From: a virus
Virus record (IMG/VR): IMGVR_UViG_3300030419_007903
Location: 1,194-65,193 of that record
DNA: 64,000 bases
Direction: 5' to 3' (one strand)
The notes beneath the pieces were generated by a model, which was given only the letters and a program-made list of their open reading frames with translations, did not search any database and had not been told where the DNA came from. Numbering within the stretch: position 1 is the stretch's first letter; each line of letters opens with the position of its first letter. The translations under genes and the position numbers were made by a program. Below are positions 1 through 64,000 of this stretch, piece after piece.

Positions 1-239
1 TCTTTAAGTATTTGAAGTATGGATCTAGCCAGACTAACGGCCTTTTTTTTGCTTAAAATAACATCCCAGCAAAGGTTTTTGGAATCGTCAACTTCTTGTG
101 AGTTACAAGAATAGTGAGTGATGGAGATACCCTCCTCATCATTATACTTAGTTACTCTTAGGAGATGGGCTTGACAGTCGCAATCGGTGACTATGTCGTG
201 AGTAATATAGTCTTTATCATCTGCTATAAAGTCGTTCAT
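1..239 (-). CDS. hypothetical protein, 3' end beyond window
   Basis: An open frame starts with ATG at 239 and runs off the left edge of the window, giving 79 visible codons (MNDFIADDKDYITHDI...). Its start overlaps the stop of the upstream gene by four bases (ATGA), the arrangement used throughout this operon. There are four Cys residues, two of them in a DCDC motif near residue 20, but no recognisable domain. Function unknown; the coding call rests on overlap and length. Confidence 0.7.
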   Translation of the reverse strand, partial: MNDFIADDKDYITHDIVTDCDCQAHLLRVTKYNDEEGISITHYSCNSQEVDDSKNLCWDVILSKKKAVSLARSILQILK

Positions 240-448
240 GTATGCTTCTCTTGCTCCCTGCCTTGCTTATCTATGTAATATTCTTTGTCGGGAGGGTCGT
301 CTCCTTCAAAATCTTTCCAATCAAACTCTCTTCCAAGTGCCTCCAAATTATTCATTCCAGCCCAAAATAAACCGCGCCCATCTTTATCATTAGAAAGGGT
401 AAGCATACCTCTTCTGCCCATTTTGAATAATAATTCTTTATATGTCAT
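236..448 (-). CDS. hypothetical protein (70 aa)
   Basis: A 70-residue charged protein without membrane segment or known motif. ATG at 448; the stop overlaps the start of the next gene by four bases, and one base separates it from the stop of the upstream gene. This tight packing supports a translated gene. I do not recognise a family. Confidence 0.7.
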   Translation of the reverse strand: MTYKELLFKMGRRGMLTLSNDKDGRGLFWAGMNNLEALGREFDWKDFEGDDPPDKEYYIDKQGREQEKHT

Positions 449-449
449 A

Positions 450-737
450 TTATCTTAAATCTACTAGCTTAAATTTTAAAGGAGTCATTTCCATGCTAAT
501 TGGATCACAGGTATAGTCAAATTTAATTCGTTTGTTTGATTTCTCTATGATTTTATTTATTATGGTAATAATCCCTAATTGTGGATAGTCGCCACTTCGA
601 CTGCCAAATCTCACATCATAATCTTTCAAGACTGATTCTTTAGTGGGAACAGTCAAGGATAACAATGCTATCATTGCAGACTCATCTTTTTGAAGAAGGT
701 CATTCAAAATTGCCTCTATATCTTTTTCGTTTACCAT
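450..737 (-). CDS. hypothetical protein (95 aa)
   Basis: A 95-residue protein beginning MVNEKDIEAILNDLL. The first half is probably helical and acidic; the second half is basic and beta-like. No known motif. ATG at 737 lies inside the last codons of the upstream small membrane-protein gene (7-base overlap), consistent with translational coupling. Function unknown. Confidence 0.7.
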   Translation of the reverse strand: MVNEKDIEAILNDLLQKDESAMIALLSLTVPTKESVLKDYDVRFGSRSGDYPQLGIITIINKIIEKSNKRIKFDYTCDPISMEMTPLKFKLVDLR

Positions 738-931
738 TTATGTATTATATTACCTATAATGAAAAAACACGTAATTAAATTCACAAGGATGATAAAAGTT
801 CTCAAGAAAAGACTTACTTGCGCCTGCTTTAAAGATAATATAGGTATATCTGGCTCATCCTCATCCGTCTTTCCAATACGGTGATCTACTGTCCTACACC
901 ATATTAACCATAGGTTTTTGATAAACCTCAT
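731..931 (-). CDS. small predicted membrane protein (66 aa)
   Basis: A 66-residue protein with one hydrophobic segment near the C-terminus (about residues 43-62, rich in Ile, Leu and Phe) and a charged N-terminal half, so a C-terminally anchored inner-membrane protein is plausible. It overlaps the downstream gene by 7 bases and its ATG overlaps the stop of the 29-residue gene upstream (ATGA). Function unknown. Confidence 0.55.
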   Translation of the reverse strand: MRFIKNLWLIWCRTVDHRIGKTDEDEPDIPILSLKQAQVSLFLRTFIILVNLITCFFIIGNIIHKW

Positions 932-1017
932 ACTAAGTATTCGGCCGCCAAGACACAGTTAACTATAATAATAAAAAATATTATAGCCCACCATCCGATT
1001 ATTTCTTTTTTAGTCAT
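928..1017 (-). CDS. 29-aa single-span membrane microprotein
   Basis: A 29-codon frame encodes MTKKEIIGWW followed by a run of Ala, Ile, Phe and Val long enough for one transmembrane helix. Its TGA overlaps the ATG of the next gene as ATGA, and it fills the only gap between the pseudopilin gene and the small genes downstream. Coding is inferred from the overlap and the clean hydrophobic composition. No function can be assigned. Confidence 0.45.
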   Translation of the reverse strand: MTKKEIIGWWAIIFFIIIVNCVLAAEYLV

Positions 1018-1031
1018 TTTAAAGCTCTGAT

Positions 1032-2030
1032 TCATTCCCAATCATCATCCCAATACCAACCCCAAGAGTCATATAGTTTAGGCTCTCCAAAAGAATCGGG
1101 CAGCTCTCTTAAATTCCATTCTCGAGTATATCGACCTATACCGCCCCCCATCCAGCCTTTCCATGGGTGGTCGTTTGGATTTGGATAAACAGCTCTTTCT
1201 TGTAGCCATTTTATATCTCTATTATTTGGGCTTAATACGGTATCCAAGCTAGTGTTTGGATTCTTAACGTGCTCTGGTATATTTTTAGTAAGTTCTTCTA
1301 GCCATCTTCTAAATTCGACATGCCCATCAGTAAATGATATAACTGAGCCGTTAACATGATAAATACCGGGCCAATCCATAGAAAAAATAGATTCTTTGCC
1401 TTTTAGCGTTGGCACTACTCTAAAGTTTCCAGCGTTTATCGACTCTGCTGGCATCTCAATAAACGTAAACATCTTGCTTGGATCATTTACATCTGAATAT
1501 TTATGATGTACTTGGTATTGATTATCATGTAAAAAAGGCCAGCCTGACCAACCGCCCATAAAAACATTCATACTATAAGAACGAGCACGGGCTACAGTTG
1601 TAGTCTTATTGGTTTCAAAAGGATACGGAGGAACCATTCCCCATCTTTTGCCATCCCAGCTAACCATAGATTTATCTTGGGGGCATCTGTATATTCCTTT
1701 ACCAGCATACTTAAATAAAGGAGACCATATTAAAGGCCTTTCTGTCTGCGCCCATTTACTCCACCTACTGCCGCCAGACATACTGTCAGCTACCCAAGCT
1801 CTAGGGGCGGTAGGCTCATTGTGCCAAGCAGATGCGTAGGCTATTTTATCGTCTGAATCAAGCGCAAGCTGACTCATTGAATAATTCAATTGCTTTTGAT
1901 TAGAAATACATAACGCTTTAGACGCACTCTGCTTGCTTTTGGACAGGGCTGGCAGAAGTAGAGCAGCTAGAATGGCTATGATTGCAATAACAACCAGTAG
2001 CTCAATTAAGCTGAAACCTCTACGATTCAT
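1032..2030 (-). CDS. type II pseudopilin-like protein with H-X9-DG motif
   Basis: The N-terminus is a textbook prepilin leader and helix: a short basic leader MNRRG, then [16 protein letters not shown], with the expected prepilin-peptidase site after G5 and Glu at mature position 5. The 332-residue protein ends with a long soluble domain containing [12 protein letters not shown], which fits the processing-associated H-X9-DG motif known from the abundant prepilin-like proteins of Planctomycetes, Verrucomicrobia and Lentisphaerae. Its ATG overlaps the stop of the phosphomannomutase gene (TAATG). No secretion ATPase or prepilin peptidase is in the window, so host machinery would have to process it. 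Such a gene in a phage context is unusual; a virion, surface or decoy role is only a guess. Confidence 0.88.
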
Positions 2031-2803
2031 TAATAATTCGAGTTAATAATTTCCTTAGTATGCCGCCAATTTTTTACTTGCCAAAAGGTATCAGCTTTTT
2101 GTGCTATTGAATAGTCGTTGCCACCTTCGTAGCATTTGTCACCAAAAAATATAATCTCATCTGGTATATCTTCAAACAAAATATGTTTCATCACTTGACC
2201 TTTATCGCTTCCTAAAGGCTGAATGTCAAGCGAAATCTGACCTCCAATTAAAGCTTCTACATTATATTTCTTTTTAAAATTTTTATTAAATTTGTTAGCT
2301 AAATTTTCTCTTTCTTTATTTGTTTCATCCCATGTAGAATAATAAAGTCGCAAATGTTCTGATGCGCCGCGCCCTACTATACTAAAGTTTAAGGCCCCAG
2401 AACGGTATTCAAAATGAGGAGGTTTTCGATATTGAAAGGGCGAGTTGCTTACTTGCGCGGACAGCCAATCTTCGATTTCGTCGGGTAGTTCAAGATCATT
2501 CTGATAAACACACTTATTGTTTTTCCAATATTCATTACCCATGCAGCTAAAAATACCAAGGCATTTTTTTAAAATTTTATTTGGCACCTGCTCTTTTATT
2601 TTTGGCAAATCACTTCCCGAAACCAAATATACATTTTTGTCTTCAGTCCACGACTCAAAGAAATCTGCAAATGTGGCCTCCATTGGCTGACGAGGCTCAG
2701 TAAGAGTACCGTCGATGTCAAATAAAAAACACTTAATCTTCTGCCCAACGCACTCACTATTGAGTGGCCAAGCTAAATTAGGTTTTTTTGTATTTGCTGG
2801 CAT
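2030..2803 (-). CDS. phosphomannomutase, eukaryotic-type (HAD family)
   Basis: The 257-residue protein resembles the HAD-type phosphomannomutase family (PMM1/PMM2), which converts mannose-6-phosphate to mannose-1-phosphate. HAD motif I DIDGTLT is at about residues 29-35, followed by VSGSD, a substrate-loop [24 protein letters not shown] and the acidic motif [13 protein letters not shown] near the C-terminus. Length matches the family (about 250). Mannose-1-phosphate feeds GDP-mannose, the substrate of the Gmd (48503-49579) and Fcl (49576-50550) proteins in this window, so it probably serves GDP-fucose synthesis. No mannose-1-phosphate guanylyltransferase is evident here. The start overlaps a small upstream gene by 26 bases. 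Confidence 0.9.
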
Positions 2804-2960
2804 CTTTAAATTTATCGTACTCCTCTAATATTTTACACCCTTCCTCCCTAGAAATCCCAAAACTTCGCCAATATTCTTCATGCCAATCATTCTCAATCTC
2901 CCCAAAACAGTTTAACATCTTCATAAGTAACAATTTCCAATCTGGATTATTTAAACTCAT
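2778..2960 (-). CDS. hypothetical protein (60 aa)
   Basis: A 60-residue, Trp- and Glu-rich protein (MSLNNPDWKLLLMK...) starting with ATG at 2960, three bases after the upstream oxygenase stop. It overlaps the phosphomannomutase start by 26 bases. No motif recognised; the composition and position fit a translated operon gene. Confidence 0.6.
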   Translation of the reverse strand: MSLNNPDWKLLLMKMLNCFGEIENDWHEEYWRSFGISREEGCKILEEYDKFKDASKYKKT

Positions 2961-2963
2961 AGT

Positions 2964-3680
2964 TTATACTAATGTTTGGCCGTGCTTCCAATGCGCTCGA
3001 TCATAAAGCCTGTTTGTAACAGGAATTTTATCATAAAAATAGTAAGCTAAAGTGCGGCGCGTTTCATGTTCTGGACAATTAAGAGGATGGGGATGTCCAT
3101 GTGGCGCATCTTCAATATTAAAAATAACAGCTCTATTAAAAATAGCCTCAACGCTATGATAAGGTTTAGTAAGCTCTTTGTCCCAAAGTTCTAAGTCTCC
3201 ACCCCAATCTTTATCCCAGCGTTTATTTAAAAAAATTATGATATTTACTTTGCGGTAAAATTCAGGATTAGCCGAGTTTCCTGTAAAATTAAAATCATGA
3301 TGAACGCCCAAGAAACCTCCCCGTCTAGTAAAATGCAAACCTCCCCCTGTATAAGAATCATCCCCAACTAAAGAAGGCATATTAGTAATCGTTCTTAAGA
3401 AGGAAAGAAAATTGGGGCTATTAACATATTTACTTATCACCCTTGTAACAGGAGGCAAATCAGCAGCATCACTAATACCAAATTTTCCAATTTGGTCATC
3501 GTGGTTAGATTCACGGTTATAAGCGCGATACTGATTAGAAAAGATTTCAGCTTCATCTGCCGCACTATCCATCACAACTGGATCTAAAAAATTATCTAAT
3601 ACAATATGCGGAAAAGGAATTTTATTGTAATAATCACGACAAATTCTGTGAGCGTTTTGTTGTAAATTTATATTTAGCAT
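2964..3680 (-). CDS. 2-oxoglutarate/Fe(II)-dependent oxygenase
   Basis: The 238-residue protein has the double-stranded beta-helix signature of 2OG-Fe(II) oxygenases (prolyl 4-hydroxylase-like branch): HHDFN supplies the HxD pair, the downstream APHGHPHPL region the distal His, and ETRRTLAYYFYDK the Arg that binds 2-oxoglutarate. These enzymes hydroxylate proteins, sugars or small molecules; the substrate is unknown. It is one of four such genes within 6 kb (with 3674, 5094 and 7957), lying among sugar genes, so glycan or glycoprotein modification is plausible. The ATG overlaps the upstream stop by seven bases. Confidence 0.85.
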   Translation of the reverse strand: MLNINLQQNAHRICRDYYNKIPFPHIVLDNFLDPVVMDSAADEAEIFSNQYRAYNRESNHDDQIGKFGISDAADLPPVTRVISKYVNSPNFLSFLRTITNMPSLVGDDSYTGGGLHFTRRGGFLGVHHDFNFTGNSANPEFYRKVNIIIFLNKRWDKDWGGDLELWDKELTKPYHSVEAIFNRAVIFNIEDAPHGHPHPLNCPEHETRRTLAYYFYDKIPVTNRLYDRAHWKHGQTLV

Positions 3681-4189
3681 GATCCTACTCTCAAATTAAA
3701 TAATTGTAAAGATAGTCTGGGCCGATGGCTAGTCACAGGAGTTACCATATGATCGGCTTTCTCAGTATGAACTAACCGATTATGAATAGGTTCAATACCT
3801 GTCCAAGGGTCAGAATCATTAATGCGGTAAAGGAAAAGCCCCCCTTCACGGACACTATAGTCAGGATTTAAATGAATAGTCAAAGCTTGATCGACATGCC
3901 CATCATTATGAATTGGAATATAAGACAAATGAGTCCACCTATAAAACATACCAATAAAATAATAATTCTTCAAAAAAGGAAGCGCGTCATGCACAAAAGG
4001 CATAATGCGTCCCATCTCATGATTGTTCAACTCATTAACAAGTACCACAGTGGAGTGATCTACTATGTCTGGACTCCATGCTTGGTGATTAGTTCTATCA
4101 GAGCTAGGTTTATTGTGATATTTGAAAATAAGTTCATCACATAAATCATGGGGTAAGATATCATCAACAATATTAACTTGTTTTGCCAT
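3674..4189 (-). CDS. 2-oxoglutarate/Fe(II)-dependent oxygenase (short)
   Basis: A 171-residue protein of the same fold: IPIHNDGHVDQALTIHLN contains the HxD metal pair, followed by EGGLFLY, a distal His in HTEKADHMVTPV and the Arg in SHRPRLSLQLF. It is shorter than the neighbouring oxygenase and not obviously a duplicate of it. Substrate unknown. It overlaps genes on both sides by 7 and 17 bases, so all three are probably cotranslated. Confidence 0.8.
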   Translation of the reverse strand: MAKQVNIVDDILPHDLCDELIFKYHNKPSSDRTNHQAWSPDIVDHSTVVLVNELNNHEMGRIMPFVHDALPFLKNYYFIGMFYRWTHLSYIPIHNDGHVDQALTIHLNPDYSVREGGLFLYRINDSDPWTGIEPIHNRLVHTEKADHMVTPVTSHRPRLSLQLFNLRVGSC

Positions 4190-4391
4190 TAGCTTTTGAA
4201 CGAGGAATAGTTATTAATTTTAAAGGTTTTTCACCAACAAAGCCTTCATCATCTAGGTACGCCAATAAGATACGCGCAGCAGAAACATAGGTTGACTCTG
4301 AATTAACAGTAAAATGTATTTCCATTCCGTCACTTAAATCGTAAAGAATTGCAAATATACCATCAATCTGAATGTGTTTTGCTCGACGCAT
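4173..4391 (-). CDS. hypothetical protein (72 aa)
   Basis: I chose the ATG at 4391 (MRRAKHIQIDGIFAIL) over a TTG at 4424, because the longer form would bury more of the upstream spanin gene. The protein is an alpha/beta mix of 72 residues with no motif I recognise. It overlaps the o-spanin gene by 29 bases and the next oxygenase gene by 17. Confidence 0.55.
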   Translation of the reverse strand: MRRAKHIQIDGIFAILYDLSDGMEIHFTVNSESTYVSAARILLAYLDDEGFVGEKPLKLITIPRSKANGKTS

Positions 4392-4674
4392 TAAAGTTAT
4401 TAGTTTCGTAAGTTTGAATAACAATTCTTAATTTTTGTATATATTCTGCCATATCTACCATGTTCTTGGAAAGTTTAAGATAATTTTCATTGTCCAACGC
4501 AAACCAAGCGTTGGAATTAGCATTAAAAAAACGCCAATCAACCTCTCGTAATTCCATTTGGGCTGGCAATGGGGGCCGAATAAATTTTACAGAATCGTCC
4601 TTGTACAAAACACGAGGTGACGAACACCCCACAAGGATAATTATTAATAAAAATATTTTAAAATGTTTATTCAT
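4363..4674 (-). CDS. o-spanin-like outer-membrane lipoprotein
   Basis: The 103-residue product starts MNKHFKIFLLIIILVGCSS, a lipoprotein signal peptide with a lipobox LVGC; Cys17 would be lipidated. The start at ATG 4674 gives this signal; an upstream extension would not. It directly follows and overlaps by 8 bases an inner-membrane coiled-coil protein of i-spanin form (4667-5101). Two-component spanins fuse the inner and outer membranes at the end of lysis in Gram-negative hosts. The assignment is from architecture and context, not from sequence identity to a named spanin. Confidence 0.65.
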   Translation of the reverse strand: MNKHFKIFLLIIILVGCSSPRVLYKDDSVKFIRPPLPAQMELREVDWRFFNANSNAWFALDNENYLKLSKNMVDMAEYIQKLRIVIQTYETNNFNASSKTHSD

Positions 4675-5101
4675 TATTTTCAAGGTTCGATGTTCCAAAG
4701 TCTATTTTATTAGTATTGACTAGAGAGGGATCGCTCAACTTTTCAAATGTTTTCATTACTTTATTGCTCGCTCGATTTACAAGGCGTTCCATTAATGAAG
4801 CTTTACGCTCGGCAATTTTCTCTAAATCATGTGTTCTTAAAACTTTATCTAGCTCCTCTTTTCTTTTATTTGCCGCAGCACTGATAGTATTATTCAAAGC
4901 GGTAAGTTTGTCAATATCTTTTTGAGCGTTGGTGAAAGATTTTTCTAAATCAGATATTTGCGTATTATAATTTTCAATTTGAACTTTGTTTAATTCATTT
5001 TCTTTCTTTAGTTTTTGATTCTGCTTGTAAAAAATATAACCTGTCATTCCTGTTATCAACAAGGCTGCCGCAAATCCTCCTAATATATATTTGTTAAACA
5101 T
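4667..5101 (-). CDS. i-spanin-like inner-membrane coiled-coil protein
   Basis: The 144-residue product has one N-terminal transmembrane helix (about residues 4-25) followed by a long charged coiled coil (about 30-110) containing ALNNTISAAANKRKEELDKV, a pattern common in phage Rz-like proteins. ATG 5101 is preferred to an upstream start because it gives an 8-base overlap with the preceding gene. The lipoprotein gene next to it completes a probable two-component spanin. It is unusual that the pair lies inside a cluster of oxygenase and sugar genes rather than next to an endolysin. Confidence 0.68.
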   Translation of the reverse strand: MFNKYILGGFAAALLITGMTGYIFYKQNQKLKKENELNKVQIENYNTQISDLEKSFTNAQKDIDKLTALNNTISAAANKRKEELDKVLRTHDLEKIAERKASLMERLVNRASNKVMKTFEKLSDPSLVNTNKIDFGTSNLENNE

Positions 5102-5768
5102 TTTTGTAAAGATCGTAATAATCACCTATGGCGAATTTACGATTTATAGTAACAGATTCAAGGCATTTAGATTCATCATATCTACTGTACGGCATAACTC
5201 TGAAGTCAAAACTTACGCGTGTTTTGCCGGTATCATTATCTTTATTGCCGTGAAAACATTTGTTACCGTTAAAAATACAAAATTCACCAACTTCCATCTC
5301 TACTGGATGAAAGTCCTTAATCCCCGGCACGGACTCTAGCCACATAGCATTATTACCAAACATTCGAGTTATGGCAATCTGAATATTTATTTCCCAATCT
5401 GGATGACGATGGTCATCGTCTGAGTCATAGTGCCAACGATGAACAGCTTGATCATTTGGCAAATGCACCCGAAAACTAGGAAATTTTTGGTAAACAAAAT
5501 CCTCTTTAAAAATCGGAGCTACCACATCTTTTATAAAATTTAAATAAACTTCTTTAATTTTAACTCCTTTTTCCGAACGCAATGACTCATAAAAAGTTTG
5601 ATGAAAGTCAGTTCGAGTCTCATTTTCAAAATTGAGTTGGGAATTAGGCATAAGCTCATGCCGAAACAAATGAAGCTCATCAAGTTGAGATGCTGAAACG
5701 GAAAAGATCTCCGCTACTTCCTTGGGAAAGTTATAGTTTTCTGTATTATATTTTTTAATAACGCTCAT
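5094..5768 (-). CDS. 2-oxoglutarate/Fe(II)-dependent oxygenase (StrG/phytanoyl-type)
   Basis: The 224-residue protein shows HRWHYDSDDDH (HxD), NAMWLESVPG, GEFCIFNGNKCFHGN (distal His) and TRVSFDFRVMP (2-oxoglutarate Arg). This arrangement resembles the phytanoyl-CoA-dioxygenase-like oxygenases found near aminoglycoside genes (StrG-like), which suggests a sugar or small-molecule substrate. ATG 5768 is chosen because it overlaps the upstream stop as TAATG; an ATG at 5804 is possible but would lie inside the upstream gene. Confidence 0.82.
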   Translation of the reverse strand: MSVIKKYNTENYNFPKEVAEIFSVSASQLDELHLFRHELMPNSQLNFENETRTDFHQTFYESLRSEKGVKIKEVYLNFIKDVVAPIFKEDFVYQKFPSFRVHLPNDQAVHRWHYDSDDDHRHPDWEINIQIAITRMFGNNAMWLESVPGIKDFHPVEMEVGEFCIFNGNKCFHGNKDNDTGKTRVSFDFRVMPYSRYDESKCLESVTINRKFAIGDYYDLYKNV

Positions 5769-6346
5769 TATATTTTTTGTGATAACATGTGACCTTCGAT
5801 ACATTTAAAGTCTAAATCATCCATGTTATATTTATTTTTTAAATCTACAAAATGATAGTTTGTAAAACCGGCCTCTCTCATAAATTCTTCAGATTTAAAT
5901 TTAGCACAATTTAAATTATTTCTGCCTAGAAAATAACCGCCTTTAATTATATTACGAGCAGCCCACTTTTGCCCTCTAATTTTAAGTTGAGGGGTTGTGG
6001 GAAAGCTACCTAAATCATTATGGCAAAAAGCAATAGGAATATCATCTAAAGGACTTAAAAGATTACAATCTTTAATCGTAACACGGGAATGATTCGTGGG
6101 ATTACTGATATCAAACCCAACGCACCTTTCTTTCCCAAAAAACTCGCATAACAAATTAAAAGAAACACAACGATTAGTTCCTAATAATACAATGTAGCCA
6201 TCATTAGGAATATCAGAGATATTTAAAATTATATTTTTATAAATTTTATAAGCATAATAATTTTCTCCATAATTATCTACGTCGGCATGTTCGCTTGGGT
6301 TATCATACCAATATTCTTCATTGTAATATTTTTTTTCGTCTTCCAT
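5768..6346 (-). CDS. putative SAM-dependent methyltransferase-like protein
   Basis: A 192-residue alpha/beta protein. IVLLGTNRCVSFNLLCEFFG followed by CVGFDIS reads like the motif I and acidic motif II of a Rossmann-type methyltransferase, and the end (GHMLSQK) is beta-like. The glycine motif is atypical (LLGTN rather than GxGxG), so catalytic competence is uncertain. Flanked by a fucosyltransferase and an oxygenase with TAATG overlaps on both sides, it may methylate a sugar or be a degenerate relative. Confidence 0.5.
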   Translation of the reverse strand: MEDEKKYYNEEYWYDNPSEHADVDNYGENYYAYKIYKNIILNISDIPNDGYIVLLGTNRCVSFNLLCEFFGKERCVGFDISNPTNHSRVTIKDCNLLSPLDDIPIAFCHNDLGSFPTTPQLKIRGQKWAARNIIKGGYFLGRNNLNCAKFKSEEFMREAGFTNYHFVDLKNKYNMDDLDFKCIEGHMLSQKI

Positions 6347-7209
6347 TATCTTTCTTCTATATCATTTAAATTTACAAAACGCCAGTCATTGCTATCATAC
6401 TCTTTTATATATTTGTATCGCGGCTCATCATCTACAAATAGAGCTATGTCAGGCCGCGCTGCACTCCACTCATTAACTAATTTGGCATTACCAGCTTGAG
6501 GTACGGGCATAAAAATTTCTGTAGCAGCAGATAAAAAAGCTCCCCACCATGAAAAGGTACTTTGAGAACAGATTATTTTTTTAAAGGAAGTTAAAGCTCT
6601 AAAATCATTTAACTGAGTAGGATTCCAAGAATGGTAATGCTGCATTGGCATGGGAAAAGACACATCTTTACCTAAAATAATAGGATTATACTCATCAAAC
6701 CATTTCATATAAGGGCTATCTAATGTTTCTGGATCAGAACAAATGTATAAATTATTAAAAGAAGTGCTTTCTAAGGCTTGCCGAAAATATTCAAAATCTA
6801 CCAAAAAAGGACGGTCAGGGTGAAAGGTAGTAATATTGTCTCCAAGCCTCATGTGAATGATAATATCTTCGTCAGTTTGCCCTAAATCATAAGGCTCAAT
6901 CGACATCCATTCTTTTACTTGTTTTTTATAAGGACGATAATATTCATACCGCTGAAAGTAACCTCCTTCTAAAATAATCCTACGATCTCCTTCTTTTTTG
7001 TTTAGGATACTCTCTATATCCACTAAATGCATGTTTAGCGTTACTGAAGGTTCATTAATAGTAAGCCCCTCTACTTTGTCTTTAGTGCGGGAAAATCCTT
7101 CTATGGGTAAACAGTCAAGCTTATATCCCAGCTCAGTAGCCAAAATTCTTCCAAAACAATATTGGAACATATTGTTTCCCATTCTGCCTGCCCAATGAAC
7201 TTTTACCAT
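6346..7209 (-). CDS. alpha-1,2-fucosyltransferase-like GT11 glycosyltransferase
   Basis: The 287-residue protein matches family GT11: N-terminal GRMGNNMFQYCFGRILA, central IIHMRLGDN (the HxRxGD GDP-fucose site), and C-terminal IICSQSTFSWWGAFLS. GT11 enzymes transfer L-fucose from GDP-fucose in alpha-1,2 linkage. The window also encodes phosphomannomutase, GDP-mannose dehydratase and GDP-fucose synthase, so the donor can largely be made by this genome. TAATG overlaps join it to the pyrophosphatase and methyltransferase-like genes. Confidence 0.9.
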   Translation of the reverse strand: MVKVHWAGRMGNNMFQYCFGRILATELGYKLDCLPIEGFSRTKDKVEGLTINEPSVTLNMHLVDIESILNKKEGDRRIILEGGYFQRYEYYRPYKKQVKEWMSIEPYDLGQTDEDIIIHMRLGDNITTFHPDRPFLVDFEYFRQALESTSFNNLYICSDPETLDSPYMKWFDEYNPIILGKDVSFPMPMQHYHSWNPTQLNDFRALTSFKKIICSQSTFSWWGAFLSAATEIFMPVPQAGNAKLVNEWSAARPDIALFVDDEPRYKYIKEYDSNDWRFVNLNDIEER

Positions 7210-7727
7210 TATCTAGCTTTCCATTGCTCATAAGCGTCCGTTATTTTTGCTTGAGCTTTATTTCCGTTTTGCCAATCTCCTACCTCCACTTCTCCCTTGA
7301 TATCTTCTTTATATATCCTAAAGAAATGTTTAAAAATCTTAAGGTCTGACTCGCCTACATCAGAAAGCTTTTTATACTTGTCAATAGGAGCATATTCGGG
7401 GACTGCTAAAATTTTATCATCCCTAACCCCTTTGTCTAAAAATTTAAGAATTCCCAATGGGCGACACTGGACTACCATCCCAGTCTGAATAGGGTCATGA
7501 TTGTAAACTAAAATATCTAAAGCGTCTCCGTCTTCAGCGATAGTTTGAGGTATGAATCCATAGTTAATAGGATAATGAAGAGAAGATGCTAAACACCTAG
7601 AAAGAATAAAGCATTGATGCTCAGGACTATACTCATACTTTGTATTAACCCCTTTAGGGATTTCTATAACTGCATTGATTGTCTTGCCATCATCAAAAGA
7701 TAAAGGTAAATCATCCCTGTAATTCAT
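7209..7727 (-). CDS. ppa: inorganic pyrophosphatase (family I)
   Basis: The 172-residue protein carries the family I soluble pyrophosphatase signature DGDALDILV, preceded by YPINYGFIPQT and followed by the conserved KEDIKG...GWW-like C-terminal region. Length (about 170) is typical. It hydrolyses the PPi released by sugar nucleotidyltransferases and DNA polymerase, pulling those reactions forward. Its place directly upstream of a fucosyltransferase suggests coupling to nucleotide-sugar synthesis (inference). Cytoplasmic. Confidence 0.93.
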   Translation of the reverse strand: MNYRDDLPLSFDDGKTINAVIEIPKGVNTKYEYSPEHQCFILSRCLASSLHYPINYGFIPQTIAEDGDALDILVYNHDPIQTGMVVQCRPLGILKFLDKGVRDDKILAVPEYAPIDKYKKLSDVGESDLKIFKHFFRIYKEDIKGEVEVGDWQNGNKAQAKITDAYEQWKAR

Positions 7728-7932
7728 CTGGGTAACTCTTATGTAAAGTAATTAAAGCTGAATCAGCTTGATCTATTTTTTCTATTAATTTGACGCACTC
7801 CAATATAATATCTGGATGCTCCCCAATACCCACAGAATTATACAAATAATTGTCCAAACATACCTTGGCCTTTGCCTTTTCTGACTCTAAATGTAAAACC
7901 AAGCCTCTTAAAATATCGCTTTTTAATTCCAT
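7711..7932 (-). CDS. hypothetical helical protein (73 aa)
   Basis: A 73-residue, probably all-helical protein (MELKSDILRGLVLHLESEKAKAK...). It overlaps the pyrophosphatase start by 17 bases and follows an oxygenase gene. No family recognised. Confidence 0.6.
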   Translation of the reverse strand: MELKSDILRGLVLHLESEKAKAKVCLDNYLYNSVGIGEHPDIILECVKLIEKIDQADSALITLHKSYPDELQG

Positions 7933-7956
7933 TATGGTAATAATAAGACTATAGGG

Positions 7957-8571
7957 TCATTTTTCCACGTCAAAAAAGAATAAATGAAAAAGCCTTGAGT
8001 TTTCCTTAGTTTGGCCAAAATAACTGGTTGCTGCATGTATTAGCTGGGCGTTCCAAAGCACTAATCTGTTGTAAACATTACCTACTTCATCTACTTTATA
8101 AAAGCGAGTTTTATCTAAAAAATCATTATTAAATACAACTGCGTGATCGAAGTTAGGATCAGTAGCGTCCCGAACCCCACTAGCCTTACTCGCAAAAAAA
8201 GAAGTTCCCGAATCATAGGGAGCATTAGGCGTAAGGTAAATAGCACCCGCCCAAGATTGCTGATCACAATGATAAACTAAAGGGTCTCCAAGTTTACAAT
8301 ACTGAAAAACTCCATTACAGTAACCTCCTTCATCATACCATCCTTTAATTTTAAATCCTAATGCATCCTCAAACGCTTCTTTCATTTTTGGAGCAAAGAA
8401 TCTCTCATCGGTTCTGCAGCCTTTATGATATTCTGGATGAGCAACAAGGTCTTGCTTTAAAGCAAAGTCTCTAACATAATCAGGATTTTGATAAAAATCA
8501 TCAACTACTACTATATTTTTATTGTAGGTAGGATTTATTACAGCTTGATTTAAAGTAAATATTTTTTCCAT
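7957..8571 (-). CDS. DUF6445-like 2OG-Fe(II) oxygenase-fold protein
   Basis: The 204-residue protein has the layout of the DUF6445 family, a 2OG-oxygenase-like group common in marine phages and bacteria: IVVVDDFYQNPDYVRDFAL at the N-terminus, LVYHCDQQSWAGAIYLTP (HxD), LWNAQLIHAA (distal His) and SRLFHLFFFD (Arg). Substrate unknown; homologues often sit in glycan or natural-product clusters. It starts at ATG 8571, 7 bases from the glycosyltransferase stop. Confidence 0.75.
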   Translation of the reverse strand: MEKIFTLNQAVINPTYNKNIVVVDDFYQNPDYVRDFALKQDLVAHPEYHKGCRTDERFFAPKMKEAFEDALGFKIKGWYDEGGYCNGVFQYCKLGDPLVYHCDQQSWAGAIYLTPNAPYDSGTSFFASKASGVRDATDPNFDHAVVFNNDFLDKTRFYKVDEVGNVYNRLVLWNAQLIHAATSYFGQTKENSRLFHLFFFDVEK

Positions 8572-8578
8572 ACTTTAT

Positions 8579-9337
8579 CTAGGGGAAAATTTTAAATTGC
8601 TCCTGCAAATCGCCGGGGTATGCCTGACTTCCATAATGATGTAACTTGACAGATGGATCAACGTAAATTATGCCTCCTAATGAACGCCACAAATTACAAA
8701 AACCATAATCTTCACTTTCATATTTTTTAGTATCTGAATTAATATGCGAAGGAAAAAAGTTATAAAAATCTTTGAATTTTGAATATCCATCTACATCGTT
8801 ATTATATTTTAAGTCAGGTCTGGCTTTTATGATCTTTTTTAAAACAGAAGTTTTAATGAGCATAAAGCCTGTCGCGGCATATTTAACAGGCAACAATTTT
8901 GTGCCTTGTCGTAATGACTTAATAAACCGTGGGTCAGTCTCAGTAGTAAAATCAGTGCAAAGAGCCTTCCATGCATCTGTTTCAAAAGCATCTGGCTGAT
9001 GCTCTGCAAGATATTTTATTTTTTTCTTATTGTAATATTTTTTAGCATAAAGTCCGCACACCACATCTTGATCATGCGAGACAAGCTTAATCACATCTGA
9101 TGGATCAAAAGCAACATCAGCATCTATGAAAAGCAAATAGTCCGCTTCATAATGAAGAGCTGCGGCAGCGGCAGCATTTCTAGCCCTAGGAATTAAACTC
9201 TCAAAAAGAATTGCAGTAGAGGTGAAAGAACATTTCCCTAGCTGTTGGGGGCCTTTGACAAACAAAGAAGCCACAGACATGGCAAACTCAGCTCGACAAA
9301 CACCACCGTAAGCTATTATGGGGAAATATATATTCAC
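8579..9337 (-). CDS. GT-A-fold glycosyltransferase
   Basis: The 252-residue protein has a GT-A nucleotide-sugar core: RARNAAAAAALHYEADYLLFIDADV gives the acidic DAD metal motif, then DQDVVCGLYAKKYY, ATGFMLIKTSVL, ESEDYGFCNLWRSLGG and VDPSVKLHHYG, a pattern common in phage and giant-virus glycosyltransferases. Donor and acceptor are unknown. The start is GTG at 9337, just after the stop of the 76-residue gene upstream (9341). Confidence 0.82.
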   Translation of the reverse strand: MNIYFPIIAYGGVCRAEFAMSVASLFVKGPQQLGKCSFTSTAILFESLIPRARNAAAAAALHYEADYLLFIDADVAFDPSDVIKLVSHDQDVVCGLYAKKYYNKKKIKYLAEHQPDAFETDAWKALCTDFTTETDPRFIKSLRQGTKLLPVKYAATGFMLIKTSVLKKIIKARPDLKYNNDVDGYSKFKDFYNFFPSHINSDTKKYESEDYGFCNLWRSLGGIIYVDPSVKLHHYGSQAYPGDLQEQFKIFP

Positions 9338-9340
9338 TAC

Positions 9341-9571
9341 TTACTTTCGTGACTTGGATTTTTTTCCAAAATCTAAAAAACGAGCGATCTCTTGCTCTTC
9401 ATTTCCGGGGGCATCGCGATGATAAAGGATACCTTTAGATCGTTTTGCGCACTCTGTCGCCCAATCTACAGCTTTAGATTTACCAAGTTTTTCGCTGTAA
9501 GCACCCATATAAGTGCCTTTCTTATCTCTTACAATATAAGAGCCGCTCTGAGTCAATGATTGATTTTCCAT
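9341..9571 (-). CDS. hypothetical protein (76 aa)
   Basis: A basic 76-residue protein with SGSYIVRDKKGTYMGAYSE, a short beta-hairpin-like segment, and a Lys/Arg-rich tail. ATG at 9571; upstream sequence is A/T-rich with a TATAAT-like hexamer about 15 bases before the ATG and no Shine-Dalgarno match. Function unknown. Confidence 0.6.
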   Translation of the reverse strand: MENQSLTQSGSYIVRDKKGTYMGAYSEKLGKSKAVDWATECAKRSKGILYHRDAPGNEEQEIARFLDFGKKSKSRK

Positions 9572-9594
9572 TGATATAATATTATAGTATGTAA

Positions 9595-9855
9595 TTAAGA
9601 AACCTTAATGAGAACGTCGTGAATCATGTGGCGCGTTTTATAGTCAAGAACACGCCCGTCATCGTCTGTTGGTAATTCGTTGATTACCGCTCCTGTATTT
9701 AAATGCAAAACTTCACTCATGCATTTGATTTTTCGTAAAATCCCGATCTCTTTATATTTCAAGATACTCCACAAAGTATCTACTTGAACGGGACTAGCGT
9801 CTCTGATCGCATCGATCAAGATCGCTCCAGAGTTTTGTATTATTTTAGTATCCAT
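9595..9855 (-). CDS. hypothetical protein (86 aa)
   Basis: An 86-residue protein (MDTKIIQNSGAILIDAIRDA...). ATG at 9855 lies downstream of a good sigma70-type promoter (9878-9905), so this may be the first gene of a transcript. No domain recognised. Confidence 0.6.
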   Translation of the reverse strand: MDTKIIQNSGAILIDAIRDASPVQVDTLWSILKYKEIGILRKIKCMSEVLHLNTGAVINELPTDDDGRVLDYKTRHMIHDVLIKVS

Positions 9856-9877
9856 AGGAATGAAACAATATTTTATA

Positions 9878-9905
9878 AGTATAAGTTTTTATAACAGTTT
9901 GTCAA
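9878..9905 (-). promoter_or_regulatory. sigma70-type promoter, upstream of 9595-9855
   Basis: On the minus strand TTGACA (9900-9905) is followed after 16 bases by TATACT (9878-9883), with the ATG of the next gene 22 bases further. TTGACA lies across the end of the preceding gene, which stops at 9889. This is a near-consensus housekeeping promoter by inspection; no start site is known. Confidence 0.5.
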
Positions 9906-10125
9906 GTGTTTTTTCGTGAAAAACAAAGTTATGATAGTTGTTAGTGGTAAGTACATCTAACTCAAACAACATCAAAGTTTTATAACTGAAAAGAGTTTGA
10001 GTGTCAAGCTTTTCGTCCGAAAAAATTTTATGTATGATACCAGTCAAAAATTTATCAATATTTTTATTAGCGTCGATGTCAGAAAGATCCTTCGGTAACT
10101 GCAAGATGTGGTAATGGTACTTCAC
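9889..10125 (-). CDS. hypothetical protein (78 aa)
   Basis: A 78-residue protein starting with GTG at 10125 inside the 3' end of the RmlB-like gene (47-base overlap). It is rich in Leu, Asp and Tyr (MKYHYHILQLPKDLSD...) with no known motif. The large overlap and GTG start make it less certain than its neighbours, though it fills a region otherwise lacking a gene. Confidence 0.5.
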   Translation of the reverse strand: MKYHYHILQLPKDLSDIDANKNIDKFLTGIIHKIFSDEKLDTQTLFSYKTLMLFELDVLTTNNYHNFVFHEKTLDKLL

Positions 10126-11101
10126 TTTTTAAAAAATTGTAAAAAAAATGATCTACAGTTTTTCTTAAGCCTTGGTTAAAGTTAAAATGGTCACATGGCT
10201 GAAAGTCTTTTTTAAATTTTTCACAATTTAATTTATAGGATTTATCGTGTCCTAACCTATCTTTCACATGTTCAATAATAGGAGCAGAGGGGAGGTTTGC
10301 GATACGTTTTACAATATTATAAATAGTATACGCCATATGTAAATTTTCCACAGAAGTCCCATCACTTATACAATAATCTTCAAAGTTAGTTTCCCTGTGA
10401 CAAATTTGAGTTATATACTTGACACAATTTTCTACATACATCCATTCTCTCTCTTGAGAGCCATCGCCATAAATAGGAATACTTTCATTCTTAAGGGCAT
10501 GCAAAATTATAGTTGGAATAAATTTTTCAAAATGCTGACGAGGGCCAAAATTATTAGAAAGCCGCAGAATATTGGCCTTTAAATTGTAAGTTTTTCTAAA
10601 AGAATGTATAAACATTTCTTGTGCCGCCTTTGATGAAGAATAGGGGGACGAAGGCCTCAAAGGGCTCTCTTCGTCAAAAACTGATTTAGAACTATCCGTT
10701 AAGTCTCCGTAAACTTCATCGGTTGAGATATGAACTAATTTTCCAATTTTGCCTGCTTTTTGCCAAGCACAACATACTTCTAAGAATTTAAAGAAGGAAT
10801 TAATATTATTATCTAAAAAACTTAAAGGATTCTCAAGGGAATTATCTACATGGGAATGGGAAGCAAAATTTATAACTACATCAAAATGTGAAGCCTCTTT
10901 TATCAAGTCGCATTTTTTATTAATATTTCCTATGTCTTCAATAAGACATTTATAGCGGTAATCAGCAGGCCTAAAGTTTTTATTAGCCGCATAACTACCT
11001 TTATCAATATTAAGAATAGATTGAGTCTCGCTCCGATTTAATAAATGCTCAATAAAATGAGAACCTATAAAACCTAATCCTCCTGTAACCAAATAATTCA
11101 C
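10079..11101 (-). CDS. rmlB: dTDP-glucose 4,6-dehydratase-like (RmlB)
   Basis: A 340-residue extended short-chain dehydrogenase with the NAD motif GGLGFIGSH at the N-terminus, the diagnostic STDEVYG (Thr-Asp-Glu catalytic triad of 4,6-dehydratases), YSSSKAAQE (Tyr and Lys) and NNFGPRQHFEKFIP. RmlB converts dTDP-glucose to dTDP-4-keto-6-deoxyglucose. It follows RmlA- and RmlD-like genes with GTGA and TAATG overlaps, so the three form a cassette for a dTDP-deoxyhexose. Start is GTG at 11101. UDP- rather than dTDP-glucose as substrate cannot be excluded. Confidence 0.88.
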   Translation of the reverse strand: MNYLVTGGLGFIGSHFIEHLLNRSETQSILNIDKGSYAANKNFRPADYRYKCLIEDIGNINKKCDLIKEASHFDVVINFASHSHVDNSLENPLSFLDNNINSFFKFLEVCCAWQKAGKIGKLVHISTDEVYGDLTDSSKSVFDEESPLRPSSPYSSSKAAQEMFIHSFRKTYNLKANILRLSNNFGPRQHFEKFIPTIILHALKNESIPIYGDGSQEREWMYVENCVKYITQICHRETNFEDYCISDGTSVENLHMAYTIYNIVKRIANLPSAPIIEHVKDRLGHDKSYKLNCEKFKKDFQPCDHFNFNQGLRKTVDHFFYNFLKSEVPLPHLAVTEGSF

Positions 11102-11949
11102 AGAGACTTCCAGTTTTTTAAGCTATCTATAATTGCTTCCTCAACTGAACGCATTTCAACTCCAGCGTCTAATAATTTTTGATTACTTAAAATACAATTA
11201 CTTCTTTTCATACAGCCCGTTTCTTTATAGAATTGATCTTCGTCATCAAAAAATTGAAAAGCAGAAGATGAAGGTAGATACTCGTCAAATAATTCACAAA
11301 CTCGACGAGCAGTAATATGGCCGCTATTTACTACGTTATAGATTCCAAAAGGAGCTTCCTTCTCTAATAAACTCAAACACGCCTTTACAAAGTCTGTTCG
11401 ATGACTTAATGAATTTTCTTTGGAGAATAGCTTCTCGTAATTTCTAAGTTTAGATAAATAATTACGGTCACTGTCCTCTTCATCAAAGGGCATTCTTAAA
11501 CGACAAATATAATGTTCGGGAGATCTTTGGATAATTTTTTCCGCCATAGACTTAGTTCCCGCGTAAAAATTACATTGTGTATCCGAACTCCAATCTAAAT
11601 TCGGAGCATCTTCCTCGGTAAATACTTCTCCATTAACTGATTCATAAGAACACCCCGTAGAAATATGAATCAATTTAACAGATTTAATGATATTAATAAA
11701 TTCTACTAAAATAGAGGGGATCACAATATTTCCGTGAACTGCTTCCTCTTTATTTTTTTCTACTGCGTCTACTGAAGGTCTTCCTACATAACCCGCACAG
11801 TTAATAATAGTGTCGAACTGGGTCGAACAGAAACGATTTAACAAATTCTGCACACTGACATTTTCGTGACCCATGGTTTCACTATTCTCGATATTCTCGG
11901 CAAATTTTTTTCCGATATACCCGCTTGATCCTAAAATTAAAGTTGACAT
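11098..11949 (-). CDS. RmlD-like NAD(P)-dependent sugar reductase
   Basis: A 283-residue Rossmann SDR: GSSGYIGKKF at the N-terminus, IINCAGYVGRPSVDAVEKNK, STGCSYE and FYAGTKSMAE (Tyr-x3-Lys). The sequence resembles dTDP-4-keto-rhamnose reductases and the bifunctional 3,5-epimerase/4-reductases of plants and giant viruses (NRS/ER type). No separate RmlC epimerase is visible in the window, so a bifunctional enzyme is a reasonable inference. It lies between RmlA and RmlB with TAATG and GTGA overlaps. Confidence 0.78.
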   Translation of the reverse strand: MSTLILGSSGYIGKKFAENIENSETMGHENVSVQNLLNRFCSTQFDTIINCAGYVGRPSVDAVEKNKEEAVHGNIVIPSILVEFINIIKSVKLIHISTGCSYESVNGEVFTEEDAPNLDWSSDTQCNFYAGTKSMAEKIIQRSPEHYICRLRMPFDEEDSDRNYLSKLRNYEKLFSKENSLSHRTDFVKACLSLLEKEAPFGIYNVVNSGHITARRVCELFDEYLPSSSAFQFFDDEDQFYKETGCMKRSNCILSNQKLLDAGVEMRSVEEAIIDSLKNWKSL

Positions 11950-12803
11950 TATATTAAATTAATTCTTTTTTTAAATTTGTTTATGTAGCTCTCGCTCTTT
12001 ATAGATTGTAAGTATTCTGACACATAATTAAAGTGCATTTTTTTATTGTGCTGCAGTGCTAATTCTGCTACAAAATCCCCAAATAACACCCCTGTTCGAC
12101 TTTCTACGCTTTTAATTAAGGCTGCGCAATCTAAAATGTCATCAAAATTACCGCAATCAAACCAATTTAAACCGTATGAATTGGTTTTTAACACTCTCAT
12201 CAGTTTATATTGCATATAATGATTTATAACGTCAGCAATTTCATATTCCCCTCGCAGACTAGGTTTTAGCTTGCGTATTATGGAAAAAGATTCTTTTGGT
12301 AAATGATATAATCCTGTAACAGCTTGATCACCACGAGGAGAGGTTGGCTTTTCTATGACGCGCCATAAAGTAGGATCTACCACTCCGTACTGATTTGGAT
12401 TCGCCACTTGAGCTGTGAGAATCCACGGTTTTTTATAATTAATGGAGGCCTTCGAAATATCCCCAATAAAAACATTATCACCTAAAAGAGTATAGTAAAA
12501 ATCTTCTTTCACATATTTTTCGCATAAACTAATCGCATGAGCTATCCCTAAAGGTTCATCTTGAGGTATGAAAGTTATTGCAAGATGCGCTGCAGTAAAA
12601 GGCTTTATTAAAAATTTTTTATAATAAGGGATATCTTGCCGTCGAGCTACGATGCACACATGTTCTACCCCTAAGTTAATGAGAGTAGATAAACTATAGA
12701 AGAATAAAGGTTTATTATATAGAGGTAAAAGCTGCTTATTGATAATCTCCGTACAAGGGAAAAGTCTGGTGCCGTGCCCTCCTAGCAATAAAATACCTGT
12801 CAT
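11949..12803 (-). CDS. rmlA: glucose-1-phosphate thymidylyltransferase-like (RmlA)
   Basis: A 284-residue sugar nucleotidyltransferase with GGHGTRLFP, the LLPLYNKPLFFYSL loop, YYTLLGDNVF (the acidic metal site) and GLYHLP later on, as in RmlA/RfbA, which makes dTDP-glucose from dTTP and glucose-1-phosphate. Length is near the family norm (about 290). First in order of transcription in the RmlA-RmlD-RmlB set; its ATG overlaps the upstream stop (ATGA). Confidence 0.88.
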   Translation of the reverse strand: MTGILLLGGHGTRLFPCTEIINKQLLPLYNKPLFFYSLSTLINLGVEHVCIVARRQDIPYYKKFLIKPFTAAHLAITFIPQDEPLGIAHAISLCEKYVKEDFYYTLLGDNVFIGDISKASINYKKPWILTAQVANPNQYGVVDPTLWRVIEKPTSPRGDQAVTGLYHLPKESFSIIRKLKPSLRGEYEIADVINHYMQYKLMRVLKTNSYGLNWFDCGNFDDILDCAALIKSVESRTGVLFGDFVAELALQHNKKMHFNYVSEYLQSIKSESYINKFKKRINLI

Positions 12804-13081
12804 GTTACAACATTAGGTTTTTTATGAGAAATAGGATTTACTTTAAAAACGCATCTACCCATGATGCCATTCTCATTCCCAATCACACCTTCTAAAATCA
12901 TATCTTCCTTCCCAAAATCAAAATGTTTAACATCAAATTGAAAAATTTTATCATAAGTTTTAATTGTTAAAACTTGTCTTCCTTCAATCTCCGCCTCAAA
13001 ATCAACACCTTTAGGTATCATCTTTCGCCCTTCCCCGTCCGCAGGGAAGTTGTTTGCCTCCATATTTAACTTTACTTTCAT
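12800..13081 (-). CDS. hypothetical beta-rich protein (93 aa)
   Basis: A 93-residue protein, probably all-beta (alternating hydrophobic and charged residues, VLTIKTYDKIFQFDVKHFDF). It sits between dCMP deaminase and RmlA with ATGA overlaps at both ends. No family recognised. Confidence 0.65.
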   Translation of the reverse strand: MKVKLNMEANNFPADGEGRKMIPKGVDFEAEIEGRQVLTIKTYDKIFQFDVKHFDFGKEDMILEGVIGNENGIMGRCVFKVNPISHKKPNVVT

Positions 13082-13494
13082 TTTCTAAATTCTTTTATAT
13101 TATGTAACCCTATATTAAATTCTTTGCACAGCTTCAACGCAAAATCGTCTATTTCGTATACATCTTCATAGAGAATATGCTCTATGCCGTGAGCTGCAAT
13201 GGTTTGAACGCAAGCGCTACATGGCAATAAAGTACAAGCCAAAGTATGCCCTTCGTCAGGCCTTACATATCTTAAAGCATTTATCTCGGCATGAATGACT
13301 CGTTTTCTGCGGTCATCTCTATTAGACCAGTCAATTTCGATACCAGAAGGAGCGCCGTTATAACCCACACCGGCAACAGACCAATCATGACGTAAAACGA
13401 CAGCCCCAACTTGAACATAGGGGTCTTCACTTCTCAACGATGCCGCCTTGGCCAAAGCTAAAGCATATTCTTCCCATGATAATCTAGTCGCCAC
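13078..13494 (-). CDS. dCMP/cytidine deaminase-family protein
   Basis: The 138-residue protein has the zinc deaminase motifs VIHAEINAL (HAE: Zn His and catalytic Glu) and LLPCSACVQTI (PCxxC: two Zn Cys), and matches the deoxycytidylate deaminase fold in length and in YVQVGAVVLRHDWSVAGVGY. It probably turns dCMP into dUMP for dTTP synthesis, complementing ribonucleotide reductase; no thymidylate synthase is in the window. GTG start at 13494, overlapping the upstream gene by 11 bases. Confidence 0.87.
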   Translation of the reverse strand: MATRLSWEEYALALAKAASLRSEDPYVQVGAVVLRHDWSVAGVGYNGAPSGIEIDWSNRDDRRKRVIHAEINALRYVRPDEGHTLACTLLPCSACVQTIAAHGIEHILYEDVYEIDDFALKLCKEFNIGLHNIKEFRK

Positions 13495-13675
13495 TTAAAA
13501 AAATTTTTTTAAATCTTAACAAATCGTTTTTTATCTCTAATGCCATCTTTTTTCTAATAGCATCTTCGTCATCCATAACTTCCGTAGCGCACTCTTCGGA
13601 ATATTTTTTTAATAATTTTTTTAAATAAGCGTAAGCCTCTCTCGGCTTAGCTCTTTCAAATTCGTTAATATTCAT
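13484..13675 (-). CDS. hypothetical protein (63 aa)
   Basis: A 63-residue helical, charged protein (MNINEFERAKPREAYAYLKK...) between the GNAT and deaminase genes, overlapping both (ATGA at its start, 11 bases at its end). No known motif. Confidence 0.6.
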   Translation of the reverse strand: MNINEFERAKPREAYAYLKKLLKKYSEECATEVMDDEDAIRKKMALEIKNDLLRFKKIFLSGD

Positions 13676-14136
13676 TTTAAAGATTTGATATAATCGTCCT
13701 CTAAATGGTGAAATCCTCGTCTTTCATAAAAGTCTCCAAGCTTTGCATAGGATGGCACCCCCTTAATCCGACTCATAATAATTTGATAATAATCATTTTT
13801 TATGGCAAACTCTTCTACTTGTTTATAAAGGCGAATGCATTCTAAAGAGCCGCGTTTTTCTTTAGGGCAGAACCACGCCATCTCTTTTAGTATCTTGTTT
13901 CCATTCCAAAGCGATGTAGTATTATTCACTACAATTCCAGAGCTAGGTGGGGAGCCTGCCCCGTCAGAGGAAGCCCAACCAAGTAAAGTCTGGTTAGAGA
14001 ATCCTTGGTCAAGCGACCTCTGAACGTGGGTAGGGTTATACTCACCAAATGTGAGGTGAGCATCGGACTCGTACCAAAACTCTTGCCCTAACTGGACAAA
14101 ACGTAAAACGTCAGCTCTGGTAGCTTTGCGAATCAC
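13672..14136 (-). CDS. GNAT-family N-acetyltransferase-like protein
   Basis: The 154-residue protein shows GNAT organisation: MIRKATRADVLRFVQLGQEF (strand 1, helix 1), the acetyl-CoA loop region CPKEKRGSLECIRLY, and the C-terminal GDFYERRGFHHLEDDY typical of the family. It could acetylate a sugar amine, a protein or a small molecule. GTG start at 14136, overlapping the upstream stop as GTGA. Confidence 0.75.
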   Translation of the reverse strand: MIRKATRADVLRFVQLGQEFWYESDAHLTFGEYNPTHVQRSLDQGFSNQTLLGWASSDGAGSPPSSGIVVNNTTSLWNGNKILKEMAWFCPKEKRGSLECIRLYKQVEEFAIKNDYYQIIMSRIKGVPSYAKLGDFYERRGFHHLEDDYIKSLK

Positions 14137-14423
14137 ACCAACAAATCCGGCACCTCGTCAGCACTATCTTGAGTAGCTGCAGTGGTGTTTTGATTTTTAG
14201 GAGTATCCTCGTCCAAGCGCCGATTTTTATAAAGAATATAATCTGGCGCTCTGTCAGAAGTCTTGTTCTTGTTTTTGAAAACAACAAGCTCAACCTTCTC
14301 GTCATTAACGGAACAGTGGCCAGACATAAAGTCCTGAGTTGTTCCTTGCTTCATCCACAGCGCACCGACTTCTCGTTCGCGCCACTCGTTTTTCTTAGTA
14401 GGGGTAGTAGTATTATTACTCAT
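14133..14423 (-). CDS. DUF736-like small protein (96 aa)
   Basis: The 96-residue protein contains REVGALWMKQGTTQDFMSGH, then ELVVFKNKNK and APDYILYKNR, the pattern of DUF736-type single-domain proteins (ALWKK..., VFxNKxK, PDYxIY) widespread in phages and plasmids. A long Thr/Asn/Asp-rich tail follows (about 72-96). Function of the family is unknown. Confidence 0.6.
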   Translation of the reverse strand: MSNNTTTPTKKNEWREREVGALWMKQGTTQDFMSGHCSVNDEKVELVVFKNKNKTSDRAPDYILYKNRRLDEDTPKNQNTTAATQDSADEVPDLLV

Positions 14424-14429
14424 ATAGGT

Positions 14430-14612
14430 TTATTTAAGGGTCTTTTCGTTTTCTTTTGACTTTAAGACCAAATCTTGTATTAAAATCTTAGTTGATTTAT
14501 TCACTTTGTCAAGAAATAAAGGTGAAATTCTGGAAATTTGTGGTCTTTTTTCTTTAACAATTTGTTCAGTGAATTTTTTACATGCAGCTCTGTTTATAAC
14601 AGTAGTAATCAT
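14430..14612 (-). CDS. small basic protein, possibly histone-fold-like (60 aa)
   Basis: ATG 14612 is preferred to a TTG at 14618 because it overlaps the upstream microgene stop as ATGA. The 60 residues (VINRAACKKFTEQIV..., RISPLFLDKVNKST, ENEKTLK) follow the layout I remember for a short family in phages and Verrucomicrobia (RVSxxFLxxV...GKTLK), possibly histone-like. That link is from memory and weak; DNA binding is not demonstrated. Confidence 0.5.
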   Translation of the reverse strand: MITTVINRAACKKFTEQIVKEKRPQISRISPLFLDKVNKSTKILIQDLVLKSKENEKTLK

Positions 14613-14692
14613 GTCCAAGGGTTTCCTTTTCCTTTGTAATGTAATACAACAGTCATATAAATTGACGCTATGATTAAAAAAGCTAAGTACAT
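14609..14692 (-). CDS. 27-aa single-span membrane microprotein
   Basis: A 27-codon frame: MYLAFLIIASIYMTVVLHY forms one hydrophobic helix, followed by KGKGNPWT. Its TGA overlaps the next ATG (ATGA) and its ATG lies four bases after the upstream stop, so it fills the gap exactly. Same pattern as the 29-residue membrane microprotein at 928-1017. Function unknown. Confidence 0.5.
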   Translation of the reverse strand: MYLAFLIIASIYMTVVLHYKGKGNPWT

Positions 14693-14696
14693 AATA

Positions 14697-15239
14697 TTAT
14701 CTATATTCTTCTTTTAAAAGTCTCCACCTGTCTGGATCAAGTGCCCTTTTACCATAATCGATTTCCTTGATGGTGTCAACTACTTTTTCTATACTATCGA
14801 AAAAATAATGAGGGGGAAGCATTCCTGCAAGCCAAAGAGGTACTTTTTGTCTACCTCCTTCAATACTCACAAAGACAGGTTTTTTCATTCTATTAGCGCA
14901 CATAATTTCTTCTGTCGAACCCCATGATCCTACATGAGGTACAATATGAGCAATAATAAAATCAGATCTATCCACTAGATTCAAATCGCTGCGACGAATG
15001 GAACTCATATGATTATACACATAATCAAAACTGCCTTCTTCAAGTTTTTTATTTAAAAAATCTCGCGTATTGAAGTTTTCGTCAATGTCGCTAATAAAAG
15101 GTTTATCTAAAGGATCATAAAAAATAATGTTAGCCTCTTTTAGCTCCTCTTTAACAAAATCTCTCCAATCTCCCGGTTCTGCATATTGCATATGCCCTAC
15201 TAAATAACATCTAGTTTTATCTAAAATATGTTTTTTCAT
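14697..15239 (-). CDS. nucleoside 2-deoxyribosyltransferase-like protein
   Basis: The 180-residue protein starts MKKHILDKTRCYLVGHMQYA and contains RSDFIIAHIVPHVGSWGSTEEIMCA, the active-site layout of nucleoside 2-deoxyribosyltransferase-like proteins (Asp near an N-terminal strand, G-S/T-x-x-E motif). Such proteins swap bases on deoxynucleosides or hydrolyse N-glycosidic bonds. ATG 15239 gives an ATGA overlap with the upstream glycosyltransferase stop and is preferred to a longer form. Role could be nucleotide salvage or modified-base metabolism. Confidence 0.7.
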   Translation of the reverse strand: MKKHILDKTRCYLVGHMQYAEPGDWRDFVKEELKEANIIFYDPLDKPFISDIDENFNTRDFLNKKLEEGSFDYVYNHMSSIRRSDLNLVDRSDFIIAHIVPHVGSWGSTEEIMCANRMKKPVFVSIEGGRQKVPLWLAGMLPPHYFFDSIEKVVDTIKEIDYGKRALDPDRWRLLKEEYR

Positions 15240-16459
15240 ACATCTGAAATTATACATGCATGTTTAGAGCATAGAGGGATATCTTTCCACGGGTAACTGC
15301 CTCCAACGCTTTCATCCCAAATATCATCGGGCAATCCCAGCTCTAACAAGCGATTATGAATTCTACGATCATAATTATGTCGAATCATCTCTACAATTCT
15401 TTGTATCTCAGGCCGTCTACGATCAGTGGTATTAGATTGGTCACTGTTGCAATATTGAATATACCCTAATTTAGGAATATGGCAAATGCGAGATTTTAAA
15501 AAAGTTCTTACAATTAAATCGTAATCATCTCCTACGTGCAACCGAGCATTGTGCCCTCCTACTTCATGATATAACGAAGAACGCCAACACCTTACATGAT
15601 TAGCTACTCCAACAATATGTCGAATAGTCTTTTGATTAAGGCGCGGGTAATTCATAGTTAGATAGGTGCGCCCTTTGTAAAGCTCCTCCCTGTAACCCCC
15701 GTAACCAAATGCATACTCTCCGTAATCTACACATTTACCTGTGGCCTCAATAAATTCGGTGCAATCCGTATAACACATTCCAACTTGGGGGTATTTGTTA
15801 AAACTTTCTACTACCCATGCAAGACACTCATCAGTAAGAACATCATCATGATCCAATTCACATAAAAACTCTCCTTTCCCAAGGGAAAAAGCATTTCTTT
15901 TTACTTCACCTATACGTCCACTCCGGCAATCACTCTTAAATACTTTTATTCGATGATCTGTTTTAGCTAGATCACACAAAAGGCTATAAGTCTCTCCGTC
16001 ATCATCAGAATCATCATACAAAATCCATTCCCAATTTTTATAAGTCTGATTTTGAAGGCTTTCTAGCGGCCTAAAGATTTTATCTTTGCATTTATAGGTA
16101 GGGGTAATGACAGAAACTAGAGGTTTTGAAACATTAGGCTCAAAACACTGCCGCCGATATAAATCGTAGACTTGCTCTCCTATCAACTCGATAGCATCTC
16201 CATCATTAAAATTAAGCCACTTCTTCCGAACTTCAAACGGAGCATAAGATAAAGCTTCATGTGTAGTCCAATCTCCAAAAGTAATATAGGCATTAGGACT
16301 AAGACTTTTTTCTATCGCGTCTAAATTAGCGTCAGTCTCATAGTTGAAAACAGTAATCCCCCTTTCCAACCATTCAGGAAATTCGCGATGACTATAAAGA
16401 GCCTCGATTTTTTTTCCAAAAACTACCGCGCAAATTCTGTCTGATGCATCAAACTCCAT
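15236..16459 (-). CDS. family 2 glycosyltransferase
   Basis: A 407-residue protein with an N-terminal region of about 110 residues of unknown function, then a GT2 domain: LVSVITPTYKCKDKIFRPLE, WILYDDSDDDGETY, GKGEFLCELDHDDVLTDECL (DDD-type metal site) and RLHVGDDYDLIVR. It adds a sugar to a growing glycan; donor unknown. TAATG overlap with the upstream gene. Confidence 0.9.
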   Translation of the reverse strand: MEFDASDRICAVVFGKKIEALYSHREFPEWLERGITVFNYETDANLDAIEKSLSPNAYITFGDWTTHEALSYAPFEVRKKWLNFNDGDAIELIGEQVYDLYRRQCFEPNVSKPLVSVITPTYKCKDKIFRPLESLQNQTYKNWEWILYDDSDDDGETYSLLCDLAKTDHRIKVFKSDCRSGRIGEVKRNAFSLGKGEFLCELDHDDVLTDECLAWVVESFNKYPQVGMCYTDCTEFIEATGKCVDYGEYAFGYGGYREELYKGRTYLTMNYPRLNQKTIRHIVGVANHVRCWRSSLYHEVGGHNARLHVGDDYDLIVRTFLKSRICHIPKLGYIQYCNSDQSNTTDRRRPEIQRIVEMIRHNYDRRIHNRLLELGLPDDIWDESVGGSYPWKDIPLCSKHACIISDV

Positions 16460-17196
16460 TAAAGGATTTCTAACAGTTTCATTATTTCTTTTTTAGGAAT
16501 ATCTCTCCAAGATTCCCAGTCAGCAGCGTCTTCGTTTTTATACTGGCCGCTCTTCCACAGGCCCCGCAAAATATCTTTGAAAGTAGCAAAGTCTTCTTCT
16601 CCAAGTCCAATCTTTTGCATGAGTATATTCAAAGGGGTAAACTTTTCTTTATTGTCTGCCTGAATCTTAGCTGGAGGCGTTCCGTTAGAGGTGTCAATTT
16701 CATCGGCTCCCACAATATGAACATTTAAAAAATTGCGCACACAGCGAACAAAAGCTCTATTTGCTGCGATTGTTTCTAAAAACTTTTGAGCGAAACTGCT
16801 GGTGTTATGAACTGTAGCATTAGCTAGATCTTCAAACGATGTACTTGGTGGAAGAAAATCTGATTCTTCTTTCGGATTTTCAAAATTGGGAATCCAATTT
16901 ATTTCACACTTTACTGAAACATGATCTATTTCGCATTTAATAACTTCATAATGGACTCTATTAAAGCCACGCAGCTTTGCTAATTCTTTAATGCCAGATA
17001 GCTTAATTAAAAGTTGATTATCCGCAAGCCCCTCTATTGATTGAGGCATTGGTTGGTTCCTCATTTCAAACCAACCTTTATTTGGGTAAAGGTGCTCTGC
17101 GGCTATCATAGCGCGCCAGTTTACTGTACCATCTTCGTTATATTCGTAATTTACCCCTTCGAGGAGCCCAAGTTCGTTTCGTTTGTATTGTGCCAT
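16459..17196 (-). CDS. putative Rad52-like single-strand annealing protein
   Basis: The 245-residue protein contains GFNRVHYEVIKCEIDHVSVKC, a beta-rich section, then a helix FLETIAANRAFVRCVRNFLNV, reminiscent of the AxxRAxxRA helix of phage Rad52/Sak-like annealing proteins, and a C-terminal domain with Trp-rich ending. These features and a recombination-rich genome make a DNA-annealing role plausible, but I see no decisive motif. It overlaps the upstream GT gene by 46 bases, long for this genome, so the first codons are uncertain. Confidence 0.4.
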   Translation of the reverse strand: MAQYKRNELGLLEGVNYEYNEDGTVNWRAMIAAEHLYPNKGWFEMRNQPMPQSIEGLADNQLLIKLSGIKELAKLRGFNRVHYEVIKCEIDHVSVKCEINWIPNFENPKEESDFLPPSTSFEDLANATVHNTSSFAQKFLETIAANRAFVRCVRNFLNVHIVGADEIDTSNGTPPAKIQADNKEKFTPLNILMQKIGLGEEDFATFKDILRGLWKSGQYKNEDAADWESWRDIPKKEIMKLLEIL

Positions 17197-18395
17197 TCTA
17201 TTTTTTGCCTTGCCGATCCATTAATTAATCTATAATGATCTAACTCCTTCCAGAAGTCGTCAGTATCATAAATGAATTCAGGCGCACCTGTCAACTCTTT
17301 TTTTGCTTTTTGTGCCTCGCGACATGAATATTTTTTTCCTTGGCTAAGCAATATTTTGCCTGACAAAAACATAGTATTATTAGAATCTAATATAAGAGGG
17401 CGGTCAGGAAAAATACGGTTATCGGTATCTTTCTTAAGATCTTCTTTTGACTTAAAAATACTTTTATTGACCTCAAAATCAAAAAATTTGAAACGATAAT
17501 CATTTATCTTGTCTAAGTCTTCGCAAAAAATTTGCACATTATTTCCTGTTGCTTTAGCTTGCCTCAAATAGTCCTCAGTAAAATGCTCATTAATATTAAT
17601 TGTTAGTTGAGCTATGCTCTTCTTAAAATATTTTAATAAATTTAAGTTGATAGGCTTATCCGTAAGAATGTTGATTTTACGATTTTGCAGCCAATGTATA
17701 GCCATTTGCTCATTAAATTCATAATCCATTCTGAGATTAAGTGCGCGGCCTTCCATGAAGCCTTTCTGTGGCACAAAGTCAGGAATAACCTCTACTACTC
17801 TCGTTGGGTATAAATCTCCAATATGAAAGGTCTCATGCTCTACTCTATCTTCGAGCCCTAATTTTTTAAAGATCTCATTAGCAATTTTCTCTGGCTCAAT
17901 AAAGTTAATAGTTTTAGGACTCTCTCCTACTCCGTAAGCGGGTAGATTACCGTCTCGATGGCTTTCTAGGCCTAAATGTGAACTGCTCCATAAGGGAGAA
18001 GTACATTGGGAAGGGTAAGGGGAATATAATCCAATACTAGGGACATTCAAAGCTGATGCAAAATAATTAGACATATTATCACACCCAACAATTAACTTGC
18101 TATGCTTTATCAAATAGCTTTCTTGCTTTTTAAATAAATTAAGAAAAGGTTCTGCTCCTTCTATAACGCTTTGTGCGTCTTTGGCGAAGTTGTATATTAT
18201 AATATTATGTTTATCAAGAACAGGCTCGATATAAGTCATTACATCTTCAAAAAGATTATAAATATTACTTTCATATTTGTTTCGGTCATCGATAATTATA
18301 TAATCTTGTTCCGGTAACGGAAAATAAGAAGTACTTACAAATGGGTCTCGAATTTTAACCCCGCAATTTGATGCGTATTTTTCTAATATATTCAT
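17151..18395 (-). CDS. GT9-like (heptosyltransferase) C-terminal half plus extra domain
   Basis: The 414-residue protein begins as if in the middle of a GT9 fold: SYLIKHSKLIVGCDNMSNYFASALNVPSIGLYSP is the donor-binding half of ADP-heptose glycosyltransferases (a G/D-x-x-x-HLA-like site). The acceptor half appears at the C-terminus of the preceding gene (18392-20302). Residues from about 200 on form a second, unassigned region. Its ATG overlaps that gene's TGA by four bases, so the two polypeptides are probably coupled and may act as one enzyme. Confidence 0.65.
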   Translation of the reverse strand: MNILEKYASNCGVKIRDPFVSTSYFPLPEQDYIIIDDRNKYESNIYNLFEDVMTYIEPVLDKHNIIIYNFAKDAQSVIEGAEPFLNLFKKQESYLIKHSKLIVGCDNMSNYFASALNVPSIGLYSPYPSQCTSPLWSSSHLGLESHRDGNLPAYGVGESPKTINFIEPEKIANEIFKKLGLEDRVEHETFHIGDLYPTRVVEVIPDFVPQKGFMEGRALNLRMDYEFNEQMAIHWLQNRKINILTDKPINLNLLKYFKKSIAQLTININEHFTEDYLRQAKATGNNVQIFCEDLDKINDYRFKFFDFEVNKSIFKSKEDLKKDTDNRIFPDRPLILDSNNTMFLSGKILLSQGKKYSCREAQKAKKELTGAPEFIYDTDDFWKELDHYRLINGSARQKIEWHNTNETNLGSSKG

Positions 18396-20302
18396 GCTAA
18401 TTCAAATTCTAGTTTATCTTTTCCATTGTGCGTATAATTAAGTACCCGTTTAGTCTCTAAGAAAGGGAGGAAAGCTATATCAAACAACCCTTCATTGTCA
18501 GCTCTGCCTTCAAAATAAAAACAATCATCCATCTCCTCTTGAAATTCACATAATTTATGTATATGAGGGCATTGGTCAACCAAGTCAAAATATTGAGGTC
18601 GTGTGAAAAAATAAATATCGCAATTCTTATAGAGCTGTTTAAGCCCCGCTAAAACACTAGTACTCATAAAGACATCTTCAGCATGCTCAGGCATTGCGTA
18701 GGCAATTCGCATAGCGTCTCTATCGAAATCAATTTGCTCTTTTAAAGGTTTTTTCAAAAGGTTTTGATTTTCTTTTTTTGCGGTCTGCTTGAAATAAGCC
18801 TCTACTTCTTTTCGTGTACGTCCTTTGGAATTTAACTCTCCCATCCAATATTTATGCCCTTGATCATTGGCGTCAACATCCATCTTTAATATATTTTTGT
18901 AAATATCTATTAGCCATTCTGAATTAGGAAGGCCTTCTTTACTTATATAATCTGGGTTTCTTTTTTCTACCTTGGTCAAATCTACATTATCCCAATCAAT
19001 TAAAGGCATTTCATCAAAGCTTTTTTCAAAAAAGGAACCAATGGTTTCAGTTGAATAATTGTCAATTACAAACTGTCTTGCTTGAGACCCTAAGGCTCGG
19101 CGATCTTCGCCGCTCATATTATAAACTTTTGTTAATTGGTCGCAAATGGAAGAAGAAGAGGTGGAGGCTTTAATAAATTGGGTGCCGGGTTCACGGTACT
19201 CAGCCCACTCTAAAGGAAACCCTCCGCTTTCAGGGGTGCAGCTATCTTCTCCACAGCTATAATTAGTAACTAAGGTTATTAATTCAGTTAATTTAGCTTC
19301 TTGAATAGGTATTTCTTGGCCGCCGCTCGTAAATGGGTGACAGTATACATCTAATAAATTATAAATTTCATTGAGTTGAACTTCACTTACGCCATGTTTA
19401 ATATTGGTTGTATGCGATACGTTCTTCATACCGCAATTACCACAGTCTATGCCATTGCCTTCAAAAGGTTTAATTTCATATTGATTGCATGCGGGGCAAA
19501 AATAAGTAGTTAATACTAAATCATTATCTATTTTCTTTTCTTCTAATAATCGTTTAATATCCCACCCTTCGCCCCAGTGGGTATGTAGCAGCAACTTGGC
19601 TTTAGATTCAGGATTTTTACTGATAAAAGTTTTAAAACCGTCTAATAAATTAGGAACGCTTTTACGGAGCTGATTCCTAAAAACAAACCCTATAATAAAA
19701 TTATCTTCAACCTTGTATTTTTTTCTAAGATCTTCTCGCTGGGGGTGTTTAAAAAAATGAGTGCTTTCAACAATACCCCGGACTGTTTTAACGTGATCAA
19801 ATCCCATTTTTTTCATTTCCTTTTCAGCAAAAGCGGCCCATACAAAATAATTTTTAATAGAAGGCGCTGCCTCTATAGACTCGGGCAATAAAGGAAGGCT
19901 ATCTAAAGTAGTGTGAATAATACAATTAATTTTATTCCACCAGCTTCGTTTAGTGAAACCCGAAAATGCCCAAATATCCTCAATCCCTAAATAAATATCT
20001 GGCTTCTCTTCTTTAATAATATCATCTATAAGTTCGTGCCCATAACCTGCAAGGCGCATTCGTCCTTGATCTTTTTGTATTTTTTTAAGGATTTGATGAT
20101 CAGTTGGTAAGGTTCCAATGCATTTCCATGGTAAATTCTCCAACTCCTCTGAAAACTTATTTTTAGCGTTAGCAAGTTCTACAATTTCATATTTTCCGGT
20201 TTTATAAAGGTATTTAAGCAAGTTCTTTTTATGCTTTCCAAATCCTGTGAAAGCCTTGCAAAAATTACTATGTACTAAGATCTTCTTTTTTCTTTCTGAC
20301 AT
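18392..20302 (-). CDS. GT4 glycosyltransferase with zinc-ribbon insert and GT9 N-half
   Basis: The 636-residue protein has a GT-B core: N-terminal KKILVHSNFCKAFTGFGKH, then FIIGFVFRNQLRKSVPNLLDGF and a GT4-like donor site SGGQEIPIQEAKL. Between them CPACNQYE...CGNCGMKN is a four-Cys zinc ribbon insert (about residues 285-315). After a linker, the last 100 residues (AYAMPEHAEDVFMSTSVLAGL...) look like the acceptor half of a GT9 glycosyltransferase, continued in the next gene. ATG 20302 is used; a longer form would run into the terminator region. Confidence 0.75.
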   Translation of the reverse strand: MSERKKKILVHSNFCKAFTGFGKHKKNLLKYLYKTGKYEIVELANAKNKFSEELENLPWKCIGTLPTDHQILKKIQKDQGRMRLAGYGHELIDDIIKEEKPDIYLGIEDIWAFSGFTKRSWWNKINCIIHTTLDSLPLLPESIEAAPSIKNYFVWAAFAEKEMKKMGFDHVKTVRGIVESTHFFKHPQREDLRKKYKVEDNFIIGFVFRNQLRKSVPNLLDGFKTFISKNPESKAKLLLHTHWGEGWDIKRLLEEKKIDNDLVLTTYFCPACNQYEIKPFEGNGIDCGNCGMKNVSHTTNIKHGVSEVQLNEIYNLLDVYCHPFTSGGQEIPIQEAKLTELITLVTNYSCGEDSCTPESGGFPLEWAEYREPGTQFIKASTSSSSICDQLTKVYNMSGEDRRALGSQARQFVIDNYSTETIGSFFEKSFDEMPLIDWDNVDLTKVEKRNPDYISKEGLPNSEWLIDIYKNILKMDVDANDQGHKYWMGELNSKGRTRKEVEAYFKQTAKKENQNLLKKPLKEQIDFDRDAMRIAYAMPEHAEDVFMSTSVLAGLKQLYKNCDIYFFTRPQYFDLVDQCPHIHKLCEFQEEMDDCFYFEGRADNEGLFDIAFLPFLETKRVLNYTHNGKDKLEFELA

Positions 20303-20319
20303 ATAAAAGTTGAGGATAA

Positions 20320-20356
20320 TAAAAAAACGCACCAACAATTCAAGTCGTTGGTGCGT
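20320..20356 (-). terminator. rho-independent terminator after tubulin-like gene
   Basis: On the minus strand ACGCACCAAC (20347-20356) pairs with GTTGGTGCGT (20327-20336) across a 10-base loop, followed by seven T residues. It lies 22 bases after the stop of the tubulin-like gene (20378), separating that transcript from the glycosyltransferase operon. Confidence 0.8.
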
Positions 20357-20377
20357 ATAATTTGCTATTTGATGATT

Positions 20378-21583
20378 TTAAGCAAATAATTGATCGGGAG
20401 CTTCAATTCCACCTATAATAGTATAGACAACTAATCCTTTTTTAGAAGTATGGTAGATGCCCCGATGAACGGTGGAACCCTCTCCCAACAGTCGCGTTAA
20501 CTGTTCAAATCCATGCTCTAGGCTTTCTTGAGGAGTATTTTCTAAAGTGTCTTTATCTCCAATGACAACACATGCAGCAAATTTTCCAGTATTAACATCA
20601 ATATTGGCTAAAATATTCTTCTTTAAATTGTCCCGTACCGCATGGCTGATATCCGTTTCTTCAATGGTATCGCCGGAAGGCCTTACCGGAACAGCTCCGA
20701 AAGAAATAATTCCAGATGACATTACTGTATCTAAGTCAGCCTTATCAAAAGCAGTATATTCAGAATCTTGCGCCGCAATCTTATTAAATAAATGAAATAG
20801 GGAGCAAATACTAGTATTTGCTGTATTCCAAAATTTATTCACAGAAAGTTTCGGATAAAGATGTTTGATCCTCTCATTATCTAAAATAATTAAAGGTGAT
20901 AAAGTGCCGTTAGTTGAATATTTAATTAAAGCGTCTGCTGTTTCCTTCGCGTTATTTTTAACGCGGGAACCTTCGGATTTAGTAGGTAAAGCTAGCACGG
21001 CCCCTACTTTTGCTTCATAATCAGACTGCTCTACGCCAAAAGTCTGACATAAATCGTGGCACACATCCACTACAATAGGGCCTCCGCCAGCCCCCGTACC
21101 TCCCCCAGCACCGATACATACTAGGATGCGGTCAATGCTGCTGCTAAAAGCTTTCTTAAGAAAATCTAGAATATCTTCTTTGTGTTCCTCAAATATTTTT
21201 TGAGCTACTTTTCTATCTTTTCCTGCTCCAGCACCTCCGATGAGCAATTTATTTTTTTCGGGTAATGCTATAGGTTTTAAATCTTGAGCTGCCGTATTGA
21301 TAACAGCTACTCTTCTGTAACCTAATTTCCAAAAAGTTTCCGCTAATCGGGAACCTCCTTGGCCCACTCCCACAACAGCAAATCTATAAGCACTATCAAA
21401 TTCATCTTCAATAACAACTTCTTGCGTATCTTCGGCAGAAGGAAGAGGAATGTCTGGTATATCTACCGCCAGTTCATCAACTTCCTCAATTAAATCGGCC
21501 TTGATCTCTTCTTTATTCTCAGAGGCCTCTACTTGATTGTTTTCTGGTTCTTCCATTTTATATTCAGCTAAGGTTGGCATCAT
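20378..21583 (-). CDS. tubulin/FtsZ-superfamily GTPase
   Basis: The 401-residue product has an acidic, low-complexity N-terminal tail (about residues 1-60), then a GTPase core: AVVGVGQGGSRL (about 69-80), the tubulin signature GGGTGAGG at about 150-157, and a T7-like loop AFDKADLDTVMSSG carrying Asp residues needed to hydrolyse GTP in the next subunit, although the usual Asn of the FtsZ loop is replaced. Phage tubulins (PhuZ, TubZ-like) position or segregate phage DNA; here the closest resemblance is to FtsZ/CetZ-like proteins. ATG 21583 is preferred to TTG 21592. Followed by a terminator, preceded by an ssDNA-binding-like gene. Confidence 0.85.
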   Translation of the reverse strand: MMPTLAEYKMEEPENNQVEASENKEEIKADLIEEVDELAVDIPDIPLPSAEDTQEVVIEDEFDSAYRFAVVGVGQGGSRLAETFWKLGYRRVAVINTAAQDLKPIALPEKNKLLIGGAGAGKDRKVAQKIFEEHKEDILDFLKKAFSSSIDRILVCIGAGGGTGAGGGPIVVDVCHDLCQTFGVEQSDYEAKVGAVLALPTKSEGSRVKNNAKETADALIKYSTNGTLSPLIILDNERIKHLYPKLSVNKFWNTANTSICSLFHLFNKIAAQDSEYTAFDKADLDTVMSSGIISFGAVPVRPSGDTIEETDISHAVRDNLKKNILANIDVNTGKFAACVVIGDKDTLENTPQESLEHGFEQLTRLLGEGSTVHRGIYHTSKKGLVVYTIIGGIEAPDQLFA

Positions 21584-21588
21584 TTCTA

Positions 21589-22188
21589 TCAAAAAGGAGC
21601 GTCATCCTCTTCAATATTTACACGTGTTTCAGACTTTTTTTCTTTATTTTGAGTAGCTGGAGTAGACTTTGTTCCTCCATCGGCTCTATATTCCTCTTCT
21701 TGTTGAGCTTTTACGTCAAAAACTACCTGAAAATATCTCTCAATTAATTTTTTTAAAACCTCAGTTTCTCCCGGTTCTAAAGCAATTCTATAATTCTGAT
21801 TGCCATTACGTGTCACTGCGAGTCCAAAAGCGGGAGATTTGTAAGTTTGATCGACTCCATCTTTCCCTTTGATTTTTCTTGGCTTGTCCCACGGTGCAAA
21901 ACGAATAGTAGTAGTGTTATCATTATAATTATGGTATGAATTCCATGGAATGCGAGAACTAATAGACGATAAAATTTCTCCTAGCTCAAAGTCGTTCAAC
22001 TTAAAACTTACATTTTTGTCATCCGCATCTTTATTTTTAATAAAACTGCCGGTCTTCTTTTTATCATCCCAGCTATGTTGTTGAATAGCATTGACATAAA
22101 AAACAGGCAGTTTGCCTTGCGTAGAAACACGAAAACTGAAAGCACATCCAGTATTTTTAGAATTGGGCTTATAAATAGCTACGTTCAT
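21589..22188 (-). CDS. putative single-stranded DNA-binding protein
   Basis: A 199-residue protein with a beta-rich core (NVAIYKPNS..., KNVSFKLNDFELGEILSSI, TTIRFAPWDKPRK) and a Lys/Thr-rich linker ending in EEDDAPF. An acidic tail closing with Asp-Asp-x-Pro-Phe is the hallmark of bacterial SSB proteins and recruits partners. The core is not an obvious OB fold by eye; it resembles PC4/whirly-like ssDNA binders (from memory). The replication context supports the role. First gene after the terminator at 22225. Confidence 0.6.
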   Translation of the reverse strand: MNVAIYKPNSKNTGCAFSFRVSTQGKLPVFYVNAIQQHSWDDKKKTGSFIKNKDADDKNVSFKLNDFELGEILSSISSRIPWNSYHNYNDNTTTIRFAPWDKPRKIKGKDGVDQTYKSPAFGLAVTRNGNQNYRIALEPGETEVLKKLIERYFQVVFDVKAQQEEEYRADGGTKSTPATQNKEKKSETRVNIEEDDAPF

Positions 22189-22224
22189 TATGTCGGATAA
22201 TAATGTTTTAAGGCAAAAAATCCA

Positions 22225-22255
22225 TAAAAAAATGCCCCCTTTAGAGGGGGCATTT
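22225..22255 (-). terminator. rho-independent terminator (bidirectional)
   Basis: An inverted repeat ATGCCCCC/GGGGGCAT with a short loop is followed on the minus strand by a run of seven T residues, and A/T tracts on both sides could also end plus-strand transcription. It separates the gene stopping at 22284 from the SSB-like gene starting at 22188. Confidence 0.85.
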
Positions 22256-22283
22256 TAATGAACTTAACAACTCAGCTGGAATG

Positions 22284-22604
22284 TCAAGCCTCGGGGCCAG
22301 CGTCAGTAACAGGAGTCACTTCTTCAGTACCTACAGAAGAACTAGTGGACGCAGCAGGCTCCTTGGCGTCATCGTTTTTCGGGGGATTTTCAAAAGTCTC
22401 AATATCCTTTAATATATTAGCCATAGCTGTTTCATCATCCTTAGCTTGTTCAAGGATTTCGTCTGCTCGCAACATACACGCATCTCTAATAACATTCAGG
22501 CATTCACTTAGCGCCACTCTATTGATTAAAAGATTCGCAAAGCGAGTCTTAAGCTCCTGATTGGGATCAGGCTTCTTAGCGTCCGATGTAATAGTATCTT
22601 CCAT
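22284..22604 (-). CDS. hypothetical acidic protein (106 aa)
   Basis: A 106-residue protein: helical centre (LKTRFANLLINRVALSECL...) with an Ala/Pro/Ser/Thr/Glu-rich C-terminal tail. ATG at 22604 lies 8 bases after the -10 box of a near-consensus promoter. Small acidic genes with a flexible tail occur among phage scaffolding or assembly proteins, but nothing specific is seen here. Confidence 0.65.
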   Translation of the reverse strand: MEDTITSDAKKPDPNQELKTRFANLLINRVALSECLNVIRDACMLRADEILEQAKDDETAMANILKDIETFENPPKNDDAKEPAASTSSSVGTEEVTPVTDAGPEA

Positions 22605-22612
22605 AGATGCAG

Positions 22613-22640
22613 ATAATAAAGACTTAAGTTAAAATGTCAA
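22613..22640 (-). promoter_or_regulatory. sigma70-type promoter with very short leader
   Basis: TTGACA (22635-22640), a 16-base spacer and TATTAT (22613-22618), with the ATG 8 bases after the -10 box. A start 6-8 bases after the -10 box would give a transcript with almost no leader. TTGACA begins immediately after the TAG stop of the preceding gene (22641). Confidence 0.55.
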
Positions 22641-22844
22641 CTAAAAAATTCCCAATATATCTCCTTGCCTAACATCATCCCAACTTGCAGTACCTTTGTG
22701 TTTTTTTTGTTGCTTAAATTGGCTATTGCAAACGGCTGCTCTTTGCTTGGGATCTGAAAATTCAGAGTTCATAATATCATCTCCCATGCAACGGCTCATG
22801 AATTCCTCTCTAGATTCGTCAGACTTTTTAGTGGGAAGAGGCAT
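22641..22844 (-). CDS. small phage protein with SRCM...QRAAVC motif (67 aa)
   Basis: The 67-residue protein reads MPLPTKKSDESREEFMSRCM, then MNSEFSDPKQRAAVCNSQF. This PLPxKxxDESREEFxSRCM...PDxxQRAAVC pattern is one I recognise from short phage proteins and from ends of prohead proteases and portal-linked proteins. Its function is not known. Conserved Cys residues could bind metal. It supports the phage origin of the window and a nearby structural region. Confidence 0.65.
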   Translation of the reverse strand: MPLPTKKSDESREEFMSRCMGDDIMNSEFSDPKQRAAVCNSQFKQQKKHKGTASWDDVRQGDILGIF

Positions 22845-22846
22845 GA

Positions 22847-24310
22847 TTAGCTGCTAGCTCCTTCCGCTGTAGAACTGTCGTCCCCCGAACTATACTGCCA
22901 ATATTTCATAGGAGAAAATTTAGCTAAATATGCAGATGCAAGTTGCTTGGCCGTAATAGGCTTTAAGAAAAAATTTATAGGAACACCACAGTCACCAGCG
23001 ATTGCTTTTTGAACATAGTCATCAAAAGCTATCATAAGGCTATTTGTGTCGATTATTTTATTATTAGCATTATCAATTTTACCAAGATCAGAAACTACGC
23101 CAGAAACATAACTATTATTAAGCTCCATGAAGCTTTGCCCTGTTCGCGCTTTAGATGCTTTAGAGGCAGTATTGTTTACGCCATCGTCAGTTGCTCCTTG
23201 TATTGCAGCTAGTTGCTTCATTACATCGGTGGCATGAGGTTGAAGAGTGGAAACTGTAGTTCTGATTTCTCCGGATTTAATAGTGGGAATAATGCCCATT
23301 GTGATTACAGACGCATGAGCTTGCACGTTAGAAGAAGATAAAAGCTCTTTAATCGAATTAGCAAATGAACCATCAACTCCAAATTTACCTTCCGAAGATG
23401 CAAGCCAACAATTTTCTTCAAAAGATGCTTCTAAATCAAAAGAAGATGAAGAGCTTGATTGATGGGACTGAGATTTTTCTGTTCTGACTAAATGCACCAT
23501 TCCTACAAAAGAAGAGCCATGCGTCTGGCCTGAGAGTAAGAACATCTTAGCTTTTTCATCAGCTAAAGCTTTCGTAAGGCCTTCGTCAGTTGTGTCAATT
23601 TCTGATCCTTTATTATAAACATTCCATGCCCGAATAGCTTTCTCTGGATCTATAATAAACGGAGCAAACATATCTGCCGCCTTATGAGTGCAATTTGCAG
23701 TAATTACTAAAGTGCCCTGAAGTTCATGTGCTGATGATTGCGCTAATGCCGCGCTTTTAGCTGAAGCTCCTGCTTTAGATCCATACGTAGGCCCAAAGAC
23801 AGATGATACTTGACCTGAGACATATGTCGCAATCGCATTGGAATGAGATTCTGTTCCATCGTTCTCTGATTCGTATCTAAAATATTGAGCATCCATCACC
23901 ATAGAATCAGAGGATAAGTCCATCTTCTTAATGGCGGACTTGTTCCAATCAATGGGAGATTCAACTTCTTCGGAAATTATACTACTTGCAGCTTCTTTAG
24001 CTTTTTGAATGTTGACTTGAGATGAAGCGGTGATAGCAGCATATTCTACGGCAGCTTTAGCCATCTCTGATTTAGTCTTATCAACTTGCGCAGTTAATTT
24101 AGCCATATCTTTCGCGTCCACCTGCATTTGAATCATTTCCTGTACCGTCATGTCAAGGCTTCGTTTGGAAAGAATCAACGAATTCAACTTCTCTTGTGCG
24201 ATATTAACGGGTTTTTGAGCTGCGTCTACGGCCTCAAGGGCTTGTATTTTCTTAGGATCGACAATATTCCCTAATACTAATGAGGGGTCGAAAGGTATTT
24301 GTGTTGGCAT
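22847..24310 (-). CDS. unknown 487-aa protein, possibly virion or lysis related
   Basis: ATG 24310 (MPTQIPFDPSLVLGNIVDPKK) is chosen because an in-frame extension upstream would cross a terminator hairpin. Residues about 30-120 are helical and Gln/Lys/Ala-rich; the middle (about 150-380) is beta-like and Ser-rich, with a Ser tract near residue 300; the C-terminus ends in a Ser/Glu-rich tail. I do not recognise a family. The promoter-like GTGTAA-TATAT element lies 8 bases before the ATG. Neighbours (holin-like, SRCM protein) suggest a late gene. Confidence 0.7.
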   Translation of the reverse strand: MPTQIPFDPSLVLGNIVDPKKIQALEAVDAAQKPVNIAQEKLNSLILSKRSLDMTVQEMIQMQVDAKDMAKLTAQVDKTKSEMAKAAVEYAAITASSQVNIQKAKEAASSIISEEVESPIDWNKSAIKKMDLSSDSMVMDAQYFRYESENDGTESHSNAIATYVSGQVSSVFGPTYGSKAGASAKSAALAQSSAHELQGTLVITANCTHKAADMFAPFIIDPEKAIRAWNVYNKGSEIDTTDEGLTKALADEKAKMFLLSGQTHGSSFVGMVHLVRTEKSQSHQSSSSSSFDLEASFEENCWLASSEGKFGVDGSFANSIKELLSSSNVQAHASVITMGIIPTIKSGEIRTTVSTLQPHATDVMKQLAAIQGATDDGVNNTASKASKARTGQSFMELNNSYVSGVVSDLGKIDNANNKIIDTNSLMIAFDDYVQKAIAGDCGVPINFFLKPITAKQLASAYLAKFSPMKYWQYSSGDDSSTAEGASS

Positions 24311-24318
24311 AATATTAC

Positions 24319-24330
24319 TATATATTACAC
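24319..24330 (-). promoter_or_regulatory. GTGTAA-TATAT promoter-like element
   Basis: Minus-strand sequence GTGTAATATATA ends 8 bases before the ATG of the 487-residue gene. Similar elements occur at the same distance before 25047, 38255, 41550 and 48466. Its role as a promoter is an inference from recurrence and position. Confidence 0.4.
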
Positions 24331-24350
24331 ATAATACATTTAATTCCAAA

Positions 24351-24376
24351 AAAAAATGCACCAAATGGTGCATTTT
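24351..24376 (-). terminator. rho-independent terminator
   Basis: AAATGCACC/GGTGCATTT with an AAAT loop, followed on the minus strand by a T tract. It lies 23 bases after the stop of the 83-residue gene (24399) and just upstream of the element driving the 487-residue gene. Confidence 0.82.
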
Positions 24377-24398
24377 CATAAGATTTTAACCTGCTAGA

Positions 24399-24650
24399 TT
24401 AAGCTTCGTAATAAAAAATAGTCCCTATTTGAGCGTTGGTTACGGCTCCGGTGACTAAAAGAGGATTATTATTAAAATTAGCGCCTCCACTGGCTACTAC
24501 AACATCTACGCTGTTAGCTGTAAAATTAGCGGTAGCTGCGGTAATATAAATATTTTTATCCTCTCTAACGCCGAATCCGTCAGTGGTCTGCGTTGGATCG
24601 GCTATAGTTATAGCGTTGTTAATTTTACATGGGCGATTGTCGTGTGCCAT
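24399..24650 (-). CDS. hypothetical beta-rich protein (83 aa)
   Basis: An 83-residue Ala/Asn/Thr-rich protein (MAHDNRPCKINNAITIADPT...) with repeated short beta strands and few charges, the composition of a small virion or fibre-like protein. No family recognised. It ends before a terminator. Confidence 0.6.
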   Translation of the reverse strand: MAHDNRPCKINNAITIADPTQTTDGFGVREDKNIYITAATANFTANSVDVVVASGGANFNNNPLLVTGAVTNAQIGTIFYYEA

Positions 24651-24663
24651 AATAATATAAAAT

Positions 24664-24840
24664 TTATTTTACGATTGTATCTCCCACTAATGAGTGATTC
24701 TCGCTAGGGTGGTCATAAACATTATCACGGGCAGCGGGAGCTGGGGCCGGAGCTTCTGGAGCTGCTGCCTTGGGAGCTGCGGGTGGTACTGACGGAGTAG
24801 AGGCCGGGGCTGCAGGAGTTGGATTATCCTCAAGTGCCAT
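24664..24840 (-). CDS. Ala/Pro-rich protein (58 aa)
   Basis: A 58-codon frame with ATG at 24840 encodes MALEDNPTPAAPA..., a stretch of about 35 residues made mostly of Ala and Pro, ending HPSENHSLVGDTIVK. It lies 3 bases after the holin-like gene's stop codon and before the 83-residue gene. Higher G+C than the surroundings, as expected from Ala/Pro codons. The extended, flexible composition resembles linkers of virion decoration or membrane-associated proteins; function unknown. Confidence 0.55.
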   Translation of the reverse strand: MALEDNPTPAAPASTPSVPPAAPKAAAPEAPAPAPAARDNVYDHPSENHSLVGDTIVK

Positions 24841-24843
24841 ACA

Positions 24844-25047
24844 TTAACCCTCCTTTTTGGTTTCGCCGTCGGCAGCCTTGGCTGCTTCAGATGTAACTCC
24901 TTGACGTAAAAATACTACCATAGCCGCAGCAAAAACTGCTTGAATAGTAGTAGATAAATCAACCTCTCCAGCAAAATATGCGCCGAGAGCCGTTAAAACC
25001 GCTGCACCAGCGGTGAAATAGGTCTTTTTACCTGAAAGTGCTTTCAT
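24844..25047 (-). CDS. holin-like small membrane protein (67 aa)
   Basis: The 67 residues show KKTYFTAGAAVLTALGAYFAG and, after a short polar loop, STTIQAVFAAAMVVFLRQG: two hydrophobic segments with a charged Lys/Glu tail, the layout of small phage holins or related membrane proteins. No endolysin is recognised next to it. The TATAATATACAC-type element on the plus strand (25053-25064) lies just upstream. Confidence 0.6.
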   Translation of the reverse strand: MKALSGKKTYFTAGAAVLTALGAYFAGEVDLSTTIQAVFAAAMVVFLRQGVTSEAAKAADGETKKEG

Positions 25048-25052
25048 ACTAG

Positions 25053-25064
25053 TATAATATACAC
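25053..25064 (-). promoter_or_regulatory. GTGTA-TATTATA promoter-like element
   Basis: Minus-strand GTGTATATTATA ends 5 bases before the ATG at 25047, preceded by TTTAAG. It resembles the elements at 24319, 38264, 41556 and 48475. The match is looser than for the last two. Confidence 0.35.
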
Positions 25065-25070
25065 CTTAAA

Positions 25071-27512
25071 TTAAAAATCCACACAAACTTTATCAGATTT
25101 TTTGTCGTATTTTACAGAGAATTCTGTCTTCTGAGTATTAGCCACTATCTCTCGAGAAATAACATCTGACACCTCTCTTTGAATAATTCTTTTAATCGAG
25201 CGAGCACCAAATTCTTTATCGCTTACTTTTGTAAAAATAAAATTAGATAAGTTTCTGGAGAAACAAAGGGTAAGTCCATTATTACCCGCGCTTTCCTTCA
25301 GGTTTTTTAATTCATAATTAATTATAGATCTTAAATTTGCATCAGATAATTTATTGAAAAATAAAACATCATCAAAACGATTGATTAATTCTAAAGGCAA
25401 TAGTTTTTTAACTTCCTTAAAAGCGTCTTCTACATTTGACTCTTGCAAGTTTTCAGACCCAAATCCTAAAGATTGAGTTTTAGATAATTGAGCTGATCCT
25501 ATATTTCCCGTAACTATAATAATTGAGTTATGAAAGCGACCTACGCGGCCATGCGAATCAGTCAGTCTACCTTCATCTAGAATCTGCAATAACATCTGAT
25601 GAACTTTTGGGTGAGCTTTTTCTATTTCGTCAAACAAGATAACACAATGAGGATTTTTACACACCTTCTCTACTAGTAATCCTCCATTCTCGTGACCTAT
25701 ATAGCCCGGATTAGAGCCAGTTAACTTGGAAACACTAGATTCTTCAGAAAATTCAGACATGTCTAAGTGCATAAAGCTCTCTTTGCTCCCAAAAAAAGTA
25801 CTGGCCAGCATTTTAGCTAAAAAAGTCTTGCCTACTCCAGTGGTGCCCAAAAATAAAAACGAACCAATAGGTCTATTTCCGTCTCGCAATCCACTTTTAT
25901 GCCTCATTAAGCACTTAGAAATAGTTTCAACAGGCTTCTCTTGACCTACAATAACTTTTTTTAATTTTTTTTCTAAATATAGATACTTTTCTGTTTCTGA
26001 TTTAAGAAACTCATCTAAAGGAATATTAGTTTTAGTAGAAAGTACTTCAAATAAATGATTACGAGTCAACTTATATTTGTTGGAGGTTATTTTATTCTGC
26101 CATGAAATTAACGCTTTTTTCAAAGCCTCAAAAGTCGTGGATTGATCGTCATTCATGTTTGTAAAAGAATTGCCAATTTTAGAGAAAGATTCCACTAATG
26201 AATTCTCAAGGTCTGCTATTTTTTTTGGTTTAACAATTTTTTTGACTTTGACGTGACTACATGCCAAGTCCATTAAATCAATTGCCTTGTCCGGAAATTG
26301 TGAATCAAGCATATAGCGATCTGAATAATCGACTATGTCATTAAGTATTTCTTCAGAAATAGCAACTGAATGATATTCTTCATAAATAGTTTTTTTTCGT
26401 AAAAGAATCTCTAAAGTAGATTTTTTACTAGGCTCATTAATAACCAAAGATTGGAATCTTCTTTGAAGAGCTTTATCTTTTGTGAATTTTTGCCGATATT
26501 CTTTGAATGTAGTAGCCCCTACAACTGTTATTTCTCCATTAGATAAGGCGGGCTTGAGTATATTAGCTGCATCTAAACCTCCCTCTGCGTCTCCAGCCCC
26601 GATTAAAGTATGAATTTCATCTATAAATAATATAACAGAATCATGCTTTGCTTCTTCAATTACCTGTTTTATGCGGGCCTCAAACTCTCCACGGTATTTA
26701 GTACCGGCAAGCATAGAGCTTAAATTCAGTTCATAAAAAATTTTGTCGTTAAGAAAAAATGAAGATTTATTGCGGACAATGTTTTGAACTAATGCTTCTA
26801 CCACAGCAGTCTTGCCCACTCCAGCTTCTCCGATAATAATAGCGTTATTCTTCTTTCTCCTGTTTAAAATATCCTCAAGCTTGCTAACTTCTTCTTCTCT
26901 GCCGTAAACGGGATCAAGTTTATTTTCTAAAGCTTTTTGAGTCATATTTGTTCCCAACTTATCTAGCAGCGCAAAATGCTGACGCTGACTAGAAGAGCTA
27001 ATCATATCTTGAACAGTCCCTTCATTCATAGAGCTCGAAATATCATTGCTATCTTCAGCATCACACAAATAATCTAAAACTTTTGTAGTGACAAAGTTCA
27101 TATCAACACCAAGAAAGACTAATATCTCGTCCGGAATTAATGCTATATCTTTAAATATAGCCATAAAAATATGCTCAGCGCTCACCCATGAATGAGACAA
27201 ATCTTGCGCCAACTGAGTCGCGTTTTTTAACACTTCTTTTAACTCGGCAGAAAGCTTGAATTCATCGGGTTTTAATTTCTCTGGCTGCTCCACCAAAACA
27301 GTTGCGTATAGGTGATGTCGGAAATTATTGAGGTCCAGACCGGCCTCAACTAAAACTTCAATGCATCGACTTTTCTTCAATTCAAAGAATGCTGCAAATA
27401 AATGTGCCACACCTACATCTGTGTAGTTGAGTTCTTGCGCTATCTTCTTACAAAGCTGCAACAGCTTTTGCGAGCGAGGGGTAAAATTAATATCTTGGTT
27501 ATCTAGCGTCAT
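25071..27512 (-). CDS. ClpA/ClpC-type AAA+ unfoldase
   Basis: The 813-residue protein has a Clp N-domain (about 1-150), a first AAA+ module with GEAGVGKT (228-235) and ILFIDEIHTLIGAG, a short middle region, and a second AAA+ module with GTTGVGKTFLA and VILFDEIEKAHPKVHQ. In the second module, QSLGFGS carries the L-G-F tripeptide at the position where ClpA/ClpC/ClpX dock on ClpP; ClpB disaggregases lack it. No ClpP is seen in the window, so the protein may recruit host ClpP to degrade chosen proteins. ATGA overlap joins it to the polymerase gene. Confidence 0.92.
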   Translation of the reverse strand: MTLDNQDINFTPRSQKLLQLCKKIAQELNYTDVGVAHLFAAFFELKKSRCIEVLVEAGLDLNNFRHHLYATVLVEQPEKLKPDEFKLSAELKEVLKNATQLAQDLSHSWVSAEHIFMAIFKDIALIPDEILVFLGVDMNFVTTKVLDYLCDAEDSNDISSSMNEGTVQDMISSSSQRQHFALLDKLGTNMTQKALENKLDPVYGREEEVSKLEDILNRRKKNNAIIIGEAGVGKTAVVEALVQNIVRNKSSFFLNDKIFYELNLSSMLAGTKYRGEFEARIKQVIEEAKHDSVILFIDEIHTLIGAGDAEGGLDAANILKPALSNGEITVVGATTFKEYRQKFTKDKALQRRFQSLVINEPSKKSTLEILLRKKTIYEEYHSVAISEEILNDIVDYSDRYMLDSQFPDKAIDLMDLACSHVKVKKIVKPKKIADLENSLVESFSKIGNSFTNMNDDQSTTFEALKKALISWQNKITSNKYKLTRNHLFEVLSTKTNIPLDEFLKSETEKYLYLEKKLKKVIVGQEKPVETISKCLMRHKSGLRDGNRPIGSFLFLGTTGVGKTFLAKMLASTFFGSKESFMHLDMSEFSEESSVSKLTGSNPGYIGHENGGLLVEKVCKNPHCVILFDEIEKAHPKVHQMLLQILDEGRLTDSHGRVGRFHNSIIIVTGNIGSAQLSKTQSLGFGSENLQESNVEDAFKEVKKLLPLELINRFDDVLFFNKLSDANLRSIINYELKNLKESAGNNGLTLCFSRNLSNFIFTKVSDKEFGARSIKRIIQREVSDVISREIVANTQKTEFSVKYDKKSDKVCVDF

Positions 27513-30124
27513 TTTAAGTCAGAAAGTTTCATGTAAATTCTTTGATCTAAAACACTCATGTCGTTTACAAAAACAGTTCCATCTCCTTTACGGCCTGTGA
27601 TTATAGCAATGGAGTCTTTTTCTGGCAAGCTTTTTCCTTTATTTAAATACGGCTGATATTCTCTCTCCATAAATATACACTTAGCCTCTGAAGTTTCATC
27701 TGACGCGACAATAAAATAATACTTTTTATTAGTCTGTGAAGTTTTTTTAAGGCATGACTTGACCGTTCCTACAAATTTGACAAAAGCATTATCAGTAAGC
27801 TCGAATATTTCTTTGCAGGTTATCATAGAATCTTTGTCCCGGCCTCTAAATGTATCTTTAAGTTTCTTGGTATAACTATAACCTAATAATTGTTTTTCAA
27901 AATACCAATTAGCAAAATCTTCATTATTGCCTTCATTATTTTTATCATAGATAGATTTATAGGGTTCATATTTAGCTTTGAAAGTCGCAAGGCGACTAGG
28001 CTTCATGAAAGGACGGTTATCGTCTCCCATTAGTGGAGGTTCCGTCTGCGTTGCCCTTTTAATAATTTTTAAAATGTCATAATTATATTCTTCCCCTAAA
28101 GCTTTGGCTATTCTTCTTTCTCTATCTGTTAAGATATTATAAGATTGAGCTTCTAATACTAGCCGAGCTCTAGAATTGCTCCCCGCAAAAGAGTTTAAAG
28201 TCCCTGCTTGAATCAATCCTGAAAAAACGCCTATATTTATTCCTGCTTGCTTGGCTGCCTCAAAGACTTCAAATTTATTTAATTCCTCCGGACTACCTTT
28301 TCTGAAGGTCAGGATACTTTGAAGGCTTTTCAAGCTCACTCCTTTTATTGCGTCTAGACCATAACGAATATTTTTACCTTCAATCGAAAATTCTTCTTGA
28401 GATTTTGCTAAGTCAGGACGTAATAACTTCATTTCATACATAGGTAATTCGGAAGCTACCTTGCTTATTTGGTCAAACGGCTCCGACTCATTTTTGGCCA
28501 TCTTAAGGAGAGCTACAAAAAACTCTTGTGGATATTTAAATTTAACATAGGTTGTCCACGCTGAAAGCATAGCATAAGAAATCGAATGAGACTTATTAAA
28601 AGAATAGTTGGCACTATCTTCCGCCACTTGCCACAATACATCTGCTATCTCCATTCCTCGATGCCCAGTCCATGCGTTAGTTAAGCGCTTTTCCTCTACT
28701 TTTTTGGCAATCTTTTCCCTCCATGCGGGCATCTGGTCAACTTTCTTCTTGCCTACAATTCGACGGAGCTGTTCCGCTTCATCTAAGGTAAATCCTACCT
28801 TAACCGCCATTTTCATTAACTGCTCTTGATAAAGCGGAATTCCTCCTGTATAATCTAATATTTCTGAAAACTCAGGATGCACTAATTCTGAGTCGCCGGT
28901 TCTAATATAAGAAGCATATTGGTCTTTAAAATTTAAAGCCCCGGGTCGCGCGATAGCTACCACCGCTGAAATCTCTTCTAAATTTCGAGGTTTTACTTTG
29001 CAGCATACATCAAAATTAGTATCTGCTTCAATCTGAAATAATCCCTGCCCTCCCCGAAAACGAAGGTCTTGTAAATTTTTATAAATAAAATCATCTTGCA
29101 AGTCAATCTTTTCAAAGTCAAGATCTATCCCTTGCGTAGTTTTGAGCATATTTTTTGCATCATTAATCACCGTTAAAGTTTTTAACCCAAGTATATCAAA
29201 TTTGACTGTAAGCTCAGCGATCCAATTCATATCATAGCAAGATATTAAATCTCCATCTTTAGTCTTTTGAATTGGACAAATATCAGTTAATTGATGATGC
29301 GAAATAGCAATCCCTGAAGCGTGAACACCTGTGTTCTTGATTAACCCTTCGAGCTTTCGCGCTACATTAAATGCTTCAGGATGCTTCTCGGTCCAATCTG
29401 AAAACTTTTCACTCTCTTCTTTCGCTGTGTTGAGTTTGGCTACTTTGCCGAAAACCACGGGAATCTGGTCGCTAACATCATTCATTTCATCCTCACTTAA
29501 AAGGCCAACTAGTTTTCCAACTTCTTTAATGCAAAGCTTGCCGCTTAATGTAACTAAATTTAAAATTTTACATGTACGGCCTTTATATTTTCTTTTAATA
29601 TATTCAATAACTTCTGATCGACGATCATAAGCAATATCGTTATCGACATCAGCTAATAAACTTCCATCTAAATAAGTAACTCCATTTTTTTCAATTTTAC
29701 GCGCTCTGGTACGGGAGACGAACCTTTCAAAAAATAAATCATATTTCAAAGGATCAACTTTAGTGACCCCTAAAAAATATAAAACTAAACTGCCTGCGGC
29801 CGAACCCCTTCCCGGCCCCGTGGGAATATTATTTTCATGGCAAAAATTTAAGACTTCCCAGTTTAATAATATGTAATCAACAAAACCTAATTCTTCAAAA
29901 ATAGAAATTTCCATCTTCATTCGGTCGATGTAATTTTTATCTTTTGTCGTAAAGCCTTTAGCTCGCATATTTTCACTACATAGCTTTTTAAGAAATTGCA
30001 GATTTGAACTATCTGAAGAAATGCCTAATTCTCGATAATACTTTTCTTCAATATTGATCTTAGGAAGTAGCACTCCTGCAGGAGCGCATTCATCGTAAGT
30101 GGTAAAATTGCTATAAAAACTCAT
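27509..30124 (-). CDS. dnaE: DNA polymerase III alpha, polymerase part without PHP domain
   Basis: The 871-residue product covers the palm, fingers, HhH and OB regions of bacterial DnaE. GPGRGSAAGSLVLYFLG and FFERFVS are conserved palm motifs; ADVDNDIAYDRRSEVIEYI matches the PDFDVDF catalytic segment with both Asp residues kept; KFDILGLKTLTVI supplies the third Asp region. The usual N-terminal PHP domain (about 270 residues) is missing and is encoded separately at 33538-34293. The start MSFYSN at ATG 30124 overlaps the exonuclease stop (ATGA) and corresponds to the point just after the PHP domain. Replicative polymerase of the element. Confidence 0.93.
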   Translation of the reverse strand: MSFYSNFTTYDECAPAGVLLPKINIEEKYYRELGISSDSSNLQFLKKLCSENMRAKGFTTKDKNYIDRMKMEISIFEELGFVDYILLNWEVLNFCHENNIPTGPGRGSAAGSLVLYFLGVTKVDPLKYDLFFERFVSRTRARKIEKNGVTYLDGSLLADVDNDIAYDRRSEVIEYIKRKYKGRTCKILNLVTLSGKLCIKEVGKLVGLLSEDEMNDVSDQIPVVFGKVAKLNTAKEESEKFSDWTEKHPEAFNVARKLEGLIKNTGVHASGIAISHHQLTDICPIQKTKDGDLISCYDMNWIAELTVKFDILGLKTLTVINDAKNMLKTTQGIDLDFEKIDLQDDFIYKNLQDLRFRGGQGLFQIEADTNFDVCCKVKPRNLEEISAVVAIARPGALNFKDQYASYIRTGDSELVHPEFSEILDYTGGIPLYQEQLMKMAVKVGFTLDEAEQLRRIVGKKKVDQMPAWREKIAKKVEEKRLTNAWTGHRGMEIADVLWQVAEDSANYSFNKSHSISYAMLSAWTTYVKFKYPQEFFVALLKMAKNESEPFDQISKVASELPMYEMKLLRPDLAKSQEEFSIEGKNIRYGLDAIKGVSLKSLQSILTFRKGSPEELNKFEVFEAAKQAGINIGVFSGLIQAGTLNSFAGSNSRARLVLEAQSYNILTDRERRIAKALGEEYNYDILKIIKRATQTEPPLMGDDNRPFMKPSRLATFKAKYEPYKSIYDKNNEGNNEDFANWYFEKQLLGYSYTKKLKDTFRGRDKDSMITCKEIFELTDNAFVKFVGTVKSCLKKTSQTNKKYYFIVASDETSEAKCIFMEREYQPYLNKGKSLPEKDSIAIITGRKGDGTVFVNDMSVLDQRIYMKLSDLK

Positions 30125-30753
30125 ATCTCTACATTCCAAATAAGTTTATTAAAAATTTTGAGAGTCATCTCGACATCATAAATCGCATCGTGCAGCTTCT
30201 TTGGGTCAAATTCAATATCAAACTCTTGCAAAAGAGTTTGTTGTCTAGTTTTTAGGCCTCTCTGTATATAGTTGTTAAGCTTACATTGCCAAAAAGTTAA
30301 ATTACCATCGGGCTGCTTTAGTCCTAACTTATAGGCTTTAGCGATACAATTTGTGTCTATAATTCTATTCATATAACTATAATCAGTTTTTTTGCCGCAC
30401 ATCTTTCTTAATATGTTATGAATGTAAACATCAAAACCAATTACATTGTGACCTATTAAAAGATAATCCTGATTATATAAATAATTATCAAAAAACTCTA
30501 GAACCTGCGCCGGCTTTTTCTTTTTTTTATCATGAGTTGACTGATTAAATCCAGTAATTTTTTTTGCCTCTGGGGAAATATCTAAGTCTGGTACATCAAT
30601 ATGAAGATCGTATCGATTAAGTATGTTATTGCCTTCTGTGACAATAAAGCCTAATTGCCACGGTCGAGAGTATCTTAGGTTTAAACCCTCGGTTTCAAAA
30701 TCGAATACAATATATTTCTGCTTCTTTCTAAAACGTAATAAACTATTGGTCAT
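30121..30753 (-). CDS. DnaQ-like 3'-5' exonuclease (proofreading subunit)
   Basis: The 210-residue protein has the DEDD exonuclease motifs: YIVFDFETEGLNL (Exo I, Asp18 and Glu20), LLIGHNVIGFDVY (Exo II) and HDAIYDVEMTLKIF (Exo III, His and Asp, DEDDh type). It most likely proofreads for the polymerase encoded next, to which it is coupled by an ATGA overlap. The SET gene upstream is coupled the same way. Confidence 0.9.
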   Translation of the reverse strand: MTNSLLRFRKKQKYIVFDFETEGLNLRYSRPWQLGFIVTEGNNILNRYDLHIDVPDLDISPEAKKITGFNQSTHDKKKKKPAQVLEFFDNYLYNQDYLLIGHNVIGFDVYIHNILRKMCGKKTDYSYMNRIIDTNCIAKAYKLGLKQPDGNLTFWQCKLNNYIQRGLKTRQQTLLQEFDIEFDPKKLHDAIYDVEMTLKIFNKLIWNVEI

Positions 30754-31193
30754 TTTTTCTCAATCTTACAGAAATCAAAATATTCCGAACCATAATCGAT
30801 AGTTAACTCAGATTCGGCTTTAATATCCCTGTTCGCTATATAAGAACATAGGAAGCGATTCTTGTCAATAAAATAATCTATATTATTGTTATCCGCGTGA
30901 TTGTATATCATGCCAAAGCCTAAAACCACAACGGGGCGCGTAGCGTGCTGACTTAATATCCCGTCATGCTCATCACAAAACTCTTTCCAATCTTTACGAA
31001 GCTCTACCCAAGGTAAAGCGTAACGCTTTAATTCTGGATCGCAATCTTCCCATTTGTTATTTTTTAATAAAATTAAATGGGCTTCCTCTATAGTATCTCC
31101 CTTTTTAAGATTATGAGTGCAAAAAACCCCGCGTCCTTCAATGGGTGATTGACGAATTTCTAAATGGGGAGATAAAGATAATTTATTATTCAT
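30750..31193 (-). CDS. SET-domain protein lysine methyltransferase-like
   Basis: The 147-residue protein is essentially a minimal SET domain: SPIEGRGVFCTHNLKKGD at the N-terminus, MIYNHADNNNIDY (the NHxxxxN motif that binds S-adenosylmethionine) and ESELTIDYGSEYF (the ELxxDY motif near the catalytic Tyr). SET enzymes methylate protein lysines, but the target here is unknown; it could modify host ribosomal or DNA-binding proteins. The pre- and post-SET Cys clusters of eukaryotic enzymes are absent. Confidence 0.85.
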   Translation of the reverse strand: MNNKLSLSPHLEIRQSPIEGRGVFCTHNLKKGDTIEEAHLILLKNNKWEDCDPELKRYALPWVELRKDWKEFCDEHDGILSQHATRPVVVLGFGMIYNHADNNNIDYFIDKNRFLCSYIANRDIKAESELTIDYGSEYFDFCKIEKK

Positions 31194-31198
31194 ATAAA

Positions 31199-31286
31199 TG
31201 GTACCGATGGCCGGACTCGAACCGGCACTCCTTCAACAGGAAACGGATTTTAAGTCCGTCGTGTCTACCAATTCCACCACATCGGC
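31199..31286 (-). tRNA. tRNA-Leu (anticodon UAA)
   Basis: An 88-base cloverleaf with acceptor stem GCCGATG/CATCGGT, a D-arm GTGGAATTGGTAGACAC, anticodon stem ACGGA/TCCGT with loop CTTAAAA (anticodon TAA), a long class II variable arm, T-loop GGTTCGAGTCC, and an encoded CCA (31199-31201). It reads UUA, a frequent codon in this A+T-rich genome. The 5' part overlaps the 3' end of the cytidylyltransferase-like gene on the same strand. Confidence 0.95.
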
Positions 31287-31712
31287 TTTAGTGAGCCAAC
31301 TACTGCTTTGTATTTTTTCCCCAAGGCCATAAATAGTTCTAACTCCTATTTGTTTACAAATTTTATGCTCAGGGGTATTTTTACCGCTTGTGCGATCTCC
31401 TCCATTGCAAAACATCATGTCCTCGTATTTACTTTTATAAAGAGCCCTCACCCATTCCAACGTATTACAAACCGTATCGTCGGTATCAGCAGATTCTATT
31501 ACTATATCCACAGGTTTTAAAGATTCTATGATTTTTATTCTTTCATTTAAAGGCATGAAAGGCTTTCCTTTCTTGCGCTCAAGAAAAGCATCGTCATTGA
31601 CAATAACACATAAATCGTCTGCCATACTTTTAGCTTTCTCAAAAAGCTCAATATGGCCTACGTGAACAGGGTCAAAACCACCGCTTACTATTGCTAATTT
31701 ATTTTTACTCAT
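31233..31712 (-). CDS. cytidylyltransferase-like nucleotidyltransferase
   Basis: The 159-residue frame has VSGGFDPVHVGHIELFEKAK, with the HxGH motif of the cytidylyltransferase/PPAT superfamily, LNERIKIIESLKPVD, and GLGEKIQSSSWL, where relatives usually end with KIQSSS. The last roughly 18 residues (from ADVVELVDTTDL on) are read from the tRNA-Leu gene. The functional domain is complete before the tRNA, so the extension is probably tolerated rather than needed. Substrate could be a sugar- or polyol-phosphate. Confidence 0.82.
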   Translation of the reverse strand: MSKNKLAIVSGGFDPVHVGHIELFEKAKSMADDLCVIVNDDAFLERKKGKPFMPLNERIKIIESLKPVDIVIESADTDDTVCNTLEWVRALYKSKYEDMMFCNGGDRTSGKNTPEHKICKQIGVRTIYGLGEKIQSSSWLTKADVVELVDTTDLKSVSC

Positions 31713-31715
31713 ATT

Positions 31716-31796
31716 TTACCATACCCAAACCATATAGTCGTAGTCTTCTACATCGGTAGGTAAAATGTCGTAATTACTCTTCAATTGGTAAGACAT
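31716..31796 (-). CDS. possible 26-aa microprotein
   Basis: A short ATG frame, MSYQLKSNYDILPTDVEDYD followed by YMVWVW, overlaps the 3' end of the 75-residue gene in another frame and stops 3 bases before the ATG of the cytidylyltransferase-like gene. The tight fit to the gap is suggestive but the length is too short to be sure. Confidence 0.25.
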   Translation of the reverse strand: MSYQLKSNYDILPTDVEDYDYMVWVW

Positions 31797-32001
31797 CGTA
31801 CATTTTGTGAATTGTTTCTTTAATGGCAGTATATTCTTCCTCCACTAAAATAGTTCCTCTTCTTAATTGAATATTAGTGTTACTGCTGCCTTTAGAATCT
31901 ACGGGAGAAAAAGAAGAGATCTTTTCCACGTTAAGAGAAATAGGTCTTTTATGTCCCGCCGTGATTCCACCTGTTATTATTTCAGTTAATTGTATAAACA
32001 T
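31774..32001 (-). CDS. FlbD-like small protein (75 aa)
   Basis: A 75-residue protein with MFIQLTEIITGG, ISLNVEKISSFSPV and ILVEEEYTAIKETIHKMY, the pattern of FlbD-like proteins (LTRLNG...I..I...P.T.I.L.NG..~~V.E). In bacteria FlbD-like proteins are associated with flagellar operons; phage and prophage relatives have no known role. Confidence 0.55.
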   Translation of the reverse strand: MFIQLTEIITGGITAGHKRPISLNVEKISSFSPVDSKGSSNTNIQLRRGTILVEEEYTAIKETIHKMYDVLPIEE

Positions 32002-32003
32002 AT

Positions 32004-32120
32004 TTATTTAATAAAAATTTTATAACACTTTTTGCAAAGCAACGAAAGCTTGCCTTTTGTTTGTACCCATGTCAAGTCAATTTCATCAAAAGGTTTTTTA
32101 CAATGGGTACAGTTGCACAT
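32004..32120 (-). CDS. 38-aa zinc-knuckle microprotein
   Basis: An ATG at 32120 opens 38 codons starting MCNCTHCKKPFDEIDLTW and ending CKKCYKIFIK: two CxxC knuckles about 20 residues apart, a plausible zinc ribbon. It stops 2 bases before the next ATG region. The 45 bases before its ATG are nearly the same as those before the HNH endonuclease gene at 50714-51922, whose product also opens with a CxxC pair. It may be a small regulatory protein or the remnant of a homing-type gene. Confidence 0.6.
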   Translation of the reverse strand: MCNCTHCKKPFDEIDLTWVQTKGKLSLLCKKCYKIFIK

Positions 32121-32167
32121 TATCTATCGTCCACTTGCTTTTGTTTTTCTGTCGAAAATTTTTTTGC
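32121..32167 (-). repeat. conserved leader, copy 1 (matches 51923-51969)
   Basis: The block directly before the ATG at 32120 reads, on the minus strand, AAAAAAATTTTCGACA, a 13-base A-rich part, then AGTGGACGATAGATA. The copy before the ATG at 51922 differs at only about ten positions and one single-base gap. Position directly before two start codons suggests a promoter plus translation leader or a mobile-unit boundary. Confidence 0.7.
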
Positions 32168-32179
32168 CTTCTTAAAGGA

Positions 32180-32256
32180 TGGTACCTCGGGCGGGACTCG
32201 AACCCACAACATTCTGCTTAGAAGGCAGACGCTCTATCCAGTTGAGCTACCGAGGC
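32180..32256 (-). tRNA. tRNA-Arg (anticodon UCU)
   Basis: A 77-base cloverleaf: acceptor GCCTCGG/CCGAGGT, D-arm TAGCTCAACTGGATAGAG, anticodon stem TCTGC/GCAGA with loop CTTCTAA (anticodon TCT), T-arm GTGGGTTCGAGTCCCGC, encoded CCA at 32180-32182. It reads AGA, abundant in A+T-rich phage genes. Followed immediately by the conserved leader of the zinc-knuckle gene. Confidence 0.95.
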
Positions 32257-32273
32257 AGGGCATTCAGCACCGT

Positions 32274-32504
32274 TTAATGTCCGTTCATCTTCTTGAGCTC
32301 TTTATGTATCTCGAAAACGACGAGCATTAATTCTGCATAAATGCGAACCGCTATTGGTCCTAGCACTATCATGCTAATTCCTGTAATGGAATCTACGCTT
32401 AATGTCATTATACCCATGATAACAACAACAAGCATCCCTATATAGCTGAGGATTTTTAAAACCCCCGGCGTAATCATGTATTCATAATTTAAGAATGTTT
32501 TCAT
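32274..32504 (-). CDS. DUF4282-like membrane protein (76 aa)
   Basis: The 76 residues contain two hydrophobic helices: ITPGVLKILSYIGMLVVVIM and ISMIVLGPIAVRIYAELMLV, then a charged tail. The TPxxxKxxY...G...RIxxELxxVxFxI pattern is that of DUF4282, a bacterial family of unknown role. Inner membrane by prediction. Confidence 0.7.
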   Translation of the reverse strand: MKTFLNYEYMITPGVLKILSYIGMLVVVIMGIMTLSVDSITGISMIVLGPIAVRIYAELMLVVFEIHKELKKMNGH

Positions 32505-32513
32505 GTCTTTATT

Positions 32514-32867
32514 TTATTTGATCACTCGATAACTATCGCTATCTTCGTGAAAAGTACTTATCTCTATAAATTTAACTTGCTGTCCGGTTGCGCAAAGGCG
32601 ATGAGGGATGAGAGGGTTAATTTCAAAACTATCCCCAGCCATTAAACAATGCAATGACTCTTCAGTCGTATCAGTATCAACTGTAACCAACTCTAACTCC
32701 CCTTCTATAACATAAAAAGTTTCATGTTTATTAGCGTGAAAATGCAATGACGTACTGCATCCGGGATTGATTGTTAAAATTTTTCCACAGTAATCATGCT
32801 CTTTATTATTAGCAAGCCACAGCTCGCTTCCCCATTCTTTTATTACGGTTTTTGTTGCTATTTGCAT
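32514..32867 (-). CDS. cupin-fold sugar isomerase-like protein
   Basis: The 117-residue protein is a single cupin barrel: IKEWGSELWLANN, then LHFHANKHETFYVIEGELEL (HxHxxxxE metal motif) and PLIPHRLCATG (second cupin motif His). It resembles the C-terminal domain of mannose-6-phosphate isomerase and D-lyxose isomerase-like cupins that act on sugar phosphates. A role in supplying mannose or another hexose to the glycan routes is possible. Its start overlaps the sulfotransferase stop by 10 bases. Confidence 0.75.
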   Translation of the reverse strand: MQIATKTVIKEWGSELWLANNKEHDYCGKILTINPGCSTSLHFHANKHETFYVIEGELELVTVDTDTTEESLHCLMAGDSFEINPLIPHRLCATGQQVKFIEISTFHEDSDSYRVIK

Positions 32868-33541
32868 GTCGTGATGCTCTCCTCTTGTTTAGTCCATATA
32901 TCTTTAAAGGTTTCAGTTAAATATAAAAAATTATCTTCACTTAATATTTTTTTTGCATAACCCGGCTCACCGGAAAAAATATGATCTCCATGGATGCCGG
33001 AGTCTTGATCGGTTTCGTGAAAATCTTTAAGTTTGTTTTGTATATTTTTATTAAAATCAATACTTGTCTTTTTTTCTATTTCTTGACGTTTATTCTTTTC
33101 AATTTTTACACCAAAAAATTCTTCAAATTTATCGAATATATAATTATGATTACAAAAAAGTTTTTCATATTCTAAAAAAAGCATATCTCCTTTGTAGTTA
33201 GTTTTTGCGTATTCCACGCACTCTAGCTCCCACTTATAATTATCTATCGTAAATTCTAATACTTCTGGAGCATTCTTTCTCAAATGAGTAACTTTTTCGT
33301 CAAAGCCGGTAAGAAAGTGGGGAATGCTATCAAATTGAGATACGCGGCACCACGATAAAAAAGAATCTACTTTATCCCTCTCGGTAATAATACAAGGGAA
33401 AGTGCTATTAGTGTATTCTTCTCCCATCTCTTTAGCGTGTATCTTTAAAACATTTGTAAATAGTTCGCGGGCGCATTGCCATACAACAGTAGAACCTGTT
33501 CGCGAAGCACTAAAAATAAGTATAGTATCTTTGGGTGTCAT
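32858..33541 (-). CDS. sulfotransferase-like protein
   Basis: The 227-residue protein starts MTPKDTILIFSASRTGST, a 5'-phosphosulfate binding loop (SxSRTGST), continues with FPCIITERDKVDSFLSW (3'-phosphate binding region) and ends with a helical part. Such enzymes move sulfate from PAPS to sugars or proteins. ATG 33541 gives an ATGA overlap with the PHP gene. The glycan context suggests a sulfated sugar; distantly similar P-loop sulfotransferase-fold proteins with other roles cannot be excluded. Confidence 0.72.
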   Translation of the reverse strand: MTPKDTILIFSASRTGSTVVWQCARELFTNVLKIHAKEMGEEYTNSTFPCIITERDKVDSFLSWCRVSQFDSIPHFLTGFDEKVTHLRKNAPEVLEFTIDNYKWELECVEYAKTNYKGDMLFLEYEKLFCNHNYIFDKFEEFFGVKIEKNKRQEIEKKTSIDFNKNIQNKLKDFHETDQDSGIHGDHIFSGEPGYAKKILSEDNFLYLTETFKDIWTKQEESITTCK

Positions 33542-34293
33542 TTTTCTAAAAAGCTCTCCATGCAAAATTCGTCGCTTCCACATCCGTCTAATTGAGGTGT
33601 TTTAATAGAAGCTCGTTTGCTAAAATTACGATTAGTTATCATCTTGTAAGTTTGAAAAGCTGTAAAATCTTTTCGATTTCGATAATAAATAGACTTTACT
33701 TCTTGAGTCGGAAATTTATTTAACTCAGTAAAATCTAAAACAGCATCTCTTAAAAGGTTGTCATATGGGAGGCCGTTGTCTTCTAAAAAGAAAATAGGAT
33801 TGTAGTAATCAAAGCTGTGCATAAAATTAGCCCCATACTTTAAATTATTTTGATATATAAAGGAGTCATAAAAAGGTATCGCTAACATTAGGTCCTTCTT
33901 GGTCCACATTTTTTTAAGATCTGGCTCAGTGATCTTGCCGCCGTGATCACAGAATACTTTAGAATAAATCTTATATAATTTTTTTACGCCCCTATCTCCT
34001 TTTGCAAAAATTACTATTTTATGAGAAGGGACTTTATTTTTTTCCACCTCGTATTGCTGGCACAAGTTAATACGAATGCCAAAGATGAGCTTGAGTTTGT
34101 TCTCCTCGCATCGTTTCTTCGTTTCGAGAAAGCCGTGCATCGAATCCTCTATGATTACAACTTCTTTTAAACCAGCATCTAGAGCAATATCTATAACACT
34201 ATCAGGTCCGTTTTTATCTACTTTTGATGGACAGTTAAGGGTCAAGATTGATTTCCCAATACTGTAGTGAGTTTTGAACAATGGTATAACCAT
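33538..34293 (-). CDS. stand-alone PHP domain of DNA polymerase III alpha (degenerate)
   Basis: The 251-residue protein matches the N-terminal PHP domain of DnaE over its length: FKTHYSIGKSILTLN corresponds to the HxHxxYS opening, VIDIALDAGLKEVVIIEDS to the AKxxGxxAxAxTDH segment, and LIFGIRINLCQQYE to the KPIxGxE segment; the C-terminal part (IYYRNRKDFTAFQTYKMI...) aligns with the PHP-palm linker. Several metal-site His/Asp are replaced (first His is Lys, TDH is EDS), so phosphatase or exonuclease activity is unlikely. It probably assembles with the polymerase protein at 27509-30124. A promoter directly precedes ATG 34293. Confidence 0.8.
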   Translation of the reverse strand: MVIPLFKTHYSIGKSILTLNCPSKVDKNGPDSVIDIALDAGLKEVVIIEDSMHGFLETKKRCEENKLKLIFGIRINLCQQYEVEKNKVPSHKIVIFAKGDRGVKKLYKIYSKVFCDHGGKITEPDLKKMWTKKDLMLAIPFYDSFIYQNNLKYGANFMHSFDYYNPIFFLEDNGLPYDNLLRDAVLDFTELNKFPTQEVKSIYYRNRKDFTAFQTYKMITNRNFSKRASIKTPQLDGCGSDEFCMESFLEK

Positions 34294-34299
34294 ATGAAA

Positions 34300-34328
34300 A
34301 TAATAAAACAAATAAGAAAAGCTGTCAA
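34300..34328 (-). promoter_or_regulatory. consensus sigma70 promoter, leaderless PHP gene
   Basis: TTGACA (34323-34328), a 17-base spacer and TATTAT (34300-34305), with the ATG at 34293 beginning 6 bases after the -10 box, so initiation would start at or next to the ATG (leaderless mRNA). TTGACA overlaps the TGA stop of the upstream nuclease gene (34325-34327). Confidence 0.65.
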
Positions 34329-35356
34329 GTATAATTCCACCTAGGGCAACCTGCATAACGCATCTTTTTGATATATTGATCAGGGCCACGCTTATTTACA
34401 AGCAGATAATAATTTTCAGGAAACTCTGTTTTAATTAATTTTCCCTCTTTATCATATAACGCATAATATTCAAAAGGAAACTTATAGACACAGTGCCACA
34501 TCGGGTTTCCGTCTTTTTTAAGTTGGCCGCGATATTTAGCAAACCCGCACACAATTTGCCCGCCAAAGCTTCCATCTTTTGGGCGAGGTTTGTCGGCTGC
34601 ATAGTTTGCTTTAGCATGCCGTTCTGAAAACTTCTCTAGGTAAGCTTGAGATTTAGTAAGTTCAATTTCAAATTTATTTAACTTAGTTGCCGAAAGCTTT
34701 TTCATCTTCATAGTGCCTTTGCCATTAAGATCAAATTTTAAAAATAAAAATTCACTGCGTCTGTTTTTGTAATCAGGAAAAAGTTTGCGAACCGCTAGGC
34801 AATATATATAATCTTGAAGATTTTTAGTTTCATCTTCTCCTTTGAAAATCTGCTTACTGGTTTTGAAGTCTCTTATTACAGCAGCATGATTCTTTTTATA
34901 TAAAAAAAGCTTATCAATAAAACCTTTAATACAATAATTTTTTTCATCTTCTTTAATGTGAAGATCAAATTCGTATTCTGTATGGGATTCAGTGGGTTTA
35001 ATTTTTGCTCCTCCAAAAAAATCATAATTTAACCCAGTTAAAGTCATTTGTTTTATCAGCTCTATGTTTTCATCATCATCTACATCAAGCTTTTTGGCTT
35101 GAATGTATACTAAACGCTTGATTGAGTCAACTGCAAATATGTCTTGGGCTTTAATTATTTTAGTGAATTTTTTCTTATGCCTTTGATGGCCCAAACATTC
35201 AAAGATTAAATGGCAAATGCTGCCTCTAGCTGCGCCGTCGTTTGTTTTATCTGGTAATTTTAAATGATATTTAGCCCAATAAAGCCAGCTACAAGTTTTG
35301 GCGGTTTTAAGCCTACTTGCGGAAAGTTTAACTATAGGTTTAGAATCGCTCATCAT
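34325..35356 (-). CDS. RecB/Cas4-like PD-(D/E)XK nuclease
   Basis: The 343-residue protein has LSASRLKTAKTCSWLYWAKY at the N-terminus, DGAARGSICHLIFE, and CIKGFIDKLFLYKKNHAAVIRDFKTSK spanning G-x-x-D and the D/E-x-K active site, as in RecB-family nucleases (PDDEXK_1). Cys residues near both ends (CSWLYW, CGFAKYRG, GCPRW) could hold an iron-sulfur cluster as in Cas4/AddB, though their spacing is not exact. It is coupled to the primase gene by ATGA and sits in the replication block, so a role in end processing or recombination is likely. Confidence 0.8.
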   Translation of the reverse strand: MMSDSKPIVKLSASRLKTAKTCSWLYWAKYHLKLPDKTNDGAARGSICHLIFECLGHQRHKKKFTKIIKAQDIFAVDSIKRLVYIQAKKLDVDDDENIELIKQMTLTGLNYDFFGGAKIKPTESHTEYEFDLHIKEDEKNYCIKGFIDKLFLYKKNHAAVIRDFKTSKQIFKGEDETKNLQDYIYCLAVRKLFPDYKNRRSEFLFLKFDLNGKGTMKMKKLSATKLNKFEIELTKSQAYLEKFSERHAKANYAADKPRPKDGSFGGQIVCGFAKYRGQLKKDGNPMWHCVYKFPFEYYALYDKEGKLIKTEFPENYYLLVNKRGPDQYIKKMRYAGCPRWNYT

Positions 35357-36483
35357 CCTTCTAGGTACTTTTGCAAAAAATTAATTTTCGATTGCAATTT
35401 TTTCTTATTAGAAATAATACGTGAACCTTGGCGCGATTCCAGCGTTTTGAGTATAAAATTTAATTGTTTATCAGCATTTACTTTCTTGTCGAGCCAAGTT
35501 TTAAAGCAATCATTTATATGAAGATCTGAAAGATCATTAGCTTGAGGTAGCTTGATAGATAATTTTGACACGTCAAAAAAGTCCATTAACCTAATGAAGT
35601 TTTTTATAGCGGCTTCAAGTCCCACATTGATCTCTTTATGATTGTCATTATTAGCCGCAATTATAATTTGCGCGGGATCTAAAGAAACTAATTGGCAAAT
35701 CTGTTTGGAGCTCAAAGTTAAACCAAAAGTAACTATATGGTTAAACATTTTATTTTCACTTAAAGCTAAACTGTCCCCTACGCTCTCAACAATTATAACT
35801 TCCTTTTTTTTCTGAGTGTCTTCTAAGAAAGGGTATGCGCCATCAATGGGCAGGTAAAGAGGGTATATCCAATTTTTCCGTTGACCAATGTGTTTCCATT
35901 TAGGGAAAGTAGATACTTCGGATTGATACCTTAACGAGCGGCCAGTATATCCAATGATATTCTCAGGCACCTTCTCTTGGAAAATTGGAAAAGTATACCG
36001 ACCATTCATTTTTCCAACAGTAGCGTAACCGCCTTGGTACATCTTTAAAGTATCTAATGATATCTTCTTATCTAAATAAAATTTATGATGAGGAAGTAAT
36101 CTTTTCAGGTCTTCTGTACTGTAAACTTGATCCATACGAATTTTAACTCTATTATCTTTTTGTTCAACAAAATCTAAATGCGCACCATCTACTTTAACAT
36201 ATTTTTCAATCTGTTTTTTATCACTAGTTCCAAGAGCCTTACCGACTAATCTAAAAAAGGGCTGGTGCTTTCCTTCCTCTACAAAGTCTCGCCAAACACC
36301 TGAGTTCTTATAAATTTGTATAGCTGTAGGGTTGTCGCCATTCCTCCATATAGCCGATGTCTGCCAGTAAGTCCCCCTGTCGCTTAACTTAAACCCCAAT
36401 TGGCTTAAAGCCTCATGGATCTCAGTTGGCTCCAAAGTGGGGTACTGGGTCATCTCCTCCTCCGTTTTGTTCGATTTCTCCAT
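35353..36483 (-). CDS. DnaG-type primase with TOPRIM domain
   Basis: The 376-residue protein has an N-terminal region without an obvious CHC2 zinc finger, a DnaG-like RNA-polymerase part (FYLDKKISLDTLKMYQGGYATV..., GYTGRSL), then a TOPRIM core VIIVESVGDSLALSENK and IIIAANNDNH, where the second Asp pair of DxD is partly changed to AxNxD. Phage primases often lack the zinc domain. Adjacent to the DnaB-like helicase (62-base overlap), it should prime lagging-strand synthesis. A start at the internal ATG 36453 is possible. Confidence 0.83.
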   Translation of the reverse strand: MEKSNKTEEEMTQYPTLEPTEIHEALSQLGFKLSDRGTYWQTSAIWRNGDNPTAIQIYKNSGVWRDFVEEGKHQPFFRLVGKALGTSDKKQIEKYVKVDGAHLDFVEQKDNRVKIRMDQVYSTEDLKRLLPHHKFYLDKKISLDTLKMYQGGYATVGKMNGRYTFPIFQEKVPENIIGYTGRSLRYQSEVSTFPKWKHIGQRKNWIYPLYLPIDGAYPFLEDTQKKKEVIIVESVGDSLALSENKMFNHIVTFGLTLSSKQICQLVSLDPAQIIIAANNDNHKEINVGLEAAIKNFIRLMDFFDVSKLSIKLPQANDLSDLHINDCFKTWLDKKVNADKQLNFILKTLESRQGSRIISNKKKLQSKINFLQKYLEG

Positions 36484-37951
36484 CGGCTTGTAATGCTCCT
36501 GCTAGGTCTTGTTGATCGCCAATTTCTTCTGCATTAAAGGCGTTCATATTCAAATGAATTAAATTAGATTTAAGTGAATCGTCAGGCATTCTAACTGGTT
36601 CTGTAGCGCGTCGATAACTACGGCCCAAGTGCCGAGCTTTAACATTGATAAGTTTATGCGTACCAAAATTAGGCTCTTCGTCGATTTCATCTAAAGTTTT
36701 TTTGCGTAGAATGAACATATGTGAACAAAATTGAGTAATACGGTCCGAAAGAGAAACTATGCTCTCGTCGTCTACAACATTGTCTGCCCTTCTATTATTG
36801 ACCACTCCTGAGCGGTTACTCTGAACAGAGGTAATCATAGGAATAATCGGCTCTCCATCTTTGAGAATCTCTTTTTGAATGGTACGTTTAAATTTATCTA
36901 CCATTTCTCCTACTATTTGCCATTCAGATTTATTGTGGCCTTGGGAGTCGGCCGCGGTCTTAATATAATCAAATGAAAATATCATAGGATTTCCTCTGCC
37001 CACCGTAGAATAATAGAAACGACGCAAAGCGGCAATCATCTTATCTACGGTATAGCCCCCTACATTAAAATAGTAAAGTTTTATTTTTTTATCTCGGATG
37101 TCTGTAAAAGTTTTTCTCACTTTATCCACCGTCTCTTCTCCCATTTGCCTCCATTGCCCCGTTTCTAGGTAATGATGAGGCACTCCTGTATGCGCTGACG
37201 CTTGGCGAGTAATGATCTCTTCTTTGCTCATTTCTCCATTGTCAAAATGAAGAATAGGTATATCATGCATCGCAGAAACCTTAGAGCAGAAATCGAGACA
37301 GAAACGTGTCTTCCCGACGCCAGAACGGGCCACCACGACCGTTATATTACCGGGCCGCAGTAGAGACCCATAAAGTTCTTGAAGCCTTGGGTGAGGCCCA
37401 GAGAGCCCAAATTCCTCCACTGGATTATTGCCACGCTCTTCAATGAATTCCTCAAGTTCATCGTAAATATTTACGGGCTTTTCGGGGCCGTTATCAAATA
37501 GGTTCATTTGGTTATTGAACGTCTCGTCCGCTAACTGAATAATTTCAGAAAACTCTGCTGAGGAAGGGATTTTTTTAACTTTGCGGGCAACATCTTGCGC
37601 GGCTTCGTATATTGAGCGCCGAATAGAAAATTTCTTAAGCTCTTTGGCTACTTGAAGAACTTGGCTTGCTGAAATAGCTCTAAGGGAAAGCGAATAAATA
37701 TAATCGGTGATATTTATATCTTGAGGAAAACTGATGTTAAAAGATTGGATTCTCTGAGCTAAAACAACATGATCTACATTGTCACCTTGATCTAAACATT
37801 GTTTAAGTGCACAAAATATGGTTCTATTAGTTTGATTATCGTCAGCATAGAAATCGCTTTCGTCAATGAAACTTTGTATTTCAGCATATTTTTCAGGATA
37901 TTTAATCAATGCCCCTAATAGGTGCATCTCTAAGTCAAGAGAATGAATCAT
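36422..37951 (-). CDS. dnaB: replicative DNA helicase (DnaB-like)
   Basis: The 509-residue protein has the DnaB N-terminal helical domain (about 1-120), a linker, and the RecA-fold helicase domain: VVVARSGVGKTRFCLDFC (Walker A, near residue 205), ILHFDNGEMSKEEII, IFSFDYIKTA (Walker B with FDY) and ITSVQSNRSG (motif H4). It is the hexameric replicative helicase, expected to load at the fork with the primase encoded next. A TTGACA box lies just upstream of its ATG. Confidence 0.92.
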   Translation of the reverse strand: MIHSLDLEMHLLGALIKYPEKYAEIQSFIDESDFYADDNQTNRTIFCALKQCLDQGDNVDHVVLAQRIQSFNISFPQDINITDYIYSLSLRAISASQVLQVAKELKKFSIRRSIYEAAQDVARKVKKIPSSAEFSEIIQLADETFNNQMNLFDNGPEKPVNIYDELEEFIEERGNNPVEEFGLSGPHPRLQELYGSLLRPGNITVVVARSGVGKTRFCLDFCSKVSAMHDIPILHFDNGEMSKEEIITRQASAHTGVPHHYLETGQWRQMGEETVDKVRKTFTDIRDKKIKLYYFNVGGYTVDKMIAALRRFYYSTVGRGNPMIFSFDYIKTAADSQGHNKSEWQIVGEMVDKFKRTIQKEILKDGEPIIPMITSVQSNRSGVVNNRRADNVVDDESIVSLSDRITQFCSHMFILRKKTLDEIDEEPNFGTHKLINVKARHLGRSYRRATEPVRMPDDSLKSNLIHLNMNAFNAEEIGDQQDLAGALQADGEIEQNGGGDDPVPHFGAN

Positions 37952-37960
37952 ACAGAAGAG

Positions 37961-37989
37961 AAACTAAAAGGTGAACAAAATTTTGTCAA
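37961..37989 (-). promoter_or_regulatory. possible promoter before helicase gene
   Basis: TTGACA (37984-37989) with TAGTTT (37961-37966) at a 17-base spacing, ATG of the helicase 9 bases after. The -35 is perfect but the -10 is weak. As at 34323, TTGACA overlaps a TGA stop (37986-37988). Confidence 0.35.
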
Positions 37990-38255
37990 GCTAAATCGCT
38001 AGGATCAGGGTCACAACCCTCATCCATCGCTGTCTTTTCCCCCAACTCCATATCTTGCAGGAACCTCTCAAGGGCTTTACGAAGCCCCATCTCAATAATT
38101 TGAGAACTGATTTTGCAATTAATCATAGGTTTGCCGTCACTATTAACGTAAGCTAAAATGAAGCCCCCATCATCACCATTGCCTGTAAATTCAAACATTT
38201 TCTCTAAAAAACTTTCTGGAATTGTAAAGGCTTTAAAATCTCCCTCTTCTGACAT
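37986..38255 (-). CDS. hypothetical acidic protein (89 aa)
   Basis: An 89-residue acidic protein (MSEEGDFKAFTIPESFLEKM...; tail rich in Asp/Glu). Compact alpha/beta by composition. A GTGTAAA-TATAT element lies 8 bases before its ATG, so it may start the transcript of the replication block. Function unknown. Confidence 0.65.
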   Translation of the reverse strand: MSEEGDFKAFTIPESFLEKMFEFTGNGDDGGFILAYVNSDGKPMINCKISSQIIEMGLRKALERFLQDMELGEKTAMDEGCDPDPSDLA

Positions 38256-38263
38256 CTCTATTG

Positions 38264-38277
38264 TATATATTTTACAC
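38264..38277 (-). promoter_or_regulatory. GTGTAAAATATATA promoter-like element
   Basis: Minus-strand GTGTAAAATATATA ends 8 bases before ATG 38255, with TTTTAAAGTTTTAA further upstream. It belongs to the recurring set with 48475 and 41556 (GTGTAAAGTATAT). The gap between 38255 and 38286 holds nothing else. Confidence 0.5.
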
Positions 38278-38285
38278 TTAAAACT

Positions 38286-38690
38286 TTAAAAATCTAACAT
38301 TTTATCCAAGTCCTGCAAAGTATTCTCTCCATCAAAATATTCAAGCAAGACTATTTCATTTAGGTTGCAAAATTTTATTTTATCTTCATCTCTTTTTAAC
38401 TGCTTTAAATAGTTTATCTTGCTGTTAGCATGCATAAAGGGAACAAATTTTGTATGCTGCCTTCCTTGGACTTCTATAACAATACCTTTAGTCGCATTAT
38501 AAAAATCAAAAGTCATTCGGCTGCCCGCCAAAGGAAACTCTTCAAAAACTATATCGTGTGACCAATATTTTTTTAAATATTTTTTTACAGAGTTTTGAAC
38601 CTTGCTTTTGCTACTTGATTCCCAATCAACAAGATATTTTCGTGCTGATTTAACTTTTCGGGTTGAGCCGAATAAAGTTTTAAACACCAT
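38286..38690 (-). CDS. PD-(D/E)XK endonuclease-like protein (134 aa)
   Basis: The 134-residue protein contains EEFPLAGSRMTFDFYNATKGIVIEVQGRQHTKF, where DF(x)N/IVIEVQG form a P-D...E-x-Q active site like small Vsr/resolvase-type phage nucleases (Q in place of K). It then reads LKRDEDKIKFCNLNEIVLLEY. A structure-specific or repair nuclease acting with the recombinase next door is a reasonable inference. Confidence 0.68.
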   Translation of the reverse strand: MVFKTLFGSTRKVKSARKYLVDWESSSKSKVQNSVKKYLKKYWSHDIVFEEFPLAGSRMTFDFYNATKGIVIEVQGRQHTKFVPFMHANSKINYLKQLKRDEDKIKFCNLNEIVLLEYFDGENTLQDLDKMLDF

Positions 38691-39825
38691 AACTAGATGT
38701 TAGCATTTTCTTAAAATAATTTAATAGAAAATCTTTAGTTTTTTCATTCTCATCTAAAAATTTAGAGAGTTGATTTTCCCCTTGAATCTTTTCAGGAAAT
38801 TCTATCTCCTCTTCATGTAGCATAGCTAGAAAATCTTCATCGAATTCAATCCAACCAGCGCCCTTTTTAGTAGCTAAATCCCATAAAAACATCATGTCTA
38901 AAATTTCTTTTTCCACCCAAATGCTGCGACCTCCACTGCGCCCATAAATAATTGGATATTGAATAATGCAATTAGTTTTTTCATTCGGACTTTTCTTTAC
39001 TGTAATTTTAGCATAACGGCCAATAATCTTATTCTTTTCTTGGTCGTATTTTTCGTTGGGCTTTTGGAGTATTTGATCAGTCTTAAACACCGGTTCAAAC
39101 TCTAAAATAAAATTAGCAAAATGCAATAGAGCGTTACCGCCTGTGGCAGAGGTTTGACGGACAGGAGCTTTGCTGTAAGGATCTAGTTTTATGTCGGCCC
39201 TAACCTGACTGATAAAAATAGCCATATGCCCTCTCTTGGCTAAAGCAATACTTACACGCTTCATAAAGTCCGAAGCGATTACAGCTCCTCCTGCAACTTT
39301 TTTAGAGTCAATAAAAGGCTTGTCCATATCTCCTTTAGCAATAAGTCCGTCTACTGAATCCAAAATAAAACAATACTTAGTGTCTCCTTCATTTTTTCCT
39401 ACCAGCATTCTTAATGCTTCCACAACAGTTTCGTAAATGTTGCACTCGAACACAAAACAATTTCCATCTTCCCATTGTTCAGAGTCAAAAACAAAATCCA
39501 CTCCAGAACGGCTCCGCATTTCTTTACTTAAACGCCCTTCTGCCTTAATGTAAAACCCTCTTCCATTGGGAACATTTTTTAAAAAATTCTTCATGACCTC
39601 GAGAGCTTCCGATGTTTTACCTCCTTCATTTATTCCGGTGAACCTATGGAGTCCCGGACCAAACCCTCCTCCTAATTCGTAGTCAACTACAAGGCTTCCG
39701 CTTGAAACCTTATAGTCGTGCTCGTCTTCATAGTTATAGTGGTCTTTTTCGTTATTCTTAAGAAAAGAACCTATTAACTCATTGGGAGTTAATTCCTTAC
39801 TTGTCGTCTTCTTTGTTCTAGCCAT
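38680..39825 (-). CDS. RecA/UvsX-like recombinase
   Basis: The 381-residue protein has GINEGGKTSEAL (Walker A, residues 64-71 region), CFILDSVDGLIA (Walker B), IFISQVRADI (L1/L2 region) and TSATGGNALLHFANFILEF (the conserved switch of RecA-family cores). It lacks the long C-terminal domain of E. coli RecA. It catalyses homologous strand exchange, needed for recombination-dependent phage replication. Start ATG 39825, overlapping the preceding gene by 8 bases; the nuclease gene overlaps its end by 11. Confidence 0.9.
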   Translation of the reverse strand: MARTKKTTSKELTPNELIGSFLKNNEKDHYNYEDEHDYKVSSGSLVVDYELGGGFGPGLHRFTGINEGGKTSEALEVMKNFLKNVPNGRGFYIKAEGRLSKEMRSRSGVDFVFDSEQWEDGNCFVFECNIYETVVEALRMLVGKNEGDTKYCFILDSVDGLIAKGDMDKPFIDSKKVAGGAVIASDFMKRVSIALAKRGHMAIFISQVRADIKLDPYSKAPVRQTSATGGNALLHFANFILEFEPVFKTDQILQKPNEKYDQEKNKIIGRYAKITVKKSPNEKTNCIIQYPIIYGRSGGRSIWVEKEILDMMFLWDLATKKGAGWIEFDEDFLAMLHEEEIEFPEKIQGENQLSKFLDENEKTKDFLLNYFKKMLTSSYGV

Positions 39826-40342
39826 TTAAAAAATCTTTAATACTTCTTGGTTTGCGCTTGATTATAACGTCTTCGCCCGACTTTTCTTGTGAAAGTTCAA
39901 CTTTATTGTCTTCTTTAACTTTATAATTTGACTGTTGGTATTTTTTTATAAGCTCATCCTTAAAAGGGTAATTAAAAAATTGAGCAAAACTAAATAGTTT
40001 CTGCTCCTTCATGAATGAAGATGAGGCTCCAGTTTTTACCTTGATGAAAATAGATTTAAAATTTACTTTCAACCAAAAATCTTCGTCGGGATATTCATCA
40101 ATAAGTCTTTTTAGTAAGAAGCTTTCTTTTTGCCAAAAGCGCCGTAGATTAGTTTTAGGAATATGCAAATGCTTGCGTACAATTTCACGGCGAAGAGCTA
40201 AAATAGACTTTGGTTTCTCCGTATAAGCAAATAAAGTTCCTAATTTAGATAAAAAAGCTCGGCGATACGTTTTTCTCTTATCAAAAGTTAAGCTATCTAA
40301 TTTCACAAGCACCAGCTTGTGCTTTGAAACAGTGAATGTCAA
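39818..40342 (-). CDS. hypothetical basic protein (174 aa)
   Basis: A 174-residue Lys/Arg-rich protein with no ATG near its 5' end; the open frame starts at TTG 40342, and GTG codons at about 40312 and 40306 are alternatives inside a perfect hairpin. It has many aromatic residues (FWQKESFLLKRL, FNYPFKDEL) and ends in a basic tail (KRKPRSIKDFLNG). Position next to the recombinase suggests a DNA-processing partner, but no domain is recognised. Confidence 0.55.
   Translation of the reverse strand: MTFTVSKHKLVLVKLDSLTFDKRKTYRRAFLSKLGTLFAYTEKPKSILALRREIVRKHLHIPKTNLRRFWQKESFLLKRLIDEYPDEDFWLKVNFKSIFIKVKTGASSSFMKEQKLFSFAQFFNYPFKDELIKKYQQSNYKVKEDNKVELSQEKSGEDVIIKRKPRSIKDFLNG
40304..40321. promoter_or_regulatory. 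palindrome CACAAGC-N4-GCTTGTG at gene start
   Basis: A perfect 7-base inverted repeat (40304-40310 and 40315-40321) with a 4-base ACCA loop lies at the 5' end of the 174-residue gene, covering its possible GTG starts. It could be an operator or an mRNA hairpin controlling initiation. No T run follows, so it is not a terminator. Confidence 0.35.
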
Positions 40343-40345
40343 GAA

Positions 40346-40372
40346 AAAAAGAGGACCTTAGGCCCTCTTTTA
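40346..40372 (-). terminator. rho-independent terminator
   Basis: AAAGAGG/CCTCTTT hairpin with an A/C-rich loop, followed on the minus strand by T residues. It lies between the charged 354-residue gene (stop 40395) and the 174-residue gene, and separates two transcripts. Confidence 0.8.
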
Positions 40373-40394
40373 GTCGTTTTTTTTTAGGTAGTTT

Positions 40395-41459
40395 TTAACG
40401 CAAACCTTCTGCGCGTTGTTCGGCTGATCTCAGTTGCGGATTTTTTAATCTGTCTTTCTTCATTTGCTCCTGTATCTTGTCATCGATCTCGTAACCTTCG
40501 TAATTGATAGGTCGAGTATCTTGGAAGACTGTACCCACATCTTTGCGATCAACGTACTTGTCGGGGAAAACAGCAATCTGAGTGGCATCAGCTAGGTCAA
40601 ACTCCTTTTTAATCGTATTGGGCAATGCCGCGACAAATTTTGCCCCTTTCTTTTTCACGAAGGTAACTAGCTTTCTTTTAAACTCATCATAGGACATGTT
40701 CCCGGACATCCTACCAAAATTAGAAACTGCATCTGGAACATCTGCAGGGGTGACAATCGGGAAACTACGGTTTCCCGGGAAAAGAAAATCACTATCTTTT
40801 AAATTAGATCTTTTCTTACCTCCAAAAAACTTCTGTGCCGCCTCCTCAATGTCAACTTCTAAAACATTATCATCCTTAACTTGCATTGTGACGCTCTCTC
40901 TGGCAGCATTGGCCAACCGAGATTTGTCAAATGTTTCATCATACTTCAAATCTTTAATCATAATACCTTTCTTTTCAGATGGCTTGCCTTTTTGAAGCTT
41001 TTTGATTTTAGATTGGTCGTCTTTAATAGCGTCTTTTTCGTGCTCTTTTTGTTGTTTCGGGGTATCGCGCTTAAGCTCTTTTGTGTCTATTTTCTCCCAC
41101 TCTTTTTTAGTCTTGGCCGCCTTAGACTCCTCTTTTTTTTCTGATTTAGTATCGGAATCTTTCTTATCCCCGTCTTTTTTCTTACGAATCATTTCTAAGA
41201 ATTTTTCTCTAGCAGCTTTTTGCTTGCCGCTAGCAGCATCAGATTCACTTTTAACATCTTTGACATCTTCTTTTTCATCCTTCTTAAGGCTTTCAATCTC
41301 TTTTTTGAGGTTCTTCACTGCATCCTCGTGATGCTTTAGGCGCTCTTTAAGCGTTTCGCTATCCAGCTCTCCCTTATCTTGGCGATATTCTTCTCTTTCT
41401 AAGCGCTCTTGCTTAGTTTTATCACTTGCTTCAGATTTATTTAATTTTTGCAGACTCAT
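40395..41459 (-). CDS. highly charged protein with DUF6582-like C-terminal region
   Basis: The 354-residue protein is mostly Lys/Glu/Asp-rich and predicted coiled coil for residues 1-190 (LEREEYRQDKGELDSETLKE...). The C-terminal region has SDFLFPGNRSFPIVTPADVPD followed by a helical stretch, a layout reminiscent of DUF6582, found in phage proteins of unknown role. A structural or scaffolding function is possible because of the charge and coiled coil, but no structural gene is nearby. It overlaps the 37-residue gene by 23 bases and ends before a terminator. Confidence 0.65.
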   Translation of the reverse strand: MSLQKLNKSEASDKTKQERLEREEYRQDKGELDSETLKERLKHHEDAVKNLKKEIESLKKDEKEDVKDVKSESDAASGKQKAAREKFLEMIRKKKDGDKKDSDTKSEKKEESKAAKTKKEWEKIDTKELKRDTPKQQKEHEKDAIKDDQSKIKKLQKGKPSEKKGIMIKDLKYDETFDKSRLANAARESVTMQVKDDNVLEVDIEEAAQKFFGGKKRSNLKDSDFLFPGNRSFPIVTPADVPDAVSNFGRMSGNMSYDEFKRKLVTFVKKKGAKFVAALPNTIKKEFDLADATQIAVFPDKYVDRKDVGTVFQDTRPINYEGYEIDDKIQEQMKKDRLKNPQLRSAEQRAEGLR

Positions 41460-41550
41460 TTGTTTTTTCTTTTAAAGGTTTGACTTTAGGTTTGCATTCG
41501 TCTTTCTTCTTAATTATATAATAAATTTTAGATTTAGGACAAAATTTCAT
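41437..41550 (-). CDS. 37-aa basic microprotein
   Basis: ATG at 41550 opens 37 codons, MKFCPKSKIYYIIKKKDECK..., rich in Lys, with a C-terminal KEKTNESAKIK. It is the first frame after the GTGTAAAGTATAT element and overlaps the start of the charged 354-residue gene by 23 bases, so it may be a leader peptide for that gene. Coding is supported only by position. Confidence 0.4.
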   Translation of the reverse strand: MKFCPKSKIYYIIKKKDECKPKVKPLKEKTNESAKIK

Positions 41551-41555
41551 ACTCA

Positions 41556-41577
41556 ATATACTTTACACCAACTTAAG
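41556..41577 (-). promoter_or_regulatory. CTTAAGTTGG-TGTAAAGTATAT promoter-like element
   Basis: Minus strand: CTTAAGTTGGTGTAAAGTATAT, ending 5 bases before ATG 41550. It is nearly the same as the element before NrdA (48475-48497), except for two missing bases after TTGG. The shared 20-odd bases at operon heads argue for a common promoter class. Confidence 0.55.
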
Positions 41578-41598
41578 CGCGCGTAGAAATTAAAAAAA

Positions 41599-42792
41599 TT
41601 AATAAAATCTAATAGTTCCTGAGGTCTTAGGGGCGATAGAGTAGTCATAAAATATAGGCCTTTTGGGCTTTTCTTTTGTAGGGGATGCTTCAGCTCCTAA
41701 AAGCTCACTTAATTCAGCTTTCAACTCCTTGTTATGGCTTGGATAAGCAGGTAAATGAACTTCAAAATTATCCAAAGTTAAGTCAAGCTCAATAGGAAGA
41801 AGCAGTCTTCCCCACTCTTTCATTTTTTCCACATTATTATGGTCTTTGTAAAGCAAATAAAGATCCCATAAAGGTTCTGCACGGTGTGGGGCAATTAAAT
41901 GAGCAGATGTGAGGTCTTCGATTCGCCTTTCTTCATCGTCAACTCTATTTTGTAGAAAGGAACGATAATAGAAATGAGACCACTCAGGGCCGAAATGTTT
42001 TATTAATTGATCATAGTAGTAAATACCTCTTCTAATAAAATGATCGACCGTTTCTTTTCCGTAAGGAAAGTACTGAAAACACCAGCTTTCATGAACTCCG
42101 TAACCTGTGAAGACAAAAGATTTGCAAAGATAAACTAAATGATAAAATTCATCTTGAATCGTAGAGCCTTGGGCTAATCTTTCATGTAATTGAACTTCTA
42201 GCTTATAAACATCTTTTAAAAATTTCAAGGGATCTTCATAGCTGTTTCCTTTTTTTTCTAGAGAAAATTGATGAAAAGAAAACGGAAGGCATTTTTGGGA
42301 AAGGGGAGTTCCATCTTGACAGTGAATTGTCTCATGTGCTTCGTCGTCTTGCCAATAAAATTCTTTATTAAAATTCCAAAGCCATGTCCGAGGAGTAAGG
42401 TAGTCACCGCTTCTATAAATTACATTATGGGAAACAGCATCGTTAATTAAAGCCCAATCAAAATCTTCGTCTACTATAAGGGCTTCATCTGCGTCTTGTC
42501 TTAATATATAGTCACAGCCATGATCGGTGTCACATAAAAAATTCCAAGAGTGTTGCCGGTTAATTCCATGCCCTTTCCATCCTATTTCACTTTGATATAA
42601 TTTGCCCGGAATACCTTCTCTTTGAAAAAAATCTTCAATTATCTTTTGGGTTCCATCTGTGGAGCCATTATCTACTAGCACCCAATAATCAATATAATCT
42701 ACAACAGAGCTTAACATCTCTTCTATAATTGGAGCCTCGTTTTGAACGTGAGTCCAGAGACATATTTTCACTTGATTCTGTTTTCTAGCCAT
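41599..42792 (-). CDS. family 2 glycosyltransferase
   Basis: The 397-residue protein begins KICLWTHVQNEAPIIEEML, VLVDNGSTDGTQKIIEDFF and CDYILRQDADEALIV, a GT2-type core with acidic QDAD motif. A helical C-terminal half (about 220-360) contains aromatic residues and ends with a flexible basic tail. The acceptor is unknown. Starts ATG 42792, overlapping the UGM gene by 8 bases. Confidence 0.88.
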   Translation of the reverse strand: MARKQNQVKICLWTHVQNEAPIIEEMLSSVVDYIDYWVLVDNGSTDGTQKIIEDFFQREGIPGKLYQSEIGWKGHGINRQHSWNFLCDTDHGCDYILRQDADEALIVDEDFDWALINDAVSHNVIYRSGDYLTPRTWLWNFNKEFYWQDDEAHETIHCQDGTPLSQKCLPFSFHQFSLEKKGNSYEDPLKFLKDVYKLEVQLHERLAQGSTIQDEFYHLVYLCKSFVFTGYGVHESWCFQYFPYGKETVDHFIRRGIYYYDQLIKHFGPEWSHFYYRSFLQNRVDDEERRIEDLTSAHLIAPHRAEPLWDLYLLYKDHNNVEKMKEWGRLLLPIELDLTLDNFEVHLPAYPSHNKELKAELSELLGAEASPTKEKPKRPIFYDYSIAPKTSGTIRFY

Positions 42793-43774
42793 TTATTTTT
42801 CCTACTTTAGATAGAACTTGCCCTATAGCCGCATCCATGTCAAGATATTTATAAGTAGCTAACCTTCCTAAAAATAAAACTCTTGATTGGTGTTTAGCGA
42901 GCTGGGCGTATTGTTTATATGCGTGACGATCTGCTTCAAAGTTTTTGGGATAAAAAGGTATATTTTCCTCGGTATGTTCGCAAGGAAGCTCTGTGGTCAG
43001 TATTGTTTCTCCGTTACCTAGCACGACATTGTTTATATAAGAATAATCAACTGTCCGAGTATGTTCAACTTTTTTATTGCACTCATTAATTTGAAAGCAT
43101 CCTTGGCGAGGACCTCTTTTAAAGTCTATTTTAAGCGAACGATAACCTAAGGAACCTCTAAAATATTGAAAATAAGCATCTAATTTTCCAGTATAAACTA
43201 ATAAATCAGTATTATATTTTCTCCAGCTATCCTTATCTGCATTTAAATGAACCGGAATGCCTTCTAGCATAGAGTTAATAATTTCAGTATAGCCATGAGT
43301 AGGCATGCCGGTATATGTGTCGTTGTGGTAGCAGGGGTTAGTGGAATTTCTTATTTTAGGGACTCGATTTTTAATAGTGTTCGGAAGCTCGTCCCAAGGT
43401 AAGCCCCACATTTTTTCACTATAATCCTTGAAGACTAAATCAATAATCTCCTCTTCGCTTTTGGAGCCTACAATATTTGCTGACTCTATATTAAAGGGCA
43501 AAGGAATGAGGCCTTCGTTTGTGTTAGCCTTGACGACATGACAATATGGAATAAACTCTCCAAATTGATTGATAAAATCCCATATTTTTTTATTATTTGT
43601 ATGAAAAGAGTGAGGTCCATATTTATGAACTGTCATTTTCTCTTCCGTGTAATCAAAACAATTTCCCGCAATATGATCTCTAGATTCAAAAACCTCTACA
43701 TCAAAGCCTTTATTTTTTAAGAGGAATGCTGCCGTGGCTCCCGATAAACCTGCCCCTACAATTAGGGCTTTCAT
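42785..43774 (-). CDS. glf: UDP-galactopyranose mutase
   Basis: The 329-residue FAD protein shows GAGLSGATAAFLLKNKG (dinucleotide site), ESRDHIAGNCFD, YGPHSFHTNNKKIW, and FLGRLATYKYLDMDAAIG near the C-terminus, all hallmarks of Glf. It converts UDP-galactopyranose to UDP-galactofuranose, the donor of a sugar absent from animals but common in bacterial surface glycans. Slightly shorter than bacterial Glf (about 370). A GT2 gene follows and a GT-like gene precedes, probable Galf users. Confidence 0.92.
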   Translation of the reverse strand: MKALIVGAGLSGATAAFLLKNKGFDVEVFESRDHIAGNCFDYTEEKMTVHKYGPHSFHTNNKKIWDFINQFGEFIPYCHVVKANTNEGLIPLPFNIESANIVGSKSEEEIIDLVFKDYSEKMWGLPWDELPNTIKNRVPKIRNSTNPCYHNDTYTGMPTHGYTEIINSMLEGIPVHLNADKDSWRKYNTDLLVYTGKLDAYFQYFRGSLGYRSLKIDFKRGPRQGCFQINECNKKVEHTRTVDYSYINNVVLGNGETILTTELPCEHTEENIPFYPKNFEADRHAYKQYAQLAKHQSRVLFLGRLATYKYLDMDAAIGQVLSKVGKING

Positions 43775-44403
43775 GGTACATCTAAAAAATTATAGTAAGC
43801 AAATTTATTTTTTAAAAACAAAAAATTAGGATGTTTATTATAAAGCTCTTCAGCGAACATCCCATCAGCCTCGTAGTAGCTTTCCTGAAAGCGTTGTTTT
43901 TTTATAAAAGATATGTTATATATTAATTGAGCTGTATCGACATGATAAGTTTTCATATTAAACGCCTCTGCCAATAATGGGATAGAGCCGTTAAAGCGCA
44001 AAGATCCATTTGAGGTTTTCTGGCTTAGGCAAGCCGCAGCATATTTTTCGTCCAACAAATTTTCTATGCCGCAAAAATCAGATGAAATAATATTATCATC
44101 ATCATTAAAATATATCCATTGAGCTTCAGGTAAAATATTATCTAGCATATAATTCCTATGGCCATGCCCCACGGCTCCATCCGATTGATTTCGGTGGAAA
44201 TATATACCTCGAGAAAATAAAGATTTTATTTTTATTTTAAGATAGTCAATAAAAAAAATATTAGAAGATTTTTGAAATAATTTTTCATCAAAAATAATAT
44301 GCCATCTACAATTCTCATTAAAATTTTTCTCTATTGAGGCCGCTATTTTAAAAAGATTATATGGTCGCGAGCACGGAGTTACAATGTCTATTGTATTTTT
44401 CAT
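43771..44403 (-). CDS. GT-A-fold glycosyltransferase-like protein
   Basis: The 210-residue product (ATG 44403, ATGA overlap with the upstream oxygenase) has MKNTIDIVTPCSRPYNLFKI and WIYFNDDDNIISSDFCGIE, a GT-A core with a DDD acidic motif. It looks like a short GT2-like enzyme, for example a galactofuranosyl- or hexosyltransferase. Donor unknown; adjacency to Glf suggests UDP-galactofuranose. Confidence 0.7.
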   Translation of the reverse strand: MKNTIDIVTPCSRPYNLFKIAASIEKNFNENCRWHIIFDEKLFQKSSNIFFIDYLKIKIKSLFSRGIYFHRNQSDGAVGHGHRNYMLDNILPEAQWIYFNDDDNIISSDFCGIENLLDEKYAAACLSQKTSNGSLRFNGSIPLLAEAFNMKTYHVDTAQLIYNISFIKKQRFQESYYEADGMFAEELYNKHPNFLFLKNKFAYYNFLDVP

Positions 44404-45017
44404 TTCCACGGAGGACCACTAATCCATGAAACTATCGAATAGCGATTCCCGGACTCTAAAGGAGTTACCTCATGTTGCAAAATAGATGGGAAAAAAATGA
44501 CAGTTCCTTGGGTTTTATCGGGATATAAAAGTTCTCCTCCCGGATTTATAACTAAATCTCCTCCTGTATAATCTTTAGGGTTACTTAATTGCAATACGAC
44601 GCTTAATTTTCTGTGGTAATTCCAAGGGCCAATATCCACATGATAACCATATTTAGCCCCTTTTCCTTCGTATTCGGTGAACTGTAAGTGCTCAGTAAAT
44701 CCGCAGATGTCTAACTTGTAAGTCTCGTTAGCTTCAATCGATAAATCTCTTATCCTTTCATAAATCCAACTAGTGCTTTCATTAGGGGGAATCCAACGTA
44801 TAGTGCTTTTACGGTACTCATTACCATCTCCTGCAAAAGTAGTTCCTCCTTGTTTCTCGTACTCTTGAGCTAAGCTTATAATATTTTTGCATTCATCAGA
44901 AGAAAATGCCTCTTGAAACCAATAATAATTTAAAAGCTGAGGCCCTCCATCTTTAGTACGGGTTCCGAAAAACGGCAAGTCTCCTGACGCATGAGCTACT
45001 CTATCGGCGGATATCAT
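44400..45017 (-). CDS. 2-oxoglutarate/Fe(II)-dependent oxygenase (prolyl hydroxylase type)
   Basis: The 205-residue protein has KYGYHVDIGPWNYHRKLSVV (HxD), GGDLVINPGGELL, VIFFPSILQHEVTPL (distal His) and GNRYSIVSWISGPPW (Arg), the standard 2OG-oxygenase set and closest to the PiuC/prolyl hydroxylase group. It is the fifth 2OG-oxygenase-fold gene in the window. Located between ribonucleotide reductase and sugar genes; substrate unknown. Confidence 0.85.
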   Translation of the reverse strand: MISADRVAHASGDLPFFGTRTKDGGPQLLNYYWFQEAFSSDECKNIISLAQEYEKQGGTTFAGDGNEYRKSTIRWIPPNESTSWIYERIRDLSIEANETYKLDICGFTEHLQFTEYEGKGAKYGYHVDIGPWNYHRKLSVVLQLSNPKDYTGGDLVINPGGELLYPDKTQGTVIFFPSILQHEVTPLESGNRYSIVSWISGPPWK

Positions 45018-45025
45018 GTTTTATA

Positions 45026-46027
45026 TTAAAAATCATCATCTAACATTCCAGCATTTTGATAATTCTTTTCTCGGCGCTCAAAAAATGCAGCTATACCGGT
45101 TGCGTCTTGGGCTTCTCCCAGCCATGGGAAAGGGTTTTGCGCGCCCTCGTACATTTCAGGAAGACCTATGGAGGATACCCGAGTATTGGCTAAATATTTT
45201 ATATAATCCATCAGCATATCAGCGGTAACGCCCAATATACCATTCGGCAAGATTTCTTTAGCATACTCTATCTCTATTTTAACTCCTTCTTTAATAATAT
45301 CAAGGAGTTCTTCTTGGAGCGATTTGGTCCACAAGGAAGGGTAATCATCTTTAATTTTATTAATAACATTAATGCCGAATTCTACATGGATTGATTCATC
45401 TCTTATGGTATAATTGATTTGATCGTACAATCCGGTTAATTTATTTTGCCGTCCTAGTGACATAATAAGTGCAAAATTACTGAAAAACCATGTACCCTCC
45501 ATTATCAAATAAAAAGTCACCATATTCTTAAGAAAAGATTGTTTGCCTTCTTTTGTTTCTATATCAAAATCTTTATCGAATTTTTGAAGACGCTTGGCAA
45601 CAAATTGATTTTTATTCTTGATAGTTTTAATGTTTTTATAAGCTTCAGCTACTTCGTCTACATTCAGATTGTAAGCCTCGCAACAAACCGCTACCGTCCA
45701 ATTATGTAAACTTTCTTCAAAATTTTTGCGTAACAAATACTGGCGGCATGCACCATCTGTAATATACCTATATTCTACTGTATCAATAGAATTAGAAACC
45801 ATAGATTCTCCCATGGCAAAGAGCCCGAGAGTTCTTTTCACAAGAAGCTTCTCGTCATCTGTGATAAAGCCATTGTTTTTCCATTGTTTTATATCGTTGG
45901 ACATATCAACTTCTTGAGGCATCCAATGATTAGCACAGCCTTTCCTCCATAAATCAATCGCCCATGTATTAGGGGACTGTATTAGCTGGCTGACTCCAGC
46001 CTTGTTTGCGTCTAAAATTTTACTCAT
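45026..46027 (-). CDS. nrdB: ribonucleotide reductase beta subunit, radical Tyr replaced by Val
   Basis: The 333-residue protein has all six class I metal ligands: Glu74 (GESMV), Glu105 and His108 (EESLH), Glu177 (EGTWFF), and Glu211/His214 (DESIH). The residue four after His108, which is the radical Tyr in class Ia, is Val112 (EESLHNWTV). Class Ic enzymes with a Mn/Fe cofactor lack this Tyr, so a class Ic-like mechanism is inferred. It works with NrdA (46031-48466), 3 bases away, to make deoxynucleotides. Confidence 0.92.
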   Translation of the reverse strand: MSKILDANKAGVSQLIQSPNTWAIDLWRKGCANHWMPQEVDMSNDIKQWKNNGFITDDEKLLVKRTLGLFAMGESMVSNSIDTVEYRYITDGACRQYLLRKNFEESLHNWTVAVCCEAYNLNVDEVAEAYKNIKTIKNKNQFVAKRLQKFDKDFDIETKEGKQSFLKNMVTFYLIMEGTWFFSNFALIMSLGRQNKLTGLYDQINYTIRDESIHVEFGINVINKIKDDYPSLWTKSLQEELLDIIKEGVKIEIEYAKEILPNGILGVTADMLMDYIKYLANTRVSSIGLPEMYEGAQNPFPWLGEAQDATGIAAFFERREKNYQNAGMLDDDF

Positions 46028-46030
46028 AAA

Positions 46031-48466
46031 TCAGCCCTCGCACATTTCGCAGCTCTCTCCTGCTGCAGCAGCAGCCTTAGCGGCTTCAATTTTTTCCTGA
46101 AACTCTTCCAAGCTTTGCGTGGAGGGTTGTTCGGAGGTTACTTTTTGTATTTTAGACGCAGCTTTATTTCTCAAGTAGTAAGTAGATTTAAGTCCAGAGT
46201 TTGAACTGTGCAAGTAGATGTCATTTAAAAATTTTAGACTAGTTTTACCATTGTATAAATTAAATGATATTCCTTGGTCTATCCATTTTTGCCTAGCCGC
46301 AGTAGCCTCGATAAGTTTTTGCTGATCTCTATCAAAAGCTGTTTTATATATAGCTTTTAAGTCTTCTGGAATGTTAAGGAGTGACACGTCACCGTCAGCT
46401 TGCTTAAGTGCTTCAGCTATCTCGCTATTCCACAGTCCTCTGCTTTTCATATCATCCACAAAATTAAAATTAACAATATAATAATTTCCACTTTTATTTT
46501 CATACCTAAATAAAACGGAAAAGAACGGCTCAATAGACTGTTCGCAGCCCACTTGGTAAGCAATAGATGCGTTAGGAGCAATAGCCATAGTGTTAGAGTT
46601 TCTAATGCCATGTTTTTTTATACTATCTCTAACGGGCGTCCAGTCTAGTTTTGTTTTGGATGTCTTTGATCCTTTCCATTTCATCAGAACATTCCATGTG
46701 TCGATAGGTAGCTGGTTCTGGCTCCAAGTAGACCCTTCATAGGAGGCGTATTTTCCTCTTTCACGAGCTAACTTAGACGAAGTAAGAATAGCATGATAAG
46801 AAATATACTCCATTAATTCGTCGGCAAACTCAACTCCATCAACTGAATCTTGCTGAATTCCAAGCTTGGCGTAAGCATCAGCCCATCCCATAGTGCCCAT
46901 ACCAATTGGTCGGTGCCTCATATTTGCATTGTAAGCCTCTTTTGTGGGATAAAAGTTTATATCGATCACATTGTCTAAAGCACGAATTACTTTAGAAACT
47001 GTATCGGCTAAAAGTTTTTTATCTAATTTGCCTTTCTTTACGTGGTTAGATAAATTAAGCGAACTTAAATTACACACAGCCGTTTCCCCTACTGACGTTT
47101 TTTCTCCATCAGAATATTGTGAGTGCTTAGTGTGAAGATAAATTTCTGTGCACAAATTTGATCCATGTAGAGTTCCTTCATGAATATTTGAATACCTAAA
47201 ATTAGCATTATCTTTAAAAGTTATCCAAGGATGGCTAGTTTCAAATAAAGATTTTAATATCTTTTTCCATAAATCTTTAGCTTGCATAACCTCGAAGTTT
47301 TTAATTTCGCCACTTTCGACAAGAGATTCATAATATTTATACCTTCTTTCAAATTCCTCACCAAAAAGTTCGGTTAAGTCAGAAACGTCAGAGGGGCAAA
47401 ATAAAGTCCATGGTTCATTGTTTTGAACCCGTTTAAAAAATAGATCGCAGCACCACAAGGCTGTGTTTAAATCATGGCAACGCCGACGCTCTTCTCCTCC
47501 TACTTTACGCAAGTCAATAAAGTCTACAACGTCTAAATGCCAAGGTTCCAAATAGGCACAGCCACTTCCCCTCCGCTTTCCGGCTTGGTCGCACGCTACT
47601 AACATGTCATTATATATTTTTAGCCAAGGTATTAAACCGGAGCTTGTCCCATTGGTTCCTTTTATATAAGAACCTGTAGCTCTGATTTTAGAAACATGAA
47701 AGCCTAGGCCTCCTGCGTATTTAGACTTACGAGCTTCTTGCCATAAACCGTCAAAGATTCCGTCTACGCTATCGTGAATTTCAGATAAGTAACACGAAGA
47801 CAATTGATTATGAGTAGTGCCTGAATTAAAAAGCGTAGGAGTAGAAGGTGACGCAAGATGCTGGCTGTAAATATCATAAAGCTCTTTTGCTCTGCGTTGC
47901 GGGTCATCTTCATTGAAACATAAGCCCATCGCCACTCTCATATAGAATGCTTGAGGGGTTTCGATCACCTTATCTTCATCGCGAAACAAGTAGCGATCAT
48001 AAATATTCTTTATCCCTACATATTTAAAAATTAAATCTCTATCTGGTTTTAAATATTCAGATAAATCCTTAAGATCATATTGAGTCAATCGTGCATCAAG
48101 CGCCTCATCTTTTATTGCTTTTTTGATGTTTTTAACAAAGACAGAACGATAGTCTGCATCAAAGGTATCTGCATCTACACTCTCGCGCAAAACTTCCTTG
48201 TAGAGAGTACTTAAAACAACGCGAGCCGCAACAAAAGAATAATTAGGCTCTTTATAAATCTTTTGTCGAGCTGTAAGCTCTATGCTTTTATCAATTTCAG
48301 AAGTCGGTATTTTATCATAAAAAGTGGTTTCCATATCTAAAACCACCTCACTCGCTGATACTCCGGAAAGATCTTCACATGATCTTTCTACAAATCTGTT
48401 AATTTTATTTACCTCGAAGTTCTCTAAGCGACCATTCCTTTTTTTGACCCGAATTTGTTTACTCAT
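46031..48466 (-). CDS. nrdA: ribonucleotide reductase alpha subunit
   Basis: The 811-residue protein has an N-terminal ATP-cone (KQIRVKKRNGRLENFEVNKI, about 1-90), the glycyl-type barrel core with SSCYLSEIHDS, YAGGLGFHVSKIRATGS and NLCTEIYL (active-site Cys), and ends ...GESCEMCEG, a CxxC tail for thioredoxin-type reduction. The ATP cone implies dATP feedback control. ATG 48466 is preferred over an upstream start because the promoter-like element lies 8 bases before it. Together with NrdB it supplies dNTPs for phage replication. Confidence 0.93.
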   Translation of the reverse strand: MSKQIRVKKRNGRLENFEVNKINRFVERSCEDLSGVSASEVVLDMETTFYDKIPTSEIDKSIELTARQKIYKEPNYSFVAARVVLSTLYKEVLRESVDADTFDADYRSVFVKNIKKAIKDEALDARLTQYDLKDLSEYLKPDRDLIFKYVGIKNIYDRYLFRDEDKVIETPQAFYMRVAMGLCFNEDDPQRRAKELYDIYSQHLASPSTPTLFNSGTTHNQLSSCYLSEIHDSVDGIFDGLWQEARKSKYAGGLGFHVSKIRATGSYIKGTNGTSSGLIPWLKIYNDMLVACDQAGKRRGSGCAYLEPWHLDVVDFIDLRKVGGEERRRCHDLNTALWCCDLFFKRVQNNEPWTLFCPSDVSDLTELFGEEFERRYKYYESLVESGEIKNFEVMQAKDLWKKILKSLFETSHPWITFKDNANFRYSNIHEGTLHGSNLCTEIYLHTKHSQYSDGEKTSVGETAVCNLSSLNLSNHVKKGKLDKKLLADTVSKVIRALDNVIDINFYPTKEAYNANMRHRPIGMGTMGWADAYAKLGIQQDSVDGVEFADELMEYISYHAILTSSKLARERGKYASYEGSTWSQNQLPIDTWNVLMKWKGSKTSKTKLDWTPVRDSIKKHGIRNSNTMAIAPNASIAYQVGCEQSIEPFFSVLFRYENKSGNYYIVNFNFVDDMKSRGLWNSEIAEALKQADGDVSLLNIPEDLKAIYKTAFDRDQQKLIEATAARQKWIDQGISFNLYNGKTSLKFLNDIYLHSSNSGLKSTYYLRNKAASKIQKVTSEQPSTQSLEEFQEKIEAAKAAAAAGESCEMCEG

Positions 48467-48474
48467 TTTGACCT

Positions 48475-48497
48475 TATATACTTTACACTCCAACTTA
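48475..48497 (-). promoter_or_regulatory. CTAAGTTGGAGTGTAAAGTATATA promoter-like element before nrdA
   Basis: Minus-strand TAAGTTGGAGTGTAAAGTATATA lies 8 bases before the nrdA ATG. It shares nearly the whole sequence with the element at 41556-41577 and the core GTGTAAA-TATAT with three others. It sits between the Gmd gene and the nrdA-nrdB pair. Confidence 0.55.
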
Positions 48498-48502
48498 GGA
48501 GC

Positions 48503-49579
48503 TCAACTGCCAAAAGTTTTAACTAATTCTACATCTTTGTCAATCATTCTTTTTACCAAATCATCAAAAGACACATTTCTCTTCCATTTTAAGTCTTTTT
48601 CTATGGCGGCAGGGCTCCCTAGGAGTAACTTTACCTCTGCTGGACGAAAGTATTTAGAGTTAATACACACAATAGGGTCACCTGTCTCGGGATTAAAGTA
48701 TTCTACCTTTTGTCCGTCTATTTCAGTTGCATTTAATTGAAAAGGGATATTCGCATGTAAAAGCGCCTTTTCTAAAAACTCTCGAATTGTATGGGTTTCC
48801 CCGCTGGCTATTACATAATCCTTAGGAGAATCAAAGTTAGGATTATATTCTTCTTGGTTTACCATTCTCCAAATGCCCTCAACATAATCTTGAGCATGAC
48901 CCCAGTCGCGTTTCGCCTCAAGATTGCCTAACTGTAACGGTAAAGGTTTTTTTCCTTTATCGATAAAACGTTTTAGTAGGGCTACTCCTTTGGTGATTTT
49001 TCTAGTAACAAATTCTTCTCCTCGGCGTTCTCCTTCATGATTGAACAGCCAGCCTTGAACTGCATATAAATTATAGCTTTCTCTATAAACTTTAACCAAG
49101 TGACGAGCTCCAGCTTTTGCTGCTCCGTAAGGAGAGCGCGGACGTAAAGGGTGAACTTCATCTTGAGGGCTGTATAAAACATCACCAAATTCCTCGCTCG
49201 TTCCCGCATTGTAAAAACGAGTTTTAGGTGAAAATTTCCTAATTGCTTCTAAAATATGCAATACCCCTGTGGCGTTAACATTCCAAGTAGCTACAGGTAT
49301 ATCCCAACTTGCACCAACATAACTTTGTGCTGCCACATTTATAAAATAGTCGGGACTGTATTTTTGAATTACATTTTGAATTGATTCGTTATCAGTCAAA
49401 TCGAAATACACTTTTTCAAACCTAGGGTTATCAAAATGATGCTCAATATTAACATAGTTGGGTGACGAAAGTCTGCGAAAGCATCCTACGATGTGGCAAT
49501 CTGTATTTTCTAGCAGATAGTCTACTAAATGGCTACCGTCTTGACCTGTTACTCCTGTTACTACTACTTTAGTTTTCAT
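48503..49579 (-). CDS. gmd: GDP-mannose 4,6-dehydratase
   Basis: The 358-residue SDR has GVTGQDGSHLVDYLL, AAQSYVGASWDIP, AGTSEEFGDV (Thr-Ser-Glu catalytic motif) and YGAAKAGARHLV (Tyr-x3-Lys), followed by FNHEGERRGEEFVTRKI, all diagnostic of Gmd. It turns GDP-mannose into GDP-4-keto-6-deoxymannose, the precursor of GDP-fucose. Length and motif order are normal. ATGA overlap couples it to Fcl. Confidence 0.95.
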   Translation of the reverse strand: MKTKVVVTGVTGQDGSHLVDYLLENTDCHIVGCFRRLSSPNYVNIEHHFDNPRFEKVYFDLTDNESIQNVIQKYSPDYFINVAAQSYVGASWDIPVATWNVNATGVLHILEAIRKFSPKTRFYNAGTSEEFGDVLYSPQDEVHPLRPRSPYGAAKAGARHLVKVYRESYNLYAVQGWLFNHEGERRGEEFVTRKITKGVALLKRFIDKGKKPLPLQLGNLEAKRDWGHAQDYVEGIWRMVNQEEYNPNFDSPKDYVIASGETHTIREFLEKALLHANIPFQLNATEIDGQKVEYFNPETGDPIVCINSKYFRPAEVKLLLGSPAAIEKDLKWKRNVSFDDLVKRMIDKDVELVKTFGS

Positions 49580-50550
49580 TGATTAATTTTGTTTTGTTGT
49601 GCTATATACCAATTATATGTCTTCTTAAGGCCTTCTTCAAGAGAAGTTTTAGCCTCGAATCCAAATTTTTCTTTTGCCTTGCTGGTATCAAGGCATCGTC
49701 GTGGTTGTCCATTAGGGCGCGCAGCGTCCCATACAATTTCTCCTTCATAGCCTACTAGCTTCTTTATTGTTTCCGCTAATTCTTTTATCGACGTTTCTTT
49801 CGCTGCTCCTATATTAATGGGCTCGGGGCTGTCATAGTTACAAAATGCTTTCCAAATAGCATCAGCGCAGTCACCCGCATACAAAAACTCGCGAGATGCG
49901 GAGCCGTCTCCCCAAAGGCAAACAGCGGGCTCATTTTTTTCTTTTGCTTCGTGAAATTTTCGTAGCATTGCAGGAATAACGTGAGAATTCTCAAGATCAA
50001 AGTGATCATGCTCACCATACATATTTACAGGAATCAAATGGATTATATTCTCATGGTATTGCTGATGAAACGCTTGAGCGCCTACTAATAAATTTTTCTT
50101 AGCTAAGCCATAAGGAGCATTCGTTTCTTCTGGATATCCATTCCATAAGTCTTCCTCCTTAAAAGGAACTGGCGTATGCTTAGGATAGGAACATACGGTG
50201 CCTAAGGTTACTGTCTTTCTGATTTCCGGAAGCTCATTAGTAACCCGAAGCACATTAAGGCTCATCTGTGCATTGTTTAAAAAGAAATCGGCAGGCTTCC
50301 GTTGATTAATACCAATTCCCCCGCATTGAGCAGCCAAATGTATAATAGATGTAATCTCATTATAATAGCAATAATAGTAAAGCTCTTGATAATCAAGACA
50401 GTTCATCTGCGCACTTGAAGGGGTAAAAAGCTGATAAAGGTCAGTGCCTTTGTAATTAATCTCAGAATTAATTAAATTAATTTCATGGGCCATTTTGGTG
50501 GTTAAATGGTTACCTAAAAATCCGCTAGCTCCAGTTAATAAGATATTCAT
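49576..50550 (-). CDS. fcl: GDP-L-fucose synthase (epimerase/reductase)
   Basis: The 324-residue SDR begins LLTGASGFLGNHL and has AAQCGGIGINQRKPADFF, GTVCSYPKHTPVPFKEEDL (Ser and loop typical of Fcl) and YGLAKKNLLVG (Tyr-x3-Lys), the GDP-fucose synthase pattern. It converts GDP-4-keto-6-deoxymannose to GDP-L-fucose, following Gmd. Coupled by ATGA to Gmd. The fucosyltransferases at 6346-7209 (GT11) and 60891-61829 (GT10) probably use the product. Confidence 0.93.
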   Translation of the reverse strand: MNILLTGASGFLGNHLTTKMAHEINLINSEINYKGTDLYQLFTPSSAQMNCLDYQELYYYCYYNEITSIIHLAAQCGGIGINQRKPADFFLNNAQMSLNVLRVTNELPEIRKTVTLGTVCSYPKHTPVPFKEEDLWNGYPEETNAPYGLAKKNLLVGAQAFHQQYHENIIHLIPVNMYGEHDHFDLENSHVIPAMLRKFHEAKEKNEPAVCLWGDGSASREFLYAGDCADAIWKAFCNYDSPEPINIGAAKETSIKELAETIKKLVGYEGEIVWDAARPNGQPRRCLDTSKAKEKFGFEAKTSLEEGLKKTYNWYIAQQNKINQ

Positions 50551-50553
50551 AAA

Positions 50554-50724
50554 TTATTTCCACTTTCCATAAGAGGGGTCTGCCGCTCTTTTTCGCCTCA
50601 TGTATTCTCTCTTTTGAAGTCGACGTTTTTCAATATTTTCTTCGTCGTATTTTTTTTGAGCCTTAGCTATAGCCTTCTTGCCTTTCTTGCTTTTAGAATA
50701 CTTTTCTTGGTTTTTATTCTTCAT
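50554..50724 (-). CDS. basic 56-aa protein beside HNH gene
   Basis: A 56-codon frame with ATG at 50724: MKNKNQEKYSKSKKGKKAIA..., Lys/Arg-rich, and a C-terminal EYMRRKRAADPSYGKWK. It overlaps the end of the HNH gene by 11 bases and stops 3 bases before the Fcl ATG region. Arg- and Lys-rich segments of this sort with a final RxYxxR...DPxYxK occur in HNH-associated proteins and could bind DNA; function unknown. Confidence 0.5.
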   Translation of the reverse strand: MKNKNQEKYSKSKKGKKAIAKAQKKYDEENIEKRRLQKREYMRRKRAADPSYGKWK

Positions 50725-51922
50725 ATACTTTATTAGACTTTTTGAGATTTTGTTTGCCCCACATCGGCTGCAGGTTGGTGTAATGGTTCGGGTAATTCCC
50801 TTTAAACTTAGAGATAGGAATTATATGATCAATATGCCAACATCCTTCATGGTCGTTGTTTTCTCCTGACCCGTAATTGTCCCAATTCATTCCTTGTTCA
50901 AATTGAGAGCTAAGATGTTCAACAAGTTCTTTCCGCGTACATCCTACTTGTTTAGAAAAATGATGGTCTTTCGCTTTCTTAAGAAACTTTTTTAAGCGAT
51001 TTCTCACGTTATTATAAGCCCTAGCTTCTGGCTTTGATCGATATTTTTTCTCGTAAGACCTGCGTTTTTCTCTATTGTTTTTATTGTACTCTCTAATTGA
51101 ATTTAAAAGGCCTTCTTTTTCTTCTATCGTCATGTTATCATATGCGGCTTTAGCTTTGCTAGCTTCGCAATCGAGGCAGCGATAGTTTGATTGACCATTG
51201 CCATAATTTAGATTCCTAAAATCTTCAAAAGATTTTATTTCGCCGCAATATCTGCACGGCTTCATTTTGTTCTCTTCATCTGTATAGTAATAAAAGAACG
51301 GCTTATTGTTTTTTTCGCCCATAGAAGCCCACCCTTCTTCTTCTAACTTTTTAAATTTTTCTAAGCTAATAGTTTGTTTTGACGTTCCTTTAAAATGGCC
51401 TTTTAGCATTTGGTCAACTAAATTAAAAAAAGCTTTCTTTTCTACAAGGTATTTAAAAAAAGTCTCACCCAAATTAGAGGGAACATCGTAAATCTGTATA
51501 AGATTAGATTTTTCTTTTGTAAAAAGCAAATCTTTTGCTCGTTTAATCTTGTCTCCCTCGATTACTGATTTTTTACGCTTGCTGTTTTTCCCGTAAGAAT
51601 CACTTAACAATTTATGCGCCACAAGTACATCATGACATTCTTTCATTGTCATACATTCTTCTGGAGTAAGTTCGTAGTTTAGTCGAAGATAATTTTCTAT
51701 CCTTTTATCAATATACTTTTGTAAGTTCTTTATAGTGTAATTGAAAAAATTTCCCAAACTTGGGACAAAGATATCGCTTTCGCTTAAGCAGTCTTTACAT
51801 ATCTCTTCAATGATCGCCGATCGTATAATCTTGTCTTGCGACAATTTAAGATCTATTGTATAAAAATTATCAACACTCACCTCTTTAAGGCAGCAGCTAC
51901 ATTCTATCGTATAGTCATCCAT
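50714..51922 (-). CDS. HNH endonuclease with zinc-knuckle N-terminus
   Basis: The 402-residue protein starts MDDYTIECSCCLKEV... with CSCC/CKDCL knuckles, has a second zinc cluster (CRYCGEIKSFEDF...CLDCEAS), a basic helical linker, and ends with CWHIDHIIPISKFKGNYPN followed by NLQPMWGKQNLKKSN: an HNH (His-Ile-Asp-His) active site. HNH genes of this size are often free-standing homing endonucleases in large phages. It has its own leader (51923-51969), identical in type to the one before the microgene at 32004, and interrupts an otherwise continuous sugar operon. Confidence 0.85.
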   Translation of the reverse strand: MDDYTIECSCCLKEVSVDNFYTIDLKLSQDKIIRSAIIEEICKDCLSESDIFVPSLGNFFNYTIKNLQKYIDKRIENYLRLNYELTPEECMTMKECHDVLVAHKLLSDSYGKNSKRKKSVIEGDKIKRAKDLLFTKEKSNLIQIYDVPSNLGETFFKYLVEKKAFFNLVDQMLKGHFKGTSKQTISLEKFKKLEEEGWASMGEKNNKPFFYYYTDEENKMKPCRYCGEIKSFEDFRNLNYGNGQSNYRCLDCEASKAKAAYDNMTIEEKEGLLNSIREYNKNNREKRRSYEKKYRSKPEARAYNNVRNRLKKFLKKAKDHHFSKQVGCTRKELVEHLSSQFEQGMNWDNYGSGENNDHEGCWHIDHIIPISKFKGNYPNHYTNLQPMWGKQNLKKSNKVYEE

Positions 51923-51969
51923 AATCTATCGTCCACTATCTTTCGGTTTTTTGTCGGAAAATTTTTTTT
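51923..51969 (-). repeat. conserved leader, copy 2 (matches 32121-32167)
   Basis: Between the aminotransferase stop and the HNH ATG: minus strand AAAAAAAATTTTCCGACA, an A-rich part, then AGTGGACGATAGATT before ATG. It aligns with copy 1 with about ten mismatches and one 1-base gap over about 45 bases. The similarity ends at the ATG; the coding sequences are not similar beyond both encoding zinc knuckles. Confidence 0.7.
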
Positions 51970-53002
51970 ACTTGCTAATTATTTTACTGATTCCGGGGCT
52001 GAGGCCGATCCTGATCCAGTTTTTACGGCTGTCATATGGCAATGAGAGGCCTCTCTTGTAACTGATGTTATGCTGCGGGAGCAATTTGTCTAGATAAAAA
52101 TTATCATGGCTGTCGTTTATGTGAATCCAGCTTACATTACCGTATTTTATGTCATAGTAAGCAAGTTTTTTCTCTTGTAGCAGTTGCTTTTCATTTAAGA
52201 CAATATTAATATGTTCTTTTTTGATATGAGGGTGGGAAATCAAAAAATTTATATATTTAAGGCTAGCGCCCGCAACAGGGAACGAAGGGCGAATTTTTTC
52301 AAGGTGCCAAATGTTAAAAGGAGAACTTATTACATAACCGCACCGTGATCCGGCAGCTCCCCATGCTTTAGAAAAAGTTTTGCATACAAATAAATTATCA
52401 TAAACTTGAGTTAAATGTGAGGCGCTTTCTCCGCCAAAATCAATATAAGCCTCGTCTAATAAAAGAGGCACATCTTTGTTTTCTAGCTCTTTACATAAAA
52501 AGTGAATGTCATCGAGAGACTTGAGCTTTCCAAAAGGAGAATTAGGGTTAGCCATAATAACTAACGAAGTGTTATCTCTAACTTCGCTGAGAAAAGACTC
52601 TAGATTAAAATCTAAGTCTCTATTATACTTAACCTTAACGCAATGAAGATTGTTAGTGTTTGCATAAACTTCGTACATTGGAAAACATGGGTCATTAATT
52701 ATCACTTCTCCATAGGGAGTTGAAAATAAATCAAAAATACTTTTAATAATTTGGTCCGACCCAAAGCCTAGGCTTATATGGGAAAGGGGCAGTTCCTCTA
52801 AAGCAGCAATTGAATCTTTAAGGTAGGTATAATCATGTTCTGAGGGGTAGCATATAAAATCCTCTTGGGTTAAAGTTTTTAAAAATTTTTTAAAATCTGC
52901 TTCAGAAAAATTTATAGGCCTCTCTCCCATGTCAAGCCTTAAGCCTGAAACATTATTTGTCCGGTCTGCAAATCTTCGAGTTACATTATTTAAATAATTC
53001 AT
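51968..53002 (-). CDS. class I/II PLP aminotransferase (HisC/CobD-like)
   Basis: The 344-residue fold-type I PLP protein has ISLGFGSDQIIKSIFDLF, IINDPCFPMYEVYA, IMANPNSPFGKLK, LLLDEAYIDFGGES and VCKTFSKAWGAAGSRCGYV, where the Lys of TFSKAWG forms the Schiff base. The sequence resembles histidinol-phosphate aminotransferases and CobD-like decarboxylases. It precedes a radical SAM, a nucleotidyltransferase and a kinase-like gene, so it probably acts on a small metabolite used to decorate the glycan. Confidence 0.85.
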   Translation of the reverse strand: MNYLNNVTRRFADRTNNVSGLRLDMGERPINFSEADFKKFLKTLTQEDFICYPSEHDYTYLKDSIAALEELPLSHISLGFGSDQIIKSIFDLFSTPYGEVIINDPCFPMYEVYANTNNLHCVKVKYNRDLDFNLESFLSEVRDNTSLVIMANPNSPFGKLKSLDDIHFLCKELENKDVPLLLDEAYIDFGGESASHLTQVYDNLFVCKTFSKAWGAAGSRCGYVISSPFNIWHLEKIRPSFPVAGASLKYINFLISHPHIKKEHINIVLNEKQLLQEKKLAYYDIKYGNVSWIHINDSHDNFYLDKLLPQHNISYKRGLSLPYDSRKNWIRIGLSPGISKIISK

Positions 53003-53003
53003 T

Positions 53004-53939
53004 TTAATTATTGACCTCCAACTCCTCTAGCAAAGGAGAAAGCTCTTTATAGGAGCAGTTCTTACAATGAGAAGTTGGTGCGTTTGATTTGCAGCTATTA
53101 GCAATATGTGTAAGTTGGGGGGAAGATCTAATGTGTTCTATATCTTCTCTAAAAATATTACCTATGCTTTGTGCTCCCGTATTAAGGCAGCAGATTTTTA
53201 CGTCGCCCTCTACTGTGACATAAAGGCCTTTGCGCGGCCAAAAGCAATCCGACCAAGTCCATGGTGATTTGCCTTTAATATAATCTTTATATCCTTTAAG
53301 GTAGCTTAATTGATGCTCAGAATAGCCCCATGTATTAGAGTTATTAGTTATAGAGTTGTCTTCGGACCAATCTTGTGCTATGTTTAATCTGAAATCATCC
53401 AAATTGTACTCCAATTGAAACGCATTAATTTTTGGTATGTCAAAAATATTTTGTTTATTTACAACGTAATTAATTACAACTTTGCATCCTGATCTATTTA
53501 GGAGTTGAAAGTCCTCTAGAAACTTTATAAGTTTTTCCCATTTAGCTGGAGAGCGGTCCCTTTCGTAGTTTTCCTTGTATCCGTCAATAGAAAAATAAAG
53601 CATATCAATGTTCTTCATGGTTTGCTCTAATCTAGAACGCATCTTTGAACCTTTTGATATGTTATATTGACAATTCGTAGCCACTATGACTTTTGACTTA
53701 GGAAAATACCTTTTAAATTCTTCCGTTATGCGATCGAACTGTGGATGGAGCATGGGCTCTCCCATTCCCATTAATTTGCATTCCCTTATGGGGTGGTGCT
53801 TGATTCTCTCCAACATATTTGTCCATTTAGAAAGGGGCATGTGGATAAGTTTCGAAACGACTTCGTTTCGGTTACAAAACGAACAGTTCAAATTACAATA
53901 ATTGGTTGTCTCTAGATACGCGTATGTAATTTTATCCAT
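53004..53939 (-). CDS. radical SAM protein with SPASM-like C-terminus
   Basis: The 311-residue protein has CNLNCSFCNRNEVV (CxxxCxxC 4Fe-4S/SAM motif), KLMGMGEPMLHPQF (GGEP-like motif) and ATNCQYNIS, then a C-terminal Cys-rich region (CFWPRKGLYVT..., KICCLN, HCKNCS) of SPASM type that could hold extra iron-sulfur clusters. Radical SAM enzymes do difficult C-H chemistry; the substrate is unknown. In this cassette it might alter a sugar or the small-molecule appendage. It overlaps the nucleotidyltransferase gene by 8 bases. Confidence 0.88.
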   Translation of the reverse strand: MDKITYAYLETTNYCNLNCSFCNRNEVVSKLIHMPLSKWTNMLERIKHHPIRECKLMGMGEPMLHPQFDRITEEFKRYFPKSKVIVATNCQYNISKGSKMRSRLEQTMKNIDMLYFSIDGYKENYERDRSPAKWEKLIKFLEDFQLLNRSGCKVVINYVVNKQNIFDIPKINAFQLEYNLDDFRLNIAQDWSEDNSITNNSNTWGYSEHQLSYLKGYKDYIKGKSPWTWSDCFWPRKGLYVTVEGDVKICCLNTGAQSIGNIFREDIEHIRSSPQLTHIANSCKSNAPTSHCKNCSYKELSPLLEELEVNN

Positions 53940-54636
53940 CTTTATTTTTCTCCCAGTCTTCTAATGTTCCCCAATCTAAAAAACTTGTAGCTTCAATATA
54001 TGAAAAGACAGCGGCCCCGGTTAATATCATGTGGGAAAAAATATGGCTAACATAAATTTCTTGATTATGCAAACAAACAGAACTACTAGTGACATCTTTA
54101 TAGGAAGTGCAATATTGATCAGCATCACAAGAATAAACTCCTACGCAAATATCATTTGATACCATTTTTTTCTCTATGATATCTTCAATTATGTTGTGGT
54201 TATTTTTTTTGATAAAGCTTTTAGCCTCAAGCCTGCTTACTCCGCTATCTATTTTTACTTTTAGTCCTACGATATAGTTTTCCGAGCTTGTGACCCCGTA
54301 GTTAACAGCGCAATCACAATCTTTTATAACGATAGGTCCGCTCACGGAGCAATCTTCAATGGTTTTGTATACGGTCTCAGACGCTGATCTAGTGGGAGAG
54401 TCAAGAATAAGCACATCTACTCCCCATTTTAAACGAGAATTTAAAAAATCAAAAGCCCCCCACTTGTCTTGCTGCTCTTGTGTGATAGTTACTATAGTTT
54501 GCTCAAATTCTTGAGGGATGGCATCTATAACCATTTCAATCATGGACTCTTTATGGTTATTCTCAAGCATCCATTTTGGTGGTAAGTTTGGGAATCGACT
54601 AGATTTGCCCGCGCAGGGAAGTATTAAAGTGCTCAT
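53932..54636 (-). CDS. sugar/alcohol-phosphate nucleotidyltransferase-like protein
   Basis: The 234-residue protein starts TLILPCAGKSSRFPNLPPKW, a G-x-G-x-R/K-type NTP-transferase motif with PK, contains VIKDCDCAVNY (acidic metal site) and ends ...EATSFLDWGTLEDWEK. It belongs to the nucleotidyltransferase superfamily with divergent glycine loop; the nucleotide and substrate are unknown. Coupled by ATGA to the kinase-like gene upstream. LicC-type cytidylyltransferases for choline or similar alcohols are one possible comparison. Confidence 0.72.
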   Translation of the reverse strand: MSTLILPCAGKSSRFPNLPPKWMLENNHKESMIEMVIDAIPQEFEQTIVTITQEQQDKWGAFDFLNSRLKWGVDVLILDSPTRSASETVYKTIEDCSVSGPIVIKDCDCAVNYGVTSSENYIVGLKVKIDSGVSRLEAKSFIKKNNHNIIEDIIEKKMVSNDICVGVYSCDADQYCTSYKDVTSSSVCLHNQEIYVSHIFSHMILTGAAVFSYIEATSFLDWGTLEDWEKNKDG

Positions 54637-55427
54637 AAATGTTTTAAAAGCTGGCGGAAATTTGGCAACAAAAAGTCTTTAATTACAGGGGTGGTGCTGT
54701 ACGGTAAAATCCGTAACAACTGAAAAGGTATTAGCCTTTTATATATTTCTTTATCTTGGTGGCTCCAAGAGTCTTGAAATTGTTTAAGTATGATTATGTT
54801 CTTAATTAAAGGTACATTGTTATTTTTTCTCCATGACCATCCCGTCATAAGGTCTAAGAAAAGTTTTGATTTATCTATAAAGCTGCTACTTAAAAACGAA
54901 TCTAAAAAATCAATCAAATATATTTTATTATTTTTTATTATAATATTCTCAAAGCTTAAATCCCCGTGACAATAAGAAGAGGGAAGTATAGACCAATCAA
55001 AATCAGCGCAGTAATCTAAAAAACTATGCATATCGTCGTGGAGTCTGCTTTTTAGTTTTTTTATTTTTGATTGCATTAAGGTATTAGATTGGATTGGCTC
55101 ATTGCCTTCGTGAATGCGAAAAACACTCTTAAGTATTTTAATCGAATCTTCCGGGTGATTGGTTGTAATAAAATCTTGCAACGAGCGTCCTTCTATGTAC
55201 TCCATATCAAAATAAAACAAGTCTCCCGCAAATCCAGAAGAATAAACTTTGGGTGTGTTTATTTTGGGATGATTAAATTCTTTTTGCTTATGGAATTGTT
55301 GCTCTAAACGAAAATTATAATTTTTGTCTCTGGAGATTTTTCTTACCAGAAGCAAGCCTTCGGTGTCACTTTTTGCTAAAGATATGTGGCAGCCAGAATG
55401 GCCTTGCAGCTCTTTAACTAGTTCCAT
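54633..55427 (-). CDS. APH/choline-kinase-like phosphotransferase
   Basis: The product (about 264 residues from ATG 55427, with ATG 55445 as an alternative) resembles aminoglycoside phosphotransferase/choline kinase folds: SYCHGDLSFENIIIKNNK holds the HGDxxxxN catalytic motif and IYLIDFLDSFL the DFxD metal motif. It should phosphorylate a sugar, alcohol or aminoalcohol. With the adjacent nucleotidyltransferase it could make an activated small group (kinase plus nucleotidyltransferase as in LicA/LicC). Confidence 0.75.
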   Translation of the reverse strand: MELVKELQGHSGCHISLAKSDTEGLLLVRKISRDKNYNFRLEQQFHKQKEFNHPKINTPKVYSSGFAGDLFYFDMEYIEGRSLQDFITTNHPEDSIKILKSVFRIHEGNEPIQSNTLMQSKIKKLKSRLHDDMHSFLDYCADFDWSILPSSYCHGDLSFENIIIKNNKIYLIDFLDSFLSSSFIDKSKLFLDLMTGWSWRKNNNVPLIKNIIILKQFQDSWSHQDKEIYKRLIPFQLLRILPYSTTPVIKDFLLPNFRQLLKHL

Positions 55428-56322
55428 GTTGGCGTATCCACTCATGAACTTGCATTTTAGGTTTGTATCCAAGTTTAGCGGTCGCTTTTGATATGTCGGC
55501 TAAGGTAGTTTGAGCTTCGCCTTGTCGAGGGGGAATAAAGGTATAATTGGGACTAATGGATGCAGCTATATCAAGAATAGAGGTATTAGTTCCTGAGCCC
55601 ACATTAAAAATTTCCCCATAACAAGATTCGTCAGAAGTTTCCATTGCTTTCATGTTCGCTTGGAGGGCGTCAGAAACATGGGTAAAATCTCGTTTTTGAG
55701 AACCATCTCCTACAATGGTCAGCTCTTCACCTGCATCGCGTTGGCGCAAGAATATTCCTATCACAGGGGCATATTGTCCTTTTAGCGGCTGCCTCTCTCC
55801 ATAGATATTAAAATATCTAAGTATGACAGTTGGGAGGCCCCATAAGGTATAGTACATCTTGCATAAGTCCTCTGCTCCGACTTTGCTAACAGAATATGGA
55901 TTAAGGCAATCACGAGTCATCTCCTCATTGAGTGGGGGAGAATTTTTCAGGCCGTACCCTGCTGATGTTGAGGAGTAAATAACCTTACCTACCCCGTGCT
56001 CTTTTGCTGCTTGAAGTACGTTACATGTCCCGACAAAGTTTACCTTACAGGCATCTTGAGGCCTTTCAAGCGTAGGCTGAATTCTGGATTCGGCGGCTAA
56101 ATGAAATACAGTAGAAGCTCCCTTAAAGGCTCCTTCTATCGCTCCGTAATTAAGAATGGATTCTTCTAAATATGTTGCGTTAGGATTTTTAAAAAATTCC
56201 TCATTGCACTCTGCTGATAGGTCATCGATGACAATTACTTCATGGCCTCTTTTTATTAGCTCGTCCACAATGTGAGAACCGATAAAGCCACATCCGCCGG
56301 TTACTATTGAAATGTTACTCAT
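55414..56322 (-). CDS. NAD-dependent nucleotide-sugar epimerase/dehydratase
   Basis: The 302-residue SDR has VTGGCGFIGSHIVDELIKRG, HLAAESRIQPTLERP, SSTSAGYG, NPYSVSKVGAEDL (Tyr-x3-Lys) and LRYFNIYGERQPLKGQYA, typical of UDP-glucose/UDP-GlcNAc 4-epimerase (GalE/WbpP-like) proteins. Catalytic Ser/Thr, Tyr and Lys are present. The exact sugar cannot be told from sequence. ATGA overlap with the kinase upstream; 14-base overlap with the next gene. Confidence 0.87.
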   Translation of the reverse strand: MSNISIVTGGCGFIGSHIVDELIKRGHEVIVIDDLSAECNEEFFKNPNATYLEESILNYGAIEGAFKGASTVFHLAAESRIQPTLERPQDACKVNFVGTCNVLQAAKEHGVGKVIYSSTSAGYGLKNSPPLNEEMTRDCLNPYSVSKVGAEDLCKMYYTLWGLPTVILRYFNIYGERQPLKGQYAPVIGIFLRQRDAGEELTIVGDGSQKRDFTHVSDALQANMKAMETSDESCYGEIFNVGSGTNTSILDIAASISPNYTFIPPRQGEAQTTLADISKATAKLGYKPKMQVHEWIRQHGTS

Positions 56323-57269
56323 AAGTTTTGACTCATTACTCCCGTAGGGTCTGTATTGATTTTAATGTAAGGGTGGCGATTGTCAAGTTTTATTTTTTTA
56401 TTTTTTTCAGTAATTGCTAAAAAGTAGCCTCCTCCTCCGGCACCACAAAGCTTATGGGCTTTTACTAGTTTATTTTTATTTAAAGACGAGTCTAAATTAC
56501 GTAATGGTTCGCTCCCGATAATCTCTGGGCTTGTTTCTTTTTTTATTGCCCAGCTTCGGTTGATGCAAGTAAAGACTTCGTTATAGTTATTAGTTAGTAA
56601 AGCCTCCTGCATACGGTTTACTTCCTTTAAAAGAGGTTTGGCGGCGGATAGATCCAGAGACTGTAATATTTTTGTAGATTCTCGCTGGATATTTGTATAT
56701 ATTAAATAAAAATCAAAATACCTAAAAATAGAAATGGGCAACTTGGTAACTTGAAAGTTGTTATGATTGTCAAAATGCATCATTTTGAACCCTCCTATCC
56801 CGCATCCAAAAGGATCTTGATACCCGGTAAGTGGATTAATTTTAGATTCTAACTTATGGGCTATTTGGCATATATTTTCCTGCGTCATTTTAAAACCATA
56901 TAAAGAATTTATGCCGGAAACAAGGTTGAGAATATAAGATGAAGAAGATGCTAGCCCCGATCCAAAAGAAAAGACATCCGCATGTAAAGAAACTTTCAAG
57001 GGTTTAACATTAAAAAAATCTAATACAATTCTCACTACATCGTTCTTTATTTGGTTTATATTGTCACAGCTTTCAAAAGCCGTATAAGAAATAAGATATT
57101 TTTTTGTATGATTGTTAAACCCATTTACATCCTCGTGTAATGTAGAATATGTATATAAATCGGGAGTGAAGCTGATTACCTTCCCTTCTCCATACTTATC
57201 AATGAAAGCAGGAGAATCTGTTGATCCTCCTGATAAAGAAACACGGAATGGACATTTACTAATTACCAC
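56319..57269 (-). CDS. GHMP kinase, heptose-7-phosphate kinase-like (HddA)
   Basis: The 316-residue protein starts at GTG 57269 with VISKCPFRVSLSGGSTDSPA and has GSGLASSSSYILNLVSG (GHMP motif 2) and LCGAGGGGYFLAITEK (motif 3). This set is closest to D-glycero-D-manno-heptose-7-phosphate kinase (HddA) and related fucose/galactose kinases. It phosphorylates a sugar at C1 for later nucleotide activation. The HAD-cytidylyltransferase fusion next to it fits a heptose or polyol route. Confidence 0.82.
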   Translation of the reverse strand: MVISKCPFRVSLSGGSTDSPAFIDKYGEGKVISFTPDLYTYSTLHEDVNGFNNHTKKYLISYTAFESCDNINQIKNDVVRIVLDFFNVKPLKVSLHADVFSFGSGLASSSSYILNLVSGINSLYGFKMTQENICQIAHKLESKINPLTGYQDPFGCGIGGFKMMHFDNHNNFQVTKLPISIFRYFDFYLIYTNIQRESTKILQSLDLSAAKPLLKEVNRMQEALLTNNYNEVFTCINRSWAIKKETSPEIIGSEPLRNLDSSLNKNKLVKAHKLCGAGGGGYFLAITEKNKKIKLDNRHPYIKINTDPTGVMSQNL

Positions 57270-57984
57270 TTAAGCGTTTTCTTAGTTCTGATGAGGACCA
57301 ATCGTGGTTGCGCTCATGATAAATAACACCGCTAGAAAACTCTTGCCCAGTGGCTTTTTTACCTCTGTAGTCAGAACCTAGAATTCTAATGTCAGGATTA
57401 AGCCTCTTTAAGATATTAAATAACTGTTTCTCTGTCTCATAAATAATAATTTCATTGACATAGGAAGTAGCCTCTAGTTGAATTTTTCTTTCCTCTAAAG
57501 ATTGGACTGGGGAATTTTTACGTTGACGTAAGGTTCTTTTAGTAGGGGCTTCAGCGGAAGGGTCTATCTGAAGACCTGCATAAAGATAATCGCATACAGT
57601 CTTAGCTTCTTTTAAAAAAAGACAATGTCCTGCATGAAGCAAATCGAAGGCTCCGGCTACAAAGCCGGTAACGGTAACACTATTTTCTTTTCTCCAGTCA
57701 TAGGCGTTCTGGGCCTTATCGTCTACTAGTAAGTCATAATGAGGCTTGCCTTTGTCGATTAGTTCGTCATACTTAACTTCCCATTTCTTAAGTTGAGAAA
57801 CTGTTGTTTTATGCCAATTGATGCCGGAACCAGATCCACGAGCCGTAAAAATTTTTATAGAATGGCCTGCGTCAAACAGGCCGTTAACGTATTTGATAAC
57901 ACTTGTATAGGGAACTGCTTCTTCATATTTCTTTGAAGAAGGGCTGGCGCATAGAGTGTTGTCTAAGTCGAAGCAATAAGTCAT
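57259..57984 (-). CDS. HAD phosphatase fused to cytidylyltransferase
   Basis: Residues about 1-105 are a HAD phosphatase-like domain (YCFDLDNTLCASPS, IKIFTARGSGSG, LLVDDKAQNAYDW); residues about 107-241 are a cytidylyltransferase-type domain (GFVAGAFDLLHAGHCLFLKE with HxGH, LEERKIQLEATSYV, ILGSDYRGKKATG). In HldE-type and glycerol-3-phosphate cytidylyltransferase enzymes the second domain activates a sugar- or polyol-phosphate. The fused HAD may dephosphorylate the intermediate. ATGA overlap with the next GT4 gene. Confidence 0.82.
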   Translation of the reverse strand: MTYCFDLDNTLCASPSSKKYEEAVPYTSVIKYVNGLFDAGHSIKIFTARGSGSGINWHKTTVSQLKKWEVKYDELIDKGKPHYDLLVDDKAQNAYDWRKENSVTVTGFVAGAFDLLHAGHCLFLKEAKTVCDYLYAGLQIDPSAEAPTKRTLRQRKNSPVQSLEERKIQLEATSYVNEIIIYETEKQLFNILKRLNPDIRILGSDYRGKKATGQEFSSGVIYHERNHDWSSSELRKRLSGN

Positions 57985-59078
57985 TTTTCTTTATATATGT
58001 CTGCGTAACGCTCGACACATTTTTCTAGCTTGTATACTTCTTCCCATTTTGTCAAGCTTTGAGTTGACAAAAAGTTATAATATTCTTTGTTTTGTTTTAG
58101 TTCTTTAAGCGCCTCTGCGTAAATTTCTATAGAATTGCATATTATTCCACACCCTGCTAGCTGCTCTAGGTGGCCATTGTTCAGCGCGGGATGGGACACG
58201 CAAGGCTTCCCATGGTAAAGAGCTTCAATTATAGCTGCAGAGCATACTTCCCCGTCTAAACGTCCATGAGCGAAAACGTCCAAGCCTTCCACGAAATCAT
58301 TGATATCCTCCACGTTAGCATTAAAATCTAAAAAATAACAGTTCTTTAGGTTTAGCTCTTTGGCTTGCTCTTTGTACTTGTTAGCCCCTCCTAGCATAAC
58401 AAAGCAAGTCTCGTCATTCTCTATTTTAGAATATGCCTCTAATGGAACCCTAGAGAAAATATCCTCCCGATTGCCTTGATGCATTCCGTAAATAAAAACA
58501 TCTTCACTTACTCCAATTACAGAGCGCAGGCTTGACGGTTTCCTAGGTGGAACTTCTACTAAAGTAGGGATAACTTCTACTTTTTTTGCATTTCCTCCAT
58601 TTTTGATCCAATTGTCAGCTTGAGAGCGTGAAATCAAAACTGTTTTTAAAATATTATCTCTCAACTCAACACCTTCGTTGCCTTGAGAGTGAATACTATC
58701 AATAAAAAAACTGTTATTCATTTGATTATAAGGGAACTCTTCGTAGCCCCCTCTGCCTGTTTGGACTAAATCGTATTTAGAAGAATCAAATATGTCAAAA
58801 AAGTCAGTGTCAACCCATCGCGAATGCTGTCCGGGTCGATCATCTCGGGCGGAGCACTCTACTTTAATTAAATTAATGTCATTTTTTTTACAATATTCAA
58901 CCCTCTCGATGCTAGTTGCTGGATGTACAAAAGAATTTCCTATTAGTGGAGTGTCGTCAGTATAGTAAAAATCAATATTAAAAATATCTTTGGGGAGATG
59001 AGCTGCTAAAGTTTGTAAATATTTTTCTACTCCTCCCGCAGCCATTCCTGCGTATTTTATAAAAGCTAATCTTATCAT
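57981..59078 (-). CDS. GT4-like glycosyltransferase
   Basis: The 365-residue protein has a GT-B look: IRLAFIKYAGMAAGGVEKYLQTLAA, VSEDVFIYGMHQGNREDIFSRV and DVFAHGRLDGEVCSAAIIEAL, where the E-x7-E-like donor site (EVCSAAIIEAL) is present. Donor unknown. ATGA overlaps at both ends. Confidence 0.85.
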   Translation of the reverse strand: MIRLAFIKYAGMAAGGVEKYLQTLAAHLPKDIFNIDFYYTDDTPLIGNSFVHPATSIERVEYCKKNDINLIKVECSARDDRPGQHSRWVDTDFFDIFDSSKYDLVQTGRGGYEEFPYNQMNNSFFIDSIHSQGNEGVELRDNILKTVLISRSQADNWIKNGGNAKKVEVIPTLVEVPPRKPSSLRSVIGVSEDVFIYGMHQGNREDIFSRVPLEAYSKIENDETCFVMLGGANKYKEQAKELNLKNCYFLDFNANVEDINDFVEGLDVFAHGRLDGEVCSAAIIEALYHGKPCVSHPALNNGHLEQLAGCGIICNSIEIYAEALKELKQNKEYYNFLSTQSLTKWEEVYKLEKCVERYADIYKEK

Positions 59079-59779
59079 CTTTGACCTAAATCTAACGTCG
59101 ATTTAAACATGCCGTTCTTGGAGCCTTGCTCGATTAAAGAAGGGTGCCACCAATACACTCGGGCATTAGCGGCATAAAGTTGATAAGCAAGCTCCCAGTC
59201 GCTAATTAAGTGAAAGGGCTTTGCCCCATTGTAGATAGTTCGTGCTATGTCTTTTTTAATTAAATATCCTTCGGCACAATTAGTAGCAGGGTGACCCATC
59301 AGGAAGCAGCGAGGGTTATTCTCCACATGCTGAAGTCCTTTTAATTTAATCTCTTGAAACCATTCTCCGCATCCTGTTCCAATAAAAATGGCATCCCAAT
59401 CTGCCGGTGTACTTTCTAATTCTTGTTCAAGTCTTGCAGAGAAATTGTCTACAAGTACAATGTCATCCTCCAAAATTAGAGAATAATCAGCGGAAGACTC
59501 GGATGCTCGTCGTATTGCCTCAAAATGTTTAATAGTGCAGGAAATTTCAGGCATGTTTAGTTCTCGATATTTAAACTCTTCAGTATCCCAAAGAGGGGCT
59601 ATCTTAGATTCATATTTTGTAACATCCTTCTCGTAAAAAGAATCAATAATTTGGGGATCAAGGACTTCCTGATCATATTCTGAGATCACCTCTGCTTTTA
59701 TCCCGAACTTAGAGAACTGAAAATCAACAAATTCTTTTCTGTCTTTAAGCTTTGTATAGTGGACTAGATAAGTGTTCAT
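59075..59779 (-). CDS. GT25-like glycosyltransferase
   Basis: The 234-residue protein resembles family GT25 (LPS beta-1,4-galactosyltransferase-like): NTYLVHYTKLKDRKEFVDFQ, SCTIKHFEAIRRASESSADY, SLILEDDIVLVDNFSARL (EDD acidic site) and a C-terminal AYQLYAANARVYWWHPSLIEQ. It likely transfers galactose or a similar sugar. ATGA overlap with the epimerase gene. Confidence 0.83.
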   Translation of the reverse strand: MNTYLVHYTKLKDRKEFVDFQFSKFGIKAEVISEYDQEVLDPQIIDSFYEKDVTKYESKIAPLWDTEEFKYRELNMPEISCTIKHFEAIRRASESSADYSLILEDDIVLVDNFSARLEQELESTPADWDAIFIGTGCGEWFQEIKLKGLQHVENNPRCFLMGHPATNCAEGYLIKKDIARTIYNGAKPFHLISDWELAYQLYAANARVYWWHPSLIEQGSKNGMFKSTLDLGQR

Positions 59780-60894
59780 TTGCGGACCATTTCCTCTATG
59801 ATATTATTTAAAGAGCGTTCTATTTTCCATTCAGGATAATGGCTTTTAAATTTACTAAGATCTGAAATATACCACACATGATCTCCGATCCGGTTTTCTT
59901 TTTGAAGTGTGTAATTATCGTATTTTAATCCTGCAATTTCATTAACCTTAGCTATGGCCTCTATAACTGAAATGGAGTTATACCTTCCTCCTCCGGCATT
60001 GTAAACTTCTCCTTTTCGAGGTTTTTGATGGTAGTGCCAGAACATTTTAACTAAATCCGTGGCGTCAATATTATCTCGCACTTGCTTACCTTTGTATCCA
60101 AAAATTTTATAAGGCTTGTTTTTAGTTACGCACTTTATTAGATAGGATAGAAAACCATGGAGCTCTACTCCCGAATGATTAAACCCAGTTAAACAACCTC
60201 CACGAAAAATGCCAATATTCATTCCAAAATATCGACCATATTCTTGACACATAATATCTGCTGCGACTTTAGACGCTCCAAAAATAGAATGCTTATTTTG
60301 GTCTATAGGCATAGATTCGTCAATCTGCGCGGAAGGAAAAACAATACTTGTTGTTTTGGCTATAGATGCCATTTCCGGACTGATAAAAAATCCTTCATAA
60401 CGGGTTTCCTGTTCTTTTATTATTAAATGATTATACCCTCCATCACTTTTTCCTGTTTCAAAAGAAAAATTTGGGCGATCGCCATAGACTTTATTGGTTG
60501 AAGTGAATATAAAAGTGGCTTCTTTGCTGTGAAGGCGTGTTAGTTCTAGTAAATTAATAGTTCCAACAGCGTTAATATCAAAATCAGTAAGGGGCTCCTT
60601 GCAGGCCCAATCGTGGGACGGTTGAGCGGCGGTATGTATAATTATATCAAACTTATTTTGTTTAAATATATCTTCTAACTTGTCGCGATCTCTAATATCA
60701 ACGCTATGGTGGGTGTAAGAAGCTCCCAATTCCAAACATAAAGAATTTAAATTATCTTTATTGGAGCCAGCATCTCCGAAGAAGTAAGACCGCATATCAT
60801 TATCTATTCCGACTATGTCGTACCCTTGCTTGTAAAAAAAGTGAGCTGCGTGGCTCCCTACTAATCCTGCTGATCCTGTGATTAATGCTTTCAA
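59776..60894 (-). CDS. CDP-tyvelose/paratose 2-epimerase-like SDR
   Basis: The 372-residue protein has LITGSAGLVGSHAAHF, VGIDNDMRSYFFGDAGSN, HTAAQPSHDWACKEPLTDF and FTSTNKVYGDRPN, a string of motifs typical of CDP-paratose 2-epimerase (RfbE) proteins. It would make CDP-tyvelose or another 2-epimer. No CDP-glucose pathway (RfbF, RfbG, RfbH) is seen in the window, so the donor could come from the next genes or the host. The start is TTG at 60894, overlapping the upstream stop as TTGA. Confidence 0.87.
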   Translation of the reverse strand: MKALITGSAGLVGSHAAHFFYKQGYDIVGIDNDMRSYFFGDAGSNKDNLNSLCLELGASYTHHSVDIRDRDKLEDIFKQNKFDIIIHTAAQPSHDWACKEPLTDFDINAVGTINLLELTRLHSKEATFIFTSTNKVYGDRPNFSFETGKSDGGYNHLIIKEQETRYEGFFISPEMASIAKTTSIVFPSAQIDESMPIDQNKHSIFGASKVAADIMCQEYGRYFGMNIGIFRGGCLTGFNHSGVELHGFLSYLIKCVTKNKPYKIFGYKGKQVRDNIDATDLVKMFWHYHQKPRKGEVYNAGGGRYNSISVIEAIAKVNEIAGLKYDNYTLQKENRIGDHVWYISDLSKFKSHYPEWKIERSLNNIIEEMVRK

Positions 60895-61829
60895 ATACTT
60901 GGAATAATTGTTTTTATAAAAAAGTCAAGCACCGCTTGGGGCTTAAATTCTTCTTTAATTTTATTTTCTTTAAATAAAGGTTCTTTTGCGTACTTTTCGT
61001 AAAGCTCTTTGTTATTATCAACTTCTTTTACATAACTAACCAACTCATAGATATTTTTAAAATTATTTAAATTAATAAAGCTCTTAGGGTTAAAGTCATT
61101 ACTAACTCTTTCGTCTGCGTTGTATATAGGCACCGTTCCTGATGTCTTAGCGTGAAAGCATTTCTCGGTATAATAACCGGGATGTATATTATTCTCAAAG
61201 CAAATAGAAAATTTATAATCTTTCAAAATCTCATATTTTTTACTTTCTCCATAAAACCAATTTCCAAAAGGAGTGCCGTATCCATCTACTGGCTTGTAGC
61301 GATTCGCAAATTCGTTATAAACTTCGGTCCTCTGTGGTACAGGATTATTAAAAATAAAAGCACAAAATTTTGTTTTAGGGTTTTTCGTATATGGATTATC
61401 ATTAATGCAATCAGGTGGGAGTAGATACTCTGGATTGCCATACCCCTTTTTATTAAACCAGTCTATTTGCAGCGCCCATAATGGCAATCTAAATTGACGC
61501 GGGTCATCGGAAAAGTCAAAAGTAAAGGCGTAATCACATTGGCCAATACTGTAATTTGCAGCATGATTAGATATCTCTAATGATTTTGGGCTATCAAAAT
61601 TAGCACTAACGCTCTCGCCTGTGTAAAATATTTTTTTGCAACGGTGGCTAGCGTATAAATTTCTTTCTCGTTGCCGGGCGTAATCTACAGAAAAGAACAA
61701 AAGGTCTGGATCCGACTCGTCTATCTCAACATCAAAAGAAGTAGATAAAAGGTGATAAAAATAATTATTATCTTTTTGGAAGTCGGGCCAAAAGTCACAA
61801 AAATTTATTTTTAAAATAGGGTTGCTCAT
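60891..61829 (-). CDS. GT10 alpha-1,3/4-fucosyltransferase-like protein
   Basis: The 312-residue protein fits family GT10: KIFYTGESVSANFD, a central beta region, KFCAFIFNNPVPQRTEVYNE, YKFSICFENNIHPGYYTEKC and TSGTVPIYNAD in order, as in bacterial and viral alpha-1,3-fucosyltransferases. It uses GDP-fucose, which this genome can mostly make. The acceptor is unknown. ATGA overlap with the gene upstream. Confidence 0.9.
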   Translation of the reverse strand: MSNPILKINFCDFWPDFQKDNNYFYHLLSTSFDVEIDESDPDLLFFSVDYARQRERNLYASHRCKKIFYTGESVSANFDSPKSLEISNHAANYSIGQCDYAFTFDFSDDPRQFRLPLWALQIDWFNKKGYGNPEYLLPPDCINDNPYTKNPKTKFCAFIFNNPVPQRTEVYNEFANRYKPVDGYGTPFGNWFYGESKKYEILKDYKFSICFENNIHPGYYTEKCFHAKTSGTVPIYNADERVSNDFNPKSFINLNNFKNIYELVSYVKEVDNNKELYEKYAKEPLFKENKIKEEFKPQAVLDFFIKTIIPSI

Positions 61830-62560
61830 TTATAAACACTTGAAGGGTTCCATTCAGTTCCGTCATCTTTGTTTATGTCATTGGCCTCAAAGGGCTTGCC
61901 AATGAAATCTATCGGGTTATTGTCGTGTTGCCCTTTCCAGAATTTAACTTCAGGCCACCGAGAGGTTCCAAGCCTTTCTACTGGGAAAGGGTGTTGGTTT
62001 TTACACCTCTCTGGAAAAAATTCATCATGTTCAAAGCAATTGTCTTTGATAATAGGATAAATAGTGTTCTCTAAAAAACGTTGGTCTACCTGCCAAAAGT
62101 CACCTTTTTTGCACGCATCTATTAGGTCTTTTATGTGCGATAGAATACCATTCCTACATCCCCACATTCCTCCCATTATAGCACATTGATGGCCTCCGTG
62201 GTCTCTCATCATATGAAAATCCTTATCGGACTGAAGCCACTCATCTACTGCTGCTTTTTCTCGGTAACTTAAGCGACAGTCTGTGTCACGGGAAAGCATA
62301 ACAGATACGGTAGGATCGCCTGCTGCGTAGAAGCGCCAAAACATCCCCTCCCAGTTGCCTTCCTCTTCCATTCTGATAACTTCTGTATTGTCAAGTTGCT
62401 CTAAGACAGAAGTTATTTCCGGGGGCGTAGATCTGCCTACATAAAAACGGCAAATCCACCCTTCATATATTTGCTTTGCTAGAAAAGCATTTTTTAATGC
62501 TCCAATAGTATATTTAGGGTTGTCTCCCCATAGGCAAAAGCTAATAATTTTTTTTCCCAT
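61826..62560 (-). CDS. putative glycosyltransferase (244 aa)
   Basis: The 244-residue protein has KIISFCLWGDNPKYTIGALK, WEGMFWRFYAAGDPTVSVML and SRDTDCRLSYREKAAVDEWL, the last a DxD-like acidic pair, plus MRDHGGHQCAIMGGMWGCR. This set occurs in uncharacterised phage and giant-virus proteins annotated as glycosyltransferases. No family can be named. Coupled to GT10 and separated from FkbM by two bases. Confidence 0.65.
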   Translation of the reverse strand: MGKKIISFCLWGDNPKYTIGALKNAFLAKQIYEGWICRFYVGRSTPPEITSVLEQLDNTEVIRMEEEGNWEGMFWRFYAAGDPTVSVMLSRDTDCRLSYREKAAVDEWLQSDKDFHMMRDHGGHQCAIMGGMWGCRNGILSHIKDLIDACKKGDFWQVDQRFLENTIYPIIKDNCFEHDEFFPERCKNQHPFPVERLGTSRWPEVKFWKGQHDNNPIDFIGKPFEANDINKDDGTEWNPSSVYK

Positions 62561-62562
62561 TA

Positions 62563-63246
62563 TTAAGTGAACGCTGCTTCATCGTGCCATGCGTTGTAGT
62601 TTGTGTTAGGCCAATTTAATCTATCATCGTCTATGTTCATTAGCTTGCGTACTTCTAAATGTTTTACATTGGAGCAGACTAAAGGCTTCCATTTCTCTTC
62701 ACTAACGTAATCGGGGTGAATATACCAATCTTCTTGGGGTCCGGAATTATTGCCAACATCAGCGCATACTAACTGATATCCATTATCTCCAAATATTCGC
62801 CTGCATTCACTTCGGTAAAGCTCTGCGTCAGAACCGGGCTCGTCTACTTTATAATAATCGTGTTCTACTGTGATGACTTTAAAAGTAAATAAATTATGAT
62901 CAATGTCATTAACTACTTTTAAGGTAGCCTCGTCAATATCTAAATCTATATAATCTATAACCGAAGGGCAATTATTTTGCTGAAGCAAGGTTGTGAAGTT
63001 ATTGCCCATTAGGTTAACTAATGCATATTTATTTTCAGAAGATCTTAATTGTTGAGCGAGCTCAATCCAACGGGGCTGCAGGTCTATTAATAAGCCTCTC
63101 CAGCCTCTTTCTTCTAGCATATAGGTATTGTTTATAAATTTAGGCTCGTAACACCCGACGTCCACAAAGAACCCAGTATCAGAATCTAATATATGATTGA
63201 CGAAGAGGTCTTGAGACATTTGAGAATAATGTTTTATGTCTTTCAT
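62563..63246 (-). CDS. FkbM-like SAM-dependent methyltransferase
   Basis: The 227-residue protein contains FFVDVGCYEPKFINNTYMLE (motif I D-V-G-x-x), LIDLQPRWIELAQQL and YIDLDIDEATLKVV, the pattern of FkbM methyltransferases that O-methylate sugars. Such enzymes often cap surface glycans. ATGA overlap with the DegT gene. Confidence 0.85.
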   Translation of the reverse strand: MKDIKHYSQMSQDLFVNHILDSDTGFFVDVGCYEPKFINNTYMLEERGWRGLLIDLQPRWIELAQQLRSSENKYALVNLMGNNFTTLLQQNNCPSVIDYIDLDIDEATLKVVNDIDHNLFTFKVITVEHDYYKVDEPGSDAELYRSECRRIFGDNGYQLVCADVGNNSGPQEDWYIHPDYVSEEKWKPLVCSNVKHLEVRKLMNIDDDRLNWPNTNYNAWHDEAAFT

Positions 63247-63914
63247 TGTAAATTGTTAAAAATTTCGTATTCGGTTAAGTCTTTATATGTATGAGAGCCT
63301 CCTGAGTGGCCTAATGTTTCACCTTTGATTACTTTTTCAAAGAGCCAAATACCTCTGGCGGCTTGCTCTGGAGGCATATACATATTCCATCCCATCATTG
63401 TAGGGGCTGGCATTTCTGCGTGAGGCACTCGTCTATCTCGCCCTTCGTATTCCGCAAGCTTAAACCACTCCACTGCTTTTTTGTCGTTAGTCAATATCAT
63501 TCCTCCTTTTGCTATAGCTAAAATCTTACGGTAATGAAAAGAAAGACACTGGTATGAATCATCGACATACATTCCTTCATGAAAACAAGTGGCGCTATCA
63601 ATAACTGGGTAAGGGTCTAAGGGGTACATTCCTAACCAATCTTTGTTTACAAATTCAACTCCACAACCCGCATGAACAATCGCTTGGGGAACCGAAATAT
63701 AAGTATTTTTAGGAATGCGTATTTTTCCGGTCGCGTTAAGATATTTTAAACATAAAAATAAAGCATTAGTGCAACTATCTGTGGCTACTGCGTATTTGCT
63801 CCCGGCAAAGCGGGCCACTTTGTCTTCGAAAGCGGACACTACATCCCACGGATCATTGATCTCGTACCCTTGGTTTTTTAATAAAACTATTGCTTTTTCT
63901 AAAGGTTCGTACAT
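63243..63914 (-). CDS. DegT/DnrJ-type sugar aminotransferase (short)
   Basis: The 223-residue PLP protein has KYAVATDSCTNALFLCLKYL, RIPKNTYISVPQAIVHAGC, YPVIDSATCFHEGMY and SFHYRKILAIAKGGMILTND, where Lys in the last segment is the probable Schiff-base residue. It matches the DegT family that aminates keto-sugars, but is far shorter than the typical 370 residues, lacking most of the C-terminal domain; short viral forms of this kind exist. It probably prepares an amino-sugar for the operon. Confidence 0.78.
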   Translation of the reverse strand: MYEPLEKAIVLLKNQGYEINDPWDVVSAFEDKVARFAGSKYAVATDSCTNALFLCLKYLNATGKIRIPKNTYISVPQAIVHAGCGVEFVNKDWLGMYPLDPYPVIDSATCFHEGMYVDDSYQCLSFHYRKILAIAKGGMILTNDKKAVEWFKLAEYEGRDRRVPHAEMPAPTMMGWNMYMPPEQAARGIWLFEKVIKGETLGHSGGSHTYKDLTEYEIFNNLQ

Positions 63915-63915
63915 T

Positions 63916-64000
63916 TTACTTTTTATAACAGCTTTTATGACTCTTGTGCTCTACAAGAGCGGAATCTGTTTTTGAATTAATTCGCAATTTAACCGCGAAT
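63916..64000 (-). CDS. possible C-terminal end of upstream gene
   Basis: Reading into the window from the right edge, 27 codons (FAVKLRINSKTDSALVEHKS and HKSCYKK) stay open to a TAA at 63916-63918, which lies one base before the DegT gene's ATG. The spacing fits the operon, but the piece is too short to prove coding or to assign a function. Confidence 0.35.
   Translation of the reverse strand, partial: FAVKLRINSKTDSALVEHKSHKSCYKK

Follow-up and report, generated by a model that had tools for sequence, protein, structure and literature searches.

A separate gene encodes the degenerate PHP domain of a DnaE-type polymerase in a phage clade

A DnaE-type DNA polymerase III alpha (Pol III alpha) without a PHP domain and a stand-alone PHP protein are encoded by separate genes in the virus record IMGVR_UViG_3300030419_007903. 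We analysed a window of 64,000 nucleotides, part of this 76,420-base record. In all 114 distinct loci that contain both the PHP and polymerase genes, one strand carries PHP, exonuclease and polymerase in that order, and no locus encodes a fused PHP-polymerase. Repeated in every one of these loci, the arrangement is far beyond chance. A preliminary description of this DNA had proposed a polymerase lacking PHP and a PHP gene standing alone, which the Pfam, PHROG and NCBIfam matches and all 114 loci confirm; the gene list also agrees that an exonuclease, a SET-domain gene, two tRNAs and others separate the two. The features of the window locus are as follows.

27509..30124, minus strand: PHP-less DnaE-type DNA polymerase III alpha, 871 aa, with palm, thumb, fingers, HhH and OB domains (Pfam, NCBIfam, AlphaFold2 and PDB matches)
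30121..30753, minus strand: DnaQ-like 3'-5' exonuclease, 210 aa, overlapping the polymerase start
30754..33537, minus strand: insert between the PHP and exonuclease genes in the window phage
30750-31193: SET-domain protein, in the insert
31199-31286: tRNA-Leu, in the insert
31233-31712: cytidylyltransferase-like ORF, in the insert
32180-32256: tRNA-Arg, in the insert
32514-32867: ORF, in the insert, where small ORFs are also present
32858-33583: sulfotransferase-like ORF, in the insert
33538..34293, minus strand: stand-alone, catalytically degenerate DnaE PHP domain, 251 aa (Pfam, PHROG, NCBIfam, AlphaFold2 and PDB fold matches)

Upstream of PHP lie genes for a PD-(D/E)XK nuclease, a Toprim primase-like protein, a DnaB-like helicase and a RecA/UvsX-like protein, which mark the neighbourhood as a replication gene cluster. 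From this setting we infer that the PHP-less polymerase is the replicative one. Clade contigs of up to 203 kb yielded no family A or B polymerase, and G000 and 12 relatives of up to 203 kb no recognisable bacterial-type DnaN sliding clamp. A ClpB/ClpA-like AAA+ disaggregase gene (window 25071-27512) directly follows the polymerase gene downstream, the two ends overlapping by 4 bases, and is kept at the same place in relatives. The window also encodes a Tubulin/FtsZ-like GTPase (TubZ/PhuZ-like; 20378-21592), as does relative L002.

Identity of the PHP, polymerase and exonuclease proteins

The polymerase ORF (27509-30139, minus strand) encodes 876 aa if translation starts at a TTG and 871 aa if it starts at the ATG at 30124. 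Pfam matches comprised DNA_pol3_alpha, DNA_pol3_finger and HHH_6, while Pfam PHP was not found in this ORF. The NCBIfam DnaE models scored 455-472 bits, with each match starting after the models' PHP region. The 871-residue protein begins at the palm, as had been described. PolC models were absent or under 35 bits, so that the best match is DnaE and not PolC, with DnaE palm and finger domains present. Its catalytic residues Asp 159, 161 and 310, which we take to be the equivalents of E. coli D401, D403 and D555, were invariant in 58 sequences. All 19 PDB fold matches with E<1e-3 to its AlphaFold2 model (pLDDT 87.9) were C-family polymerases.

The PHP gene occupies an open frame at 33538-34389, in which translation from the conserved start codon, an ATG at 34293, yields a protein of 251 aa. 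Pfam PHP matched this protein with 32.8 bits (cut-off 26.4). All of its NCBIfam matches were Pol III alpha models, and its PHROG matches were DNA polymerase III alpha families, save one PHROG of unknown function. PHROG 405 (phage DNA polymerase) was matched by the PHP protein at profile positions 62-265 of 1190 (8.7e-12) and by the polymerase from position 325; the two thus each supply a different part of a single known protein. No second PHP match was present in the 76,420-base record. When a PHP profile of 82 relatives was compared with seven whole bacterial genomes, three were matched, each only in a DnaE-length frame.

PDB sequence searches returned only noise with the PHP protein alone and only weak matches with the family profile, so its identity was settled by fold search. 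The AlphaFold2 model (pLDDT 90.3, pTM 0.88) had 18 PDB fold matches with E<1e-3, all of them Pol III alpha, the best being the crystal structure of an E. coli alpha-epsilon chimera. Sequence identity to DnaE PHP in the structural alignments was 12-17%. Among viral structures there were 19 significant matches, most named phage DNA polymerase III; the remainder were one phage PHP-domain protein and a few without an informative name. In predicted fold and in sequence, the protein is closest to the PHP domain of Pol III alpha. The NCBIfam and PDB fold matches thus agree with the preliminary description, which had assigned 33538-34293 as the DnaE PHP region encoded alone. No match to a non-polymerase PHP phosphatase was found, and the record holds no intact PHP domain fused to another polymerase.

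Alignment with fused DnaE places the end of the PHP protein at E. coli residue about 246-252 and the start of the polymerase at 247-253, with some ten E. coli linker-helix residues left without an obvious counterpart where the chain is broken. The offsets of profile matches within fused bacterial DnaE are consistent with the same position. For comparison, the PHP domain of E. coli alpha comprises residues 1-270, and the 1-270 fragment alone is well behaved and retains full exonuclease binding (PMC3642679).

We scored the nine metal-coordinating PHP positions, as defined in PMC3666897, in 82 split PHP proteins. At eight of the nine, the canonical ligand was gone from all 82 proteins. The seventh position was variable, with no Cys among its common residues and His in 11 of 82; canonical-type letters there are due to chance. 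Lys stood at the H12 site in 79 of 82 proteins and at the H83 site in 81 of 82, although for the latter a one-residue alignment shift is possible (74 of 82 carry the adjacent H91). Lys or Arg occupied the D19 and E69 sites in all 82. In place of the loop with the seventh ligand stands the motif IPFYDS, five of its six residues being invariant. Loss of ligands had been noted earlier and holds, though its extent had been underestimated, as all nine positions are affected and not two. Because its metal ligands are gone, the protein is unlikely to be a PHP enzyme; because the replacement residues are fixed, they speak for a structural function that has been kept and against decay. Where a PHP metal site has been lost, Arg usually takes its place (PMC3666897), and the Lys/Arg replacements agree with this published remark.

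The exonuclease carries the DEDDh residues D18, E20, D108, H188 and D193. The first four were kept in 85 of 85 sequences and the last in 84 of 85. Its best NCBIfam match was the PolC exonuclease region (51 bits). At 210 aa, with the domain match reaching residue 201, it has no long C-terminal tail; lacking this PHP-binding element, it would have to dock differently from E. coli epsilon. Loss of the PHP metal site correlates with the presence of a separate proofreader (PMC3666897), and a dead PHP accompanied by an intact DEDDh exonuclease fits this correlation.

Constancy and evolution of the split

In IMG/VR, searches with single sequences and with alignments recovered 332 polymerase and 424 PHP relatives; we retained the best 80 of each. 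With the PHP protein, the single-sequence scan returned nothing, but alignment-based scans did recover relatives. Both genes were present in 159 loci, 114 of them distinct by polymerase sequence. Four polymerase loci without PHP were all cut by a contig end. A scan of genome contigs added six close relatives. The metagenome bins that hold them are labelled Saprospiraceae, Flavobacteriaceae (two), Verrucomicrobiales, Proteobacteria and Woesebacteria (labels of the bins only). All five relatives with enough upstream sequence were split alike, and the sixth was cut at the contig start. Assembly error as the source of the split is excluded by the 114 distinct loci.

From PHP stop to polymerase start, the 114 loci span 568-2651 bases with a median of 648, which is essentially the exonuclease gene itself. 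PHP and exonuclease genes abut or overlap in 74 loci, exonuclease and polymerase genes abut in 93, and both junctions are abutting or overlapping in 59. The minimal form, in L004-L006, consists of three overlapping genes. A SET-domain gene lies between PHP and polymerase in 19 of 114 loci, and the content of the 30754..33537 insert varies among relatives and falls outside the conserved core. The 3.4-kb separation is therefore incidental, and the conserved core is PHP-exonuclease-polymerase. As many relatives keep this compact form, the SET, tRNA and other genes of the window are, judged from gene order, late inserts and not the cause of the split. Within the insert, the ORFs at 31233-31712 and 32061-32330 run through, or antisense to, the tRNA-Leu and tRNA-Arg genes; given this overlap, the C-terminus of the former and all of the latter are probably not real protein.

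Two loci deviate at the polymerase itself. In L077 (5248-8580), the polymerase ORF carries about 250 additional in-frame residues at its N-terminus, where PHP would be fused; this extension has no Pfam match, and L077 also has a separate PHP gene. In L091 (8595-11182), the polymerase lies in two frames, with its near relative L090 intact, which reflects a frameshift or an assembly error.

In two further relatives, L119 (7712-11608) and L180 (7980-10964), the polymerase is interrupted a second time, at FNK|SHS, with an intein N-half at the end of the first part and an intein C-half at the start of the second. The intein_Cterm model scored above its cut-off in both, and intein_Nterm below. A 315-aa homing-endonuclease-like ORF (9492-10439; NUMOD3 and DUF559 matches) separates the halves in L119, as opposed to only 21 bases in L180. 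By these matches, the polymerase resembles a fractured gene with an apparent split intein. As intein halves were seen here, halves at the PHP break would probably have been detected too. None was found at the PHP C-terminus or the polymerase N-terminus, and intein models did not match PHP protein P0001 or the L004 PHP protein.

In an unrooted tree of 88 polymerases, the split polymerases formed one group with support of 100 on a long branch. Fused homologues had been expected in close relatives, but no close fused relative was found and the nearest fused polymerases are only about 30-34% identical to the split ones. Among the annotated cultured phages that we examined, most carry Pol III as one fused protein of about 1035-1160 aa. 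By parsimony the split is the derived state, because the remaining C-family members examined are either fused or broken elsewhere. The preliminary description had attributed the break to insertion or fission. Fission, derived and clade-wide, stands; insertion of a 3.4-kb block with tRNAs is contradicted by the compact core of relatives.

A fission model and its alternatives

We consider it probable that dnaE underwent one ancient fission and that the resulting PHP subunit, though catalytically dead, remains packed against the palm and serves to dock the proofreader. The gene would have been broken once, at the PHP-palm boundary, in the ancestor of a large clade of uncultivated tailed phages, leaving the PHP domain as a subunit of its own. 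A DnaQ-like exonuclease gene would have come to sit between the parts. By homology and E. coli biochemistry, PHP may bind the palm non-covalently and support the polymerase, and may also serve as the docking site for the exonuclease, so that the replicase core would be a PHP-exonuclease-polymerase heterotrimer. Proofreading would come solely from the exonuclease, and the Lys/Arg in former ligand positions may take over from the metals in keeping the PHP cleft together. PHP is known to stabilise Pol III, and in E. coli PHP mutations reduce polymerase stability and activity (PMC3666897).

A more specific and tentative proposal, which we hold possible yet distinctly less likely, is that PHP acts as an independent, metal-free adaptor linking proofreader to polymerase, potentially exchangeable or releasable, with proofreading attached in trans in the form of a PHP-exonuclease unit. 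Less likely still, PHP may have left the polymerase and joined the exonuclease in a two-protein proofreading module, never returning to the palm. The abutting or overlapping PHP and exonuclease genes in 74 of 114 loci favour such a module, as do the near-invariant IPFYDS at the former active-site loop, suggestive of a specific partner, and the full exonuclease binding of isolated E. coli PHP (PMC3642679). However, the exonuclease and polymerase genes abut in even more loci, the strongest partial correlation of PHP is with the polymerase and not the exonuclease, though weakly, and the E. coli mutations affect the polymerase (PMC3666897). The mirror-tree correlations (PHP-polymerase, r=0.88; primase-polymerase, 0.91) do not separate these readings, since neighbouring genes reach comparable values and the signal is not specific.

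The remaining explanations are far less probable. Derivation from a PolC-type gene (PHP-exonuclease-PHP-palm) broken into domains would account for the gene order and the PolC-like exonuclease match, but the polymerase scores as DnaE and the PHP protein, which is uninterrupted, resembles that of DnaE, making this very improbable. We give even less credence to PHP and polymerase being rejoined into one chain, through a split intein like that of cyanobacterial DnaE or through frameshifting. The apparent split intein of L119 and L180 provides a precedent, and overlapping starts suggest translational coupling; against these, the break lacks intein halves, the two proteins cover DnaE almost without overlap or gap, and another complete gene lies between them in every locus. 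It is equally hard to credit that 33538-34293 encodes an unrelated PHP-family phosphatase or nuclease, nearby by accident. The low identity to DnaE PHP would allow it, but the NCBIfam and PDB fold matches are to Pol III alpha, the metal ligands are gone, the pairing with a PHP-less polymerase is constant and the record has no other PHP. The fold search already refutes this reading.

Comparison with known systems

Bacterial DnaE with DnaQ (epsilon), as in E. coli, shares with the phage proteins the DnaE-type PHP, palm, thumb, fingers, HhH and OB domains, and pairs an inactive PHP with a separate DEDDh exonuclease. The phage differs in that PHP is a separate product and the exonuclease, without an epsilon-type tail, is encoded between PHP and polymerase. 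Cyanobacterial split-intein DnaE is likewise a replicative DnaE made from two genes. Its split lies in the catalytic core and is mended by protein splicing. The phage PHP, in contrast to the cyanobacterial system mentioned in PMC3919608, is split off without an intein.

Phage cores from separate genes include the minimal split Pol III of jumbo phage group 2.2, which is split within the catalytic core, lacks the other Pol III domains and coexists with a family B polymerase (PMC7824862). In the present clade, by contrast, the core is whole, PHP has its own gene and no family A or B polymerase was found. Cellulophaga phage phiST and Alicyclobacillus phage KKP_3916 also encode DnaE in several ORFs. 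The breaks are internal to the palm, leaving the N-terminal part joined to the first palm part, unlike in our clade. Pol III of phiST (L252, 41629-45229) lies in two adjacent ORFs broken inside the palm, and that of KKP_3916 (L166) extends across at least four ORFs; the feature tables shown annotate no polymerase gene at either place. Pseudomonas phage PB1, considered as a known split, proved to encode its polymerase in a single ORF.

A polymerase-family PHP without a polymerase also occurs in the PolX-like proteins of Actinobacteria (PMC12926913). These are of the X family, and the excerpt of that paper mentions no polymerase partner in trans, whereas the phage PHP is of the C family, dead and constantly partnered. 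The open-licence literature yielded no C-family polymerase whose PHP domain is a stand-alone subunit. According to PMC3666897, PHP is strictly conserved in C-family polymerases and shares a polypeptide with the palm, and PMC12926913 calls it universal among them. In all 114 loci, it lies instead on a separate polypeptide from the polymerase. The clade, comprising hundreds of contigs, is thus a natural exception to the PHP-on-polymerase-chain rule. It offers a ready-made two-part system in which to ask whether an inactive PHP serves as polymerase scaffold, as docking site for the proofreader, or both. If the adaptor reading were true, a widespread phage clade would have a three-subunit C-family replicase core, with a PHP that elsewhere is always on the polymerase chain.
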